A stretch of 51,512 bases of DNA from a virus: positions 1-51,512 of IMG/VR virus record IMGVR_UViG_3300032722_000030; one strand, given 5' to 3'. A program made the translations under genes and the position numbers. Within the stretch, counting starts at the first letter, position 1, and each line of letters starts with the position of its first letter. Under the pieces are notes generated by a model. That model did no database searches, was not told the origin of the DNA, and was given only the letters and a program-made list of their open reading frames with translations. Below, piece by piece: positions 1 through 51,512 of this stretch.

Positions 1-1
1 C

Positions 2-424
2 AACCTTAACTTCCTGTTTGATTCACGTAGGACGCGTCCCAAGCCGCAGAGAAATGGAGCTCAGGGTCGTGGTCAACATGATGATGACTTCTACCTGCAG
101 TTGATGCAGGATCGTGGTCTCATTGAGATTGAGGCGATCACGTTCATTCGCGGTCGTTCTATCCCGAATGCATTCATCATCATCGATGAAGCGCAGAACT
201 TGTCAATGCATGAATTGAAGACGATCATCACACGTGTTGGAGACAACACAAAGATTGTCTTGACCGGTGACATCGAACAGATCGACAACGTTCATGTCGA
301 TGTTTTCACCAACGGTCTGTCATACGCAGTCGAGCGTTTCAAAGAATATCCGATCTCCGGACACGTGACGCTCTTGAAGGGTGAACGTTCAGCGCTCGCC
401 ACGCTCGCCTCACAGATCCTTTGA
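2..424 (+). CDS. phoH: PhoH-like ATPase, C-terminal part
   Basis: This is the 3' end of a PhoH-family P-loop ATPase; the reading frame is open to the left edge, so the Walker A part is outside the window. The visible part has the Walker B-like run AFIIIDEAQNLS and the downstream sensor-type motif TGDIEQID, both hallmarks of the PhoH NTPase domain. PhoH proteins are common in large phages; an RNA/nucleotide-related helicase role is suspected, but the function in infection is not settled. The first ATG seen here lies inside the conserved domain, so it is not the start. The ORF ends at TGA, with 55 nt before the next gene. Confidence 0.9.
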   Translation, partial: NLNFLFDSRRTRPKPQRNGAQGRGQHDDDFYLQLMQDRGLIEIEAITFIRGRSIPNAFIIIDEAQNLSMHELKTIITRVGDNTKIVLTGDIEQIDNVHVDVFTNGLSYAVERFKEYPISGHVTLLKGERSALATLASQIL

Positions 425-479
425 TCTATGCGACGCGATCCCGGCCCTGGGATAGGACACGTGGTATATTTGTCGATGC

Positions 480-1430
480 ATGTCGGGAATTCTTGATAGC
501 AAGTCACGTGTCCTAGACACTGTCATCACCACTGAAGGTCGACGTCAACTCGCCAACGGTGGGATTGACATTCAGTACATCACGTTCACTGACGCTGGAA
601 CCTTCTATAAGGCTGACATAGCGAGCGGCAGTCAAGATGCGACTCAACGGATTTACCTTGAGTCTTGTCAATTGCCACAGGATAACGTGATGTTTCAGGG
701 CAATGACGCCGGTGAAATTCAGGCGTTCGCGAACGCTTCTAGCATTGCGATGAGCAATGGAGGTCAGATCTTGGAATACTCATTCCAAGCACTGACAGGA
801 ACGTTCGTAGGATCACCAATCCAGAGCACCCGTGCGTTGACCGGTCCTGAGTTCGCAACAGCGGCAAATGTTCTGTTGGGTTCGTCTGCTGAGAACCTTA
901 GCAATCTCTATCCCATCGCCTCAACGAATCCTCTGTTTGATGTTGACGGGTTTGAGATGGGACCGAACGAGGTTACGTTCACGATCAACAATGATCGTCC
1001 TGTTCCACAACACATGCACTTAGCGAACATCAATAACCTCGCAAGCGTCTTCTCAGATCCTCGATTTTCGAACCTTGTCAACTTTCAGTTTCTTCCGCCG
1101 ATTAACGTGACGAATAAGTCACCATTGGGAAACTACGTCGGTTTGGGCCTAGTCCGACGCATGTTATTCGAGCACGTCTTCAGCGAGTTGTACTACTACG
1201 AGTCATTGGGCCAGCTACAAAAGATCAATTTTGATCCGACGTCAATCGCAAACAACGTTGTGGGACAGTTCTTTGAGGTAAGCACCGGCAAGGTTAGCAA
1301 GCTTGACGTCATTGACTACGGGATTCATCCCGCATCTAACGCACACGTATTCTTCGTAGGGAAGTGCGTCGTTGACCAGAACGCAACCGACACGTTCCTA
1401 CATCTCTTTACGCTGGTCTTCAGGCCTTGA
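480..1430 (+). CDS. Virion structural protein with N-terminal ILD/GR module
   Basis: A 316-aa protein of unknown exact role, judged structural from its place at the head of a block of large virion genes. Its first ~40 residues (GILDSKSRVLDTV then GRRQLANGG) match the start of the protein at 10984 (GFLDGSSNNILLDAV then GRQFLARND), so the two share an N-terminal module that recurs in T4-like tail/baseplate genes. No enzymatic motif, signal peptide or coiled coil is evident. A TATATT box ends 9 nt before the ATG at 480 and could be its promoter. An ATG at 476 is out of frame and closes after six codons. Function beyond 'virion protein' is inference. Confidence 0.75.
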   Translation: MSGILDSKSRVLDTVITTEGRRQLANGGIDIQYITFTDAGTFYKADIASGSQDATQRIYLESCQLPQDNVMFQGNDAGEIQAFANASSIAMSNGGQILEYSFQALTGTFVGSPIQSTRALTGPEFATAANVLLGSSAENLSNLYPIASTNPLFDVDGFEMGPNEVTFTINNDRPVPQHMHLANINNLASVFSDPRFSNLVNFQFLPPINVTNKSPLGNYVGLGLVRRMLFEHVFSELYYYESLGQLQKINFDPTSIANNVVGQFFEVSTGKVSKLDVIDYGIHPASNAHVFFVGKCVVDQNATDTFLHLFTLVFRP

Positions 1431-1436
1431 GCTGAC

Positions 1437-3917
1437 ATGTACTTCAAGCTTCCACAGACACCAAAAGTCCTCAACGTTGATGATGACTTTGCTCATCTAT
1501 TGACAGTCGCCGCCAATGGTGATCTGAATTTCGAGTTTGAGTATTCGATATCACAGGATGATGTCGTAAAGTACAAAGTGCAGAAATTGACGATCAACGT
1601 CGCGACACGTGTCATACCTCCAAAGCCATTGTTCGGTAATTCACAAAGAGGTGTCATTGACACACGTTCTCTGGTTTCAAACATAAAATCGACTACGATT
1701 GACGCAAAGACGAAGCAGCAACAACAGAATGCGTACGTGATCGCTTCTGTTGATTGCGACATCGCTGCGCTGATCAACAATGACATAATGCCGCAATTGC
1801 AGGCCGGCGTTCCACTGTCCAGCATTCCATCGTTGAATCATCCTCGATTGACGCTTGTTAGCGCAAGTGACACCAAGAACAATAACAATCCTCAACCTGT
1901 TCTGCAGACCGTAACCAACAGCAAAGCAGTACCGAATCAGAAGGCAAGCAGGGCTGCATCTGCTGCTGCGAACACGAAAGCGCTTTCAGTTGAGATGATC
2001 ACACGTCAAGGTCTAGATCCTTCGCATGCACTCAACCTCACGCCACGTTCATCGTCGGAGTATGCTACGTTGGGAGGCCTGTCAAATACGTCGACAATGC
2101 AGGAGTTGATCACTGATCCGGCCGCGCAGCTGATGAACGCAAGGATCTTTCCAGTCACCACGTCAATTCCTCCAACCTCTACGATCGATGTTGCTGATGC
2201 TGACGGTGTGCAGGTTTTGCAATCAGTGACAAATGGCGTGTTGTTCGCGAAGATCAATGTTCTCATTCCAAAAGCAAAATTGATGCTGATGGGTAAGCCT
2301 GTCACGCAGGTCTTTGTTGAGTTCGATCTGATTAGCTCGAGCAATGGAATGAAAATCAACACGATCAATAAGACGCTCGATCTGCAGAAGCACATCCTCG
2401 TGTATCATACGCCTAAGACACCACCTCAGTTGAGCGTGACAATTCCTCCAAGGTCGTACACAGGAACGCTGGAAATCAAGCAAGTTGACACAAGTGCAGT
2501 CGGCATCGACGTCTACAAGAAGACGTTGTGGGCAACGAATGCTGACACTGACAGCTACAATCTCGTAGGTTCGTATCAGTTGACAAGCAAACAACAATCA
2601 ACAAAGATCAGCGTTGATGTTCCAACGTATTCATCCGTCGTGTACAGGGTCATACCGACAGGCCAACAACCTGCGAAGGGATTCGAATACACGAATGTTG
2701 TCATCAAGCCAGGACGTTATTCTCCCATCTCGGCGTCTGTTGTCACAGTCACGCAGATCGACAAAGGTGTGGAAGTTTCAGTAAGAAGCCTTCCTACAAA
2801 CGCAGTTGCCGTTCAATTGTTGCGATGGAACATGACCACGTTTGATTCATCACCAACGTTTCTCAACAATGACGTTTGCTTCATCGATGATGCGTCACGC
2901 GCTGCAGATCTGTTGACTACAATTGACAGCACTGTGTCACAGGACAACATCTACAAGTACGCTGCGCGTATCATCTATAAGGATGGAAACGTAAAGGACG
3001 TCGGTGCTGCGGTCATTGAGTTCTTGCAACCTCAGAACGGCCTTGTTGATGTGCAGTACACAAACTTGAACGTCACCAACGATTCAACGCCGAACGTCAC
3101 GTTTGATCTGTCGTTCAACGTGAATAGCACGAACATGGATCAGATCAAGCAGATGCTTGCGAACCAGGGAATGAGTGACATTTTTTCAGGTGACGTTGCA
3201 ACGCAACGTGACGAGCTCGCTAAGCTTCTTGCATTCTCAATTGACAGGGTTGACCTCACGTCAGGTGAACGAGAGAGCTTCCGTATCATGACGGCTACAC
3301 ACTTTGACGACGATGCCCTCAGAAAAAATCAGGCGATCAAACCACTGGTCTATGGACGTAATTACCGGTACGAAATATACCCGATGCTGCGTGCTCCTGA
3401 GACGATGTTCGATAAATTCGTGAAGACTTCAACCGATCCGACAACGTTGAAGACGTACACTTTCAGTCCTGCAAAATTCCTTCACCCACTAGCACTGAAC
3501 AAGGGGACGATTGTCTCTACAAACGGCGCATCACAAAGGTACGCAAAGGATCCCATGGGCTTCGGAACCGTGGGTGACGTTACAACCATCGATATCTCAA
3601 TGAATTTGCTACCAATTTCATTGAGCAATGTCATCGCGTCCAACTTCGATCGCTACCTCAACCTCATCACGTGGACGGTCGTAGGTGACATAACACGCAT
3701 CGATTCATTTCTCATCTTCAAGGAAGTACACGGCATCAGGACGCCGATCGGAAAATCGCATTCTCAGTTTTCTTCTGGAATGTGTCAGTTCATGCACGAA
3801 ATCACAAACGATGATGTGGGTGAACTGTTTTACGTCATCCTACCTGTCATGAACGATTACAATGACGCGCCCGAAGTAAAGACGAACACACTTACGATTG
3901 AAAGCGCGCCGTCATGA
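1437..3917 (+). CDS. Large virion structural protein with Fn3-like segments
   Basis: An 826-aa protein with beta-rich sequence. From about residue 325 a proline-led segment (TPPQLSVTIPPRSYTGTLEI) followed by YxV-type strands looks like fibronectin-III-like modules, and another such segment is near the C-terminus (LNLITWTVVGDITRIDSFL). Residues 95-180 are low-complexity, rich in Q, N, S and A, a likely linker. No catalytic motif is seen. It follows the previous gene by 6 nt and its stop overlaps the next start (ATGA), so it is co-translated with its neighbours. Tail, baseplate or fibre component is inferred from size, domains and context. Confidence 0.7.
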   Translation: MYFKLPQTPKVLNVDDDFAHLLTVAANGDLNFEFEYSISQDDVVKYKVQKLTINVATRVIPPKPLFGNSQRGVIDTRSLVSNIKSTTIDAKTKQQQQNAYVIASVDCDIAALINNDIMPQLQAGVPLSSIPSLNHPRLTLVSASDTKNNNNPQPVLQTVTNSKAVPNQKASRAASAAANTKALSVEMITRQGLDPSHALNLTPRSSSEYATLGGLSNTSTMQELITDPAAQLMNARIFPVTTSIPPTSTIDVADADGVQVLQSVTNGVLFAKINVLIPKAKLMLMGKPVTQVFVEFDLISSSNGMKINTINKTLDLQKHILVYHTPKTPPQLSVTIPPRSYTGTLEIKQVDTSAVGIDVYKKTLWATNADTDSYNLVGSYQLTSKQQSTKISVDVPTYSSVVYRVIPTGQQPAKGFEYTNVVIKPGRYSPISASVVTVTQIDKGVEVSVRSLPTNAVAVQLLRWNMTTFDSSPTFLNNDVCFIDDASRAADLLTTIDSTVSQDNIYKYAARIIYKDGNVKDVGAAVIEFLQPQNGLVDVQYTNLNVTNDSTPNVTFDLSFNVNSTNMDQIKQMLANQGMSDIFSGDVATQRDELAKLLAFSIDRVDLTSGERESFRIMTATHFDDDALRKNQAIKPLVYGRNYRYEIYPMLRAPETMFDKFVKTSTDPTTLKTYTFSPAKFLHPLALNKGTIVSTNGASQRYAKDPMGFGTVGDVTTIDISMNLLPISLSNVIASNFDRYLNLITWTVVGDITRIDSFLIFKEVHGIRTPIGKSHSQFSSGMCQFMHEITNDDVGELFYVILPVMNDYNDAPEVKTNTLTIESAPS

Positions 3918-6900
3918 AATCACTCACAGGAAACAATGGCAGCCCAGTGAACGTGGGTAACATGACGGTGCAACCGAAGGCGCTCTCTAGCGTAACAAGT
4001 CAAGTGAGCCGCCTCAGTACGACACTTTCATCGCCCCAATCATTGGGAACTGTTAAACCTACAGAGGTCAGCGTTAGCCTACCGGTCATCTCTCGCGCAG
4101 TAACAAATGTGACTGCTAGTCCGAAGATTTCCGTGTCAGACATAGTCAGCAGGCTCTCTGCACCCGGTACCATCTTTTCACGCAGCAACATTTCAAATCA
4201 CGTCATGCCAACATTTTCGTTGGCATTGAACGCCAGTAAGGTGTTAAAACCTCTGAACGATAACACAGTTCCAACCGCTAGCCTCAGTTTCACTGAGCAG
4301 GTGACCGGCCTGTCGAATGAACGTCCTGAGATCGTAATGTTGACACATTTCGAACCGCTAGCGATCAACACGACTGAAAGGCCGGTGTTGAAGTTGCCGA
4401 TGCCCATCGAAGGCCTGACGAACTTTTCTCTGACTGACGTGGGCAAGTACATCAATGCACAAGCGTCAATGCGTGCAATGATCACGTGTACCACGTTCAA
4501 TCATTTTGCGTCATTGATAGATCAGAACCCAGCGATCGCGCAGGCAGTTGTAGAACGTACGACAACGCTTGGCCAGGCAATATCAGGTCTGAATGATGAC
4601 GCAGCTTTTCTACTGAATCTTGTCCGGATCATCGAGAGCAACAAGAGCCAGCTCGATCTAAGACACAACATTTACAACGTAAGCACTTCACAACAGTCGG
4701 GTACTTCGCCCGCGCCCATCAACTACACATCATTTCCATTGTCATATGGAAATCTTGCAACGATGGAATTGCTTGGTTATCAGATTGGAACTGTCACAGG
4801 CACTTACACTTCAACGAAGGTGTGGATGCAGCTTCTTGCTGAGTTGAAGGCGATATTGCGATATCACACATTGAATCTCGTGAACATGCCACCCAACCTT
4901 GAGTTGCATGACACGTCAGCAACTTCCATTCTTGATCCTTCTGTGTTGTACAAGAGCAGTTACTTTGACATGAATGTGATCACATCAGCGTCAGTGCCGC
5001 TTACGCTGACGCAGATCGCGAACGTGTCATCAGATGACGTTCAATCGCTCATCACAAACACAGTGAGTCCATTGTTCGGAATGCTTTACTCGAGCGTGGC
5101 GATCAGCGGTAACGTTGAACGCTGGATCGCAGGGCTAGCGCACCTGTTGACTCGTGAGTACCGATATTCGTATGGATTATCGAAGCCATCAGTGAAGAAC
5201 ACGTTGTCTGGATTCTACGGCTACAATGTGTCAAATGCTGGGAATCAGAACGTATTCGACTATGTCATAGGTGAATTTGGTAGCAGCATCACTGACTTCC
5301 CTGAATACACTCCGAACGCACTCGTGTCACTTGCGATGACGTTGAACTCACCTCCCGGAGGAGGAGCTCAGCAACGTGTTCTGACGTTCGAACCAACGTC
5401 TGTGAAGAACACCGTCGGTACGTACCTCCCGGGAGGTGATTTTTACTTTGACAACGTTCTACGAACTGATGGCACGCGCTTCGACACTTCGAACGTCGAT
5501 TACTTTGCATCGCGCTTGCAGGATCAGTACAACAATTTCATGACGATCGTCAATGGATTGAACCTGTACTCGTCACCGTCAAGCGACATCGATGCTAGCG
5601 GCGCTTTCTTGAATGATATCGACTCTCTCATCACAAAGTTTGCATCAGAGTTGATTGATACGAACTCGGGCGATGTGCTTGAAGAAATTAGCAAGGATCT
5701 GATGTGCGCAGTCTATGCTCGCGCAAAGATGGACGTCAGTCTTAGGTCGATGTTGTTTATGCTTGTGCTAGCACGGGTCCTGAGCCCGAATGACGGAAAT
5801 CATTCGACGTACACGCTCGCTCAAGCTCTGACATCGATGGGTTATTCATCGTCAGAACAAGCGGCATTGCTTAAGCAACAAGCTGAGCTCAATAAACCAG
5901 GAACTGTCGGAGGAGAGTTGTCGGCCTATGCGCAGGCTCAACAACTTGTCTCGAGCAAGAGCTCAGCTGCGGCTGTGAACACACCTGATGCGACGGTAAG
6001 TACATTGATCAAGATGGTTGAGAAGCACCTTGCATCAACGTTCAAGCCGTCGGCCGCCGCGACGCAGCTTGTCACAAATTTCGTGAATTCATCGCTACAG
6101 AGCGCGGGTTATGGAGAATCTGCAACGCTGATCGATCCTGCATTGACGCCCAACAAGATCACTCATGCATTGAAGAGTGGATCGCGCGTCACCGGAATCA
6201 TGCACAGATTCATCAATGATGTCATCAAACAATTTTCAGTGGCAACGAAGGCAATTCAACACGGACGTACTCTGTTCAGCAATCAAATTGATACTGCGCT
6301 TGTTGCGATTGCATTTGACTTTGCAATCTCAATGGTCGCTGCGTACACAGGTCAACAGATCGTCGGCACGACAAACGTTCAAAACGTTGCATATAGCTCG
6401 AGGGTCTATCAGGGCGTTAGCAACGCGTACGTCGTGTCACAATCATCTAAGAACTTTGCGATGTCGTACAACAGCCTGACGCAACTTGCTCTTGCAGAGG
6501 ACGAACGGACGTCAATGTTGTTGGGCACCGTCATCAACGTTCCGAATACATTGCAGAACTCAATGACTGGCATGAGCAACTATCTCAAAAGCCAGGTGGT
6601 TGTCTCAAAGTTGTCAGAGATCAACGATAAACTTGGAGACAATTCTGCGTTGCTGCAGGTTCTGTGTACAGAACAACAGATCATGATGTTAGCATCAACT
6701 GTCAACAACCTAACATCAACGTTCAATGCCGACAGCAATTCGTCTGGTACAACGTCTTCGCAACTTGCGAACGATCCCTCGGCGAATAGCGAGATCACGA
6801 TCCTCGATCAATCAAACGTTACGCAGCAAACACTTACGGCACTGTACGGCTTCCTAAACAATGCAGGTCTCGCAACACCTGAGGCTACGAACAAGCACAT

Positions 6901-8275
6901 TCTGACGGTTGGTGTACCTCTTGGGTTTACGCAGCAATTGAAACAGTCTGTGAACGTGCAGAACAGCACGAACGGTTCGTCAAACGTCAAGCGGAACGAT
7001 CTTGTTTGGGTGACAGTGAGCAAGGTTGACGTAACGAATCCTGACATCATTTACAAACCGGTTAGTTGCCTGTTCGAGATGTCGAGATTCCCTCTCTGGA
7101 ATTCAGCAGGACAGTGGTTACCACTTCCTCAGTCGCCTGGGTTGGCAGACGTCATAAATTCAATCCCAACACAGAACTTTTCGACTAGCCTAGAATCGCC
7201 GACTTCTATCTCTACGACTAACGGTGTCGAGTATGCCTCTGCGGCGATTGCAAGGGGTACAGGAATCACGGGCGCTGGCGCTGCATTCGCGGATCCGGCA
7301 TATTCTTTCCTGACAGCAGCGCAGAAGGCTGAGATCCTCTTCAACCACGTGGGAAGTCAGTTGCTTGAGGTGTACATCGAGCTCATGACTGGCATCAACG
7401 TTGCAGAATACAATTTCCATCTGGGACCCATCCCCACGCCGGTAGAACCAGCGTTTGTGCAAACGTGTGTTCAGCAAACAGTGCAGCAAGCTGCGAACGC
7501 TTCGCAGGCAAATGCATCAACTTCATCCACAAACACATCAAGTTCTGGCGGCGTTCTGTTCTCAACAACTTCGAACAAAGCTTCAACGCCCACACGAGGA
7601 GGCCCGCCCGGCGCGACACAACGTAGACCCATGTTGAGTAATGCAGCTGGAACTGCAGGCAATGCAGGGACAACAGCAACGTTCAGAGGAGCACAACAAG
7701 GTACGCCTCAGGCTGTTCCCTTGCAACAGCAGGCGTCAAAAGGCAACGTTGCGTCAAATCTCAATCTTCTTCGTGCGAAAGACATTCCTTCTATCGTGTC
7801 ATCGCTTCAAGCAATGTCATCATTCTCACAGACGCTTTCTTCAGTGTCAGCGCCAGAGTCCTTGAACCAGTACGTTCTTGTGCCGAAGCAGTTTGAACGT
7901 GTCTTTAATATCATCGTCGATGGTCGTGATTTCGAAGTTGACTATGCAGCGACGACTGCTACGCCGTTCGGTACCGCAGCGTTGAACCTTGCGATCGCTA
8001 ACGGTGATATCATTCCTAATCCAAATCAACCTGGCGCTGCAACCGGAACGATGAACGCTATCATCAACAGTCTGTCGCCAACCATGCCCGCAGGCAGCGA
8101 GGTGGGTTACCCGCAAAATGCGCAACCTAATAACGTGAACAACTACGTTGATCGTACTAAGAACCAAAACGACGGTGTCGTCGATGTGTACTATGTGACG
8201 ATCGAGACCTTTGATGAGAACGCTCCCACGACATCTACGTTGCCGTCAACGACACAACTAAGGACAAATTCCTGA
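3914..8275 (+). CDS. Very large virion structural protein (1453 aa)
   Basis: The largest uninterrupted gene of the first structural block. The sequence is rich in S, T, N, A and Q, with many long amphipathic stretches and no recognisable enzyme motif. Residues about 1190-1290 are a low-complexity linker rich in A, S, Q, T and G (for example NASQANASTSSTNTSSSGG). The C-terminal ~150 residues look folded again. Its start overlaps the upstream stop and its stop overlaps the downstream start (TGATG), so the three genes at 1437, 3914 and 8275 form a strictly coupled set. A baseplate or tail-surface role is possible, but I do not recognise the family. Confidence 0.65.
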   Translation: MKSLTGNNGSPVNVGNMTVQPKALSSVTSQVSRLSTTLSSPQSLGTVKPTEVSVSLPVISRAVTNVTASPKISVSDIVSRLSAPGTIFSRSNISNHVMPTFSLALNASKVLKPLNDNTVPTASLSFTEQVTGLSNERPEIVMLTHFEPLAINTTERPVLKLPMPIEGLTNFSLTDVGKYINAQASMRAMITCTTFNHFASLIDQNPAIAQAVVERTTTLGQAISGLNDDAAFLLNLVRIIESNKSQLDLRHNIYNVSTSQQSGTSPAPINYTSFPLSYGNLATMELLGYQIGTVTGTYTSTKVWMQLLAELKAILRYHTLNLVNMPPNLELHDTSATSILDPSVLYKSSYFDMNVITSASVPLTLTQIANVSSDDVQSLITNTVSPLFGMLYSSVAISGNVERWIAGLAHLLTREYRYSYGLSKPSVKNTLSGFYGYNVSNAGNQNVFDYVIGEFGSSITDFPEYTPNALVSLAMTLNSPPGGGAQQRVLTFEPTSVKNTVGTYLPGGDFYFDNVLRTDGTRFDTSNVDYFASRLQDQYNNFMTIVNGLNLYSSPSSDIDASGAFLNDIDSLITKFASELIDTNSGDVLEEISKDLMCAVYARAKMDVSLRSMLFMLVLARVLSPNDGNHSTYTLAQALTSMGYSSSEQAALLKQQAELNKPGTVGGELSAYAQAQQLVSSKSSAAAVNTPDATVSTLIKMVEKHLASTFKPSAAATQLVTNFVNSSLQSAGYGESATLIDPALTPNKITHALKSGSRVTGIMHRFINDVIKQFSVATKAIQHGRTLFSNQIDTALVAIAFDFAISMVAAYTGQQIVGTTNVQNVAYSSRVYQGVSNAYVVSQSSKNFAMSYNSLTQLALAEDERTSMLLGTVINVPNTLQNSMTGMSNYLKSQVVVSKLSEINDKLGDNSALLQVLCTEQQIMMLASTVNNLTSTFNADSNSSGTTSSQLANDPSANSEITILDQSNVTQQTLTALYGFLNNAGLATPEATNKHILTVGVPLGFTQQLKQSVNVQNSTNGSSNVKRNDLVWVTVSKVDVTNPDIIYKPVSCLFEMSRFPLWNSAGQWLPLPQSPGLADVINSIPTQNFSTSLESPTSISTTNGVEYASAAIARGTGITGAGAAFADPAYSFLTAAQKAEILFNHVGSQLLEVYIELMTGINVAEYNFHLGPIPTPVEPAFVQTCVQQTVQQAANASQANASTSSTNTSSSGGVLFSTTSNKASTPTRGGPPGATQRRPMLSNAAGTAGNAGTTATFRGAQQGTPQAVPLQQQASKGNVASNLNLLRAKDIPSIVSSLQAMSSFSQTLSSVSAPESLNQYVLVPKQFERVFNIIVDGRDFEVDYAATTATPFGTAALNLAIANGDIIPNPNQPGAATGTMNAIINSLSPTMPAGSEVGYPQNAQPNNVNNYVDRTKNQNDGVVDVYYVTIETFDENAPTTSTLPSTTQLRTNS

Positions 8276-10239
8276 TGAGTATCTCACAACCATCGCGTTT
8301 AGTCTACGTTGTTGATGTACCCGAAACTGAAGGGGTGCAGGCTACGTTCGAATACAACTTCTTCACTCCTGATGAATGTGTGAACGCAACGGGAGGCGTT
8401 CCGTCGATCTTTCTGACGCGCCCGGGCGCAGAGATAGACTCTGCGTTCATTCAGTATTCTGTCACTCGTGCTCCCAGAGCCGTGAAGATAACATGGACGC
8501 CTACGAAATTGGGCGATGTTGGAAATCAAGTTAGTGCAGTGCTTCAACGTAACAAGTCATTCAATACGTCGGGTGTGCAGAACGGTTCTCTCATACTTGA
8601 CAACCTCAGCAGCGTGATCAATGAGGATGCATTTGCGTCAAACAACTACGTCAATGTGCACTTCTGCGACGGTAATATCGACTCAAAGGTCCATGAAATC
8701 GTTTCAGGTACTATGACGCAGCAGATGCTGCAATTGCCCACGAATGACAACACAACCACGGCAAATGTAGCTGCTACGCTTTCAACCACCCTCCCAGGAT
8801 ACGTTGATCAGAACCTGATCAATCAAGCGTTGTCTCAGGCATCACAATCAGGTGTGACATTTTCTGCGCAGTCTGTCACAGACGGTCAAGCATCGAGCTT
8901 TGGGTTGAAAGGAGGTTCGTCAGCTTTCGGTACGTTTTTTCCGATCAAGAATGAATTCTTCTCTAGCTTGAAACGTGCAGGTATCAACGTACAGATCAAC
9001 ACAAAATACATGTATGACCTGATTGACAGGGCGATCGCAGATCCAACAGCGACAACGGCCACCGACCTTGTCAACATTCAAGGGTTCAGCAAGCAGGCAA
9101 AGCAATCTGCGAACCAGCGAGGTTCTAGCACGATCTCTGAGGATGAATTCAAGACTACGCTGACGTATTTCGACGTTCAGAGTGCAGAACAAACGTCGTT
9201 CCAGGCACAGAAATACGGTCTTGAGATCGTTGGATACATCATCGACAAATTCGAGGTGAGTTCTGACGGTACTACGACGGTATGTCCTCCCATCGTCATT
9301 GACGATCCTAGCATTGGGTTGACAGCTGACTATCAGGTCAAATTCAATACGAACTATTGCTACATGGTCAGGACAATTGCAGTGCTGACGTTGCCGGCAG
9401 TCAATGACGATGGAAGCGGTGACATTGCAATCACAAAGACGCTAGTGAGCAGCAAGCCATCACAACGTGTCACTATCTCAACATTGAAGCTAGACGCTCC
9501 TCCTCCACCCGGTGACATCAATTTCGTATGGAATTATGGTACGAATCGTTTGATGGTAACATGGGCATTTCCTGTCACAAGCGAGCGTGACATCAAACAA
9601 TTTCAGGTCTTCAGGCGCTCGACTGTACTGTTGCCGTTCGAGTTGCACAAACAGTACAATTTTGATGATTCGTACGTTCCGTTCCCGTGCCCCGAAGTTC
9701 CAGATCCCAGTTTGCTAGAGACGTTGACTGATCCATGTTGCTGGTGGATCGACGATACCTTCGACTGGGACGTGAACACGACGTCATCGAAAGGCTACAT
9801 CTACGCCGTCGCTGCGATAGATGCTCACGGACAGACGAGCAACTATTCTGCACAATTCCTCGTGTGGTTTGACAGGTTTCAGAACAAGATCCAGAAGAAG
9901 TTGATCAGCCACATCGGCGCACCAAAATCATACCCAAACATGTATGTTGAGGGACAACTGTTCATCGATACAATTCGAACGTCTGGGAAGCCCAACATGA
10001 GCCTGTACTTCAACCCTCAATATTACTACACGACTGACGACACCGGCCGCTCGAGCCCTGCATTGCAGACGATTCAGAACGGTGGCGCATACAAGTTACA
10101 GTTCATTAATGTCGATAATTTCGGTGCGGCTGAGGTTGACATCACGATCAACGATCTCACGTCGCAGGTGGAACAACCGATCGCGCCTTCGATTATCACG
10201 TTTGGTCCCAAGCGCCGAAATTTGAGCAACAACCAGTGA
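8275..10239 (+). CDS. Virion structural protein with Fn3-like domain
   Basis: A 654-aa protein. Residues about 408-545 form a fibronectin-III-like module: the proline lead APPPPGDINFVWNYGTNRL is followed by MVTWAFP, IKQFQVFRR, and later YIYAVAAIDAHGQTSNYS, the classic strand pattern. The C-terminal ~100 residues (YVEGQLFIDT, SLYFNPQYYY) look like a second beta domain. The ATG overlaps the previous stop. Fn3-bearing phage proteins usually sit on the tail or baseplate and may touch carbohydrate on the host, so an adsorption-apparatus role is likely by context; no catalytic residues are apparent. Confidence 0.7.
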   Translation: MSISQPSRLVYVVDVPETEGVQATFEYNFFTPDECVNATGGVPSIFLTRPGAEIDSAFIQYSVTRAPRAVKITWTPTKLGDVGNQVSAVLQRNKSFNTSGVQNGSLILDNLSSVINEDAFASNNYVNVHFCDGNIDSKVHEIVSGTMTQQMLQLPTNDNTTTANVAATLSTTLPGYVDQNLINQALSQASQSGVTFSAQSVTDGQASSFGLKGGSSAFGTFFPIKNEFFSSLKRAGINVQINTKYMYDLIDRAIADPTATTATDLVNIQGFSKQAKQSANQRGSSTISEDEFKTTLTYFDVQSAEQTSFQAQKYGLEIVGYIIDKFEVSSDGTTTVCPPIVIDDPSIGLTADYQVKFNTNYCYMVRTIAVLTLPAVNDDGSGDIAITKTLVSSKPSQRVTISTLKLDAPPPPGDINFVWNYGTNRLMVTWAFPVTSERDIKQFQVFRRSTVLLPFELHKQYNFDDSYVPFPCPEVPDPSLLETLTDPCCWWIDDTFDWDVNTTSSKGYIYAVAAIDAHGQTSNYSAQFLVWFDRFQNKIQKKLISHIGAPKSYPNMYVEGQLFIDTIRTSGKPNMSLYFNPQYYYTTDDTGRSSPALQTIQNGGAYKLQFINVDNFGAAEVDITINDLTSQVEQPIAPSIITFGPKRRNLSNNQ

Positions 10240-10248
10240 CGAACGATG

Positions 10249-10287
10249 TAGGATGAAGACATGTACCTGCTTGACGTCACTAGGTGA
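10249..10287 (+). promoter_or_regulatory. -10 box plus 8-codon leader ORF before GIY-YIG gene
   Basis: TAGGAT (10249-10254) is followed after 6 nt by ATG at 10261, which opens a mini-ORF MYLLDVTR ending in TGA at 10285-10287. Three nt later the homing endonuclease starts at 10291. The AGGTGA that would serve as ribosome-binding site for the endonuclease lies in the last codons of the mini-ORF. No clear -35 is seen. The same layout occurs before the portal gene (24105-24141). Promoter and translated leader are inferred from pattern only. Confidence 0.4.
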
Positions 10288-10290
10288 ACA

Positions 10291-10980
10291 ATGATAGTTT
10301 ATTTTGTTAAGAACATTGTGAACGGCAAAGGTTATGTGGGTGTGACAGAGCGTTCACTAGTTGATCGTTGGAAGGAACATGTCGATGCGGCTCGGCACGG
10401 GAGTACGCTGATCTTTCATCGTGCGATCAGGAAACACGGTCATTGCTCATTCGACGTCAGCGTGATCGAACAATGTGAGACTGAGAATGAGTTAGCTTCT
10501 GTAGAGATCAGGTTGATCGAAGAAAAGCAGACGTTCGCATATGATCATCCGAACACAGGTTACAATATGACCCGCGGCGGGGACGGTATTCACGGGTACA
10601 AACACACTGATGCGAAGCGTCGGATGAGTATCGCTCGTAAGGGAAAGAAGCTACCTCCTAGGTCAAAAGAGTATCGACTGCACATGTCTATCGCAAAGAA
10701 AGGCACGGGTACAGGGCCAAATCTTGATGCTCGTGGCTGGCATCACATCAGAGAGTCAAAAGAGAAGATTTCTGAGGTGCTTCGACAAAGGGTACGAAAA
10801 ACACGATCTGTGATACAGTATGACATGAACAGGAATGTGTTGGCTACTTATACATCAGCGAAATTAGCGGCGAGGGTGGTGAATGGTCATGACGCTCGTA
10901 TCGGCGATTGTTGCCGTGGTTCACGAGATACTCACGCAGGTTTCAAATGGTCGTACGCAGAGCAAAAAGGGTTACGGTGA
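10291..10980 (+). CDS. GIY-YIG homing endonuclease, free-standing (SegA-like)
   Basis: A 229-aa site-specific nuclease of the GIY-YIG family inserted between two virion genes. The catalytic module is at residues 1-95: VYFVKN then GKGYVGVTE (the GIY and YIG strands), R26/W27 after the second strand, and the family's E within the later helix, closing with NTGYNMTRGG. Residues about 108-130 (HTDAKRRMSIARKGKKLP) and a second similar segment are NUMOD3-type DNA-binding repeats. Residues about 172-222 (VIQYDMNRNVLATYTSAKLA and CCRGSRDTHAGFKW) are a NUMOD1-type helix-turn-helix module. It probably spreads its own gene by cutting intron-less relatives. It has its own candidate promoter and leader upstream, and the next virion gene follows 3 nt after its stop. 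Confidence 0.93.
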   Translation: MIVYFVKNIVNGKGYVGVTERSLVDRWKEHVDAARHGSTLIFHRAIRKHGHCSFDVSVIEQCETENELASVEIRLIEEKQTFAYDHPNTGYNMTRGGDGIHGYKHTDAKRRMSIARKGKKLPPRSKEYRLHMSIAKKGTGTGPNLDARGWHHIRESKEKISEVLRQRVRKTRSVIQYDMNRNVLATYTSAKLAARVVNGHDARIGDCCRGSRDTHAGFKWSYAEQKGLR

Positions 10981-10983
10981 CGT

Positions 10984-11700
10984 ATGGGGTTCCTTGATGG
11001 TTCATCGAATAACATTCTCCTTGACGCTGTACTGACTGATGTCGGTCGGCAATTCCTTGCACGCAACGATGGGTCGTTCTCGATCCACAAGTGGGCAGCC
11101 GGAGATGACGAGGTCAACTACGGCATTGTCACGAAGTACGGTCGTACCGTGGGAGCTGAGAAGATCGAGAAGAACACTCCGATCTTTGAGGCACTGACGA
11201 ACCAAGCGATCGCTCAGAAGTACAAGCTGATCAGCGTCAGCAACCCGAACCTGCTTCACCTCCCGACTCTAGCGTTGTCAGGCGATGCTAACGTAAACAG
11301 CGTAAACAATGTCGTCACGCTGGGTCGTAACACGCAGCAGACGTCAAACCTGGTCGTGCAACAGACGATCCAGAATGAGACATCGATTGACGTCGAGCTG
11401 AGGGATCAATCGTTCATGGTCGAGGTACCGAACCTGTTCCTGCAGATCTCGCAGCAGACCCCTGAGAACATCGATGGCAACCAACGCGCGACTTACATCC
11501 TCACGAGATCTCCTGCTGAGAACTCATACGGTGGTTCGTCCGTGCAATTCACGCTAGCTGTGAAAAGCCTAACGGATGCGCTATTCCAGGTGTATGGCAC
11601 GACTGCAGACAAGACGCTCATCAACGCCTACGTCAAGGTGACTGGAATTCAGTCAGGCGCGGTGCAGGACATCAGCATCGTAATCAACAAGAACCTGTGA
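10984..11700 (+). CDS. Virion structural protein, ILD/GR module family
   Basis: A 238-aa structural protein. The N-terminus GFLDGSSNNILLDAVLTDVG followed by RQFLARNDGSFSIHKWAAGD is a conserved module in T4-like and jumbo-phage virion proteins and is related to the start of the gene at 480. The middle is polar and beta-rich; the C-terminus (AYVKVTGIQSGAVQDISIVI) looks like a beta-sandwich strand pair. The start lies 3 nt after the stop of the homing endonuclease, which suggests that the endonuclease gene was inserted immediately upstream. Exact place in the particle is unknown. Confidence 0.72.
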   Translation: MGFLDGSSNNILLDAVLTDVGRQFLARNDGSFSIHKWAAGDDEVNYGIVTKYGRTVGAEKIEKNTPIFEALTNQAIAQKYKLISVSNPNLLHLPTLALSGDANVNSVNNVVTLGRNTQQTSNLVVQQTIQNETSIDVELRDQSFMVEVPNLFLQISQQTPENIDGNQRATYILTRSPAENSYGGSSVQFTLAVKSLTDALFQVYGTTADKTLINAYVKVTGIQSGAVQDISIVINKNL

Positions 11701-11717
11701 ACGGAGTGAACTGACAA

Positions 11718-12977
11718 ATGGCAACATTCAAAGAAATCCTACCCTCAGACATCAAGAGCGCCCGTTCATTCTTGAACCAGCTCGTTGATGTCCTGCAGGA
11801 GGACATCTCTGGCTCAGTATCACGACGAAAGTATCAACTGTTCGTGACGGGCGGCGTCGGTCCCGGCGTCACAAGCTCGTTGTACCAGACAGTGTACGAT
11901 CAGGATTTCACGCTTCAGACAGCAAATCCAATCTTCGACATGACAGTTGGCTTGCTACCTGGAGGTACGACAGAGTTGTCTGCGCAGACAGGTGTTGATG
12001 CTGCCGGTAAGGAACTGTTTCCTTCATCGTCTCTGATGATGCGTGAGAAGATGGACGTCTACAGGCAGTTTGCGATGAACTTGCTCGGTGATTCAACTGC
12101 AAAGTTCACATCGCCTCTCAACAGCAGCAATCCGTCTGATCAGGTTGACGTTGCATTGTTCATTGCGTTCAAGAGGCTATTTGCACGCGATAGCATCAAG
12201 CGTGAAACATTCGCAATGCAATTCTATCAGACTGCGTCGATCATCTGTGGACCTGACAATGCTCCTGGTTCGAAGGTTCTTGGTGTAGTTCCGAACCTGT
12301 ACATCACATCAACGTCCGGGTCAGCGATCTACACTGACGTTGGATCTTCGACCAACAAGCTTACGACGTTCGGAGGTCAGGTCGGCAACATCATCGACAG
12401 CGCAAACACGTCACGCAATGTTGGGCTGATGTTCTATGACCGAGGTGTGCTCATGCTCGACCTTGAGAAGGTCACGAGTGGAAGCCAGTACGTGTCAGGT
12501 ACGATCGATGCCATGAATGGTGGAGGCGCGGCGCCAGGATATACTATTTCCCCTGGTACGATGGTCCTTGGTGCATCGGGATCGCAGTCACAATTCAATT
12601 CAGCATTCATCCCCGACTTTGTCACCAGTGGGTCAATTGACAATATCATTGATCACATCGCAGGCTGCAGGTTCGGTTCGGGTAACAGCACCGCGCTCAC
12701 GTTCCAGAATATCACGAACATCAATAGCACGCTGGTCTTCTGTAGGGCAGCGGCAGATGAGTTCAACTATTCGTCAAACCCGACGTATGTTGACTCAACT
12801 GACAGGATTGTTGTGATTGACCAGGGACAAGAGGACACAGAACAGAGCTTCACGTACATCACGAGCATTGGCCTCTATGATGCGAACGATAACCTTCTTG
12901 CGATTGCAAAGTTGAGCAGGCCAGTGCAAAAGAGTTCAGAGAGAGATCTTACGTTTCGCGTCAGACTAGATTTCTAA
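11718..12977 (+). CDS. Virion structural protein, shared C-terminal FRVRLDF module
   Basis: A 419-aa protein preceded by a good ribosome-binding site (CGGAG). Sequence hallmarks are LMMREKMDVYRQFAMNLLG near residue 105 and a C-terminus ITSIGLYDANDNLLAIAKLS then FRVRLDF. The end is clearly homologous to the end of the 847-aa protein at 13411 (ITGINFHDTDMNVVMKTTLA then FRVQYDW). I recall this ending from virion proteins of other large T4-like phages, though I cannot confirm it here. A tail or baseplate role is inferred. No enzymatic motif is seen. Confidence 0.72.
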   Translation: MATFKEILPSDIKSARSFLNQLVDVLQEDISGSVSRRKYQLFVTGGVGPGVTSSLYQTVYDQDFTLQTANPIFDMTVGLLPGGTTELSAQTGVDAAGKELFPSSSLMMREKMDVYRQFAMNLLGDSTAKFTSPLNSSNPSDQVDVALFIAFKRLFARDSIKRETFAMQFYQTASIICGPDNAPGSKVLGVVPNLYITSTSGSAIYTDVGSSTNKLTTFGGQVGNIIDSANTSRNVGLMFYDRGVLMLDLEKVTSGSQYVSGTIDAMNGGGAAPGYTISPGTMVLGASGSQSQFNSAFIPDFVTSGSIDNIIDHIAGCRFGSGNSTALTFQNITNINSTLVFCRAAADEFNYSSNPTYVDSTDRIVVIDQGQEDTEQSFTYITSIGLYDANDNLLAIAKLSRPVQKSSERDLTFRVRLDF

Positions 12978-12980
12978 TCG

Positions 12981-13009
12981 TTGCACAATGTTAGTCGTAG
13001 TTGTATGAT
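12981..13009 (+). promoter_or_regulatory. Sigma70-type promoter, likely leaderless transcript
   Basis: TTGCAC (12981-12986) and TATGAT (13004-13009) are separated by exactly 17 nt, a strong match to a housekeeping promoter. The GTG that best starts the next gene is at 13016, 6 nt after the -10 box, about where transcription would begin, so the mRNA would have almost no leader. Position and spacing are seen; activity is inferred. Confidence 0.55.
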
Positions 13010-13015
13010 CTGATC

Positions 13016-13366
13016 GTGACATCGCTCACGTACGAACAGCGATTGCGTCTTCCGTTGACGGGTGATCCATCTCGTAAGTTCTTTACGAAGACCGGTCAGC
13101 TAGTTGCAACCGGCTACGATCGGGTTGTCATCGGAGGCAGAGGACCGTACGTTGAGTTTGAGACCTCACACATGGTGCAGGACAACCTCGTCGAGTCGAA
13201 GACGAGGCACCACTACTACGTTGAGCTCAGGACAACCATCGATGATGTGAAGGTGTACATGCAGGTACGTCGTGTTGAATATGCAGATTACGTACCCGGC
13301 AGATGCTACGCATCACCCTTCGAACTCTACGACGACACCGGTGCAGTGTTGATCGAACGTCTGTGA
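13016..13366 (+). CDS. Small hypothetical protein (116 aa)
   Basis: An unrecognised, probably single-domain beta-rich protein with motifs LPLTGDPSRKFFTKTG, GYDRVVIGGRGPYVEF and RRVEYADYVPGRCYASPFEL. A GTG at 13016 is preferred over the in-frame TTG at 13001 because the TTG lies inside the upstream -10 box (TATGAT, 13004-13009). No ribosome-binding site precedes it, in keeping with a leaderless mRNA. Its position between two virion genes, with its own promoter, suggests early or independent expression. Function unknown. Confidence 0.7.
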   Translation: MTSLTYEQRLRLPLTGDPSRKFFTKTGQLVATGYDRVVIGGRGPYVEFETSHMVQDNLVESKTRHHYYVELRTTIDDVKVYMQVRRVEYADYVPGRCYASPFELYDDTGAVLIERL

Positions 13367-13410
13367 TCGGCCGGGCCTATCGTGGTGGGGTATAGTTACA
13401 CTCGGATCAC

Positions 13411-15954
13411 ATGCCTTCGCTACTAAAGGTTCAGCCGCAGGACGTCGAATCGTTCACCGTCATTGCGAATCCCATCAAGACGTACTCGTCTAGCTCGACA
13501 GGCGGGCCGGTAGGATCTGTGTACCTCTTTGCTCGTCGATCGCCCATTCAAAAGGATGTCGCTCCTGATTCGTCGTTCGTAGAGTCGCAGCATGACGATG
13601 CAGACCTGTCGTCTTTGCTCAGGGGCGCAAAACTTTACGCTCAATCATTGCAGAATGGTACGGCGACGCAGGGACCTGCAGAATTCACTGCACTCATGCA
13701 GCAGTACATGTCAGGGTGCACGTCGCAGGAACAGGCATTACGTCTTCAGGAAGTGATTGACGTTCAGCGGTTCTCACCCCCACCAGTTTTCAACAGTGAT
13801 TCATTGCGTAAGCTAGTGATCAAAGATCAGCTGAACACCTTCTACCGGACTTCCTATCCTCAGGCACAGTGGGCGTACAGTAACTACAACACATTGAATT
13901 TCTTCACTGCGTCGACGGTGTCTATCGGTTCAGCAATCTTGTACCCGAACATTGATGGTGGAGACGGAGGCCTCGTCTATCACGAAGGGTATTGTAGTGG
14001 TACGTACACGCCGAGCGGTTCATTCTCATTTGATTTTTACATCAATCCTCGGTATCAACCCGATGAACCCAACGGTGTTTTCAAGGCAGGTACGATCCTT
14101 CATCTTTCATCAACGTACGCATTGTCGTTGATCTCCGGCAGCATGAAGGACGTGAACGGTCGTACGTCAGGCTTCAGACTGCAATTGCAATTGAGTCATT
14201 CAGCCGACATTGCACCGTCATTGGCGTCTCCTGGCGTTTTCCCTCATGATCTTGTGTTTCTTTCGGACGATAACAGCCTTTTACACAACAACTGGCACCA
14301 CTGCGTTGTCAGGTGGGGCACAGATCAGATCAATCACGGCGTAGGAACTTTCAATATTGATCTCGTTGACAAGGGCGCGTTCACCGTTCCATCATCAACG
14401 ATCGTTCCCAGGTCGTACTCTGCTTCATCGCTTCAGGATCCTCCCGCCGTGCTGTGCATGGGCAATTTCTACGACGGTCCGAACAACTCTTCGCATGCAC
14501 AAGCGATGTTCTTTGCTGCTGATCCTGCGCTTCGTGACGGGCTGAACCAGCTCTGGCCTGACACCGGCATTGAGTCGCCGAACAATTCTGTGCATCCTTA
14601 TGTAGACGTGTACAAGTTCGAACACCCGCTAAACGCAGAGTTGCATGACGTGGCAATCAGGCGATGTTACATGTCAGACCTTGACATCTCAACGTCTGCA
14701 TCACTTGGCCCAGCGTCACTGGACAACACGTTTGCGTTGTACGTTCCTCCATTCTTCGTCAATGACTCTCCATATCGTCAGTATGTCAATGATCACGGTG
14801 GCATCCTGATCACGCCTTTCGAGGAATCAGACGGCAACACCACGCAACCTTTCAGCGTCGCGCTGTCGTTTGGCGTCGCAGGGCATTACATCAATCTTGA
14901 GAACTTTGTCAAGGATTTTGCGTCTGAACAGTTCCCGATGCTGCATCACCTGACCGGCGTAGCTTTGCAGAGCACGACTAACTCGGAGACGTGCAACGAG
15001 TTCCTGTACTCACAACCTTTCGTCGCTCGCCGCAACCTCACTATTCTTCCGAATGATGATGGAAACTTCGTACCAAGTTACCAACTTCTGGCGTCAGAAT
15101 CACTTTCAACTGCGGTGAACGACCTTGGGAACGATGACCTGAGTTACATCAACCTTGACAACATGGTCAAGTCGAACACATTGATGTTCGGTCCTGGGAC
15201 GTTCGATGACGGTACACAGCCAGACGCTCACGTGAACGCGTTTGCAAACACGCAAATTGGTTCAACGCCAGAATTTCCCTTTGCTTCGGCCGGCAAGGCG
15301 ATCAGAAATTACATCAACACAGTTGTGTCAGGCAGCGACGTAGAGGCAGGCGCTCCTCTCACTGTGTACCAACGTACACAGGACCCATCCTCTAACGAGA
15401 TCGTGATCTTTGATATCAGCAACATGTTCTACGGCATGAACATTAGCCCAACGACGTTGTCGATCAAGGATTCTGACCTTCTACGATCTAGCATGTACGG
15501 TTCGAGCTTGATAGGTTCAGGACCCATCTCAATCTCGCTAGCCGATGACGGTCATGGTAACGTGTACCGCGCCGATTGCTTGACGCCTCAGGCAACGTGG
15601 AACACTGTCGGCAACGTCTACTACAATGAAGGTGAATTACTGGTGAAGAGTCCTCACCTCTACTTTTTCGGCGCCAATCAGTACGTCCTGAATTTCAGGG
15701 GTGAACAGCACATCCAGGTCATGAAGATCGGTGTGCTTGCTGCGAACAACACGTTGCTCTCGTCCAGCAATCCGAACTACCAGGCATTGCCGCCCACTGG
15801 ATATCCAAACGATCCTGACAACACGTTCGTCTACATCACAGGCATCAACTTCCATGACACTGACATGAACGTTGTCATGAAAACTACCCTCGCGCAGCCC
15901 ATGATGAAGCGTCCCGGTGATCGCATCATGTTCCGCGTTCAGTACGACTGGTGA
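13411..15954 (+). CDS. Large virion protein with LamG/concanavalin-like domain
   Basis: An 847-aa protein. Residues about 200-335 resemble a concanavalin A/LamG-like carbohydrate-binding fold: SGSFSFDFYINPRY, GTILHLSSTYALSL, then NNWHHCVVRWGTDQINHG, the typical strand order with the 'W-H-H/V-v' strand. The C-terminus (ITGINFHDTDMNVVMKTTLA ... FRVQYDW) is shared with the protein at 11718. The combination suggests a tail or baseplate-attached protein that may bind surface glycans. A TATAGT box lies at 13391-13396, 14 nt before the ATG. No catalytic residues can be assigned. Confidence 0.75.
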   Translation: MPSLLKVQPQDVESFTVIANPIKTYSSSSTGGPVGSVYLFARRSPIQKDVAPDSSFVESQHDDADLSSLLRGAKLYAQSLQNGTATQGPAEFTALMQQYMSGCTSQEQALRLQEVIDVQRFSPPPVFNSDSLRKLVIKDQLNTFYRTSYPQAQWAYSNYNTLNFFTASTVSIGSAILYPNIDGGDGGLVYHEGYCSGTYTPSGSFSFDFYINPRYQPDEPNGVFKAGTILHLSSTYALSLISGSMKDVNGRTSGFRLQLQLSHSADIAPSLASPGVFPHDLVFLSDDNSLLHNNWHHCVVRWGTDQINHGVGTFNIDLVDKGAFTVPSSTIVPRSYSASSLQDPPAVLCMGNFYDGPNNSSHAQAMFFAADPALRDGLNQLWPDTGIESPNNSVHPYVDVYKFEHPLNAELHDVAIRRCYMSDLDISTSASLGPASLDNTFALYVPPFFVNDSPYRQYVNDHGGILITPFEESDGNTTQPFSVALSFGVAGHYINLENFVKDFASEQFPMLHHLTGVALQSTTNSETCNEFLYSQPFVARRNLTILPNDDGNFVPSYQLLASESLSTAVNDLGNDDLSYINLDNMVKSNTLMFGPGTFDDGTQPDAHVNAFANTQIGSTPEFPFASAGKAIRNYINTVVSGSDVEAGAPLTVYQRTQDPSSNEIVIFDISNMFYGMNISPTTLSIKDSDLLRSSMYGSSLIGSGPISISLADDGHGNVYRADCLTPQATWNTVGNVYYNEGELLVKSPHLYFFGANQYVLNFRGEQHIQVMKIGVLAANNTLLSSSNPNYQALPPTGYPNDPDNTFVYITGINFHDTDMNVVMKTTLAQPMMKRPGDRIMFRVQYDW

Positions 15955-15957
15955 TGC

Positions 15958-16362
15958 TTGGTACGAAAGATCAGGAAGAAGCGCCGTCGTAAGGGTCATT
16001 ACCACACCGGCGTGTACGTCTCGACTAAGACGGGGCAATCGTGCAAGTACAGGTCGGGATGGGAGCTGCTCTACATGGGTTGGCTCGATTCTCGTAATGA
16101 TGTTGCCACGTGGGGTTACGAGTGCATGACGATCCCATACGTCAGCAACGTCCGCACGCACAAGATGCGACGGTACTTTCCTGATTTTCTTGTCGAGTAC
16201 GTTGACGGTCGCAAGGAACTGGTCGAGATCAAACCAGCCTCACGGGTGAGGCAGGTGAAGGTGGCAAAGAAGCTTAAGGCTGCACTGGACCATTGTCAGG
16301 CCCACGGTTTGGCCCTGGTTGTAATCACCGAGGTGGAATTGAAGGGTCTAGGTCTGTTGTAG
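15958..16362 (+). CDS. gp4-like head completion protein (TnsA/PD-(D/E)XK-type fold)
   Basis: A 134-aa basic protein matching T4 gp4-like head completion proteins, which share the TnsA N-terminal nuclease fold. Hallmarks: CKYRSGWELLYMGWLDSRND, then WGYECMTIPYVSNVRTHKMR, then RRYFPDFLVEYVDG and ELVEIKPASRVRQ. The D of YFPDF, the E of VEIK and the following K form a PD-(D/E)XK-like active site. In T4 the protein acts late on filled heads to permit tail joining. The start is TTG at 15958, 3 nt after the previous stop; an ATG at 15954 is out of frame. Confidence 0.85.
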   Translation: MVRKIRKKRRRKGHYHTGVYVSTKTGQSCKYRSGWELLYMGWLDSRNDVATWGYECMTIPYVSNVRTHKMRRYFPDFLVEYVDGRKELVEIKPASRVRQVKVAKKLKAALDHCQAHGLALVVITEVELKGLGLL

Positions 16363-16402
16363 ACGCATTTTACTGTGGGCACGTGGGGGCCAATTATCTC
16401 TC

Positions 16403-17083
16403 ATGTCAATCATCCTCGGTCTCGATGTCAGTACAAGCTGCACGGGCGTGTGTATCATCGATTCGAATGTCAGACCTGACGCGTCCGGTAGACACGTGCT
16501 TCACCTGTACGCAGTCACCTTCGGCAAGGAAGGAGCGTTGCAGGCATGTTCGACGTTGTGGGAAAAGGCTGATCGAATCAAGCAATCATTCGAAAAGATC
16601 GCAAATGATCTAGCACTGGGTGATTCGTCAGTGCACTTTGACAACGTTGTTAGTTATCCCGCCGGCACAAAGATCGAGCGTATCGTGCTTGAAGAACCAT
16701 TGATGGGCTTCCGTCCTGGAATGTCCAGTGCACAAACGATCACGCAGCTGATGCGATTCAATGGTATCGTCAGCTACCTTGCGAGGGAAGCGTTTCATGT
16801 GGAGCCTGAATATGTGGGCTCATCGCATGCTAGGAAACTCTGCGGCATCAAGCTGTCCCAGACAAAGATCGGAGGTCCACAGAAGGAGCAGGTCTTCAAG
16901 CACATGGCCGAGCACGACCTGAAGCATGTTCATTGGCCTGTGAAGAAGAACGGCGCGACTGTTGACTGGTCACGTGATGCTTGCGATGCGTATGTCATCG
17001 CTCGGGCAGCGATGGTGAATGGTGGACCTTTCATCGTGGTGAAGAAACCCAGGAAGGCGAAGAAGTCCAAAGATGAGGAATGA
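16403..17083 (+). CDS. RuvC-like Holliday junction resolvase (RNase H fold)
   Basis: A 226-aa protein beginning with the RuvC/RNase H signature IILGLDVSTSCTGVCIID (first catalytic Asp, D8), a second acidic site at IERIVLEEP (around residue 95), and a C-terminal DWSRDACDAYVIARAAM with the last acidic residues. Order and spacing fit RuvC-type resolvases, which cut four-way DNA junctions. It sits next to primase and gp46/47, which fits a role in resolving recombination intermediates before packaging. The C-terminus is Lys-rich. The -10-like AATTAT lies 5 nt before the ATG. Confidence 0.85.
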   Translation: MSIILGLDVSTSCTGVCIIDSNVRPDASGRHVLHLYAVTFGKEGALQACSTLWEKADRIKQSFEKIANDLALGDSSVHFDNVVSYPAGTKIERIVLEEPLMGFRPGMSSAQTITQLMRFNGIVSYLAREAFHVEPEYVGSSHARKLCGIKLSQTKIGGPQKEQVFKHMAEHDLKHVHWPVKKNGATVDWSRDACDAYVIARAAMVNGGPFIVVKKPRKAKKSKDEE

Positions 17084-17118
17084 CCATCTACGGTTGTAGG
17101 TGATACATTCTTGTCATA

Positions 17119-18084
17119 GTGGCGACACTCACTGAACACATTCGTTTCATAGAGAGCGTCTTCGGCGCCGGCAGGATATCGAGGAATTCACGCAATTTTG
17201 ACGTGAAGTGTCCGATCTGTGATCCTAAAGATCAGAGCAAGAAAAAACTGTCGGTCCTGCTTCCGGAAGGTAAGAATCATTGTTGGGTGTGCGGTTGGCA
17301 TGCGTTTTCGCTCGCGCCTCTTATCAGGAAGTACGGTACGCATGAGCAGCTAGCGGAGTACCGCGATAGGTTCATGCCTGAGGGGGCTAGGGACAGGTGT
17401 AACCTTGATGCAGAGAAGCCCATCGCAAAACTTGAGTTGCCGAACGACTTCAAGCTTGTTGTGACGTCATCGGGTGTAGATGGGGACCTTTTCGCGATCA
17501 GAAAATATCTGCTTGATCGCGGTGTTTCTGAGCGCGATCAATGGTTCTACAAGATCGGTTACAGCGCTACGTCGGTGTGGAAACGCAGGGTCATCATCCC
17601 ATCATTTGACGCAGCAGGTGAATTGAACCTCTACGTTGGTAGGACAGTCGACAAGGATCGCAAGCCCAAGATGATGATGCCTGACGGTGACAGGACAAAT
17701 GTCATCTTCAATGAGATAAACATCGATTGGAAGAAGAGGCTCGTGCTGTGCGAAGGGCCGTTCGATGCAATGAAGTGCGGTGACAATGCTGTGCCTATGT
17801 TGGGAAGCGACCTGAATGAGGATGGTGCACTGTTCAATTCAATCATTGCGAATGGAACGCCCATTGCGCTTGCGATGGACAATGACATGAGAGCGACAAA
17901 GATGCCACGGGTCGCAAAGAAGCTCACTGAGTACAATGTTGATCTTGTCATCGTCGATGTTCCAACAGATCCGGGAGACGAGAGCAAGGAGTCATTCAAG
18001 AGGCTTCTTGAGCAAGCGCAGCCGTTTGAATGGGAACAAACGTTTTTTGACAAGTTAGAACGTGCTGCACGTGTCGTTCTGTGA
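17119..18084 (+). CDS. DNA primase (zinc finger plus Toprim)
   Basis: A 321-aa primase similar in layout to T4 gp61 and DnaG. Residues about 31-59 carry a CPIC ... CWVCGW zinc-binding module, and the Toprim domain has LCEGPFDAM (about 211-219) and AMDNDMRA (about 253-260), the Glu and Asp-x-Asp metal sites. It makes RNA primers for lagging-strand synthesis. The GTG at 17119 is used because it gives the full N-terminus before the zinc finger. A box TACATT (17104-17109), with TGACC about 18 nt upstream, could be its promoter. Confidence 0.92.
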   Translation: MATLTEHIRFIESVFGAGRISRNSRNFDVKCPICDPKDQSKKKLSVLLPEGKNHCWVCGWHAFSLAPLIRKYGTHEQLAEYRDRFMPEGARDRCNLDAEKPIAKLELPNDFKLVVTSSGVDGDLFAIRKYLLDRGVSERDQWFYKIGYSATSVWKRRVIIPSFDAAGELNLYVGRTVDKDRKPKMMMPDGDRTNVIFNEINIDWKKRLVLCEGPFDAMKCGDNAVPMLGSDLNEDGALFNSIIANGTPIALAMDNDMRATKMPRVAKKLTEYNVDLVIVDVPTDPGDESKESFKRLLEQAQPFEWEQTFFDKLERAARVVL

Positions 18085-18126
18085 TGTACAGTGGTTTGAT
18101 CTTGTACAGTGGGTGAAGTGTACAGT
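18085..18126 (+). repeat. Three direct repeats of TGTACAGT
   Basis: The gap between primase and gp47 holds TGTACAGTGG (18085), TGTACAGTGGG (18103) and TGTACAGT (18119), spaced 18 and 16 nt apart, followed by a fourth partial ACAGT. The TGTACA core is palindromic. Such spaced repeats could be operator sites for a regulator or alternate -10/-35 elements for the recombination genes; no assignment is possible from sequence alone. Confidence 0.6.
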
Positions 18127-18144
18127 ACAGTAGTAAAGGTCCGT

Positions 18145-18792
18145 ATGCTTCGAATAGCGCACATTGCCGATGTACACGTGCGGAATCTCTCACGTCATGA
18201 TGAGTTTCGACATGTGTTCATTGATTTTGTGAAGCAATGCAAGGAGAAGAACGTCGAGCACATCTTCATTGGAGGCGACAGCTTTCACACGAAGACGTCC
18301 GGCATGTCACCTGAGTGTATCAACTTCATGTGTTGGTGGTTGACTGCGCTGGCTGAAGTTGCTGAGGTCCACGTCACCCTGGGCAACCATGACTTCAATC
18401 TGATGAACAAGACGCGGCAGGATGCGATATCGCCGATCGTTGAAGCGATCGACAATCCTCGCGTGCATCTATACAAGTTCAGTGGCACGTACGAGATCGT
18501 ACCAGGTTACATCTTGGGCGTCTATAGTCTGTTTGACCCAGAGAACTGGGAAAATGTACGACCCGTTCCGAACAAAGTGAACATTGCGTGTTATCATGGT
18601 CCTGTTTCAGGCGCCATGACAGAGTCTAACTGGCTCATCGAGGATGGCATCACGGTCGATTTCTTCAAAGGGTGGGATTTCGTGCTCCTCGGCGACATAC
18701 ACAAGCTGCAATTTCTTGGCGCACGTGATGTCGTGCTGGAGATTGACGAACAGGACCTTCACAGGTATCCTGGTGCTGAGGTTCTCTCTTGA
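18145..18792 (+). CDS. Recombination nuclease subunit gp47 (Mre11/SbcD), nuclease domain only
   Basis: A metallophosphoesterase of the Mre11/SbcD family. All nuclease motifs are present: RIAHIADVHVR (motif I), FIGGDSFH (II), VTLGNHDFN (III), CYHGPVSG (IV) and LLGDIHKLQF (V). The ATG at 18145 with upstream TAAAGGT is preferred over a GTG at 18109. The protein ends only ~25 residues after motif V, whereas T4 gp47 is 339 aa; the missing capping region is found at the N-terminus of the following ORF. With gp46 it resects DNA ends for recombination. See the finding on the CT tract at the junction. Confidence 0.93.
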   Translation: MLRIAHIADVHVRNLSRHDEFRHVFIDFVKQCKEKNVEHIFIGGDSFHTKTSGMSPECINFMCWWLTALAEVAEVHVTLGNHDFNLMNKTRQDAISPIVEAIDNPRVHLYKFSGTYEIVPGYILGVYSLFDPENWENVRPVPNKVNIACYHGPVSGAMTESNWLIEDGITVDFFKGWDFVLLGDIHKLQFLGARDVVLEIDEQDLHRYPGAEVLS

Positions 18793-21419
18793 ACAAGAAG
18801 ATTAGGATCAGAACACCTCGTGGTTGGATCGCGTATCCTGGATCAGCCATCCAGCAGTCATATCAGGAAGACATTACACATGGGTTCCTTCTATGGGTCA
18901 TCAAGGATCGAGACAACTTTGACGTCAAGTTTCACGAGCTGCCGAACACGCAGCCGTTCGTCACGATAGAATGGCAGGACAACGTAGAACTGACGATCGC
19001 TGAAGCAAGAAAGTACCCGACCGGCGCGCGCATTCGTATCCGTAGCAAGGATGCAATGGCGCAGAAGGAGGTCGTTGAGCTAACGACCCGCTTGCGCTCT
19101 GAACTCAAGGCATTAGAGGTCACGTTTAAGAACGATCACCAGGCTAATCGTAACTCAATTGCTGCAGGCGTGACAGCCCTCGTCAAGGAAGACCTTCGTA
19201 ATCCCGAAGTTATCATGCGTCTCATGAAGGACTACTACGCTGATGGCACTGTCACTGAGAAGGAGTGGGATTCGATTCGTGAAAGTGTTGACACTTACCT
19301 CCACGGCGCGCTTGACAACGATAGCCTCATACGGAACACGAAATGGTCGCTTCGACATCTGAAGTTTGACAATACATTTTCGTACGGTGAGGGTAACCTC
19401 ATCAATTTCGAAAAGTTGCAAGGAATCATCGGCATCTTTGGACCGAACAGGGCAGGCAAGTCATCTATCGTGGGTACGTTGATGTACGCTTTGTTCAACA
19501 CCACTGACAGAGGGAGCGTCAAAAATCTTCACGTTGTCAACGTGCGGCAGCCCTACTGCTACACTAAGGCGATCATCAACGTGAATGGCACGAATTACGT
19601 GATCGAAAGGCAGACAGTCAAGCACGAAGCTCGTAGAGGCATGCGTGCAGGACAGACGCACGCAGGAACGCAACTCAATGTCTTCAAGATCGATGAGAAT
19701 GGTGCTGTTGTCGACCTCGCCGACGAACAACGACGTGATACGGAGAAGGTGATCAGACAACTTATTGGAGGCTCTGATGATTGTCTTCTGACTTCAGTCG
19801 CTGCACAGGACGAGGTCAAGCTATTCATCAACCAAGGCACTCCTAAGCGTCGTAAGGATTTGTCACGTTTCCTTGACCTTGACATCTTCGACAAGATGTA
19901 CGAGTTAGCGAACAATGATGTCAAGGTCAACAAGGGCGCACTCAAAAATTACCCTGAACGTGATTGGGAGGAACAAGAAAAGACACACAAACAAAAACTC
20001 GAGAAACACGAGAGCGATATCGTCGAGAGCGAGCAGCAGCTAGCAGAGATAGACCAGCAGCTACACGACATCCGTGCGCAACTTGCTGCATTCAAGGACT
20101 TCAATCCTGTCACTCAGTCGCAGGTCGATGCTCAAGAGACTCGTGTCAAGACGCTTGAGAAGAAGCTACTGGACGCAAATGCTCGTCTTGTCTCAATGAC
20201 CGGTGACGTTGATCGTCTTGTAAAGAAGGTCAGCAGCATTGAGACAATCCAATCGGAGAATGATCTGGATGAGCTGAAACGTAGGCTCCGCTCGTACAAG
20301 GATCTTGAAGCTACGTTCGAGAGCCTCAAGATGATGTATGAATCTGAGTCTAACGAGCTCAAGCGCCAGGAACGCTCTCTCAAAATTCTTGAGGAAGTTC
20401 CCTGTGGTGATTCCTTTCCGACGTGCAAATTCATCAAGGATGCATTTGAGATCAGAAAGGCTGTCGAACCCCAACGTTCAAAGGTGAGGACCTCTCTTGA
20501 GAAGATGTCAAAGGCTCAAGAAATTCTTGCAGACCTTCGGAAAGAAGACATCTCTGGCAAAGTAGAGAAAATTGAACAACTCAATGGACTCAAATCAAAA
20601 CTGATTGTCAACATCTCTGCACAGAACGTTGAGATCGTCAAGTGTCAGTCTACGATCACAGAGCTCGATGAGTCACTCACGTCAGCAATACGAAAGTTGA
20701 GCGAGCTCAACGAGGCAATGAAGAACGAGGAAAACGTTGAGGTCGTTGCATTGCGGAATGAATTGAACATCCTTCAAGGGAAAGCAAAGAAGATCGACTC
20801 AAATCGTCTTGTGCTTGCTAATACCGTTGGTCACGTGCAATCTGATTACGCAAAGATGCTTGCTGATCGTGACAGAAGGTATGAGCTTTTGCAATCGATG
20901 AAGGCGCACGAGCTTGTAGCGAATGCTTTTTCCCGCCGGGGGATTCCCAGCCTGATCGTTGCTTCGCAATTGCCCCTCATCAATGCAGAGATTGCTAAGA
21001 TCCTGAGCGGTATTGTCAACTTCTCTGTCGAGCTTGAACAGGATGAAGACAGCGATTCAATGGAGATCTATATCGACTACGGCGATAGCAAGCGAATCAT
21101 CGAGCTCGGCAGTGGAATGGAAAAGACGATCGCTGCAATTGCTATTCGTGTCGCTCTTGTCAACATCTCATCGCTTCCTAAACCTGATTTCTTCATCGTG
21201 GACGAGGCATTCGGTCCCCTTGATCCTGAGAACGTAGCGGCATGTAATAGGCTTCTTACGTCATTGAAGCGTCATTTCAGGACAGTTATCGTCATAACGC
21301 ACGTAGAAGGCGTCAAGGACGTTGCAGACCACATAATTGAGGTCTCAAAGGTCGAAAAGGACGCTCGTGTTGTGTATGATGAGGCATGGCCTGGAGACAG
21401 TACCTCAAAGACAGATTGA
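18789..21419 (+). CDS. gp46 (Rad50/SbcC) ATPase fused to C-terminal part of gp47
   Basis: An 876-aa fusion. Residues 1 to about 185 are the capping end of Mre11/gp47: WIAYPGSAIQQSYQEDITHG, then DFDVKFHELPNTQPFVTIEW. From about 190 the Rad50-type ATPase begins: WSLRHLKFDNTFSYGEGN, Walker A GPNRAGKSS (218-226), long coiled coils, a hook-like C539-x6-C546, ABC signature ELGSGMEK (about 772), Walker B FFIVDEAFGPLD (about 801) and ITH. It starts at a TTG overlapping the gp47 stop (TTGA). The ATPase drives end resection with gp47. Either this is a true relocated gene boundary or a 2-nt CT change has split one ORF. Confidence 0.9.
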   Translation: MNKKIRIRTPRGWIAYPGSAIQQSYQEDITHGFLLWVIKDRDNFDVKFHELPNTQPFVTIEWQDNVELTIAEARKYPTGARIRIRSKDAMAQKEVVELTTRLRSELKALEVTFKNDHQANRNSIAAGVTALVKEDLRNPEVIMRLMKDYYADGTVTEKEWDSIRESVDTYLHGALDNDSLIRNTKWSLRHLKFDNTFSYGEGNLINFEKLQGIIGIFGPNRAGKSSIVGTLMYALFNTTDRGSVKNLHVVNVRQPYCYTKAIINVNGTNYVIERQTVKHEARRGMRAGQTHAGTQLNVFKIDENGAVVDLADEQRRDTEKVIRQLIGGSDDCLLTSVAAQDEVKLFINQGTPKRRKDLSRFLDLDIFDKMYELANNDVKVNKGALKNYPERDWEEQEKTHKQKLEKHESDIVESEQQLAEIDQQLHDIRAQLAAFKDFNPVTQSQVDAQETRVKTLEKKLLDANARLVSMTGDVDRLVKKVSSIETIQSENDLDELKRRLRSYKDLEATFESLKMMYESESNELKRQERSLKILEEVPCGDSFPTCKFIKDAFEIRKAVEPQRSKVRTSLEKMSKAQEILADLRKEDISGKVEKIEQLNGLKSKLIVNISAQNVEIVKCQSTITELDESLTSAIRKLSELNEAMKNEENVEVVALRNELNILQGKAKKIDSNRLVLANTVGHVQSDYAKMLADRDRRYELLQSMKAHELVANAFSRRGIPSLIVASQLPLINAEIAKILSGIVNFSVELEQDEDSDSMEIYIDYGDSKRIIELGSGMEKTIAAIAIRVALVNISSLPKPDFFIVDEAFGPLDPENVAACNRLLTSLKRHFRTVIVITHVEGVKDVADHIIEVSKVEKDARVVYDEAWPGDSTSKTD

Positions 21420-21688
21420 TCGAAGAGAGATCTGAGGGGTTCGTCGTTATCGTTCCTGTCGGTGCTGAGCCACCCGTTCCGCTAGCATGCACGTTGTGTT
21501 CACACGTCATGCGTACGCGTGAGGATGAGGTGTCTCATTACGAATTTGGTTGCTGCGAACGATGCGCTAGACTCTGGGCTCATGCGAGACGTGCAGCATG
21601 GAAAGACGGATGGAGACCTTCTGCTGATCAGGTCGTTGAGGCAGAAGCTAACCGTACGCCATTATCGTTGGTGTTTGACGTCGATTAG
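21386..21688 (+). CDS. Small zinc-ribbon-like protein (100 aa)
   Basis: A small unrecognised protein overlapping the last 34 nt of gp46. Two cysteine pairs, CTLCSHVM and GCCERCARLW, are placed ~21 residues apart as in a treble-clef or zinc-ribbon fold, with an intervening TREDEVSHYEFG and a following helix HARRAAWKDGWRPSADQV. GATGAGG precedes the ATG. The conserved Cys pattern in a short overlapping ORF supports a real gene. A nucleic-acid or protein-adaptor role is possible but unproven. Confidence 0.7.
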   Translation: MAWRQYLKDRLIEERSEGFVVIVPVGAEPPVPLACTLCSHVMRTREDEVSHYEFGCCERCARLWAHARRAAWKDGWRPSADQVVEAEANRTPLSLVFDVD

Positions 21689-21729
21689 ACGGGGCGTATC
21701 ACCATAGTTAGATGAGGAGTTTCACCATC

Positions 21730-22110
21730 ATGGCAGAAATTGACTACAACGCTCTGGCACAAGCGATCGATACTACGTGGGGCCGATCGTCGACGCCCAA
21801 GACCGCGTCATACTCGATCAAGCTGTCGCTACAAGGTTCTGATACGTTGCTAGCATCGTATGCTGCGCTCGTAAATTTCGGTACTGAACATCAGATGATC
21901 GAAATGAAGCGCAAGTACGTTGATGAATCGAAGGCAGTGACCAACGAGGCGATGAAAGCTATCAAGTCGACGTACAAGGAGCTGACTGGGTCCAGCTTGA
22001 CAGCGAAGGAAATCTCGAGCGTTGACAATCTCGAGATCGTTGGAACGGGTGTGCACAATCCTCGACGGACTGCGTACTACAGGCGTCGGACAATCTTCGG
22101 TATTGGGTGA
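21730..22110 (+). CDS. Small protein upstream of large terminase (126 aa)
   Basis: An unrecognised protein with an alpha-helical centre (MIEMKRKYVDESKAVTNEAM) and a basic, Tyr-rich C-terminus NPRRTAYYRRRTIFGIG. The ATG at 21730 is chosen over 21712 because GAGGAG (21714-21719) lies 10 nt before it. Its TGA overlaps the terminase ATG (TGATG). Position just before gp17 raises the possibility of a small terminase subunit, but it lacks an obvious helix-turn-helix or the coiled-coil length of gp16, so this is only a suggestion. Confidence 0.7.
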   Translation: MAEIDYNALAQAIDTTWGRSSTPKTASYSIKLSLQGSDTLLASYAALVNFGTEHQMIEMKRKYVDESKAVTNEAMKAIKSTYKELTGSSLTAKEISSVDNLEIVGTGVHNPRRTAYYRRRTIFGIG

Positions 22111-23747
22111 TGGCAGACACAATAAAAGCGCCTAGCAGATCAGAACAGGTCAAAGAGATCCTGGCATGTGGCACTGATCCTGCGTACTTCATTAGGAAGT
22201 ATGTGAAGATTCAGCACCCCGAGAAGGGAACGATTCCATTCGGTCTGTATCCATTCCAGGAAGACTGTGTCAAGGATTTTGAAAAGCATCGCAAGACGAT
22301 CCTTCTCAAGGCACGTCAGTTGGGCATCTCAACGTTGTGTGCTGCGTACGCAGTATGGTTGGCTGTCTTTCACAGGGACAAGACGATCCTTGTCATCGCC
22401 ACAAAGCTCCCGACGGCCATGAACTTCATCAAGAAGTGTAAGGTCGCGATCCAGAGTTTGCCAACGTGGTTGCTTCTTCCGAAGTTCGAGCCTACGAAGC
22501 AAGCAATTGGGTTCAGCAACGGTTCATCGATCACTGCAATTCCGACGTCAGAGGACGCAGGTCGTTCAGAGGCGTTGTCTCTTCTCATCGTCGACGAGGC
22601 TGCATTCATTCGTGATTTTGAGGACATCTGGACCGGTCTCGCTCCCACCATCAACACAGGTGGTAACGTGATCATCCTGTCATCTCCTCATGGTGTCGGC
22701 GGACAGTACTATAGGTTGTGGGTTGAGGCTGAGGCAAATCAGAACGGCTTTCATCCGATCAGGTTGGCATGGGACGTGCATCCAGAACACGATCAAAAGT
22801 GGTTCGACAACGAGACCCGGTCATTTTCGAGACGAAAGATCGCACAGGAGTACGAGTGTGACTTTGCGACGTCAGGTGACACGTTTCTTCAACCAAACGT
22901 GTTGGACGAGCTCAGGGCGCAGATTCAGGATCCAACTGAGAGGACTGGCCCGGGTGGCAATGTTTGGGTGTGGTCTCCTCCTGTTGAGGGACACTCATAC
23001 GTCATCTCTGCTGACGTAGCACGTGGCGACGGACAGGACTACAGCACATTTCACGTGCTTGACGTTGAGGATTGTGAGGTCTCAGCCGAGTACATGGGCA
23101 AGATCCCTCCTGAAGAGTTTGCTGATGTCTTGGCAGAGTGGGGGAAGAGATACAACGGCGCGCTACTCGTTCCGGAACAGAACACGTTCGGCTACTTTGT
23201 CAACAAGAAGCTCAGTTCAATTCTGAACTACAAGAAGCTTTACTACAAGAACAACAAGGGAGACCCGTTTAACTACATCCCGCTGGATCAGAACGAGCTA
23301 CCCGGGTTCCAGACAGATCAAAAGACGCGTGTTCAGATTCTGACGAAGTTGGAAGAGTTGATCAGGTCCAAGGTTCTGAAGACGTATTCTCGTCGAACGT
23401 ATGAACAACTTCAGGCATTCGTGTGGCACAACAACAAGCCTCAAGCGGGCAAAGACAGTCATGATGATCTTGTCATGAGTCTTGCAATTGCAGCCTGGCT
23501 CGTTGAGGGCAATCAGGGAATGAGTGAACAGGCGACGGCGATGGCATATGCTATCTTGAACGCAACGAAGATGGTCAGCAAGGACATTGACACGATGCCA
23601 GGAAACATCAACGAGGCTAAGCCACTCGTGAATCCGAGCATCAAGGGCGTGAATCCGAACAGCGTTTACCGCCCTCGCGATCCTGAGACAGTTTCTCGCA
23701 ACCCTATGCTCAAAGACGTTTCTGACTTTCGTTGGCTGCTCAAGTGA
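22110..23747 (+). CDS. Terminase large subunit (gp17-like)
   Basis: The DNA-packaging motor, 545 aa. The ATPase domain has Walker A-type LLKARQLGIST (about 65-75), Walker B LLIVDEAAF (about 159-167) and coupling motif ILSSPHGVGG. The C-terminal RNase H-like nuclease has ISADVARGDGQDYSTFHVLD (first Asp near 300), VPEQNTFGY and DSHDDLVMSLAIAAW (last Asp pair near 450). It cuts concatemeric DNA and pumps it through the portal. Start is ATG 22110, overlapping the previous stop. Length is close to T4 gp17 (610 aa) and the gene has no intein. Confidence 0.96.
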   Translation: MADTIKAPSRSEQVKEILACGTDPAYFIRKYVKIQHPEKGTIPFGLYPFQEDCVKDFEKHRKTILLKARQLGISTLCAAYAVWLAVFHRDKTILVIATKLPTAMNFIKKCKVAIQSLPTWLLLPKFEPTKQAIGFSNGSSITAIPTSEDAGRSEALSLLIVDEAAFIRDFEDIWTGLAPTINTGGNVIILSSPHGVGGQYYRLWVEAEANQNGFHPIRLAWDVHPEHDQKWFDNETRSFSRRKIAQEYECDFATSGDTFLQPNVLDELRAQIQDPTERTGPGGNVWVWSPPVEGHSYVISADVARGDGQDYSTFHVLDVEDCEVSAEYMGKIPPEEFADVLAEWGKRYNGALLVPEQNTFGYFVNKKLSSILNYKKLYYKNNKGDPFNYIPLDQNELPGFQTDQKTRVQILTKLEELIRSKVLKTYSRRTYEQLQAFVWHNNKPQAGKDSHDDLVMSLAIAAWLVEGNQGMSEQATAMAYAILNATKMVSKDIDTMPGNINEAKPLVNPSIKGVNPNSVYRPRDPETVSRNPMLKDVSDFRWLLK

Positions 23748-23751
23748 CTTA

Positions 23752-23758
23752 TACTTAG
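23752..23758 (+). promoter_or_regulatory. Candidate late promoter box TACTTAG
   Basis: One of six TAYTTAR boxes standing a short distance upstream of late-type genes here: 23752 (before 23774), 32386 (before 32425), 33411 (core protein), 35507 (capsid protein), 37523 (before 37548) and 43575 (before 43588). The box recalls the T4 late promoter TATAAATA in position and AT content. Promoter activity is inferred. Confidence 0.4.
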
Positions 23759-23773
23759 AGGATAGGTGCATGC

Positions 23774-24079
23774 ATGACTAAGCCGCAGATCAGTCTACAG
23801 AAACTCCAAAAGATCATCAGGGAGGAAATTCGTCAACGTCTGGGTGAGTCCACCGACCACGATGACGCTGCGTCGTTGGCAATGTCTGCCGCAAAGCTAT
23901 TGAAAGCGATCGATGCTTTCAAGGAGAAGGCGTCTCCCGCAGCCACGAACGCCGTCACGCCGCACATGTCAGAGCTTGAAAAGGCGCTTGATAACATTGT
24001 GTCCTCACCTCGTTCGTACGTGTCACAGCCGAAGAAGGAACCGCAGCACGTGACGATGCAGGCAAAGAAAGCGACCTGA
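23774..24079 (+). CDS. Small head-region protein with LQKIIREE N-terminus
   Basis: A 101-aa, helical, charged protein of unknown function between terminase and portal. The N-terminus KLQKIIREEIRQRLGE is an amphipathic helix of a type that recurs in small proteins of this module (31859, 32425, 43588). The middle contains AASLAMSAAKLLKAIDAFKE; the tail is basic and low complexity. TACTTAG lies 16 nt upstream of the ATG. A role in prohead assembly or as a core-associated protein is possible from location only. Confidence 0.65.
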   Translation: MTKPQISLQKLQKIIREEIRQRLGESTDHDDAASLAMSAAKLLKAIDAFKEKASPAATNAVTPHMSELEKALDNIVSSPRSYVSQPKKEPQHVTMQAKKAT

Positions 24080-24104
24080 AAGTTACGTACATCGCTCATT
24101 GATG

Positions 24105-24141
24105 TAGGATCTAGATGCCTCAACTGAATGGAGAGGCGTAA
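24105..24141 (+). promoter_or_regulatory. -10 box plus 8-codon leader ORF before portal gene
   Basis: TAGGAT (24105-24110) with a weak TTACGT 16 nt upstream is followed 4 nt later by ATG at 24115. That ATG opens MPQLNGEA and stops at TAA (24139-24141), 3 nt before the portal ATG. The portal's ribosome-binding site GGAGAGG is inside the mini-ORF. The layout copies that at 10249-10287. Function as a coupled leader peptide is inferred. Confidence 0.4.
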
Positions 24142-24144
24142 CGC

Positions 24145-27100
24145 ATGGCAAAACGAGAACCGAAGAGTCTATTCCGTCGTCTTACGCGCCTGTTTCGTAG
24201 CGGCCCGATCGTCAAAAGAAAGATCCGTGCCCTAGACACGACGATAGCTGTTGCCGATAAGACGAAGTCTTCAGGCACGTTGCTCTTCCAAAAGTCATTG
24301 TCGCCGACGTATGCGACGATCACGAGCAACGCATATAACCTGAGCGAGCGCTTGATGAGGTATCAGGATTTTCAAGAGATGGAGTATTCGGTTGCGATCT
24401 CCACACTCATCGCCACTCCCGACGGTTTCAAGACCATCGGTGAGTTGGCCGAAGCGTGTGCGTCCAACCCCGACCACACCTTCATCGTCTATTCCTACGA
24501 CCACAATCTAGGACGCATCGTCCCCGCTTTCGGCAAGCAGGCCCGTCAGACCTGTGTCGACCATGCCTGGAAGGTGACCTTCGACAACGGGAAGACGATC
24601 ACCGCGAATCCAGAGCATCGATTGATGCTACGCGACGGGTCATATCGTCGCGTTGAGGACCTGCAGCCCGGAGATGCAATGATGCCCTTCTACCGGAAGG
24701 ACCTGTTCGTCGGCGCTGAAGAAGGCACCAAGGGCTACTCGTGGGTCTACACGATGGACGATAGGTTCCGTGGTTGGACCAAGGAACACCAGTTGGTGGC
24801 CGAGTGGGTGGCCGGCCGGCAGCTGACGGAGGACGAGTGCGTCCACCACATCAACTTCGTGAAGACCGACAACAGACCCGAAAACCTGCGGATCATGACG
24901 AAGAGCGACCACAATTCGTACCATGCCGCCATCAACAACGGTGCGAAGTGGGGACCGGAGAACCACGAGTGGGTCGAGGAATTCAAGAAGAACCATGCAG
25001 CCTGGATGCGAGACAACGCACCGACGGCCCGTCGCGACGTGACATTCGCACGGATCCTAGAGACAGCTGAACGCGTCGGCTTCAGCATGCCCGCTATCGC
25101 TCTTGCGCTAGACGTTACGTGGAACCTGATCTACGAACGTTTGGTGGCGCACGGGTTCGCTACCTTCGATGGGTTCGTCAAGGCCTATGCAGGTGGACAG
25201 ATCTTTGCCAACCTTCCCGAGGGACGTCCCGGGTTGTTGACGCGAGACCTGAGCCTGGAGCTGCTCAGGTCGAACATGACTTCTGAGGACACCAAGAGGT
25301 CGCTGTGCATCAAGCTCGGTTGCACTGTCAACGTCCTCGACAAGTTCTTGGCCCGTCGAGCTCAGACATCGTGGTCCGAGCTTCGTTCTTCGTTGGGTTA
25401 TTCTGACGGTTCAGTGACCGTTTCTCACGTCAAGAGCGTTCGAAAAGGTGGTCGTCCTAGGGGCGCCAACGGCAACGACCTGACCTTCCAGCAGATCTGT
25501 GACGCGTACGAGCCTAAGCTGACGATGCCTCGTCTCGCTGAGAAGCTCGATGTCAACAAGAACACCGTCATCTCACGTCTGGCACAGAACGGTTTCAAGA
25601 GGTTCAGCGACTTCCAGGCAACGTACGACAACTGCAAGGTCGTCTCTGTCGAGTACGTGGGCGAGATGCCGCTCTATGACCTGACAGTCGATGGCTACAA
25701 GAACTTCGCGACCGACAGCGTGGTGTCTCACAACACTCCTGAGATCGCGGCAGCCCTTGACATCTACGCTGACGAGACATGTGCGCAGGACGAGAAGGGT
25801 CGCATCATCCACGTCTACTCAGACAACGAGAAAATTCGTGAGGTGCTTGAGGACCTGTTCTATAACATCCTCAACGTCGAATTTCAGATGCGCTCCTGGG
25901 CAAGGAACCTGCCCGTCCGAAAAGACAGCGTCATCCCCTTGCTCGATGGCAGGAACATCACCATCGAACAGTTAGCGCGGGAGCACGAAAAAGGCAAGGA
26001 GAACTGGGTCTACAGCGTCCAGGACGGCACCCATCGAATGGTCCCGGGTAAGGTCAGCTGGTGTGGGCTGACACGGAAGGACAGCGAGCTCGTCAGGGTC
26101 TGGTTGGACGACGGGACGTACGTTGATTGCACGCCGGACCACGAGTGGGTGATGCGAGATGGTCAACACAAGCGTGCTGATCAGCTAGTGCACGGTGAAA
26201 GCTTGATGCCGCTCTATCGTCAAGCGGCCATGATGGGGGGTAAGAAGGGTTATGAACGTGTGTACGACCCTGAAAGCATGCAGTATCGGTATACCCATCG
26301 GCTGATGGTCCAACACCGGTGGACTAAGGCTGATGTAGGCAAGGTTGTTCATCATGTGAACTGCAATCGAAGCGACAACACGCCGACAAATTTGAAGGTG
26401 ATGACGCAAGTCGATCACATCGACCTTCATCGAAAGATGGCGTCTTCTTACAACTCTTCACCGAAACACAAGTTGGATAATGTCCAACGTTCCGCCGTGA
26501 TGAAGAAAATGTGGGCTGATCCGGCTAAGAAGCAGTTGGCCAAAGAGAACATGGCCATCAAGTTCGACCAGCGCTGCGTCGACATGGTCGTCGAGCGACT
26601 CGCGGCCCACGGAAAGTACGTCAGTCCGAAGGTGTTGGGCGACCAATTGAAGTCAGACGATGTCTTCATGGGCCATCTCAAGGCCATCAATGAAGGCACC
26701 AAACGTGACCTGACGAAGTCTTTCAACTCGCACACCGGCTTCGAGGCGCTCCTGCAGAAGGCTGGCGTCGGGTCGTACCTTGATCTGGTCCGTGACAGGT
26801 TGCCGGCGATCGCATCGACGCCATGGTTCCACCGTGCGGAGAAGAAGAGCGCCAAGATGACGGGCGTCGTCCCTGCGATGCGGAACGCCCACCCGTCTGT
26901 GAAGGCAACCTACAAGAACCACAAGGTCGACCGCGTTGAACGGCTGGCGGAGACCGACGACGCCTACTGTATGGAGGTGTTGGGACCGAACGGGGAGCAC
27001 GATAGGCACCGGTTTGGCATCATGTGTTATACAGGTGATGGTCAAGTATCAAAAAGCTCAATCATATCAACTAATTGTAAGTACGGAGATTTTTTTCTTT

Positions 27101-28794
27101 ACAATGACGTCTCACCAGAGTATGGCGTTGTCAATGCCTTCCCAATCCCGGTAAATGAGATCGAGCGAGAAGAGAACTACGATCGCGACGATCCGTTCGC
27201 TGTCCGTTACCGGTGGGTCACTCTCGGTAATAGGACGCTGGAGAACTGGGAAGTCACCCACTTTCGCCTGTTGGGCAACGACATGTTCTTGCCTTACGGG
27301 TCTTCTATCATCGAGCCCGCAAGGCGCATCTGGCGCCAGCTGATCCTGATCGAGGACGCGATGCTTGTTTACCGCGTTGTTAGGGCACCGGAACGCCGCG
27401 TCTTCTACATTGATGTTGCAAACGTGCCGCCTTCAGAAGTACCGCAGTACATCGAACAGCAACGTCAGCAACTTCACACAGCTCCCGTCATCGATAGGCA
27501 GACCGGCCGAGTTGACGTACGCTACAATCCAATGTCGGTTGAGGAAGACTACTACATCGCAGTCCGCGGTGGTGAGAGTGGCACGAAGATCGATACCCTC
27601 AAGGGAGGCGAGAACACTGCATCTGTTGAGGACGTTGCGTACATTCAGAAGAAGCTCTTCGCTGCACTAAAGATTCCTCGTGCATATCTGGGCTATGATG
27701 AGATGCTCAGCAGCAAGGCAACGCTTGCACAGGAGGACATTCGTTTCAGCAGGACGATCAACGTCATTCAGAAGACGATGATGGCTGAGCTCAACAAGAT
27801 GGCGATCATCCATCTGTTTGCACACGGTTATGACAATGAGGACTTGCAGAACTTCACGCTGCGCCTCAGCAATCCTTCAACTGTCGCACAACAGCAGAAG
27901 CTCGAGCTCTGGCGCGCAAAGTTCGAGATTGCAGGCACATCACCAGAAGGGCTTGTCGATAAGCAGTTCATTCGCAAGGAGATCATGGGCCTCAATGAGG
28001 AACAGATCAAAGAGATTGACGATCGACGAATGGCGGAGAAGAAGGTCGACGCAGCGATTGAGGCTGTCGGCGGCGAAGCTGCCGGTGGCGCAGCGGGTGG
28101 TGGTGAAGATCTCTTTGGTGGCGGAGGAGGCGAAGAGCTCGGTGGTGGAGAGGCAGGAGGAGAAGCGCCTCCACCCGAAGAAAATGCCGGCGAGGAGCCT
28201 GAAGAGAAGGACGATGGTCTTCAGCTCATCACAGGCGGTGATGATGCCGCTGACGATGAATCTTTTTCTCTGAAGCTTGGCGAGATTGATGCCGATGAGA
28301 AACCTGTGAAGCCACAATCGCAGCTCGATCGTTACCTTTACAATAACGGCCGCCGCCGCACGCATGGTGCTAGCAAGACTCACATGCCTGACTTCAACAA
28401 GATGACTAAGCTCACCGCGAAGGATGGACACTCAACCGAGGATCCGTATGACGGTGATTGGTTCAGATCAGTTGTGAGCGATCCTCTCGGTGAAGGCACG
28501 CGCCACACCTGGCGCTCTCCAAACATGAAGCTTCCTCCTGACATTGTTTCAGCAATCAGGCACATGACTGAGGCATGGGGACGTGCCCGAGAGAAGCAAG
28601 AGATCGAACAAGGTACTGTGAATGTGCTGAGCGAAGGTAAGGACGTACAGGAAGAGATCGATCGGTCGGGCTACGACTACTTGAACATCGATCTTTCTGA
28701 AACATCACATGATTCTGACGATCTGCTCACTGAAGGTGGGCTAGATATAGACGAGGACTCGTCATACGACGAGGAAGACGAGGACGACGAATGA
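24145..28794 (+). CDS. Portal protein (gp20-like) precursor with two inteins
   Basis: A 1549-aa precursor; removing the two inteins leaves a 712-aa portal. Extein parts are residues 1-81, 531-589 and 978-1549. They join as QDFQEMEY/TPEIAAALDIYADE and SWARNL/CKYGDFFLYNDV, both typical portal sequence. Further portal signatures are FPIPVNEIEREENYD, LLGNDMFLPYGSSIIEPARR, YRVVRAPERRVFYIDV and SSKATLAQEDIRFSRTI. The portal forms the 12-fold ring at one head vertex through which terminase packs DNA. The C-terminal ~230 residues (Gly/Glu-rich from about 1305, then acidic) exceed T4 gp20 and may be a phage-specific extension. The ATG has GGAGAGG upstream; the stop overlaps the next start. Confidence 0.95.
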   Translation: MAKREPKSLFRRLTRLFRSGPIVKRKIRALDTTIAVADKTKSSGTLLFQKSLSPTYATITSNAYNLSERLMRYQDFQEMEYSVAISTLIATPDGFKTIGELAEACASNPDHTFIVYSYDHNLGRIVPAFGKQARQTCVDHAWKVTFDNGKTITANPEHRLMLRDGSYRRVEDLQPGDAMMPFYRKDLFVGAEEGTKGYSWVYTMDDRFRGWTKEHQLVAEWVAGRQLTEDECVHHINFVKTDNRPENLRIMTKSDHNSYHAAINNGAKWGPENHEWVEEFKKNHAAWMRDNAPTARRDVTFARILETAERVGFSMPAIALALDVTWNLIYERLVAHGFATFDGFVKAYAGGQIFANLPEGRPGLLTRDLSLELLRSNMTSEDTKRSLCIKLGCTVNVLDKFLARRAQTSWSELRSSLGYSDGSVTVSHVKSVRKGGRPRGANGNDLTFQQICDAYEPKLTMPRLAEKLDVNKNTVISRLAQNGFKRFSDFQATYDNCKVVSVEYVGEMPLYDLTVDGYKNFATDSVVSHNTPEIAAALDIYADETCAQDEKGRIIHVYSDNEKIREVLEDLFYNILNVEFQMRSWARNLPVRKDSVIPLLDGRNITIEQLAREHEKGKENWVYSVQDGTHRMVPGKVSWCGLTRKDSELVRVWLDDGTYVDCTPDHEWVMRDGQHKRADQLVHGESLMPLYRQAAMMGGKKGYERVYDPESMQYRYTHRLMVQHRWTKADVGKVVHHVNCNRSDNTPTNLKVMTQVDHIDLHRKMASSYNSSPKHKLDNVQRSAVMKKMWADPAKKQLAKENMAIKFDQRCVDMVVERLAAHGKYVSPKVLGDQLKSDDVFMGHLKAINEGTKRDLTKSFNSHTGFEALLQKAGVGSYLDLVRDRLPAIASTPWFHRAEKKSAKMTGVVPAMRNAHPSVKATYKNHKVDRVERLAETDDAYCMEVLGPNGEHDRHRFGIMCYTGDGQVSKSSIISTNCKYGDFFLYNDVSPEYGVVNAFPIPVNEIEREENYDRDDPFAVRYRWVTLGNRTLENWEVTHFRLLGNDMFLPYGSSIIEPARRIWRQLILIEDAMLVYRVVRAPERRVFYIDVANVPPSEVPQYIEQQRQQLHTAPVIDRQTGRVDVRYNPMSVEEDYYIAVRGGESGTKIDTLKGGENTASVEDVAYIQKKLFAALKIPRAYLGYDEMLSSKATLAQEDIRFSRTINVIQKTMMAELNKMAIIHLFAHGYDNEDLQNFTLRLSNPSTVAQQQKLELWRAKFEIAGTSPEGLVDKQFIRKEIMGLNEEQIKEIDDRRMAEKKVDAAIEAVGGEAAGGAAGGGEDLFGGGGGEELGGGEAGGEAPPPEENAGEEPEEKDDGLQLITGGDDAADDESFSLKLGEIDADEKPVKPQSQLDRYLYNNGRRRTHGASKTHMPDFNKMTKLTAKDGHSTEDPYDGDWFRSVVSDPLGEGTRHTWRSPNMKLPPDIVSAIRHMTEAWGRAREKQEIEQGTVNVLSEGKDVQEEIDRSGYDYLNIDLSETSHDSDDLLTEGGLDIDEDSSYDEEDEDDE
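24388..25734 (+). mobile_element. Intein 1 in portal gene (class 1, HNH endonuclease)
   Basis: A 449-aa in-frame intein, portal residues 82-530. Block A starts with Ser1: SVAISTLIATPDGFKTIGEL. Block B is TANPEHRLMLRDG, block F is MPLYDLTVDG, and block G ends VVSHN with Thr as the +1 extein residue: canonical class 1 chemistry. An HNH homing nuclease lies near residues 232-260 of the precursor (VHHINFVKTDNRPENLRIMT). The nuclease is followed by three helix-turn-helix-like segments, each with a 'LA..L.V..N.I..RL...GF..F..F' pattern, probably for target recognition. The element splices itself out of the protein and can home into intein-less portal genes. Confidence 0.93.
25912..27075 (+). mobile_element. 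Intein 2 in portal gene (class-3-like, Pro1, HNH endonuclease)
   Basis: A 388-aa intein, portal residues 590-977. Block A begins with Pro instead of Cys/Ser: PVRKDSVIPLLDGRNITIEQ. Block B TPDHEW has Trp two residues after the His, and block F has Cys in place of the usual Asp (AYCMEV). These are the W and C of the class 3 'WCT' set. The C-terminus is ISTN followed by Cys+1, with Ser at the G:5 position usually held by Thr and Thr replacing the penultimate His. An HNH nuclease is at about 734-760 (VHHVNCNRSDNTPTNLKVMT). Ends were set by restoring continuous portal sequence (ARNL/CKYGDFF). Confidence 0.88.
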
Positions 28795-29651
28795 GAACCA
28801 AGGGTCACAACAAGCGTAGGAACGCCGGCCTGCTGTACGAATTTCTCGTTCGCACGATCTCGCAGGCACTTGTCGACGGCAACAAGAAGAAGTCAGCGCA
28901 GGCGCTCAAGATCATCAAGCGTCACTTCAAGCAAGGGTCTGAACTCTACAAGGAATATCGTTTGATCAACTCGCTCGTTCGAACGACAGTATCTTCTGAG
29001 ACGGTTGCGGCATCAATCATGCAGGAAGCAAAGGCCGCAGCTCGAGCGTATGACGTCAAAGAACTTGATCGTGAGAAATCATTGTTGATAAGCATCATCA
29101 ATCGCGCAATCAATGATGATGACTTCTACGATCAACAGGTGAACGAATACAGGATCTATGCAACGATCCAGACGCTCCTCAACGACTGGCGTACGCCCAA
29201 CAGTGACCTCGGCCGCATGGCAAAGTATGAGGATCAGTTACTTCAGTGGCTTGTCACCGAAAAGAGTGAGGCGGCAAACACGTTAGTTCCTGAGGATTCT
29301 CCTGGCACTAGCCGCCTTCTAATGAAGGTCATGATGAAGAAGCTCAATGAGAAGTACGCCGGCGCGCTCAACGAAGAACAGCGTCGGCTCATCAGAGCGT
29401 ATGCGTTCGCGACTGCAAATGACGATCAGGAGTCGATCAGGAAGAAGCTCGTTGAGGTCAAGGGTCGTCTACTGGACGAGATCAAGAAATTCGGTTCGAA
29501 CAACCCGAACGATGAATACGTCAACAAGAAGCTTGATGAAGCGCGTGGAAAGATCGAGGGCGAGAAGCTCGAGGTCATCGACGATGACACCGTGACCCGG
29601 TTCATGTTGTACACGAAACTTAGCACAGAACTGACCACGGAGGAAACATGA
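28791..29651 (+). CDS. Conserved-type helical protein between portal and prohead protease
   Basis: A 286-aa, almost wholly alpha-helical, highly charged protein. The start is basic (MRTKGHNKRRNAGLLYEFLV) and the rest has repeated Lys/Glu helices (LLMKVMMKKLNEKYAGALNE, EYVNKKLDEARGKIEGEKLE). Its ATG overlaps the portal stop, and its stop overlaps the protease start. In T4 this slot holds small prohead core proteins (gp67, gp68), so a core or scaffold-accessory role fits, but there is no sequence signature that proves it. Confidence 0.75.
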   Translation: MRTKGHNKRRNAGLLYEFLVRTISQALVDGNKKKSAQALKIIKRHFKQGSELYKEYRLINSLVRTTVSSETVAASIMQEAKAAARAYDVKELDREKSLLISIINRAINDDDFYDQQVNEYRIYATIQTLLNDWRTPNSDLGRMAKYEDQLLQWLVTEKSEAANTLVPEDSPGTSRLLMKVMMKKLNEKYAGALNEEQRRLIRAYAFATANDDQESIRKKLVEVKGRLLDEIKKFGSNNPNDEYVNKKLDEARGKIEGEKLEVIDDDTVTRFMLYTKLSTELTTEET

Positions 29652-30310
29652 CCGATGCATCAAATCTTCGTCGCCTGGAAACATACGACGATTTCGACTA
29701 CAAGGTTACGACGGTCGACGTTCCTGCGGTCATCAAGGAAGTTGATGGCAAGCACGTTGAGGTCATGCCCGCGCGCAAGAAGATTCTCATGAAGGGAATC
29801 CTGCAGAAGGCAGACACCCTGAACCAGAACGGGCGCATCTATCCGTTGAACGTGCTCGAACGCGAGGTCAGGAACTATCAGAAGTTCATAATCGAGAACC
29901 GTGCCGTTGGTGAGCTCGACCACCCCGACTCGTCCGTCGTCAACCTGAAGAACGTGTCACACGTCATCAGGGAGGCGTACATCGAGGACAAGACGGTAAT
30001 CGGTACGATCGAGGTCCTCAGTAAGACACCCTCAGGTCAGATCCTGCAAGGACTAGTCGAGTCAGGTATCAAGCTCGGCATCTCGTCAAGAGGCGTCGGG
30101 TCTACTCGCAAGCAAGGCGAGTATTACCTTGTCCAGGATGACTTCCAGCTCATCTGTTGGGACATGGTTTCTGAACCCTCCACGCCCGGTGCATTCATGA
30201 TCCCGGAAGGTAAGCTCATCGAGACAGACGAGCTGCGTAAGGTTTTCAATCGCACAGACAGGATTGACAGGATCCTGAACGAAATCCTGTCCTATAAGGA
30301 CGTGAGGTGA
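29648..30310 (+). CDS. Prohead core protease (gp21-like)
   Basis: A 220-aa serine protease of the T4 gp21 type. The fold markers are LNQNGRIYPLNVLEREV, then GELDHPDSSVVNLKNVSH with catalytic His92, then IKLGISSRGVGSTR with the nucleophilic Ser (S146 or S147), and the closing DFQLICWDMVSEPSTPGA. After core assembly it cleaves the scaffold, capsid protein and itself at (L/I)xE sites to make room for DNA. GGAGG precedes the ATG, which overlaps the previous stop. Confidence 0.94.
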   Translation: MTDASNLRRLETYDDFDYKVTTVDVPAVIKEVDGKHVEVMPARKKILMKGILQKADTLNQNGRIYPLNVLEREVRNYQKFIIENRAVGELDHPDSSVVNLKNVSHVIREAYIEDKTVIGTIEVLSKTPSGQILQGLVESGIKLGISSRGVGSTRKQGEYYLVQDDFQLICWDMVSEPSTPGAFMIPEGKLIETDELRKVFNRTDRIDRILNEILSYKDVR

Positions 30311-30313
30311 CAC

Positions 30314-30751
30314 ATGCCGTTGGGTAATCCTAAGGGTGGTACTGGCTACGCAGCAGAGTTTCAATCGTCCGCGCTACCGTGGGTGACGTCATCTATCGCT
30401 CCATATGCATCGGGCAGTTATTCACCGCTCGAGATCGATTTTCAGATGGTCACGAGGTTCTTCACGGTCTCAAACACGGGAACGAACGTGTTGAGCTTCG
30501 GGTTCACCTCCAACGGCGTACAACACACAGGAAACAAGTACATCCTGAGCGGAAGCCAGTCTATCACGTGCGAGCTTCGTATCAAGTCGTTGTGGTTTCA
30601 AGGAGAGACAGGCGCTGCGCCTTTCAGCCTTCTTGCAGGACTGACAACTGTGAGCGCAAGGGACATGATGACTTTGACGGGAAGTAGTCCGTCAGTCACG
30701 TTGGGAGATGGCTCAGTCAATCCTGCAGGATCATGGCCAGGTATTGGCTAG
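30314..30751 (+). CDS. Small beta-rich head-region protein (145 aa)
   Basis: A 145-aa Ser/Gly/Thr-rich protein starting 3 nt after the protease stop with GAGGTGA as ribosome-binding site. Strand-like pieces (EIDFQMVTRFFTVSNTGTNV, YILSGSQSITCELRIKSLWF) suggest a beta-sandwich or barrel. Position in the head cassette suggests a capsid decoration, stabilising or head-tail protein; I do not recognise the family. Confidence 0.65.
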   Translation: MPLGNPKGGTGYAAEFQSSALPWVTSSIAPYASGSYSPLEIDFQMVTRFFTVSNTGTNVLSFGFTSNGVQHTGNKYILSGSQSITCELRIKSLWFQGETGAAPFSLLAGLTTVSARDMMTLTGSSPSVTLGDGSVNPAGSWPGIG

Positions 30752-30766
30752 GTTGTATACTAGATC

Positions 30767-31378
30767 ATGTATCTGATCTATTGTCATACTAATCGCATCG
30801 ATGGCATGCGTTATGTAGGTTACACTAAACAAACGATGATGCAACGATGGGCTGGACATGTTTGTGATGCAATCAAACATGGGCATACGAATTGTTTTGC
30901 AATTGCGATTCGTGAGCATGGTCCTGATGCATTTGATCATGATGTAATTTGCGATGGCATCTTTGACGTCAAGGACGCCAAACATCTTGAGCGTCATTTC
31001 ATTGAAATGCTAGGCACGTGTGGTCCATTGGGTTACAATATGACACGATGTGGGAATGGTTCGGGTCCTAAGTCTGTCCGGACTAGACAGCTCATTTCTG
31101 AGAGAACGTGCGAGGCGATGTCAAAGATTGATCCTTCGTGGAAAGATCGTCAACGAGAAGCATTGAAGGATCCTTTAACACGTCAAAAGATTTCTGAGCG
31201 AACAATTGAAGCGATGCATGAACCTGAACGTTATGCTGTATTCAAGGAACAGATGTCGACGCCAGAGAGAAGAAAAATGATCTCTGAGCGAACTCATGCA
31301 GCAATGCATCGACCCGAAGTGAGAGAGAGACAACTAGCTGGGATTGAGGCAAGAAAGCAAAAGAGATCTAATGCTTGA
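30767..31378 (+). CDS. GIY-YIG homing endonuclease, free-standing, second copy
   Basis: A 203-aa nuclease. The GIY-YIG module (residues 1-95) shows YLIYCHTNRIDGMRYVGYTK, R27 in QRWAGH, and GPLGYNMTRCGNG. Residues 105-200 carry at least three copies of an ISERTxEAM-type repeat (QLISERTCEAM, QKISERTIEAM, KMISERTHAAM), which look like NUMOD3 DNA-binding units. It lies between the head gene at 30314 and peptide deformylase, and its last codons overlap the deformylase start. Codons are more AT-rich than in neighbours, which points to recent arrival. TATACT is 5 nt before its ATG. Confidence 0.92.
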   Translation: MYLIYCHTNRIDGMRYVGYTKQTMMQRWAGHVCDAIKHGHTNCFAIAIREHGPDAFDHDVICDGIFDVKDAKHLERHFIEMLGTCGPLGYNMTRCGNGSGPKSVRTRQLISERTCEAMSKIDPSWKDRQREALKDPLTRQKISERTIEAMHEPERYAVFKEQMSTPERRKMISERTHAAMHRPEVRERQLAGIEARKQKRSNA

Positions 31379-31862
31379 TGTTGTCCACTACCCTCATAGA
31401 ACGTTGCTCTCTGTCGCAGAAGTAGTCACAACTTTCGACGAAGAATTACGCGAACTTGTCGATCACATGGTCGAGACAATGTACGCTAGCGACGGTGTTG
31501 GTCTGGCGGCGCCTCAGGTCAATGTCTCGAGGCGGGTCATAGTTTTTGATCCCTCGGGTGGTGAAGAGTCTGGCCTTCTTGCCGTCATGATTAATCCTGA
31601 GGTCACATGGAGGTCAGACCTGGTGAACACGGGCCCGGAGGCATGCCTCTCTGTACCTGGCGTCACGTTGCAGGTCACTCGTAGCAGCGTCGTACAGATT
31701 GAATACGATGATATCATGGGTTCACGACAGTCAGCAACCCTTGATCGAGCTGCTCGCGTTGTGCAGCACGAAATCGATCATCTTGACGGTGTTACGATCC
31801 TTGATCATGTCGGACCAATGGCACGTAGACTTGCGATGAAGGACTTAGGTAGGAAAACATGA
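31371..31862 (+). CDS. def: Peptide deformylase
   Basis: A 163-aa peptide deformylase with all three motifs: GVGLAAPQV (about 42-50), EACLSVPG (about 90-97; Cys metal ligand) and HEIDH (133-137; two His ligands and the catalytic Glu134). It removes the formyl group from new proteins. Deformylases are known in large marine phages, where they are thought to support host protein turnover. The second motif has Ala where bacterial enzymes have Gly (EGCLS). ATG 31371 is chosen over an in-frame upstream ATG at 31344 because it begins directly at the MLDVVHYPHRTL core; its end overlaps the next gene. Confidence 0.95.
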   Translation: MLDVVHYPHRTLLSVAEVVTTFDEELRELVDHMVETMYASDGVGLAAPQVNVSRRVIVFDPSGGEESGLLAVMINPEVTWRSDLVNTGPEACLSVPGVTLQVTRSSVVQIEYDDIMGSRQSATLDRAARVVQHEIDHLDGVTILDHVGPMARRLAMKDLGRKT

Positions 31863-32368
31863 AGATGTCAAAGAATGCCTTGAAAGCAATCATCAAAGAA
31901 TGTTTGATCGAGATCCTGAGCGAGGGACTAGGAGACGTGTCAGCGTTAGCGGCTCGTTCTCCCGCGCCCGGGCGCTTTCCTAACAGTGGCGTTGTTGAGT
32001 CGCGGATCAGGGGAGCGCAGGTGCAAGGTCAGAGGCAGAAGGCAGGATTTGATCCGAGGCTTGACACTCCGATGTCAGGCAACAGAATTCCTTCGGCCGC
32101 TCTGAAGCAGGCTGTCAAGGAAGGCTCGAATGGAAATCCTATCCTTGCGGAGATGTTGGCTGACACAGCGATGACGACGTTGCCCGAGCAATTGTCGCAC
32201 GGTGATCGACCGGGCGCTCCGTCAGAAGGAACAGGCGGTCCCGTGTCACGAAATTCAGCTCCAATTCAGCAAGAGCAGTTCAGCGGTAACCCTGATGAAA
32301 TCTTCGGAGGAGGATCAGGACGATGGGCAGATCTCGCATTCCAAGAACCTACCAAGAAATTGGCGTAA
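31859..32368 (+). CDS. Head-region protein with LKAIIKE N-terminus, disordered tail
   Basis: A 169-aa protein of unknown function. The first ~23 residues (KMSKNALKAIIKECLIEILS) form the same short amphipathic helix seen at 23774 and 32425. The rest is rich in G, P, S and Q and probably disordered, with one helix (ALKQAVKEGSNGNPILAEML). The ATG overlaps the deformylase stop, so translation is coupled. It may bind the core or capsid through the N-terminal helix, but this is inference. Confidence 0.65.
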   Translation: MKMSKNALKAIIKECLIEILSEGLGDVSALAARSPAPGRFPNSGVVESRIRGAQVQGQRQKAGFDPRLDTPMSGNRIPSAALKQAVKEGSNGNPILAEMLADTAMTTLPEQLSHGDRPGAPSEGTGGPVSRNSAPIQQEQFSGNPDEIFGGGSGRWADLAFQEPTKKLA

Positions 32369-32385
32369 TCTCGTAGACGAGGTGC

Positions 32386-32392
32386 TATTTAG
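32386..32392 (+). promoter_or_regulatory. Candidate late box TATTTAG within an inverted repeat
   Basis: TATTTAG lies 33 nt before the ATG at 32425 and overlaps the inverted repeat GTGCTA (32383-32388) / TAGCAC (32397-32402). The repeat could be an RNA hairpin or an operator over the promoter. Both readings are inferred. Confidence 0.35.
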
Positions 32393-32424
32393 ACGTAGCA
32401 CACCACACAGGAGAAGGTACTGCA

Positions 32425-32766
32425 ATGAAGCCAACGAAGCGCCCGGTCAAGTTGACCACACAGATGCTCAAGTCGATCGTCGAAGCTGAAGTCAAGAATG
32501 TTGGCTTCGATCCCGGTGGCGGAAGCGTCGAAGACAGGAAAGACCCGAAGGAATTTGATGCCGATGAGCTCGCCGACTCGCTCGACGATGCTGAGGATCA
32601 TCAGCCGAAGGAGCCCAAGTCAAAGGCGGCCGGTTCCCTTGACGAGCACATGGCCTACATGAAGGCACTCAAGATCGAGGAGAGTCGCCTCACGCGTCGC
32701 CTTCTTCAGGTCAAGAGCGCTCTCAATCGCGGCGTGAAGAAGCTCGTCGTCGCGAAGATCGTTTGA
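32425..32766 (+). CDS. Small charged head-region protein (113 aa)
   Basis: Unrecognised. The N-terminal helix KLTTQMLKSIVEAEVKNVG belongs to the recurring amphipathic type, the middle (EDRKDPKEFDADELADSLDD) is acidic and likely disordered, and the C-terminal half is a helix-rich segment (HMAYMKALKIEESRLTRRLL). A strong GGAGAAGG ribosome-binding site is 8 nt before the ATG. Place among head genes suggests a structural or assembly role. Confidence 0.65.
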   Translation: MKPTKRPVKLTTQMLKSIVEAEVKNVGFDPGGGSVEDRKDPKEFDADELADSLDDAEDHQPKEPKSKAAGSLDEHMAYMKALKIEESRLTRRLLQVKSALNRGVKKLVVAKIV

Positions 32767-32783
32767 GGAACTGAGAGGGAACC

Positions 32784-33401
32784 ATGGGCACTCTAGGAAG
32801 ATACACACAGTACGTTGGCAAGTTGACAGCGGCACATACGTTGCTCGGCAAGCTATTCTCTGGTGGCCCTCTCGCTAAGTTTCAAGCAACTGGCGATGAG
32901 ACGGGCGCACAAGCAGATGCTGGAACACGTGGAACAGCGAAGGTTGATGCATCGGGTGTAGGCGGACTAGTCCCCTCTGCTGGTGTTCAACAGGGCGATC
33001 CTCAGATGTTCCCACATGGCATCGACCTAACGTTCGCAGGAACGACTGCTCCTGCATCGGCTCCCAGCCCGGGCATGGTTCCTGACGTTTCAACTGTCAA
33101 GTGGCAGAATCCAGGCGATCCTGCGAACCCGTACATTCCCGATCCATCATCACCTGGCGTCGGTAACTCAGTCCAGCAGGTCAATCCTGGCATCTCTGTG
33201 TCTGACATTCAGGCACCATTCGTGCCTTCTAGCGATGGCAGTGACACGTCAAGCGGTTTCGGTGCATACGCAGACGACACTGCTGGTTCAAACGTCACGA
33301 ATCCAGTGACAACAGGTCCTCAGATCGGCGCCTCTGCGGCACCGGGCTCTGCACAGAACGTCGGCCAGTCCGGCGCGGGCGTCCCTCCTTACAAGGGGTG
33401 A
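32784..33401 (+). CDS. Low-complexity head-region protein (205 aa)
   Basis: An unrecognised protein with a short folded start (GTLGRYTQYVGKLTAAHTLL) and a long G/P/S/A/T-rich remainder without predicted helices. It has GAGAGGGA ahead of the ATG. Gene order (before the core protein) suggests that it belongs to the head cassette. No function can be assigned; the tail composition is typical of flexible virion linkers. Confidence 0.6.
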   Translation: MGTLGRYTQYVGKLTAAHTLLGKLFSGGPLAKFQATGDETGAQADAGTRGTAKVDASGVGGLVPSAGVQQGDPQMFPHGIDLTFAGTTAPASAPSPGMVPDVSTVKWQNPGDPANPYIPDPSSPGVGNSVQQVNPGISVSDIQAPFVPSSDGSDTSSGFGAYADDTAGSNVTNPVTTGPQIGASAAPGSAQNVGQSGAGVPPYKG

Positions 33402-33410
33402 TTGGGTCGA

Positions 33411-33442
33411 TACTTAGTCTCATGTTCGTGGAGATAGCATGA
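33411..33442 (+). promoter_or_regulatory. TACTTAG box and 6-codon leader ahead of core protein gene
   Basis: TACTTAG (33411-33417) is followed by ATG at 33422, which reads MFVEIA and ends at a TGA (33440-33442) that overlaps the core-protein ATG (33439). The GGAG ribosome-binding site lies inside this mini-ORF. It may be a late promoter with a coupled leader; function is inferred. Confidence 0.35.
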
Positions 33443-35484
33443 CAAGGCAGTTGTTCGAAGAAGCGCTAGCAGACGTCAAGAAGGTCAAGGAATTGGCCGA
33501 GGACAATGCAAAGCGTGCGATTGTCGAAGCAGTCACTCCGCGTATTCGTGAGTTCATCGATAACGCGTTGCTGGCTGAACACGCTGAAGACGGCGATCCT
33601 GATTTTGAAGATTCGATCGATTCAGACACGGGGTTCAGGCCTCCTTCTGCACCCGATCCGATGAACGCAGGCGAATGCATCGATGATGAATCATGTGAGC
33701 AGCCGGGAACTGTAACGGGAACCTTCGAGATCCCTGATGTAAAGGGAAAGGTAACGCTTGACATCGATTCACTATGTGCACCTAAGTCGGGTGTCGCAGT
33801 TGCACCTCCCGTCCTCGGAATTCCCGGGGAAGAAGAAGAGGAACTTCCTCCGGAGGAGGACATCGTCGTCATGGGTGACGAAGAGGCGCCTGAGGAGTTT
33901 GAGATCAGTCTCGAGTCCATCGATGCAATGAAGCCACTTGTCGGCATCGCAAAGCGCCCTCAACCGACTGTAGCACAGCTCGAAGCCGGTGCAAGGAAGA
34001 TTCGTGAGAACGTCAGCCTCTTTTTGAAGGCGGGAAAGGCTGTTCGATCGACTAAGTCATACAATGAGCAAATCGCTCATATGATCTCCCGTGTGGAGAA
34101 TATGTATGACTACGTGCAAGAGCGGGTTACCGATCCTGCAAAGAAGAACTCTCTCAACAACACGCTCGAGGCGAGCTTCAAAGGCCTCAACCACCTCCAG
34201 GAGTCAATGACAATGTCGAAGAACATCAAGAAGTCACGCATGAACGAAGCAGACGTCACACTCAAGCTGACCGGTCTGCCTGATGACGTCGACCTCGACG
34301 AGGTTGGTGTTGATCTCATTACCGGCGACGAAGAGGAAGAGCTCGGCGGTGAAGAGGGCGGTGAAGAGGACCTCGGCGGTGAAGAGGACTTCGGTGGAGA
34401 TGATTTCGACCTTGGCGGTGAGCAGGGTCAGCAAGGACAACAGGGACAGATGGAAAGCCGCAGACTGAGCGACGACACGATCGTCGAGATCGATGAGAGC
34501 ATGCTCCGCCGCGAGATTTCGCGGATGAAGAGCCTCCGCGAGGATCACACCGGAACGGGTGGTTCTGAGACGAAGGCCCAGTCATGGGGCAACGGTCCTG
34601 ATCACTTCGATGATTTCGGCGGTGGATCTGACGAAGGCGAGCCGACTGACGCAGAGATCGTCGACAAGTCCCCGGCTCCGGGTGCACTTCCCCTCGGCGA
34701 GGCGGATGACCTCGATGAGGACGATGATCGTGATGACCTTGATGAGACTGACATGCCGTCAATGGACGAGGACGACGATCTCGATGAGTCGCAGGATTCC
34801 CGTGATGACGGCGGCAACGTCGCTCCCGAGGGCATGGGCCCCGGTGCAGAGACGAACAAGCAGAACCGCATGCCCGAGGCACGAGCCCGCCTGGCATTCG
34901 AGAAGAAGCTTCAGGAGCGTGCTAAGGCACGTGCCCGGGCACTTCAGAAGGAAGCTGCGAAGGCTCGGTCCCGCAAGGATGCAAAGCGCTTCAACGAGGT
35001 GAAGAAAGAGTATCAGCTCGTTTCAAAGCGATTCACTGAGTCGGTGAACCGCGCAAAGAAGGTTTCACGTTTCTTGGCGGAAGCCCAGAAGCGAAATGCT
35101 GCAGGCGTGAATGCCAGCGGCGCACGGCCAGCGGGGAACCAGGCCGACGATTCACTCCGCAGGAAGTTGGCAGAAACGAATCTGTTCAACGCGAAGCTCC
35201 TCTACACGAACAAGCTTCTTCAGAACGAGCAGTTGACCGCGAAGCAGAAGGCTCAGGTCATCAAGCAGCTCGATTCGGCGAAGACCGTGAGGGAGGCGAA
35301 GCTGGTTTACGAGAGCCTGTCCAATACGTTGGCGGGTACCTCGAGGCCGGTGAACGAGAGCCGCGACCGTCAGGTCCTCGGTTCTGGGTCAAGGGTGCAG
35401 AAGCCTGCCTCCTCGTCTCAGACACTCAATGAGGGCTACGAGGCAGAGCGGTGGGCTCAGCTCGCAGGAATCACCCGTCGGTGA
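33439..35484 (+). CDS. Prohead core/scaffold protein (gp22-like)
   Basis: A 681-aa, strongly acidic, helical protein directly upstream of the capsid gene, the place of gp22 in T4. The ends are folded: an N-terminal helix (LFEEALADVKKVKELAEDNA) and a C-terminal region LFNAKLLYTNKLLQNEQLTA then AKTVREAKLVYESLSNTL, which I recognise as gp22-type. Two acidic low-complexity blocks (about 292-332, E/G/D-rich, and about 415-455, D/E/L-rich) separate them. The core templates capsid assembly and is then degraded by the gp21 protease. At 681 aa it is much longer than T4 gp22 (269 aa), mainly because of the acidic inserts. Confidence 0.82.
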   Translation: MTRQLFEEALADVKKVKELAEDNAKRAIVEAVTPRIREFIDNALLAEHAEDGDPDFEDSIDSDTGFRPPSAPDPMNAGECIDDESCEQPGTVTGTFEIPDVKGKVTLDIDSLCAPKSGVAVAPPVLGIPGEEEEELPPEEDIVVMGDEEAPEEFEISLESIDAMKPLVGIAKRPQPTVAQLEAGARKIRENVSLFLKAGKAVRSTKSYNEQIAHMISRVENMYDYVQERVTDPAKKNSLNNTLEASFKGLNHLQESMTMSKNIKKSRMNEADVTLKLTGLPDDVDLDEVGVDLITGDEEEELGGEEGGEEDLGGEEDFGGDDFDLGGEQGQQGQQGQMESRRLSDDTIVEIDESMLRREISRMKSLREDHTGTGGSETKAQSWGNGPDHFDDFGGGSDEGEPTDAEIVDKSPAPGALPLGEADDLDEDDDRDDLDETDMPSMDEDDDLDESQDSRDDGGNVAPEGMGPGAETNKQNRMPEARARLAFEKKLQERAKARARALQKEAAKARSRKDAKRFNEVKKEYQLVSKRFTESVNRAKKVSRFLAEAQKRNAAGVNASGARPAGNQADDSLRRKLAETNLFNAKLLYTNKLLQNEQLTAKQKAQVIKQLDSAKTVREAKLVYESLSNTLAGTSRPVNESRDRQVLGSGSRVQKPASSSQTLNEGYEAERWAQLAGITRR

Positions 35485-35506
35485 TTCAGGATTCAGTTTT
35501 TCTGAC

Positions 35507-35513
35507 TACTTAA
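35507..35513 (+). promoter_or_regulatory. Candidate late promoter box TACTTAA before capsid gene
   Basis: TACTTAA ends 22 nt before the capsid-protein ATG, followed by a strong AGGAG ribosome-binding site. It is one of the six TAYTTAR boxes. The capsid gene must be the most highly expressed late gene, which makes this the best candidate of the set. Confidence 0.45.
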
Positions 35514-35535
35514 AGAAAGCGACAGGAGAATCAAA

Positions 35536-37458
35536 ATGAAGTTCTTCACAATGGAACAGCTCGCCTCCGGCATCAAGGAGAGGCACGTCGGCGCAGAACG
35601 CGCTCGGCTGGTTGAGAAGTGGAGCCGCACCGGCTTGCTTCGTGGTCTCGATGGCTTCAAGCGCGAGACAATGGCTCAGCTGCTCGAGAACCAGGCAGCT
35701 CAGGTCCTCAAGGAGTCTAACTCCTTGTCGACAGGCGGCGCAAACGTCGCCTCATCTGGTCAGATCCAAGGCTTCTCGAACATCGCGTTCCCGATTGTCC
35801 GCAGGGTCTTCGGTGGCCTCGTTGCGAACGAGCTCGTCTCGATCCAACCGATGTCGCTCCCCTCGGGCCTGATCTTCTACCTCGATTACACCTACGGCAG
35901 CAACGTCGGTGGAAACGCAGGCGATGATCTCAGTGCAGGTGCGACCCAGTCGACCTACACCTCGGGACAGTCAATCTACAACAACCCGGTCGGTCGCGGA
36001 ATCCAGTCAGGATCGCTTGCCACGGGTGGTATGTACGACCTCGTGAACGTTGGCTACACCAAGGTTCACACGGGAAGTGCTGTTGCGGTGACCATCTCGC
36101 AGGTCGGTGCCTTCGCCGGCGCCAACGGTGCATTCACATCGGGCAGCATCGTCGCAACGTACAGCGACTTCTCCGGGACCAACGCTCGCATGCTGAGCTT
36201 CGATCCTCAGATCGACACCGACCTCTCGCAGGGTCTGTACAGCGTCCAGTTCGTCCACCTCAATGTCACCGACATTGCCAGCGCAATCCCGGCCGGCGAC
36301 GTCATGGCAGTCGAGGAGATTGCATTGTTCGGTCTCGCTTCAAGCGCGAACAACGCTGCTGCAGGAACGTTCACCAACGGCGACCTCGTCGCATGGAACC
36401 AGAACTATCAGGGCGGCACAGGCGTCCTCAACCTCCGTCGCCTCAACAAGCGCGGAAATCTGTCGGCAGGCGTCTTCACGCCGAGCCCGCTCAACGGAAC
36501 GCAGGTCCAGCTCGTCTGTCAGGTTTCGCCTGCTGGCGGATTTGGCCCGGCCGGTTCTTGGTGCTTCCTCTCGATGGCACTCGCTGACGGCCTTGTCGCT
36601 GGGGACGCCACCGGCGCAACCCTGACGATCCCGTCCTTCGAGTCTGACTTCTCGGTCACGCCGTCACCGGCGATCCCTGAGATCGACATCAAGATCGAGG
36701 CAATCTCGATCACCGCAACGACCCGCAAGCTCCGCGCTCGCTGGTCTCCCGAGCTTGCACAGGACCTCAATGCGTACCACTCGATGGACGCAGAGGTCGA
36801 GCTGACGAGCATCCTCTCGGAGCAGATTGCTCTCGAGATCGACCGCGAGATCTTGAACGACCTCGTGACCCAGGCGAACGGCGCTCAGATGTACTGGAGC
36901 CGCGCCCCGGGCAAGTTCATCAACAAGCTGACCGGTCAGCCGATCGTGCTCAACACTGCGCTGTCCATCGGACCGAACTTCACAGGCACCGTCCGTGAGT
37001 GGTATGAGACACTCATCGAGACGATCATCGACACGGCGAACACGATTCACCGCAAGACGCTCCGCGGCTCCGCGAACTTCCTGGTCACGTCCCCCGACGT
37101 TTCCACGATCCTCGAGGCATCGGTGCTCTACAAGCCGAAGTTCTCCATCGACGGCGAGGGTCAGCTGGGAAGCCCCTTCACCATCGGTGCAGAGGCGATC
37201 GGTACCCTCAGCAACCGCTTCACGGTCTACAAGGACCCGTACTTCCCGAGGAACCGCATCCTCGTCGGGTACAAGGGCGGCAGCTACCTCGAGACGGGTT
37301 ACGTGTACAGCCCCTACGTGCCCCTGATCGTCACCCCGACGATCTTCGCGCCGGAAGACTTCACACCCCGTAAGGGCGTGATGACCCGCTACGGCAAGAA
37401 GATGGTCCGCTCGGACTTCTACGGCGTCGTCACGATCCTCGACATGAACATCATCTGA
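35536..37458 (+). CDS. Major capsid protein (gp23-like)
   Basis: A 640-aa capsid protein of the T4 gp23 family (HK97 fold). Signatures: AFPIVRRVFGGLVANELVSI and QPMSLPSGLIFYLDYTYGS near residues 95-125, then ARWSPELAQDLNAYHSMDAE, NGAQMYWSRAPGKFINKLTG, RKTLRGSANFLVTSPDVSTI and the closing RKGVMTRYGKKMVRSDFYGV. A prohead-protease site (L-x-E) at LKE60 before SNSLSTGG fits removal of a 60-residue propeptide. Codons are GC-biased compared with neighbours, as expected for high expression. The TACTTAA box and AGGAG are upstream, and a stable hairpin follows. Confidence 0.96.
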   Translation: MKFFTMEQLASGIKERHVGAERARLVEKWSRTGLLRGLDGFKRETMAQLLENQAAQVLKESNSLSTGGANVASSGQIQGFSNIAFPIVRRVFGGLVANELVSIQPMSLPSGLIFYLDYTYGSNVGGNAGDDLSAGATQSTYTSGQSIYNNPVGRGIQSGSLATGGMYDLVNVGYTKVHTGSAVAVTISQVGAFAGANGAFTSGSIVATYSDFSGTNARMLSFDPQIDTDLSQGLYSVQFVHLNVTDIASAIPAGDVMAVEEIALFGLASSANNAAAGTFTNGDLVAWNQNYQGGTGVLNLRRLNKRGNLSAGVFTPSPLNGTQVQLVCQVSPAGGFGPAGSWCFLSMALADGLVAGDATGATLTIPSFESDFSVTPSPAIPEIDIKIEAISITATTRKLRARWSPELAQDLNAYHSMDAEVELTSILSEQIALEIDREILNDLVTQANGAQMYWSRAPGKFINKLTGQPIVLNTALSIGPNFTGTVREWYETLIETIIDTANTIHRKTLRGSANFLVTSPDVSTILEASVLYKPKFSIDGEGQLGSPFTIGAEAIGTLSNRFTVYKDPYFPRNRILVGYKGGSYLETGYVYSPYVPLIVTPTIFAPEDFTPRKGVMTRYGKKMVRSDFYGVVTILDMNII

Positions 37459-37483
37459 TGTTCTGAGAGAAGTAAAGGGTTCG

Positions 37484-37505
37484 AAGGCTCGGGAAACCGG
37501 GCCTT
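37484..37505 (+). terminator. Stem-loop after the capsid gene
   Basis: AAGGCTCGG and CCGGGCCTT (nine pairs, one G-U) enclose the tetraloop GAAA, 25 nt after the capsid stop. The stem is strong but no uridine run follows (TTGCCCGTT), so it may stabilise or attenuate the capsid mRNA rather than act as a classical terminator. Confidence 0.5.
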
Positions 37506-37547
37506 TGCCCGTTAAAGCAACCTACTTAGTCATCGGAGATAACGAAC

Positions 37548-38057
37548 ATGGCAAACAAGAGTAACCTGTGGGGCGATACCCTCGAAATTGGCGGCGCAGC
37601 CGTCGTCGGATCAATGTCAGCTACGACGGCCACCGTCGGTACGTTGAGCGCATCCAACGTTGCGATCTCAGGTAACCAGCAGGTCGCCGGACTTTCGACC
37701 TTTGCTGCGAACACGATGCTAGCTACGCAGATCTCAGGATCGGGCGCGGTGTCGATCCCGTCATCAGGCTTCTTCTCCATGCCGGCATCAGGCTCCGGAG
37801 GTGTCGGAACATTCACCGGAAGTCTTCCCGCCGCTTCTGCATATCCAGGGGGCGAAGCGCTGATCATTGACACATTGGGCGTCAATCCGTTCTTGCTCAC
37901 CGGCTCGTTTGCGTTGATGACGACGTCAGGCTCTTCAGTGTCAAGCGCAACGGGTACCCACCTTCATTGCTCAGCGGGAGCAAGCGTCGGCCTGTGGTCT
38001 GACAACGTCCGTTGGCTCGTCTGCGCCTGTAACGGTACACTGACCCTCTCTGCCTGA
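37548..38057 (+). CDS. Small beta-rich, capsid-adjacent virion protein (169 aa)
   Basis: A Ser/Gly/Thr/Ala-rich protein of 169 aa. The N-terminal half has repeating strand patterns (VVGSMSATTATVGTLSASNV, AISGNQQVAGLSTFAANTML), as in beta-helical head or tail fibres; the second half has a His/Cys-containing segment THLHCSAGASVGLWSDN. It stands right after the capsid gene with its own TACTTAG box (37523-37529) and CGGAG site. A head-decoration or head-fibre role is plausible, not shown. Confidence 0.6.
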   Translation: MANKSNLWGDTLEIGGAAVVGSMSATTATVGTLSASNVAISGNQQVAGLSTFAANTMLATQISGSGAVSIPSSGFFSMPASGSGGVGTFTGSLPAASAYPGGEALIIDTLGVNPFLLTGSFALMTTSGSSVSSATGTHLHCSAGASVGLWSDNVRWLVCACNGTLTLSA

Positions 38058-38099
38058 CCCACAGAATAATCGAGGATAGCCAGATGTTGGCTATTCTGT

Positions 38100-38131
38100 C
38101 CCTCGTGGGCAATTATTTGGGTCCACGAGGG
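38100..38131 (+). terminator. Perfect 9-bp inverted repeat, terminator-like
   Basis: CCCTCGTGG (38100-38108) and CCACGAGGG (38123-38131) pair perfectly around an AT-rich 14-nt loop. A smaller stem, ATAGCCA/TGGCTAT, lies just before it (38085-38096). It separates the capsid transcription unit from the next promoter. No U-tract follows. Confidence 0.5.
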
Positions 38132-38158
38132 CCTCTGTGTGCAAAAGGTGATGTGTGC

Positions 38159-38212
38159 TTGTACACGGGCGGTGCATGGGAGTACGTTCTGTCAGTCTGA
38201 CAACCCTGACAG
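38159..38212 (+). promoter_or_regulatory. Promoter with overlapping palindromic operator
   Basis: TTGTAC (38159-38164) and TACGTT (38183-38188), 18 nt apart, make a reasonable promoter. Directly after the -10 box, where transcription would start, is the perfect palindrome TGTCAGTCTGACA (38190-38202). A further half-site CTGACAG (38206-38212) runs into the AGGAG ribosome-binding site of the gene at 38222. The layout suggests a repressor operator and/or an RNA hairpin that covers the ribosome-binding site. Confidence 0.5.
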
Positions 38213-38221
38213 GAGATACCC

Positions 38222-38500
38222 ATGAGAAGCACGAATAGGAACGCACACATCCGCACCCGCACTGACCGCAACGGGAGGGTCCGCACCGAGACGACCCGCC
38301 GCGACCCGCATCAGTTTGACGTCGCGATCACGACAGACACGAGGACGAACACGACAAGGTTCTTTGTCGACACGACAGGCCGCGACGTACCGTATCCCGA
38401 CCTTGAACTCAACGGTCGACAGCTTCGCACGCTCTTCCGGGCACTTCAGAAGCACTTCGATGCTACAGGCAAGACCCCTGACGGCGCGTACTTCCGCTGA
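38222..38500 (+). CDS. Small Arg/Thr-rich protein (92 aa)
   Basis: An unrecognised protein. The first ~45 residues are unusually rich in R and T (RTRTDRNGRVRTETTRRDP); the rest has a compact look (TRFFVDTTGRDVPYPDLELN, LRTLFRALQKHFDATGKTPD). AGGAG precedes the ATG by 6 nt. The promoter/operator upstream implies separate, possibly early, control. A nucleic-acid binding role is conceivable given the charge, nothing more. Confidence 0.6.
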   Translation: MRSTNRNAHIRTRTDRNGRVRTETTRRDPHQFDVAITTDTRTNTTRFFVDTTGRDVPYPDLELNGRQLRTLFRALQKHFDATGKTPDGAYFR

Positions 38501-38527
38501 TCAACTTCCACCGTCTTGGTGTACGAT

Positions 38528-38559
38528 GAGGCAGTGACCTTGACGAGGTGCTGCCTCGT
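38528..38559 (+). promoter_or_regulatory. Overlapping alternative hairpins before acidic protein gene
   Basis: GAGGCAG (38528-38534) can pair with CTGCCTC (38551-38557), or ACGAGG (38543-38548) with CCTCGT (38554-38559). The two stems share bases and exclude each other, as in attenuators. A TACGAT box (38522-38527) just upstream could start the transcript. Regulation is inferred from pairing alone. Confidence 0.4.
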
Positions 38560-38587
38560 CTGACATGACACGAAAGAGAGAAAGAAA

Positions 38588-39274
38588 ATGAAGCTCACGA
38601 AGGAAGAGGCGCTCACGATCATCAAGGCTAGCGTATTGCTCGGCGATGCAAACGAGGTTGCGAAGGATCTTTCCAGGATGGCGCTCGACGCCGAGGACCT
38701 GCTCACGCTTCTTGAAGACGAGGATCCTGAGGATCAGCGCACAGGTTGTCGTGGCACGTGCTGCAAGAAGAAGGAACCCGTCGGGACGTACGGTGGTTAC
38801 TGTGGCAGCGACGAAGATGAAGATGAAGACGAAGACGAGGAGGATGAGGACGATGAAGAAGCTGAGGACGACTTCGAAGACGAGGAAGATCTTGACGAAG
38901 AAGACGACGAAGAGGACGATGAGGACGAAGGAGAAGATGAGGAATCATCGGACGAAGATGACGACGGTGATGACGATGAGGATGCCGATCTTGGATACGA
39001 CTCAACAGTCACCCGAGGAGAGCTCATCGAACTAAAGACGTTGACCGCTCGAGGTGGGTACAAGCTTGAGTTTGACACATCTGACGATCTTGAGCTCTAT
39101 CTAAGCGTCGATGGGCTTCAGGAACACGTTGTTGGATATGTTCGACGAACCGGATCAACCATAGCAGTGTGCGAGGATCCAGCCGGCGAATGGACGACGT
39201 TTCAGGTCAGAAAGTTTCCGAAGCAATGGCTCGACCTATTGCATCCCGGCGACCTCGTGAGGGTGACAGCATGA
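38588..39274 (+). CDS. Highly acidic protein with Cys cluster (228 aa)
   Basis: An unrecognised protein in three parts: a helical start (TKEEALTIIKASVLLGDANE), a Cys cluster (TGCRGTCCKKKEP ... YCG), and about 65 residues (75-140) composed almost entirely of D and E. A folded C-terminal domain follows (KLEFDTSDDLELYLSVDG ... WLDLLHPGDLVRVTA). Such acidic runs occur in DNA mimics and histone/HU-binding proteins, but a simple scaffold or linker is equally possible. The stop overlaps the next start. Confidence 0.7.
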   Translation: MKLTKEEALTIIKASVLLGDANEVAKDLSRMALDAEDLLTLLEDEDPEDQRTGCRGTCCKKKEPVGTYGGYCGSDEDEDEDEDEEDEDDEEAEDDFEDEEDLDEEDDEEDDEDEGEDEESSDEDDDGDDDEDADLGYDSTVTRGELIELKTLTARGGYKLEFDTSDDLELYLSVDGLQEHVVGYVRRTGSTIAVCEDPAGEWTTFQVRKFPKQWLDLLHPGDLVRVTA

Positions 39275-39648
39275 AGCTGAACATCAGCGCGAAGGAGCTC
39301 CTAGCACTTCACAATCTTCTTCACAAGAACCGTGAAGGGTTGGACGAGGAGTCAACGCTTGTGCGCCAGCTGTACGGTCGCGTCAAAGCATGCCTCATCG
39401 GTGCGCTCGGTCAGACTGACAAGTACACGGAACCATTCGAGGCATGGGAAGAGGTCCAGAAGAAGAAGATCGACGTTCTTCAAGAACGACTCGAGGGCCT
39501 TAAGCCAGAAGCAGTCGCAGCAAAGGTACGTGATGACCTCGACAAGGTAGAGTCATATGACGAACTACTCGAGGAAGATGAAACGATTCTGCCAGAATAC
39601 CCACGACGTCGTCAATCAGGTCAACCTCACCAGAAGAAGAAGCGGTGA
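39271..39648 (+). CDS. Small helical protein (125 aa)
   Basis: An unrecognised, charged, helix-rich protein (KLNISAKELLALHNLLHKNR, VRDDLDKVESYDELLEEDET) with a basic tail RRRQSGQPHQKKKR. The ATG at 39271 overlaps the previous stop (ATGA) and is preferred over in-frame upstream starts that lie inside the acidic gene. It is probably co-expressed with the acidic protein and could partner it (basic tail versus acidic run), which is inference. Confidence 0.6.
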   Translation: MKLNISAKELLALHNLLHKNREGLDEESTLVRQLYGRVKACLIGALGQTDKYTEPFEAWEEVQKKKIDVLQERLEGLKPEAVAAKVRDDLDKVESYDELLEEDETILPEYPRRRQSGQPHQKKKR

Positions 39649-39695
39649 ACAACAGCTGACGTGGGTGGTAGATATAGACATGAGTAAGGTACGAA

Positions 39696-39787
39696 CGGGA
39701 GGAATCCCGAAAAGCACTGAGACAATCTGAACAGCCCCTCGTGATGGCCCGCAATGCGGGTTGGGCGGCCTGCCGCTGCGAAAGCAG
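39696..39787 (+). ncRNA. Candidate structured RNA upstream of tmRNA
   Basis: The 240-nt gap before the tmRNA has no convincing gene but holds three compact hairpins within 92 nt: CGGGA-GGAA-TCCCG (39696-39709), CCCGC-AAT-GCGGG (39748-39760) and CTGC-GAAA-GCAG (39776-39787). Two have GNRA tetraloops, typical of folded RNAs. It could be a separate small RNA or the 5' part of a longer tmRNA precursor. I recognise no known class. Confidence 0.4.
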
Positions 39788-39888
39788 TCGCGAGTTTTGA
39801 GGTCAACTGGGAACATCGGCAACTTCCTCCCTACTGCAGGCGACATCACCTTCTGATCTTTGAAATTCTGACTGCGCGTGCCCATTAT

Positions 39889-40263
39889 GGGGCTGACAAG
39901 TTTCGACAGAGTGAGGAGACTTGGTACTGCAGGCCGAGGTGCACGAGAGACCTCGTAAAAACTCAAGTGACGTTTAGACGCCAACGACAACGGCTTCGCT
40001 TCCGATCTGCGCCTCGCGGCCTGACCGGATCGGGTAACCACCGACCTCGGAACAGAATGGTGGTGTGGGGGACCGGGCATACAAACCGGGCCAAAGACGC
40101 CAAAACACTGGGCGTAAAACGAAGTGTCGACCTGGTGACCAGGAACGTTAAGCTTCGCGTCACTAGACCCACCCTGAGGTCAATCAAGCAGATGGGTAAA
40201 GCCTGTGAAGAAGTATCGGGACAATGCATTTTGGACCCGCCTGCAATGGCGGCAGCTCCACCA
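39889..40263 (+). ncRNA. ssrA: tmRNA (transfer-messenger RNA)
   Basis: A complete phage tmRNA of 375 nt. The 5' end GGGGCTG pairs with 3' CAGCTCC (seven pairs, one G-U), followed by discriminator A and an encoded CCA. Diagnostic tmRNA sequence is present: TTCGACA after the acceptor strand, then GCAGGCCGAGG pairing with CCTCGTAAAAA. The tag frame resumes at GCC 39980 and reads ANDNGFASDLRLAA, ending with TGA at 40022-40024; the LAA end is the usual degradation signal. With host SmpB it frees stalled ribosomes and tags the broken peptides. tmRNAs are known from some large phages. No SmpB gene is in the window. Confidence 0.96.
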
Positions 40264-40297
40264 ATTCACAGCAATCTCGTAGTGAGTGAAAGAACAC

Positions 40298-40555
40298 ATG
40301 AAGAAGAACAATCGTGAGCGCGGAAGCGCTAAGTACACAGAACATGGCGCGCTGGTCAGAATTTCGAAGGAAGTTTTAGGCATGGTGCTTCCACGAGCAT
40401 TTGTGGTTGCAAAGTCGGCAGGTTTCAAGCTGAAAGTCAACAAGCTTGATGGCCTGCCGTTGTGTCGTTCTCTTCCAGGAGAGAAGAACCTGATCATGGT
40501 CGACGTTGTTTCTGGTCTTGTCAAGAGAAGCTGGTTCGTCGAAGACGTGCTGTGA
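40298..40555 (+). CDS. Small protein, possibly I78-inhibitor-like fold (85 aa)
   Basis: A basic N-terminus (MKKNNRERGSAKYTEHGALV) is followed by a compact domain. The segment AFVVAKSAGFKLKVNKLDGL ... NLIMVDVVSGLVKRSWF is reminiscent of the small I78/potato-inhibitor-like domain (helix, then 'G-hydrophobic-V-DG' strands and a closing NxxxVxVxxGxV strand). The resemblance is weak and the role is unknown. ATG 40298 is preferred to GTG 40286. It lies 34 nt after the tmRNA. Confidence 0.55.
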   Translation: MKKNNRERGSAKYTEHGALVRISKEVLGMVLPRAFVVAKSAGFKLKVNKLDGLPLCRSLPGEKNLIMVDVVSGLVKRSWFVEDVL

Positions 40556-40599
40556 TCGCCTATATACATTGACGGCCTATTCAAGGTCGCAGAATGTGG

Positions 40600-40611
40600 T
40601 AGGATTGTAGC
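40600..40611 (+). promoter_or_regulatory. -10 box TAGGAT, 6 nt before a start codon
   Basis: TAGGAT (40600-40605) followed by six nt and the ATG at 40612 implies a leaderless or nearly leaderless mRNA, as at 13004-13016. There is no ribosome-binding site before the ATG. The -35 region is poor. Confidence 0.4.
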
Positions 40612-40797
40612 ATGTCAGCAACAACAGAGAGTCTCCTTGAGGAGATCAAGAACACAGAAGCAACGCTAGCCACGTGCAACGCTTCGGGTGACGGCACAGG
40701 AGCGGCTGTGGCAGTTGCTACCCTGAAGAAGCTTCGTCGTCAGTTGTCGAAGGCGTCAGAGGCCTTGACTGAAGGCAAGACTTTGTTGAAGTCATGA
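40612..40797 (+). CDS. Small helical protein (61 aa)
   Basis: A 61-aa protein that is a single helical hairpin by appearance: TESLLEEIKNTEATLATCNA, then AVAVATLKKLRRQLSKASEA. Function unknown. It begins directly after a TAGGAT box and its stop overlaps the start of the next small gene (ATGA), so the two are coupled. Confidence 0.6.
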   Translation: MSATTESLLEEIKNTEATLATCNASGDGTGAAVAVATLKKLRRQLSKASEALTEGKTLLKS

Positions 40798-40943
40798 ACA
40801 AGCCTAGTTGGGAGGATCGCTTCAAGGATTTCCTTGAACGTGTGATGGCCACCGCTGCAGCCGACGGTGATCCCAAACCTCTTCAAGATGAGCTTGTACA
40901 GTTGATGGCTGAGAAGCCGAAAGAGAAAGAAGGATCGAAATGA
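40794..40943 (+). CDS. Very small protein (49 aa)
   Basis: A 49-aa ORF beginning MNKPSWEDRFKDFLERVMAT and ending in a Lys-rich tail. It is linked by ATGA overlaps on both sides (to 40612 and 40940), which is the best evidence that it is real. It is one amphipathic helix plus a charged tail. Function unknown. Confidence 0.55.
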   Translation: MNKPSWEDRFKDFLERVMATAAADGDPKPLQDELVQLMAEKPKEKEGSK

Positions 40944-41179
40944 GCAACGTACCTGCAAACGCACAGAGGGTGAACCTCTTCCAGCCGCTGATCGCTGACC
41001 GAGGCGGCGCGCCGCCGATCGTCCTTCGCGTGGGTGTTCTGAATCACAATTCGATCAGCGAAGGCGTTCCCTCAGGTGGGACAGTCAAGCCAGAAGCGTA
41101 CGTGCTTCTCAGCGCACTTCCTGAAGAGCTTCGACGTCGTGTTGAGCTAGCGATCCAGACACTCATCGCAGGACGGTAA
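40940..41179 (+). CDS. Small hypothetical protein (79 aa)
   Basis: Unrecognised. It starts with VPANAQRVNLFQPLIADRGG and ends with a helix ALPEELRRRVELAIQTLIAG. AAGGA lies before the ATG, which overlaps the previous stop. The strand-helix layout suggests a small folded domain. It belongs to the small-gene operon running from 40612 to 43561. Confidence 0.6.
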   Translation: MSNVPANAQRVNLFQPLIADRGGAPPIVLRVGVLNHNSISEGVPSGGTVKPEAYVLLSALPEELRRRVELAIQTLIAGR

Positions 41180-41186
41180 TTCATAC

Positions 41187-41792
41187 GTGAGTTATCACGG
41201 CTACATCAATGTCGTCAAAGCATTCATCGATGGGTGTGTGCCTCCTGATGGCGTCCCTACGTTGCTTGAGATCGGCGTTGACCGTGGCGTGACGATGATT
41301 CCGCTCGTGGCGTTCCTTGCTCGAACGAGGAAGTCATTCTCGTACGTGGGCGTTGACATTAAGGCACAGGAACAGGTGAGCATCATGCTCGACAACCTTG
41401 ACCTGACCCCTGACCAACGTGCGTGCCTCATCGAGAAGAACAGCCTTGAGTTGTTGCCTTTGCTCGTTGCGCAGTCGGCCGCAAAATTTGACGTCATTCT
41501 GATTGACGGTGATCACAACTATCACACTGTCAGCGAGGAACTGAAGTACGTTGAGGCTCTCACCTACCCAACGTCAATCATCATCTGTGATGATGTGTTC
41601 GGTCGCTGGAGCGAGCGCGACCTGTTTTACTCTGAGAGACCTGACTACGAGGACAACAAGATCGCGACAAGGAAGGTCGAAACAGAGAAACACGGTGTGA
41701 AACCCGCAGTCGACGAGTGGTTGTCGAGTCACCCTGAATGGCACATGTATCAGCCCATCAAAGGCGAGGCAGTCGTGCTCATGAAGAGGTAG
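41187..41792 (+). CDS. Class I SAM-dependent methyltransferase (Methyltransf_24 type)
   Basis: A 201-aa enzyme with the SAM-binding motif TLLEIGVDRGVTMIPLVAFL (motif I), YVGVDI (acidic end of strand 2), KFDVILIDGDHNYHTVSEEL (strand 4 and post-motif) and SIIICDDVFGRW (strand 5). The IDGDH pattern is typical of the Methyltransf_24 family, often found near sugar or cell-surface modification genes. The substrate is unknown. GTG at 41187 follows the previous stop by 7 nt. The adjacent secreted SGNH hydrolase suggests a shared surface-glycan theme, which is inference. Confidence 0.8.
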   Translation: MSYHGYINVVKAFIDGCVPPDGVPTLLEIGVDRGVTMIPLVAFLARTRKSFSYVGVDIKAQEQVSIMLDNLDLTPDQRACLIEKNSLELLPLLVAQSAAKFDVILIDGDHNYHTVSEELKYVEALTYPTSIIICDDVFGRWSERDLFYSERPDYEDNKIATRKVETEKHGVKPAVDEWLSSHPEWHMYQPIKGEAVVLMKR

Positions 41793-41799
41793 GTTTGCA

Positions 41800-42312
41800 G
41801 TGTGGCGTTGGGTTGGCATCATCCTGTCACTGCTGAGCCTGTCATTCAACCCGGGTCCGGACGCTGCCCCCACACGTATAGAGATGATCGGTGACTCACA
41901 GATGTGCGGGATGAGCATGTTCGTTCAACCTCTCGCGCTAGCTCATGATGATGTAGTGAAGGTTGACTGTAAGAATGGAACCCGGGTTGAGTACTGGGCG
42001 GCCCATCAGTTCTCAGATGAAACAGACGTCGTCGTTGTCGCTCTGGGGACGAACAACTATCACGACGTGACGACTCCGAACGTTGCGCCCATCCTGCAAT
42101 CCATCCAGAACATCGGGGCGAGTTGCATCTGGATCGGACCGACAGCGGTGCACGGCAAGGTGTGGCCGGTCAATGCCTTGTTGAGGAACGCCGTGTCACA
42201 GCAATGCAGGTGGGTTGACCTCTCACACGAACCGCTAGTTGACGGAATTCATGTCCGTGATTTTTCTGCACTCGTCCACGTCGTTTGGAGTATGATCACC
42301 CACAGTAGGTGA
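41800..42312 (+). CDS. SGNH/GDSL hydrolase with signal peptide
   Basis: A 170-aa protein with an N-terminal hydrophobic signal segment (WRWVGIILSLLSLSFNPG) followed by SGNH blocks: IEMIGDSQMCGM (nucleophile Ser in GDS), VVVALGTNNYHD (Asn in GTN) and VDGIHV (DxxH, catalytic Asp/His). SGNH enzymes remove acyl groups from sugars or lipids. An exported phage esterase could modify the host envelope during infection or belong to the virion. GTG 41800 is the start that includes the signal. Confidence 0.78.
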   Translation: MWRWVGIILSLLSLSFNPGPDAAPTRIEMIGDSQMCGMSMFVQPLALAHDDVVKVDCKNGTRVEYWAAHQFSDETDVVVVALGTNNYHDVTTPNVAPILQSIQNIGASCIWIGPTAVHGKVWPVNALLRNAVSQQCRWVDLSHEPLVDGIHVRDFSALVHVVWSMITHSR

Positions 42313-42319
42313 GGATCGC

Positions 42320-43561
42320 ATGGATAACGACAAAGTTCAGGAGGACCTGTACGCAGCTGCTGAGCGGTTCGTGAGGGACACTCTGGGCGTGAAGATCAAT
42401 GACAAGACGAAGGCTGAGTGCCGCAAGATCTGTGATGAAGCACGTGGTTTTCGTGATCTTGAAGAGCAGATCGTTGGACAGCTGTCAGCTGAACGTACCA
42501 CATTTCATGATGCATTCAATGAATGGGCGGCGCGTAATCCCACGATTGAACCGCTTGATGCTCAGTTGAGCGCTTTCCTAGCAGATAGGAAGGCAAAGTA
42601 CGTTGAGCTGCACAAGGACGATCCTGAGCCGCCTCACGTCATGGCAATCCCACGGACACAGGTGTCGATCCACGGCCCCGATGCCTCTAGCGTGATGCAC
42701 ATGGAGAAGTCAGATCTTGTCAACGTCGGCAAAGGCATCACGGTCTCTGAACACCTGATCAAGTACGCGACGAGCACCGCTGCTATGGGTCATCAGCCGA
42801 CCGTCCATCACATCCCTCCCGATGTTGTCGAAAGAAGGGAAAAGCAACGCGCTCAGGTCCGTGCTGGTAACGATGCAGAGATGAATCAGTTCATCGAGGC
42901 TGGAAAGGCTGTCGCTGAAGCGTTGGCCGAGATGGTCGCGGTCCAGGACAAGAGGAAGGAACTTGCTGAGGACATGCTCTGCCAGGCGACCCACAGGGCG
43001 ATCGACAACTCTGCGTTGTTCGTTGATGTGTCGAAGGATCAATCTCTCAAGGCTGCCGAACGCATGCTGCAGCTGAAGAACACGTACCCTCGCAACGAGA
43101 TCAATCCGATCGACCTGTCGCACGTGCTGGAGGGAACCAAACCACTCGTTGATCATCACCTCGTCAGGATTGAGCGTGTCATGCAGACGACGTCGCCCAT
43201 GAATGAGGAAGAGTTACCTGATGAGATCAGGTTCTCTATTCCAAACGTTGACGTCTCTACGATCAGGGCTGAAATTCAACCCAATCACTGCTACATTCCA
43301 CCCGATGAAGCGTTCAAGGACGTGACGTACACGTTTGAACGCTATGTTCACTTCAACTCTATGCCTGACGAGCTCAAACGCGTTGTCCGCGCTTACCTGT
43401 CGATGAAGGGTCAAACGGACGCCTTCGCAAACAAACGTTTCAAGGAAGCGGTCGCTGTGCTGAACGAAGTCGCACTGAAGCTTCCTGATGAACCTTTGTC
43501 GCCGGGTGTCGTTCCTGAGGTCGTTGACGTGCTTGGGTGCATCGATCCCCGCGGCCAATGA
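42320..43561 (+). CDS. Helical protein of unknown function (413 aa)
   Basis: A 413-aa charged, mostly alpha-helical protein without recognised motif. The C-terminal half contains DEIRFSIPNVDVSTIRAEIQ and DVTYTFERYVHFNSMPDELK, suggesting a folded domain; the middle (ERREKQRAQVRAGNDAEMNQ onward) is a long helix. GTGAGGAT precedes the ATG, 7 nt after the SGNH gene. It ends 27 nt before the next start, in a region able to fold as a hairpin. Confidence 0.65.
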   Translation: MDNDKVQEDLYAAAERFVRDTLGVKINDKTKAECRKICDEARGFRDLEEQIVGQLSAERTTFHDAFNEWAARNPTIEPLDAQLSAFLADRKAKYVELHKDDPEPPHVMAIPRTQVSIHGPDASSVMHMEKSDLVNVGKGITVSEHLIKYATSTAAMGHQPTVHHIPPDVVERREKQRAQVRAGNDAEMNQFIEAGKAVAEALAEMVAVQDKRKELAEDMLCQATHRAIDNSALFVDVSKDQSLKAAERMLQLKNTYPRNEINPIDLSHVLEGTKPLVDHHLVRIERVMQTTSPMNEEELPDEIRFSIPNVDVSTIRAEIQPNHCYIPPDEAFKDVTYTFERYVHFNSMPDELKRVVRAYLSMKGQTDAFANKRFKEAVAVLNEVALKLPDEPLSPGVVPEVVDVLGCIDPRGQ

Positions 43562-43564
43562 CTC

Positions 43565-43592
43565 GCCATCGGCCTATTTAAAGCACGATGGC
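43565..43592 (+). promoter_or_regulatory. Hairpin covering a start codon, with TATTTAA in the loop
   Basis: GCCATCG (43565-43571) pairs with CGATGGC (43586-43592); the latter contains the ATG of the gene at 43588. The loop holds TATTTAA (43575-43581), one of the candidate late boxes. If transcribed from upstream, the hairpin would hide the start codon; if transcribed from the loop box, the mRNA would be nearly leaderless and free of the hairpin. Confidence 0.4.
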
Positions 43593-43848
43593 CGTCAGGA
43601 AAATTCGCAGGTCAATGACGGGGTGTATTGCCGAGGATGCATTCGGGACACCTCCTGCAGCTCGAGGGAGCATGAACAACCTTGCCAACGGCCCGACGGA
43701 TGATGACCTTGAGCCCGGTGAGGAAGTCCTCACTGACGAGGGCGACGGCATGGACGTGATGGACAAGCCCATCTACCCTGAAGGCAAGGTCGTTCGCATT
43801 AAATTAGGCACGCTACGTCGTCTGCTGATCAAAGAGCTCGGTCGATGA
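43588..43848 (+). CDS. Small protein with C-terminal LRRLLIKE helix (86 aa)
   Basis: An unrecognised 86-aa protein. The first 30 residues are basic then polar, the middle is acidic (PTDDDLEPGEEVLTDEGDGM), and the end is RIKLGTLRRLLIKELGR, the same amphipathic motif that begins several head-region proteins here. The start ATG is inside a hairpin. A structural or assembly role is possible. Confidence 0.55.
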   Translation: MAVRKIRRSMTGCIAEDAFGTPPAARGSMNNLANGPTDDDLEPGEEVLTDEGDGMDVMDKPIYPEGKVVRIKLGTLRRLLIKELGR

Positions 43849-43925
43849 TATTTGTAGAGCAGACTATGTGGTTTACACGCTCGGTCTGTGCCGGACTATA
43901 ACAACATAGAAAGAGGGTCGATCGA

Positions 43926-44609
43926 ATGAGAGTCATCGTACACGTGAACAAGTTCTATGATTGGGTGCCGGTTCCTGCGGACGTTACCGTCACGCAAGCT
44001 GACATCACGTCAGAGAAGGTCAAGCCTGCGTCTGGTGGTGGCTGGTTGATGAAGGTCACCCAGAATCAGCCCACGCACACGCATGTGCAGCTCCCAGAAG
44101 GCGAGATCATTGCAAAGATCATCCACGATAAGTGCAGGCCCGAAGGTGGTCGTACACTGACACGCCAGCAGGCTGTCGCGTTCTACCTGTCTGAGAACGT
44201 GATGCCTCATCACGCGCATCGTTCGTTCATCACCTCGTTTGAGGTTGAGGACGACGGTCCGGACGAGGCGCTCATGCGTTCGATGCTAGCCAGGCACACC
44301 GTGTCAGGGACTGAGACTGTCGAGGCCTGTGTCGCTGCGGGTACGCATGCATACGTCACGTTGGCAACAGCTACAAACGGCGATACGATCGCCAGGTGTT
44401 TGACGTGCGGTCATCGCCAGGGCACTGACACTGCTGACTCTCCGAACATTCCACCCGAGGATCTCGAGGCACACGTTTCAGCCTACACGCAGCCGGCAAC
44501 GGCTAGCGATCATGTCTCCCATCTCATGGGACATTTCAAGGTGAAGGCAGCCTCTGCTGCGACCACAAAGACCACGGCGACAGCGTCGCCCGTCAAGGCG
44601 GTGAAGTGA
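43926..44609 (+). CDS. Hypothetical protein (227 aa) with C-terminal low-complexity tail
   Basis: A protein of unknown function heading the second structural block. It starts MRVIVHVNKFYDWVPVPADV; the middle has HxH-containing VMPHHAHRSFITSFEVEDD and a single CLTCG pair (about residue 157) that might bind metal with nearby His residues. The last 40 residues are A/T/K-rich and disordered. AGAGGG lies upstream of the ATG, and its stop overlaps the next start. Confidence 0.6.
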   Translation: MRVIVHVNKFYDWVPVPADVTVTQADITSEKVKPASGGGWLMKVTQNQPTHTHVQLPEGEIIAKIIHDKCRPEGGRTLTRQQAVAFYLSENVMPHHAHRSFITSFEVEDDGPDEALMRSMLARHTVSGTETVEACVAAGTHAYVTLATATNGDTIARCLTCGHRQGTDTADSPNIPPEDLEAHVSAYTQPATASDHVSHLMGHFKVKAASAATTKTTATASPVKAVK

Positions 44610-45424
44610 TGAAGACCGTAGCACAAGCAATCCGCGCGGCATCGCGCAAGGCGACCATGCCGATCAGGCACTCCCACTGGTTGACCAAGATCTCCCCGGG
44701 TAGGAACTCGAAGACCCCTGAGTCATCATCGTGTTGGCGTCACAACCTGACGACAACGACGGCGTCAGGCTACACGAACGCCTACGACTGGCTAGCCAAG
44801 GCGATGGGCATGGGCCCAAGCGCAACGTTCGCGACTGCGGTCGGTGCTGCAACGGCTTCATCGGCAACTTCACTCACGAACTCTGGCGCTTCATTCCCGA
44901 CAGCGGGTCAAGGTCTCGCAGGACAGATCGTCGTCTGCTGGATCTCGACAACAGTCATGGTGTACGGCATCATCGTGTCGAACTCAGGAACAGTACTCAC
45001 CGTTGATCAATGGTACAATGCTGCTTCCACGACGGGCGCAGCCGGCACGACGCCTTCGTCGACCGCACCGTACGTCATCCTTCCTGGTCAGGGTTCAGCG
45101 TCCTGGATGGCCGTGTCAGCGAACGTCTTCTCTCCCGCAACGACTGACACGTTCCTCGCAGGCGAGCTCGTCGCAGCGTCAGGATTCGCTCGTGCAGTCG
45201 GCACGTACTCACACACGGCAGCTGCCAGCACGTACACGCTCGTTCACCTCTGGACTGCGTCTCTCACGGAGACGATCAACAACGAGGCACAGTTCGGTGC
45301 TGCAAACCCGTCTGGCACGGTCGGCTCAGCACTGGGCGTCATGCCTTTCGAGTCTGCAGAACCTTCACCTCCGACTTTGGTCAGCGGCGATACGCTACAA
45401 AATACGGTCACGATCACAATCTGA
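44609..45424 (+). CDS. Virion structural protein, Ala/Ser/Thr-rich (271 aa)
   Basis: A 271-aa protein with a basic start (KTVAQAIRAASRKATMPIRH) and a beta-rich, A/S/T/G-rich body (ATSLTNSGASFPTAGQGLAG, TVLTVDQWYNAAS) of the type found in phage tail-fibre or minor tail proteins. The ATG at 44609 is used rather than GTG 44606. It belongs to a run of coupled genes (43926-49121). No catalytic motif is seen. Confidence 0.65.
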   Translation: MKTVAQAIRAASRKATMPIRHSHWLTKISPGRNSKTPESSSCWRHNLTTTTASGYTNAYDWLAKAMGMGPSATFATAVGAATASSATSLTNSGASFPTAGQGLAGQIVVCWISTTVMVYGIIVSNSGTVLTVDQWYNAASTTGAAGTTPSSTAPYVILPGQGSASWMAVSANVFSPATTDTFLAGELVAASGFARAVGTYSHTAAASTYTLVHLWTASLTETINNEAQFGAANPSGTVGSALGVMPFESAEPSPPTLVSGDTLQNTVTITI

Positions 45425-45425
45425 T

Positions 45426-45803
45426 ATGATCCAGCTCACCTCCACCAGCGATGTCATTGAGATCACCACGGATGCGAACTCCGTGGTGACAACTCATGCG
45501 TCGTGGATGGACGCGAATAACCTGTCAGTCGTCCCAGGTCGGCAGGACACCAACGTTGCAACCGCAACGCAGACAACGATCGTCTCATCTCCTCCTGTAA
45601 ACACTGCACGTGACCTGAAGACTCTTGTCATCAACAATGCAGGTCCAACGTCAGTGAACATCCTTGTCGAGCACAATGACGGCGTCAGCGATTGTGCCCT
45701 TCTTGAGTGCAACCTTGACGCTTACGCTACCATGATGTGGCTCCCCAAGACAGGGTGGGCGCTCATCAGCTCTCAAGGTTTCAGATCGGCGGCAATGGCA
45801 TGA
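45426..45803 (+). CDS. Small virion protein, paralogue of N-terminus of next gene
   Basis: A 125-aa beta-rich protein starting MIQLTSTSDVIEITTDANSV, with ASWMDANN, RQDTNVATATQTTIVSSPP and LKTLVINNAGPTSVNILVEH. The next ORF opens with the same pattern (MILLTSTNDLVTVTTGGTQV, HASWVGLNG, LKALVITNTDATNSVSISVK). The ATG at 45426 is 1 nt after the previous stop and its stop overlaps the next ATG. It is clearly a tandem duplicate domain; a fibre or decoration domain is likely. Confidence 0.75.
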   Translation: MIQLTSTSDVIEITTDANSVVTTHASWMDANNLSVVPGRQDTNVATATQTTIVSSPPVNTARDLKTLVINNAGPTSVNILVEHNDGVSDCALLECNLDAYATMMWLPKTGWALISSQGFRSAAMA

Positions 45804-47569
45804 TTCTACTTACGTCCACAAATGACCTCGTCACGGTCACGACGGGCGGCACGCAGGTCGTCAATGTCCACGCTTCTTGGGTTGGTCTCAACGGCACGAC
45901 GGTGACGCCTGCTCGGCAGAACACTGTCATCTCGTCCGCAACGACTACCACTGTGGTGCCTTCTCCCGCGGCTAGCACTCAGTACAACCTCAAGGCGCTG
46001 GTCATCACGAACACAGACGCTACGAACTCTGTCAGCATCTCAGTGAAGCACACTGACGGCACGAACAACGTCACGCTCATCACGGTGCCACTCACGCCCA
46101 CTGACACTTTGACGTGGACTGAGGACGAAGGCTGGGCATTTGTTGTGAACGGTAGCGAACAGGTCAGCGCCGCTACGTATGCCGCAGTTCAAAGTGATTG
46201 GGCGCCTGTACCTGATGCTTACCCCACGGGGGCGCAACAGCAGCTTTTTGTGGACCCTCAGGGCAACCTCGTGTCTCGCAGCACTGTCCTCTCGGACGAA
46301 GGAAGCTTCTACGACCACTTTACGGGTACCAGCCTCACAGCAACGCTTGCTGGAACGACAACGTTCGTGAACGGATCTATGAACGTAACGGGCTCTGGGA
46401 CATCATTCCTAGGGAGCGTAATTCCCGGTCAATATATCAAGCTCTCGACTGACTCTGAGACTGCATGGGCACAGGTCGACAACGTGATCAGCAACACGCA
46501 GATCATGCTCGCAACAAACTACACCGGCTCCTCAGCAGGTGGCAGCGGCATCGTTTCCAACTGGGCGACTGTCACGGCTGCAGGTGGAAGCTTCTCTGTC
46601 TCAAACTCCAACGTCAACATCACGAATGGTACTGCAAACGGTGCGATGACGTACCTCTACAGTAAGGTGGACTACCCGCCCTTGCAACTAGCAGTCTTCT
46701 GCTACGTCACAGGGCTCATTCTAGGGCAGACGGTCTACGTTGGATTCGTTGACAACCCAAACCCTGCGTCAACCCTCGCACAGATCACCATGCAGTTCGG
46801 AAACGGACTGGCATACAATCAGTTCAACCTTGTCAGCTCAGGTGCAGGTGGAGCGATTGACACAATCACACAGCTGTGCTCACTTCCGCCAGGGCTTCTA
46901 TCGTCCACTGTGACTGATCTTCAGTACAAGATCGATCTGTCAGCGGCTCAAGCAGTCATCTCTGTCGGAATTCCGAACGTCTCCGCGCCTCAAATTGTTG
47001 GAACTGCAGTCCAGGACATTCCAGCGCCGTACACCGACTTGTACGTTATCATAGGATTGATCAACAACACTGCCATCGCATCCTCAGCGACAATCACGTG
47101 TGATGGTGTGCTTGTCTACGACGTCAATCGTCTCGAGGTTGCAAACTCTTTCTCAGGGCAACCTGTCCCATCTCAGATGTACGGCAAGAACCCTGCAGGG
47201 CAGCTACAACCAGCGGTGTCTGACAACAACAATGCTTTGATTGTCTCAACTTCTGGCTTCGAGGACATGACCGGCAATGTCCGTGGATCGCCTGCGGTAG
47301 TCCAACTCGGTGCAACTGTCAACCAGAACTACTCCCTCGGCCGAGTCAAGCTCGCGCTTGGTAACGTCGGTGAGGACCGTGGCGATACTAGCCTAGATGG
47401 CGGTCGTGGGCTTCCGGTCGAGAGCCGCGAGCTTAGGTTAATCGCAGAAAAACAGTTCGTACAAGCGTACGTTTCTAGCTTCGCGGCGCTAATTAAGAGA
47501 AGCGCTGAATCACTACGCACGCAGGAAGCGTTGTTGACCGGTCGAACCGGTAGAGAAGGAAGGATGTAA
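45800..47569 (+). CDS. Virion structural protein (589 aa) with duplicated N-terminal domain
   Basis: A 589-aa protein. Residues 1-110 are a copy of the whole 125-aa protein encoded just before it. The centre (GSFYDHFTGTSLTATLAGTT onward, about 170-450) is beta-rich and looks like a lectin-type jelly-roll domain. A helical C-terminus (LRLIAEKQFVQAYVSSFAAL) ends the chain. ATG at 45800 overlaps the previous stop. A tail or fibre protein is the likely role; a carbohydrate-binding function is suggested only by fold impression. Confidence 0.7.
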   Translation: MILLTSTNDLVTVTTGGTQVVNVHASWVGLNGTTVTPARQNTVISSATTTTVVPSPAASTQYNLKALVITNTDATNSVSISVKHTDGTNNVTLITVPLTPTDTLTWTEDEGWAFVVNGSEQVSAATYAAVQSDWAPVPDAYPTGAQQQLFVDPQGNLVSRSTVLSDEGSFYDHFTGTSLTATLAGTTTFVNGSMNVTGSGTSFLGSVIPGQYIKLSTDSETAWAQVDNVISNTQIMLATNYTGSSAGGSGIVSNWATVTAAGGSFSVSNSNVNITNGTANGAMTYLYSKVDYPPLQLAVFCYVTGLILGQTVYVGFVDNPNPASTLAQITMQFGNGLAYNQFNLVSSGAGGAIDTITQLCSLPPGLLSSTVTDLQYKIDLSAAQAVISVGIPNVSAPQIVGTAVQDIPAPYTDLYVIIGLINNTAIASSATITCDGVLVYDVNRLEVANSFSGQPVPSQMYGKNPAGQLQPAVSDNNNALIVSTSGFEDMTGNVRGSPAVVQLGATVNQNYSLGRVKLALGNVGEDRGDTSLDGGRGLPVESRELRLIAEKQFVQAYVSSFAALIKRSAESLRTQEALLTGRTGREGRM

Positions 47570-47573
47570 GTTC

Positions 47574-48221
47574 ATGCTAGCAGAAGCGATCATCAGAAGG
47601 TTTTCAGCGCTCAAGACGCTCACGGAGGCAACTTCAGCAGCCCGTCTCACGGGTTTCGGCAGCATTGCGCTTGCTCAGACTGAGGCTGAACGTCAGGAAC
47701 GTTGTCGTGCAGGTCGTATCATGCGTGGCGTTGGCGTCGCGGTTGGAGTTGCACCCGTTCAGGCAATCCCGACCACGACAACACAACACTTCCTCTGGAA
47801 TAACGATCCCAATAGGTCGTACGTCATCGACACCATCGATGTGTACCTCCTCTCGGGAACTGCAACGGCGGGTGCGACTATCATGGCAATCGTCACGCCG
47901 ATCACGGCGACGCTTCCCACCGCTGCGTCCGGTGCAGTCGTAGGATCGTCCTCGGCAGGTGGTCTTCAGAGCAAGGCTTTGATCGCTAGCTCATACACGA
48001 TCCCAACGCCAACAGGAAACACACAATGGGGCGTCGTCAGTCAGACAAGCGGTCCGGGTGGCGTTCCTGGCCCCGGAGGCTGCTACTCATGCGACGTTCG
48101 TGGTGGCATCATCGTTCCGCCTGGCAAGGGACTCGGAATCGCGGTACTTGCAGGGGCGGGTACCACGCCTCAGTACATCGCAGGTTGGACGTGGACAGAA
48201 GTCGAACTGGATCTGGAGTGA
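47574..48221 (+). CDS. Virion protein, copy 1 of a tandem pair (215 aa)
   Basis: Nearly the same protein follows at 48225. Shared blocks: IIRRFSALKTLTEATSAARL at the N-terminus, AEAERQER-type helix, DPNRSYVIDTIDVYLLSGTA, ITATLPTAASG, SAGGLQSKA, CDVRGGIIVPPGKG and a closing WTWTEVELDLE. The helix-then-beta layout suggests an attachment helix with a beta-sandwich exposed on the virion. GGAAGGATG precedes the start. The pair may form hetero-oligomers. Family not recognised. Confidence 0.7.
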   Translation: MLAEAIIRRFSALKTLTEATSAARLTGFGSIALAQTEAERQERCRAGRIMRGVGVAVGVAPVQAIPTTTTQHFLWNNDPNRSYVIDTIDVYLLSGTATAGATIMAIVTPITATLPTAASGAVVGSSSAGGLQSKALIASSYTIPTPTGNTQWGVVSQTSGPGGVPGPGGCYSCDVRGGIIVPPGKGLGIAVLAGAGTTPQYIAGWTWTEVELDLE

Positions 48222-48224
48222 ACA

Positions 48225-48878
48225 ATGCTAGTTGAAGGTATCATCAGAAGGTTTTCTGCCCTCAAGACGCTCACTGAAGCTACATCAGCCGCTCGGTTGA
48301 CGGGCTCAATGAGTCTCGCTGTGGCACAGGTTGAGGCTGAACGTCAGGAACGCACTCGCTCAGGTCGTCAGTTCAGAGGCATGGGGATTGCGGCGGGCGC
48401 CGCACCCGTCCAGGCGCTTCCTACAATAGCGACCGCCACCCACGCTCTGTGGAACGCAGATCCCAACAGAAGCTACATCATCGACACGGTTGACTTCTAC
48501 ATCCTGTCGGGTACGGGTACTGCAGGAGGTGTGCCTATCTTCATGATCGCGCCCATCACTGCTACACTTCCTACGGCGGCTACAGGTTCGCTCATCACTA
48601 GCCTCTCTGCAGGTGGCCTTCAGAGTAAGGCTGTCTTCGCCGGCGCATATACAGGCCCTGCTCCTTTGGGAAACTCACAATGGGCTCTACTCAGCATCAT
48701 CGAGCAAATCGGTTCGGCGCCCGGCGTTTGGGCGAACGTCACCAGCTGCGACGTGCGCGGTGGCGTCATCATCCCACCCGGTAAGGCTATGTACCTCGCG
48801 TTCCTCTCGGGAACAGGTTCAACACCTCTCTACGTTCCGTCAGTTACATGGACGGAAGCTGAACTTGATCTGGAGTGA
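48225..48878 (+). CDS. Virion protein, copy 2 of a tandem pair (217 aa)
   Basis: Paralogue of the 47574 gene, alike along its entire length, with the best-kept parts at both ends (IIRRFSALKTLTEATSAARL; WTEAELDLE). Differences cluster in the region TGPAPLGNSQWALLSIIEQI, a loop that may face outward. It starts 3 nt after the first copy's stop, with GGAGTGA as ribosome-binding site. Tandem copies with diverged loops are common in phage receptor-binding or decoration proteins; that role is inferred here. Confidence 0.7.
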   Translation: MLVEGIIRRFSALKTLTEATSAARLTGSMSLAVAQVEAERQERTRSGRQFRGMGIAAGAAPVQALPTIATATHALWNADPNRSYIIDTVDFYILSGTGTAGGVPIFMIAPITATLPTAATGSLITSLSAGGLQSKAVFAGAYTGPAPLGNSQWALLSIIEQIGSAPGVWANVTSCDVRGGVIIPPGKAMYLAFLSGTGSTPLYVPSVTWTEAELDLE

Positions 48879-48881
48879 TTG

Positions 48882-49121
48882 ATGCAGATCGGGGTAACAT
48901 CATCCGAGCTCTCTGCGCTCGTAGAAGCCGTTCCAGTGTTAGGCAACAACACGTTGTTGTACGTCCTTGATCCAACACAAACGAACGTTGTAGCGTTCAC
49001 CTCAATTGCCTACGGCACAGAAACGCTGGTTGTCACGATCACTGACACAATGACGTTAGCGGCGTTTACAACACTCTTTGCAGGAAGAAATGTCCTGCCC
49101 GTGTCAAGTCTATCTGCGTGA
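48882..49121 (+). CDS. Small hypothetical virion-region protein (79 aa)
   Basis: A 79-aa beta-rich protein (IGVTSSELSALVEAVPVLGN, LYVLDPTQTNVVAFTSIAYG, LVVTITDTMTLAAF). Unrecognised. ATG at 48882 follows GGAGTGATTG from the end of the preceding gene. It probably belongs to the same virion block; it could be a chaperone or a capping piece for the adjacent repeat protein, but nothing proves this. Confidence 0.55.
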   Translation: MQIGVTSSELSALVEAVPVLGNNTLLYVLDPTQTNVVAFTSIAYGTETLVVTITDTMTLAAFTTLFAGRNVLPVSSLSA

Positions 49122-49164
49122 TGTAGGGGTTTCGATTACGAACTCCAAGAATTGAAAGGATCCC

Positions 49165-51512
49165 ATGGCCAGCCTAGGTGAGTTTGACGTCACCCTGCTG
49201 TCACTAGGATTCTTTGACGATACGACCGCGTCCGTCCCGCAAGGATGGTTCGACGCTGATCTAGTAGGCGCTGGCACAGCAACTGGCACAGCACCTGCGA
49301 CGCCCACCGCAAACGCAGGTGAATTTGATGTTACGTTGAACCCCGCGGGGTTCTTTGATTCATCAGCAATTGCGACTGTCGGTTGGTTTGACGTTGACCT
49401 CGTACCTGCGTCCGTACGTCATGCGTACGCAAGAGCGATCAATGAGACTGTAGCAACACCGTCCGGCTCTGTTTCTCGTACGTTAAATACGTACCGTTCT
49501 GTATCAGAGTCGATCGGCATCTCTGACTCTGTCAATCGCGCGTTCGTAGCGGCACGCACTCTCTCTGAGAACATCTCAACGCCGAGCGATTCTCCTGCTC
49601 GTTCAGTCACAGCGTCCAGGACCGTGTCGGAAGCAATCGCTGCATATTCTGATGCAGTCAATAGGACGTTCGTCGGTTCGAGGCCTGTCTCAGAATCGGT
49701 GTCTACGCCGACTGATTCGCCTGCAAGGACCGTGCAGTTCTCAAGGTCTGCATCTGAAACCGTCTCAGCACCCAGCGATTCAGTCGCAAGAACGTACGCA
49801 GCTTACAGGACTATCACTGAGACCGTTGCTGTTCCGACCGATTCACCTGTTCGAACTGCTCAATTCTATCGTGCTGTCGGTGACAGCATCCTGTCGTTGG
49901 TTGACAGCATCATTCGTTCTGTTGTCGCAGCTAGGGCGATCGCAGACAGCATCATCGTTCCTTCAGACTCTGCTTCCCGTGCCATCGCGGTCGCAAGGAC
50001 GACTGCGGAGAGCATCTCAGTTCCGTCGGACTCCCCGGCGAGGTCAGTCGTCTTTGCGCGCACCCTTGCTGAAACGGTCGCAGCGCCTTCTGACTCGCCG
50101 GCTCGTTCGACCGTCACGTCACGTTCTACGACGGAAACTGTCGCCGTACCTTCTGATTCGATCTCACGCGCATATGTGGCGTACCGATCAATCGGTGATA
50201 GCGTCTCGGCACCTGCAGACAGCTTAGTTCGCGCATTTGTCGGTTATCGCTCGATTTCAGACTCAATCGTTGCGCCTAGCGACTCTCTTACAAGAGCATT
50301 CGTAGCGTACAAGTCGATAGGCGATTCAATCTCGTCACCTTCTGATTCTGTTTCACGTGTGTTCGCCGGCTATCGCTCAATCAGTGATAGCGTCTCGACT
50401 CCGACAGACGCAAAGGCTCGTGTTTATGCTGCGTACAGATCGCTCAACGAATCTGTGTCAACACCTTCAGACGCAGTCGCAAGAACATTCATCGGTTACA
50501 GATCGCTGTCAGAGACGGTCGTAACACCAAGTGATTCAATCGCAAGAACGTACGCAGCGTATCGATCGATCGGCGATTCTATCTCGGCACCGACTGATGC
50601 GGCGTCTCGAGCGTACGTTGGTTACCGCACGTTGTCAGAGTCGGTAGTTGCACCAAGCGATTCGCTCTCTCGTGTTTATGCTGCGTATCGCGCAGTCAGC
50701 GATAGCGTCCCATCGTTCAGCGATTCAATCTCACGAGCATTCACGGGTTACCGTTCGATCGGCGATTCTGTCTCAACCCCTTCTGATTCAGTTTCAAGGA
50801 TCTACGCAGCATACAGATCGATCGGTGATTCTGTCTCATCCCCGTCAGATTCGCTGGCCCGTGACTTCATCGGTCACAGATCACTCAGCGAAAGCGTCTC
50901 TGCTCCTTCTGATTCAATCGCTCGAGCGTTCGTTGGGTATCGTACATTCAGCGAAAGCGTCTCTGCTCCTTCTGATTCAATCGCTCGAATCTACGCAGCA
51001 TACAGATCGATCGGTGATTCTGTCTCATCCCCTACTGACAGCGTCACAAGGGCATTCGTTGGTTACAGGACGCTATCAGATTCAATTTCAACGCCGTCTG
51101 ACGTCAAGGCACGGGTCGCTGGATTCTACAGGTCAACGTCAGAATCCATCGCATTGCCTTCTGATACATTGTCACGGGCATTCACGGGTTACCGTTCGAT
51201 CAGCGATAACGTTGTCATCCCGTCTGACAGTGTCACAAGGATGTTCGCCACTTACCGTTCGATCGGCGATTCAATTTCAACGCCTTCTGATTCAATCGCC
51301 AGGACCTATGCCGCTTACCGCTCGATCGCCGACAGCGTCTCTACGCCTTCGGACGCCACGTCTCGAGCCTTCGTAGGGTACCGTGCATTGTCGGAGACCG
51401 TGGTTGCTCCTTCCGATTCTGTCGCAAGGACATACGGTGCTTACCGTTCGATCGGTGATTCTGTCTCCACGCCGTCTGACAGCATCACAAGGATGTACGT
51501 TGGGTATCGCTC
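49165..51512 (+). CDS. Repeat-rich fibre-like protein, open at the window edge
   Basis: An ORF open from ATG 49165 (AAAGGA upstream) to the end of the window: at least 782 codons with no stop. The N-terminus has two ~30-residue related segments (GEFDVTLLSLGFFDDTTASV...GWFDADLV and GEFDVTLNPAGFFDSSAIAT...GWFDVDLV). From residue 89 on it is entirely a 21-residue repeat with consensus YRSIGDSVSTPSDSVARAFVG, 33 whole copies seen. The regular D/E, S, R and Y/F spacing suggests an extended beta-structural fibre or spike shaft. The protein continues beyond the window, so the tip is unknown. Confidence 0.88.
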   Translation, partial: MASLGEFDVTLLSLGFFDDTTASVPQGWFDADLVGAGTATGTAPATPTANAGEFDVTLNPAGFFDSSAIATVGWFDVDLVPASVRHAYARAINETVATPSGSVSRTLNTYRSVSESIGISDSVNRAFVAARTLSENISTPSDSPARSVTASRTVSEAIAAYSDAVNRTFVGSRPVSESVSTPTDSPARTVQFSRSASETVSAPSDSVARTYAAYRTITETVAVPTDSPVRTAQFYRAVGDSILSLVDSIIRSVVAARAIADSIIVPSDSASRAIAVARTTAESISVPSDSPARSVVFARTLAETVAAPSDSPARSTVTSRSTTETVAVPSDSISRAYVAYRSIGDSVSAPADSLVRAFVGYRSISDSIVAPSDSLTRAFVAYKSIGDSISSPSDSVSRVFAGYRSISDSVSTPTDAKARVYAAYRSLNESVSTPSDAVARTFIGYRSLSETVVTPSDSIARTYAAYRSIGDSISAPTDAASRAYVGYRTLSESVVAPSDSLSRVYAAYRAVSDSVPSFSDSISRAFTGYRSIGDSVSTPSDSVSRIYAAYRSIGDSVSSPSDSLARDFIGHRSLSESVSAPSDSIARAFVGYRTFSESVSAPSDSIARIYAAYRSIGDSVSSPTDSVTRAFVGYRTLSDSISTPSDVKARVAGFYRSTSESIALPSDTLSRAFTGYRSISDNVVIPSDSVTRMFATYRSIGDSISTPSDSIARTYAAYRSIADSVSTPSDATSRAFVGYRALSETVVAPSDSVARTYGAYRSIGDSVSTPSDSITRMYVGYR
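49429..51512 (+). repeat. 63-nt tandem coding repeats, 33 copies plus a partial
   Basis: Each copy is 63 nt (21 codons); the second copy is 60 nt, and the phase is exact to the window end. Early copies (1-12) are diverged, later ones more alike. Exact duplicates include 41 nt at 50885-50925 and 50948-50988 (one unit apart) and 44 nt at 50800-50843 and 50989-51032 (three units apart), evidence of recent recombination between units. The repeats stay in frame and are coding, so this is not a CRISPR array. Confidence 0.95.

Follow-up and report, generated by a model that had tools for sequence, protein, structure and literature searches.

A Pro1 intein with a block F cysteine in a T4-like portal gene, and the portal intein family to which it belongs

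The portal gene and its two inteins

The DNA analysed here, referred to as the window, is a stretch of 51 512 nucleotides covering positions 1 to 51 512 of the viral record IMGVR_UViG_3300032722_000030 (IMG/VR). On its plus strand, positions 24145-28794 (1549 codons) encode a T4-like portal protein, a homologue of gp20, whose gene is host to two inteins. When both are removed in silico, a 712-residue protein is left that matches the Pfam profile Portal_T4 in one stretch (profile positions 4-431 of 433; 251.9 bits), compared with positions 155-431 and 233.3 bits for the unspliced protein; the host gene is thus a T4-like portal gene. The type of phage is confirmed by a Gp23-family major capsid protein (35536-37458) and other T4-like head genes. 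Elsewhere in the window, several large open reading frames (ORFs) of 419-1453 aa between 1437 and 15954 have no Pfam match, and two free-standing ORFs (10291-10980 and 30767-31378) resemble homing endonucleases, one matching PHROG homing endonucleases and the other GIY-YIG.

The upstream intein, intein 1 (24388-25734, plus strand; 449 aa), is an ordinary class 1 intein at the site EMEY↓TPEIAAALD (the arrow marks a splice junction), with Ser1, Asp at block F position 4 (F:4), a C-terminal HN↓T and an HNH insert; it was not part of the preliminary description of this locus. Intein 2 (25912-27075, plus strand), a Pro1/Cys F:4 intein of 388 codons inserted in frame, is the subject of this report.

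Anatomy and junctions of intein 2

Intein 2 begins with Pro1 (codon CCC, 25912-25914) in place of Cys or Ser and ends with Asn388 (27073-27075); its C terminus reads SSIISTN↓C, the Cys being residue +1 (27076-27078) of the following CKYGDFF. Both ends lie exactly where the preliminary description had placed them, and they are fixed by orthologues with an empty insertion site, which were found for all three of the portal sites described below. At the site of intein 2 (site A), such portals read W(T/V/I/A)RN(L/M)(C/V)KYGD or close variants, for example WTRNLCKYGDF in L018 and WIRSLCKYGDY in L014, which gives the junctions RNL↓P...N↓CKYGD. The alternative that Pro is an extein residue is ruled out by the same orthologues, which read RN(L/M)(C/V)KYGD with no Pro; Pro is therefore intein residue 1, Cys is residue +1, and the N-terminal scissile bond is Leu-Pro. 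The +1 residue at site A is Cys in every intein-bearing portal and Cys or Val (in one case Leu) in the empty orthologues, a pattern consistent with either a requirement for a nucleophile or a preference of homing for certain sites.

The conserved blocks of an intein are readily recognised. Block B (TPDHEW, 26131-26148) provides Thr74 (B:7), His77 (B:10) and Trp79 (B:12), and block F (AYCMEV) has Cys353 at position 4 (26968-26970), the proposed first nucleophile, and His366 at position 13 (27007-27009), which may stand in for His G:6 in assisting Asn cyclisation (by analogy with PMC5050341). Block G consists of Ser386 (G:5), Thr (G:6) and Asn (G:7) at 27067-27075. In addition, a Cys outside the known motifs, Cys51 in VPGKVSWCG (26062-26064), attracts attention for its conservation in relatives, and an HNH homing-endonuclease motif (HNH_3; Pfam, 1.9e-7) lies inside the intein at 26287-26409. 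Scored alone, intein 2 reaches 39.4 bits against the Pfam model Intein_splicing (cut-off 35.8), in addition to HNH_3.

At the DNA level, the last 22 codons of intein 2 (27010-27075) are AT-shifted beyond the codon usage of the gene itself (z -3.9). Several close relatives have an AT-shifted 3' end as well, most strongly L051 (z -6.2) on a contig with 65% GC, and near-identical junction DNA (AGTAGYGGAATT...CAAATTG) is common to some relatives of intein 2. A swapped 3' end or a constraint at the DNA level are both possible explanations of the AT shift.

Predicted fold

The AlphaFold2 model of intein 2, computed from an input with ten family members, has a mean pLDDT of 84, rising above 90 over residues 1-30 and 341-360. 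A PDB profile search returned only weak intein matches and BamA artefacts, and fold comparison (Foldseek and VIA-align) was used in its place. The model matches known inteins from residue 1 to residue 388 with the termini aligned, at Z scores of 20.7 for NrdJ-1, 19.4 for Ssp DnaB, 19.4 for Mtu RecA, 17.3 for the class 3 Msm DnaB and 16.8 for AceL NrdHF; class 1 and class 3 structures are thus both matched, and the Z scores of this model alone assign no intein class. In the predicted fold, the HINT splicing domain is complete and holds an HNH insert. With this fold, blocks A, B, F and G, a terminal Asn, a +1 nucleophile and an in-frame insertion, as found by Pfam, the fold search and the empty sites, 25912-27075 is a real intein.

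BIL structures are also among the fold matches, and these, together with the odd C terminus, would fit a degenerate or BIL-like domain that cleaves instead of splicing and leaves portal fragments. Such an outcome seems most improbable, as the +1 nucleophile and the terminal Asn or Gln are kept across the whole family described below, the catalytic residues are kept in diverse relatives, the reading frame is intact, and the host gene is normally essential for T4-like heads.

A family of Pro1 inteins at three portal sites

Scans of viral contigs recovered the same insertion in other viruses along with many relatives, and removal of near copies left 58 distinct Pro1 inteins at three sites of T4-like portals: site A (RN↓CKYGD), site B (YNP(L/M)↓S(V/I)DEDYF and equivalents) and site C (LPGGQF↓TGDIDD). 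Pro1, Cys51, His B:10, Cys F:4 and His F:13 are each present in all 58. The terminal residue is Asn in 57 and Gln in one (L053, FMFQ↓SVDEDYF), and residue +1 is always Ser, Cys or Thr (28, 25 and 5 inteins, respectively). Since Pro1, His77, Cys353, His366 and the terminal Asn recur in 58 diverse relatives, the design of intein 2 is more than chance. Moreover, the scans that yielded most of the relatives used N-terminal patterns containing neither Pro1 nor Cys F:4, so the invariance of these two residues was not selected for. The invariance of Cys51 is partly a matter of ascertainment, because the largest scan used two patterns, one of them with WCG; members first found in an earlier scan also keep Cys51.

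These counts bear directly on how intein 2 had been characterised from its sequence alone. The lack of a nucleophile at position 1 is borne out as a family trait, and the suggestion that the block F Cys acts as the first nucleophile now appears likely. On the other hand, the pair of block B Trp and block F Cys had been taken as diagnostic of class 3, which the counts do not bear out: Trp B:12 occurs in only 7 of the 58 inteins, every one at site A, Phe being found in 34, and it also occurs in 5 of 60 class 1 inteins, mostly from portals. The departure of the C terminus from class 3 was correctly seen, but it is a rule of the family and not a local oddity, with Thr G:5 and His G:6 both at 0/58 and Ser at G:6 in 15. 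Residue B:7 is Ala in 42 members and Thr in 14.

The family includes mini-inteins of ~157-173 aa (L086, L097 and L018). A search of a cultured-phage collection found no close relative, and one relative comes from a bacterial metagenome-assembled genome: L131 (NVTD01000053.1), a Pro1/Cys F:4 portal intein binned as Candidatus Wolfebacteria, whose contig is probably phage or prophage. As far as seen in these sequences, the Pro1/Cys F:4 family is large and confined to three sites in T4-like portals. The preliminary description named no portal example, which was incomplete inasmuch as inteins, of one class or another, have been reported in mycobacteriophage portals (PMC5050341). T4-like portal inteins of the Pro1/Cys F:4 kind were not found in the open-access papers searched, and the family is apparently undescribed.

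Relationship to class 3 and class 1 inteins

Class 1 inteins have Cys, Ser or Thr at position 1, where intein 2 has Pro, and it is likewise no class 2 (KlbA) intein, its F:4 being Cys and its host gene a portal gene. Under a loose definition of class 3, which asks for Cys at F:4 and a residue other than Cys at position 1 (PMC7891396), Pro1 and Cys353 place it in that class by sequence. Under the strict WCT definition (PMC3196547), Trp B:12 is present (Trp79) and Thr G:5 is replaced by Ser386; the strict label thus fails at G:5, and the Trp is incidental to the Pro1 family. Class 3 inteins such as MP-Be DnaB, MchDnaB1, Msm DnaBi1, Dra Snf2 and Bvi IcmO share with intein 2 the lack of Cys or Ser at position 1, Cys F:4, His B:10, a terminal Asn, the HINT fold, a predicted two-branch mechanism and, for the window copy, Trp B:12. 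In contrast to them, the Pro1 family lacks Thr G:5 and His G:6, does not have Trp as a family trait, has invariant Pro1 and Cys51, and carries HNH rather than LAGLIDADG. The split class 3 intein AceL NrdHF (PDB 6zgq; PMC7891396), probably phage-borne, provides a precedent, with a Cys F:4 mechanism, a broken WCT motif and no His G:6, but it has Ala1 and Met B:12, keeps Thr G:5, has lost His F:13, is naturally split and shows 10% structural identity to intein 2.

For the wider comparison, 16 classical class 3 inteins were taken from the genomes of phages. A 71-residue class 3 query served purely as bait, and the sequences it matched, 6rix and 6bs8 among them, come from databases. Cys F:4, Thr G:5 and His G:6 are present in all 16 and Trp B:12 in 15, with position 1 variable. 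BLAST between the Pro1 family and this set stays at noise level (E ~0.1 or worse), whereas against class 1 portal inteins E values reach 1e-94. Hence these comparisons give intein 2 no specific kinship with class 3 inteins of the mycobacteriophage DnaB type; Cys F:4 and Trp B:12 are shared, and Thr G:5 and His G:6 are absent. Profile scores are 340 for the Pro1 family with near class 1 inteins, 292 with other class 1, 93 for other class 1 with class 3, and 42 for the Pro1 family with class 3, which runs opposite to the expectation from exclusive kinship of the Pro1 family and class 3.

Trees built without the trait columns resolve two clades, one of class 3 inteins (100/99) and one that unites the Pro1 family with L056 and L104 (100/94). 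In reduced sets, the Pro1 family groups with the near class 1 inteins of portals with support of 99/97 and 95/81, and in the full set this grouping is weaker (81/76). A tree constrained to unite class 3 with the Pro1 family is worse by 2 to 7 log units. AU tests of this joint clade in three taxon samples gave p values of 0.43, 0.065 and 0.39 and did not reject it, owing to the great length of the class 3 branch. As these tests never reached rejection, a separate origin of the Pro1 family from class 3 is favoured by the sequences rather than proven. The class-3-like label originally given to intein 2 thus survives in the loose sense, whereas the best trees do not make it an aberrant member of the classical WCT clade.

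Class 3 inteins, of which 1701 are known in nr (PMC7891396), have been attributed to one event that gave rise to a monophyletic group (PMC3196547, PMC4031507). It may be argued that intein 2 is a divergent member of that clade which lost Thr G:5 and His G:6. The window copy does have both Trp B:12 and Cys F:4, the shared clade survives the AU tests, and AceL NrdHF shows that class 3 tolerates the loss of W and of His G:6 (PMC7891396). We nevertheless regard this reading as unlikely: the Trp, limited to 7 of 58 inteins at one site, was probably gained locally, the best trees and profile scores put the family with class 1 portal inteins, and the insert is HNH, compared with LAGLIDADG in 82.5% of class 3 inteins (PMC7891396).

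The class 1 relatives are close in several ways. The portal inteins L051, L005, L023 and L024 resemble the Pro1 family in HNH architecture, in full-length identity of up to 43% and in having Cys F:4 in all four, and L051, L005 and L023 share insertion site B with Pro1 inteins; they differ in having Cys1, Ala at position 51 and Thr B:7. More broadly, class 1 inteins that combine Cys1 with Cys F:4 (e.g. L023, L025, L026, L051 and L005) occupy site B, the position of Pro1 inteins in other viruses, and BLAST aligns L058 (Pro1) with L051 (Cys1) at this site with 43% identity over 387 aa (1e-94). In both L051 and L005, one protein carries two such inteins, of the Pro1 kind at site A and of the Cys1/Cys F:4 kind at site B. 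At site A, L056 and L104 have Cys1 (TGC and TGT), Cys51 and Cys F:4 and group with five Pro1 inteins; their Cys1 may be a reversion instead of an ancestral state, and a Pro1-only clade without them is not rejected (p 0.175). A portal ORF on the same contig as L005 and L010, L028, contains five inteins in one portal gene. Its third intein ends in WILLHN and directly abuts the fourth, so the shared Cys would be residue +1 of the third and residue 1 of the fourth; the fourth ends in Gln (SFQ↓SVEEDFF).

A proposed splicing route

The best explanation of these observations, and one that we hold to be probable, is that intein 2 is a mobile, splicing-competent intein that follows a class-3-like route and belongs to a Pro1/Cys F:4 lineage derived from class 1 portal inteins separately from class 3. 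Cys353, aided by His77, would attack the Leu-Pro1 bond to form a branched thioester at block F, from which the N-extein would be transferred to Cys+1. Asn388 would then cyclise with the help of His366 or another residue, a helper being needed because G:6 is not His, and a final S-N shift would join ...RNL to CKYGD..., giving the ligated portal peptide ...SWARNLCKYGDFFLYNDVSPEYGVVN....

This order of attack by Cys F:4, transfer to +1, Asn cyclisation and acyl shift has been shown for other class 3 inteins (PMC5222942). As of 2016, Bvi IcmO was the one class 3 intein known to have Cys+1 (PMC5222942). Loss of His G:6 has precedents in AceL NrdHF (PMC7891396) and KlbA (PMC4031507), many mycobacteriophage class 1 inteins also lack it and a block F His may substitute (PMC5050341), and mutation of Thr G:5 can have little effect (PMC5222942). 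Nevertheless, a lineage without Thr G:5 and His G:6 and mostly without Trp B:12 and Thr B:7 could splice slowly or partially. That Pro1 never varies points to a role for the prolyl bond as such, which perhaps supplies strain where Thr B:7 has been lost.

Two other assignments of the first nucleophile deserve consideration. Cys+1 could attack the Leu-Pro bond directly, with Cys F:4 assisting as Asp F:4 does in KlbA. The non-nucleophilic residue 1, the Cys+1 at site A and the Ser G:6 of 15 of the 58 inteins, a KlbA trait (PMC4031507), all fit this class 2-like route. It seems quite improbable to us, as 33 of the 58 have Ser or Thr at +1 and yet F:4 is Cys, not Asp, in every one, and only KlbA orthologues have been reported as class 2 inteins (PMC4031507), in the literature a group with Asp F:4, direct attack by Cys+1 and an archaeal host gene. 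It is also highly improbable, though conceivable, that the role of first acyl acceptor falls to Cys51 instead of Cys353, or that the two form a redox-controlled pair, which would make a different mechanistic class. Among the Cys residues that lie beyond the known motifs, Cys51 alone is invariant (58/58, and 2/2 in the Cys1 members L056 and L104); it is Ala in most class 1 kin and aligns with the His of the 'WH' in a DnaE intein. However, in other families it is Cys F:4 that has been proven to be the class 3 nucleophile, Cys51 persists even in both Cys1 members, and its invariance is in part that of the search pattern.

As for the spread and origin of the class-3-like intein proposed here, we infer that its HNH domain moves it between portal genes, and the most likely ancestors of the Pro1 family are class 1 portal inteins in which F:4 was already Cys. 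A structural study considered it unlikely that class 3 evolved directly from class 1 (PMC7664689). As the closest relatives of the Pro1 family use the ordinary mechanism, block-F-Cys chemistry may have arisen more than once.

Implications

A bolder proposal would set the Pro1 family apart as a separate mechanistic class, in which block-F-Cys splicing evolved a second time, from class 1 portal inteins, with the aid of prolyl strain and with Cys51 as a relay nucleophile or redox lock. We think this rather doubtful; if true, the Cys1/Cys F:4 inteins L056 and L104 would be natural dual-nucleophile forms.

The family shows that a design of Cys F:4 and a non-nucleophilic residue 1 does not have to go together with Trp B:12, Thr G:5 or His G:6. 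The mini-inteins L086, L097 and L018 are handy test objects and possible tools, and the family as a whole takes Ser, Thr or Cys at +1. The main value lies in the family itself, in which the two arrangements of the nucleophile occur at common sites of the portal, a fact that bears on whether class 3 arose once: with Pro1/Cys F:4, Cys1/Cys F:4 and ordinary Cys1 relatives at these sites, the switch of the first nucleophile can be tested with natural sequences.
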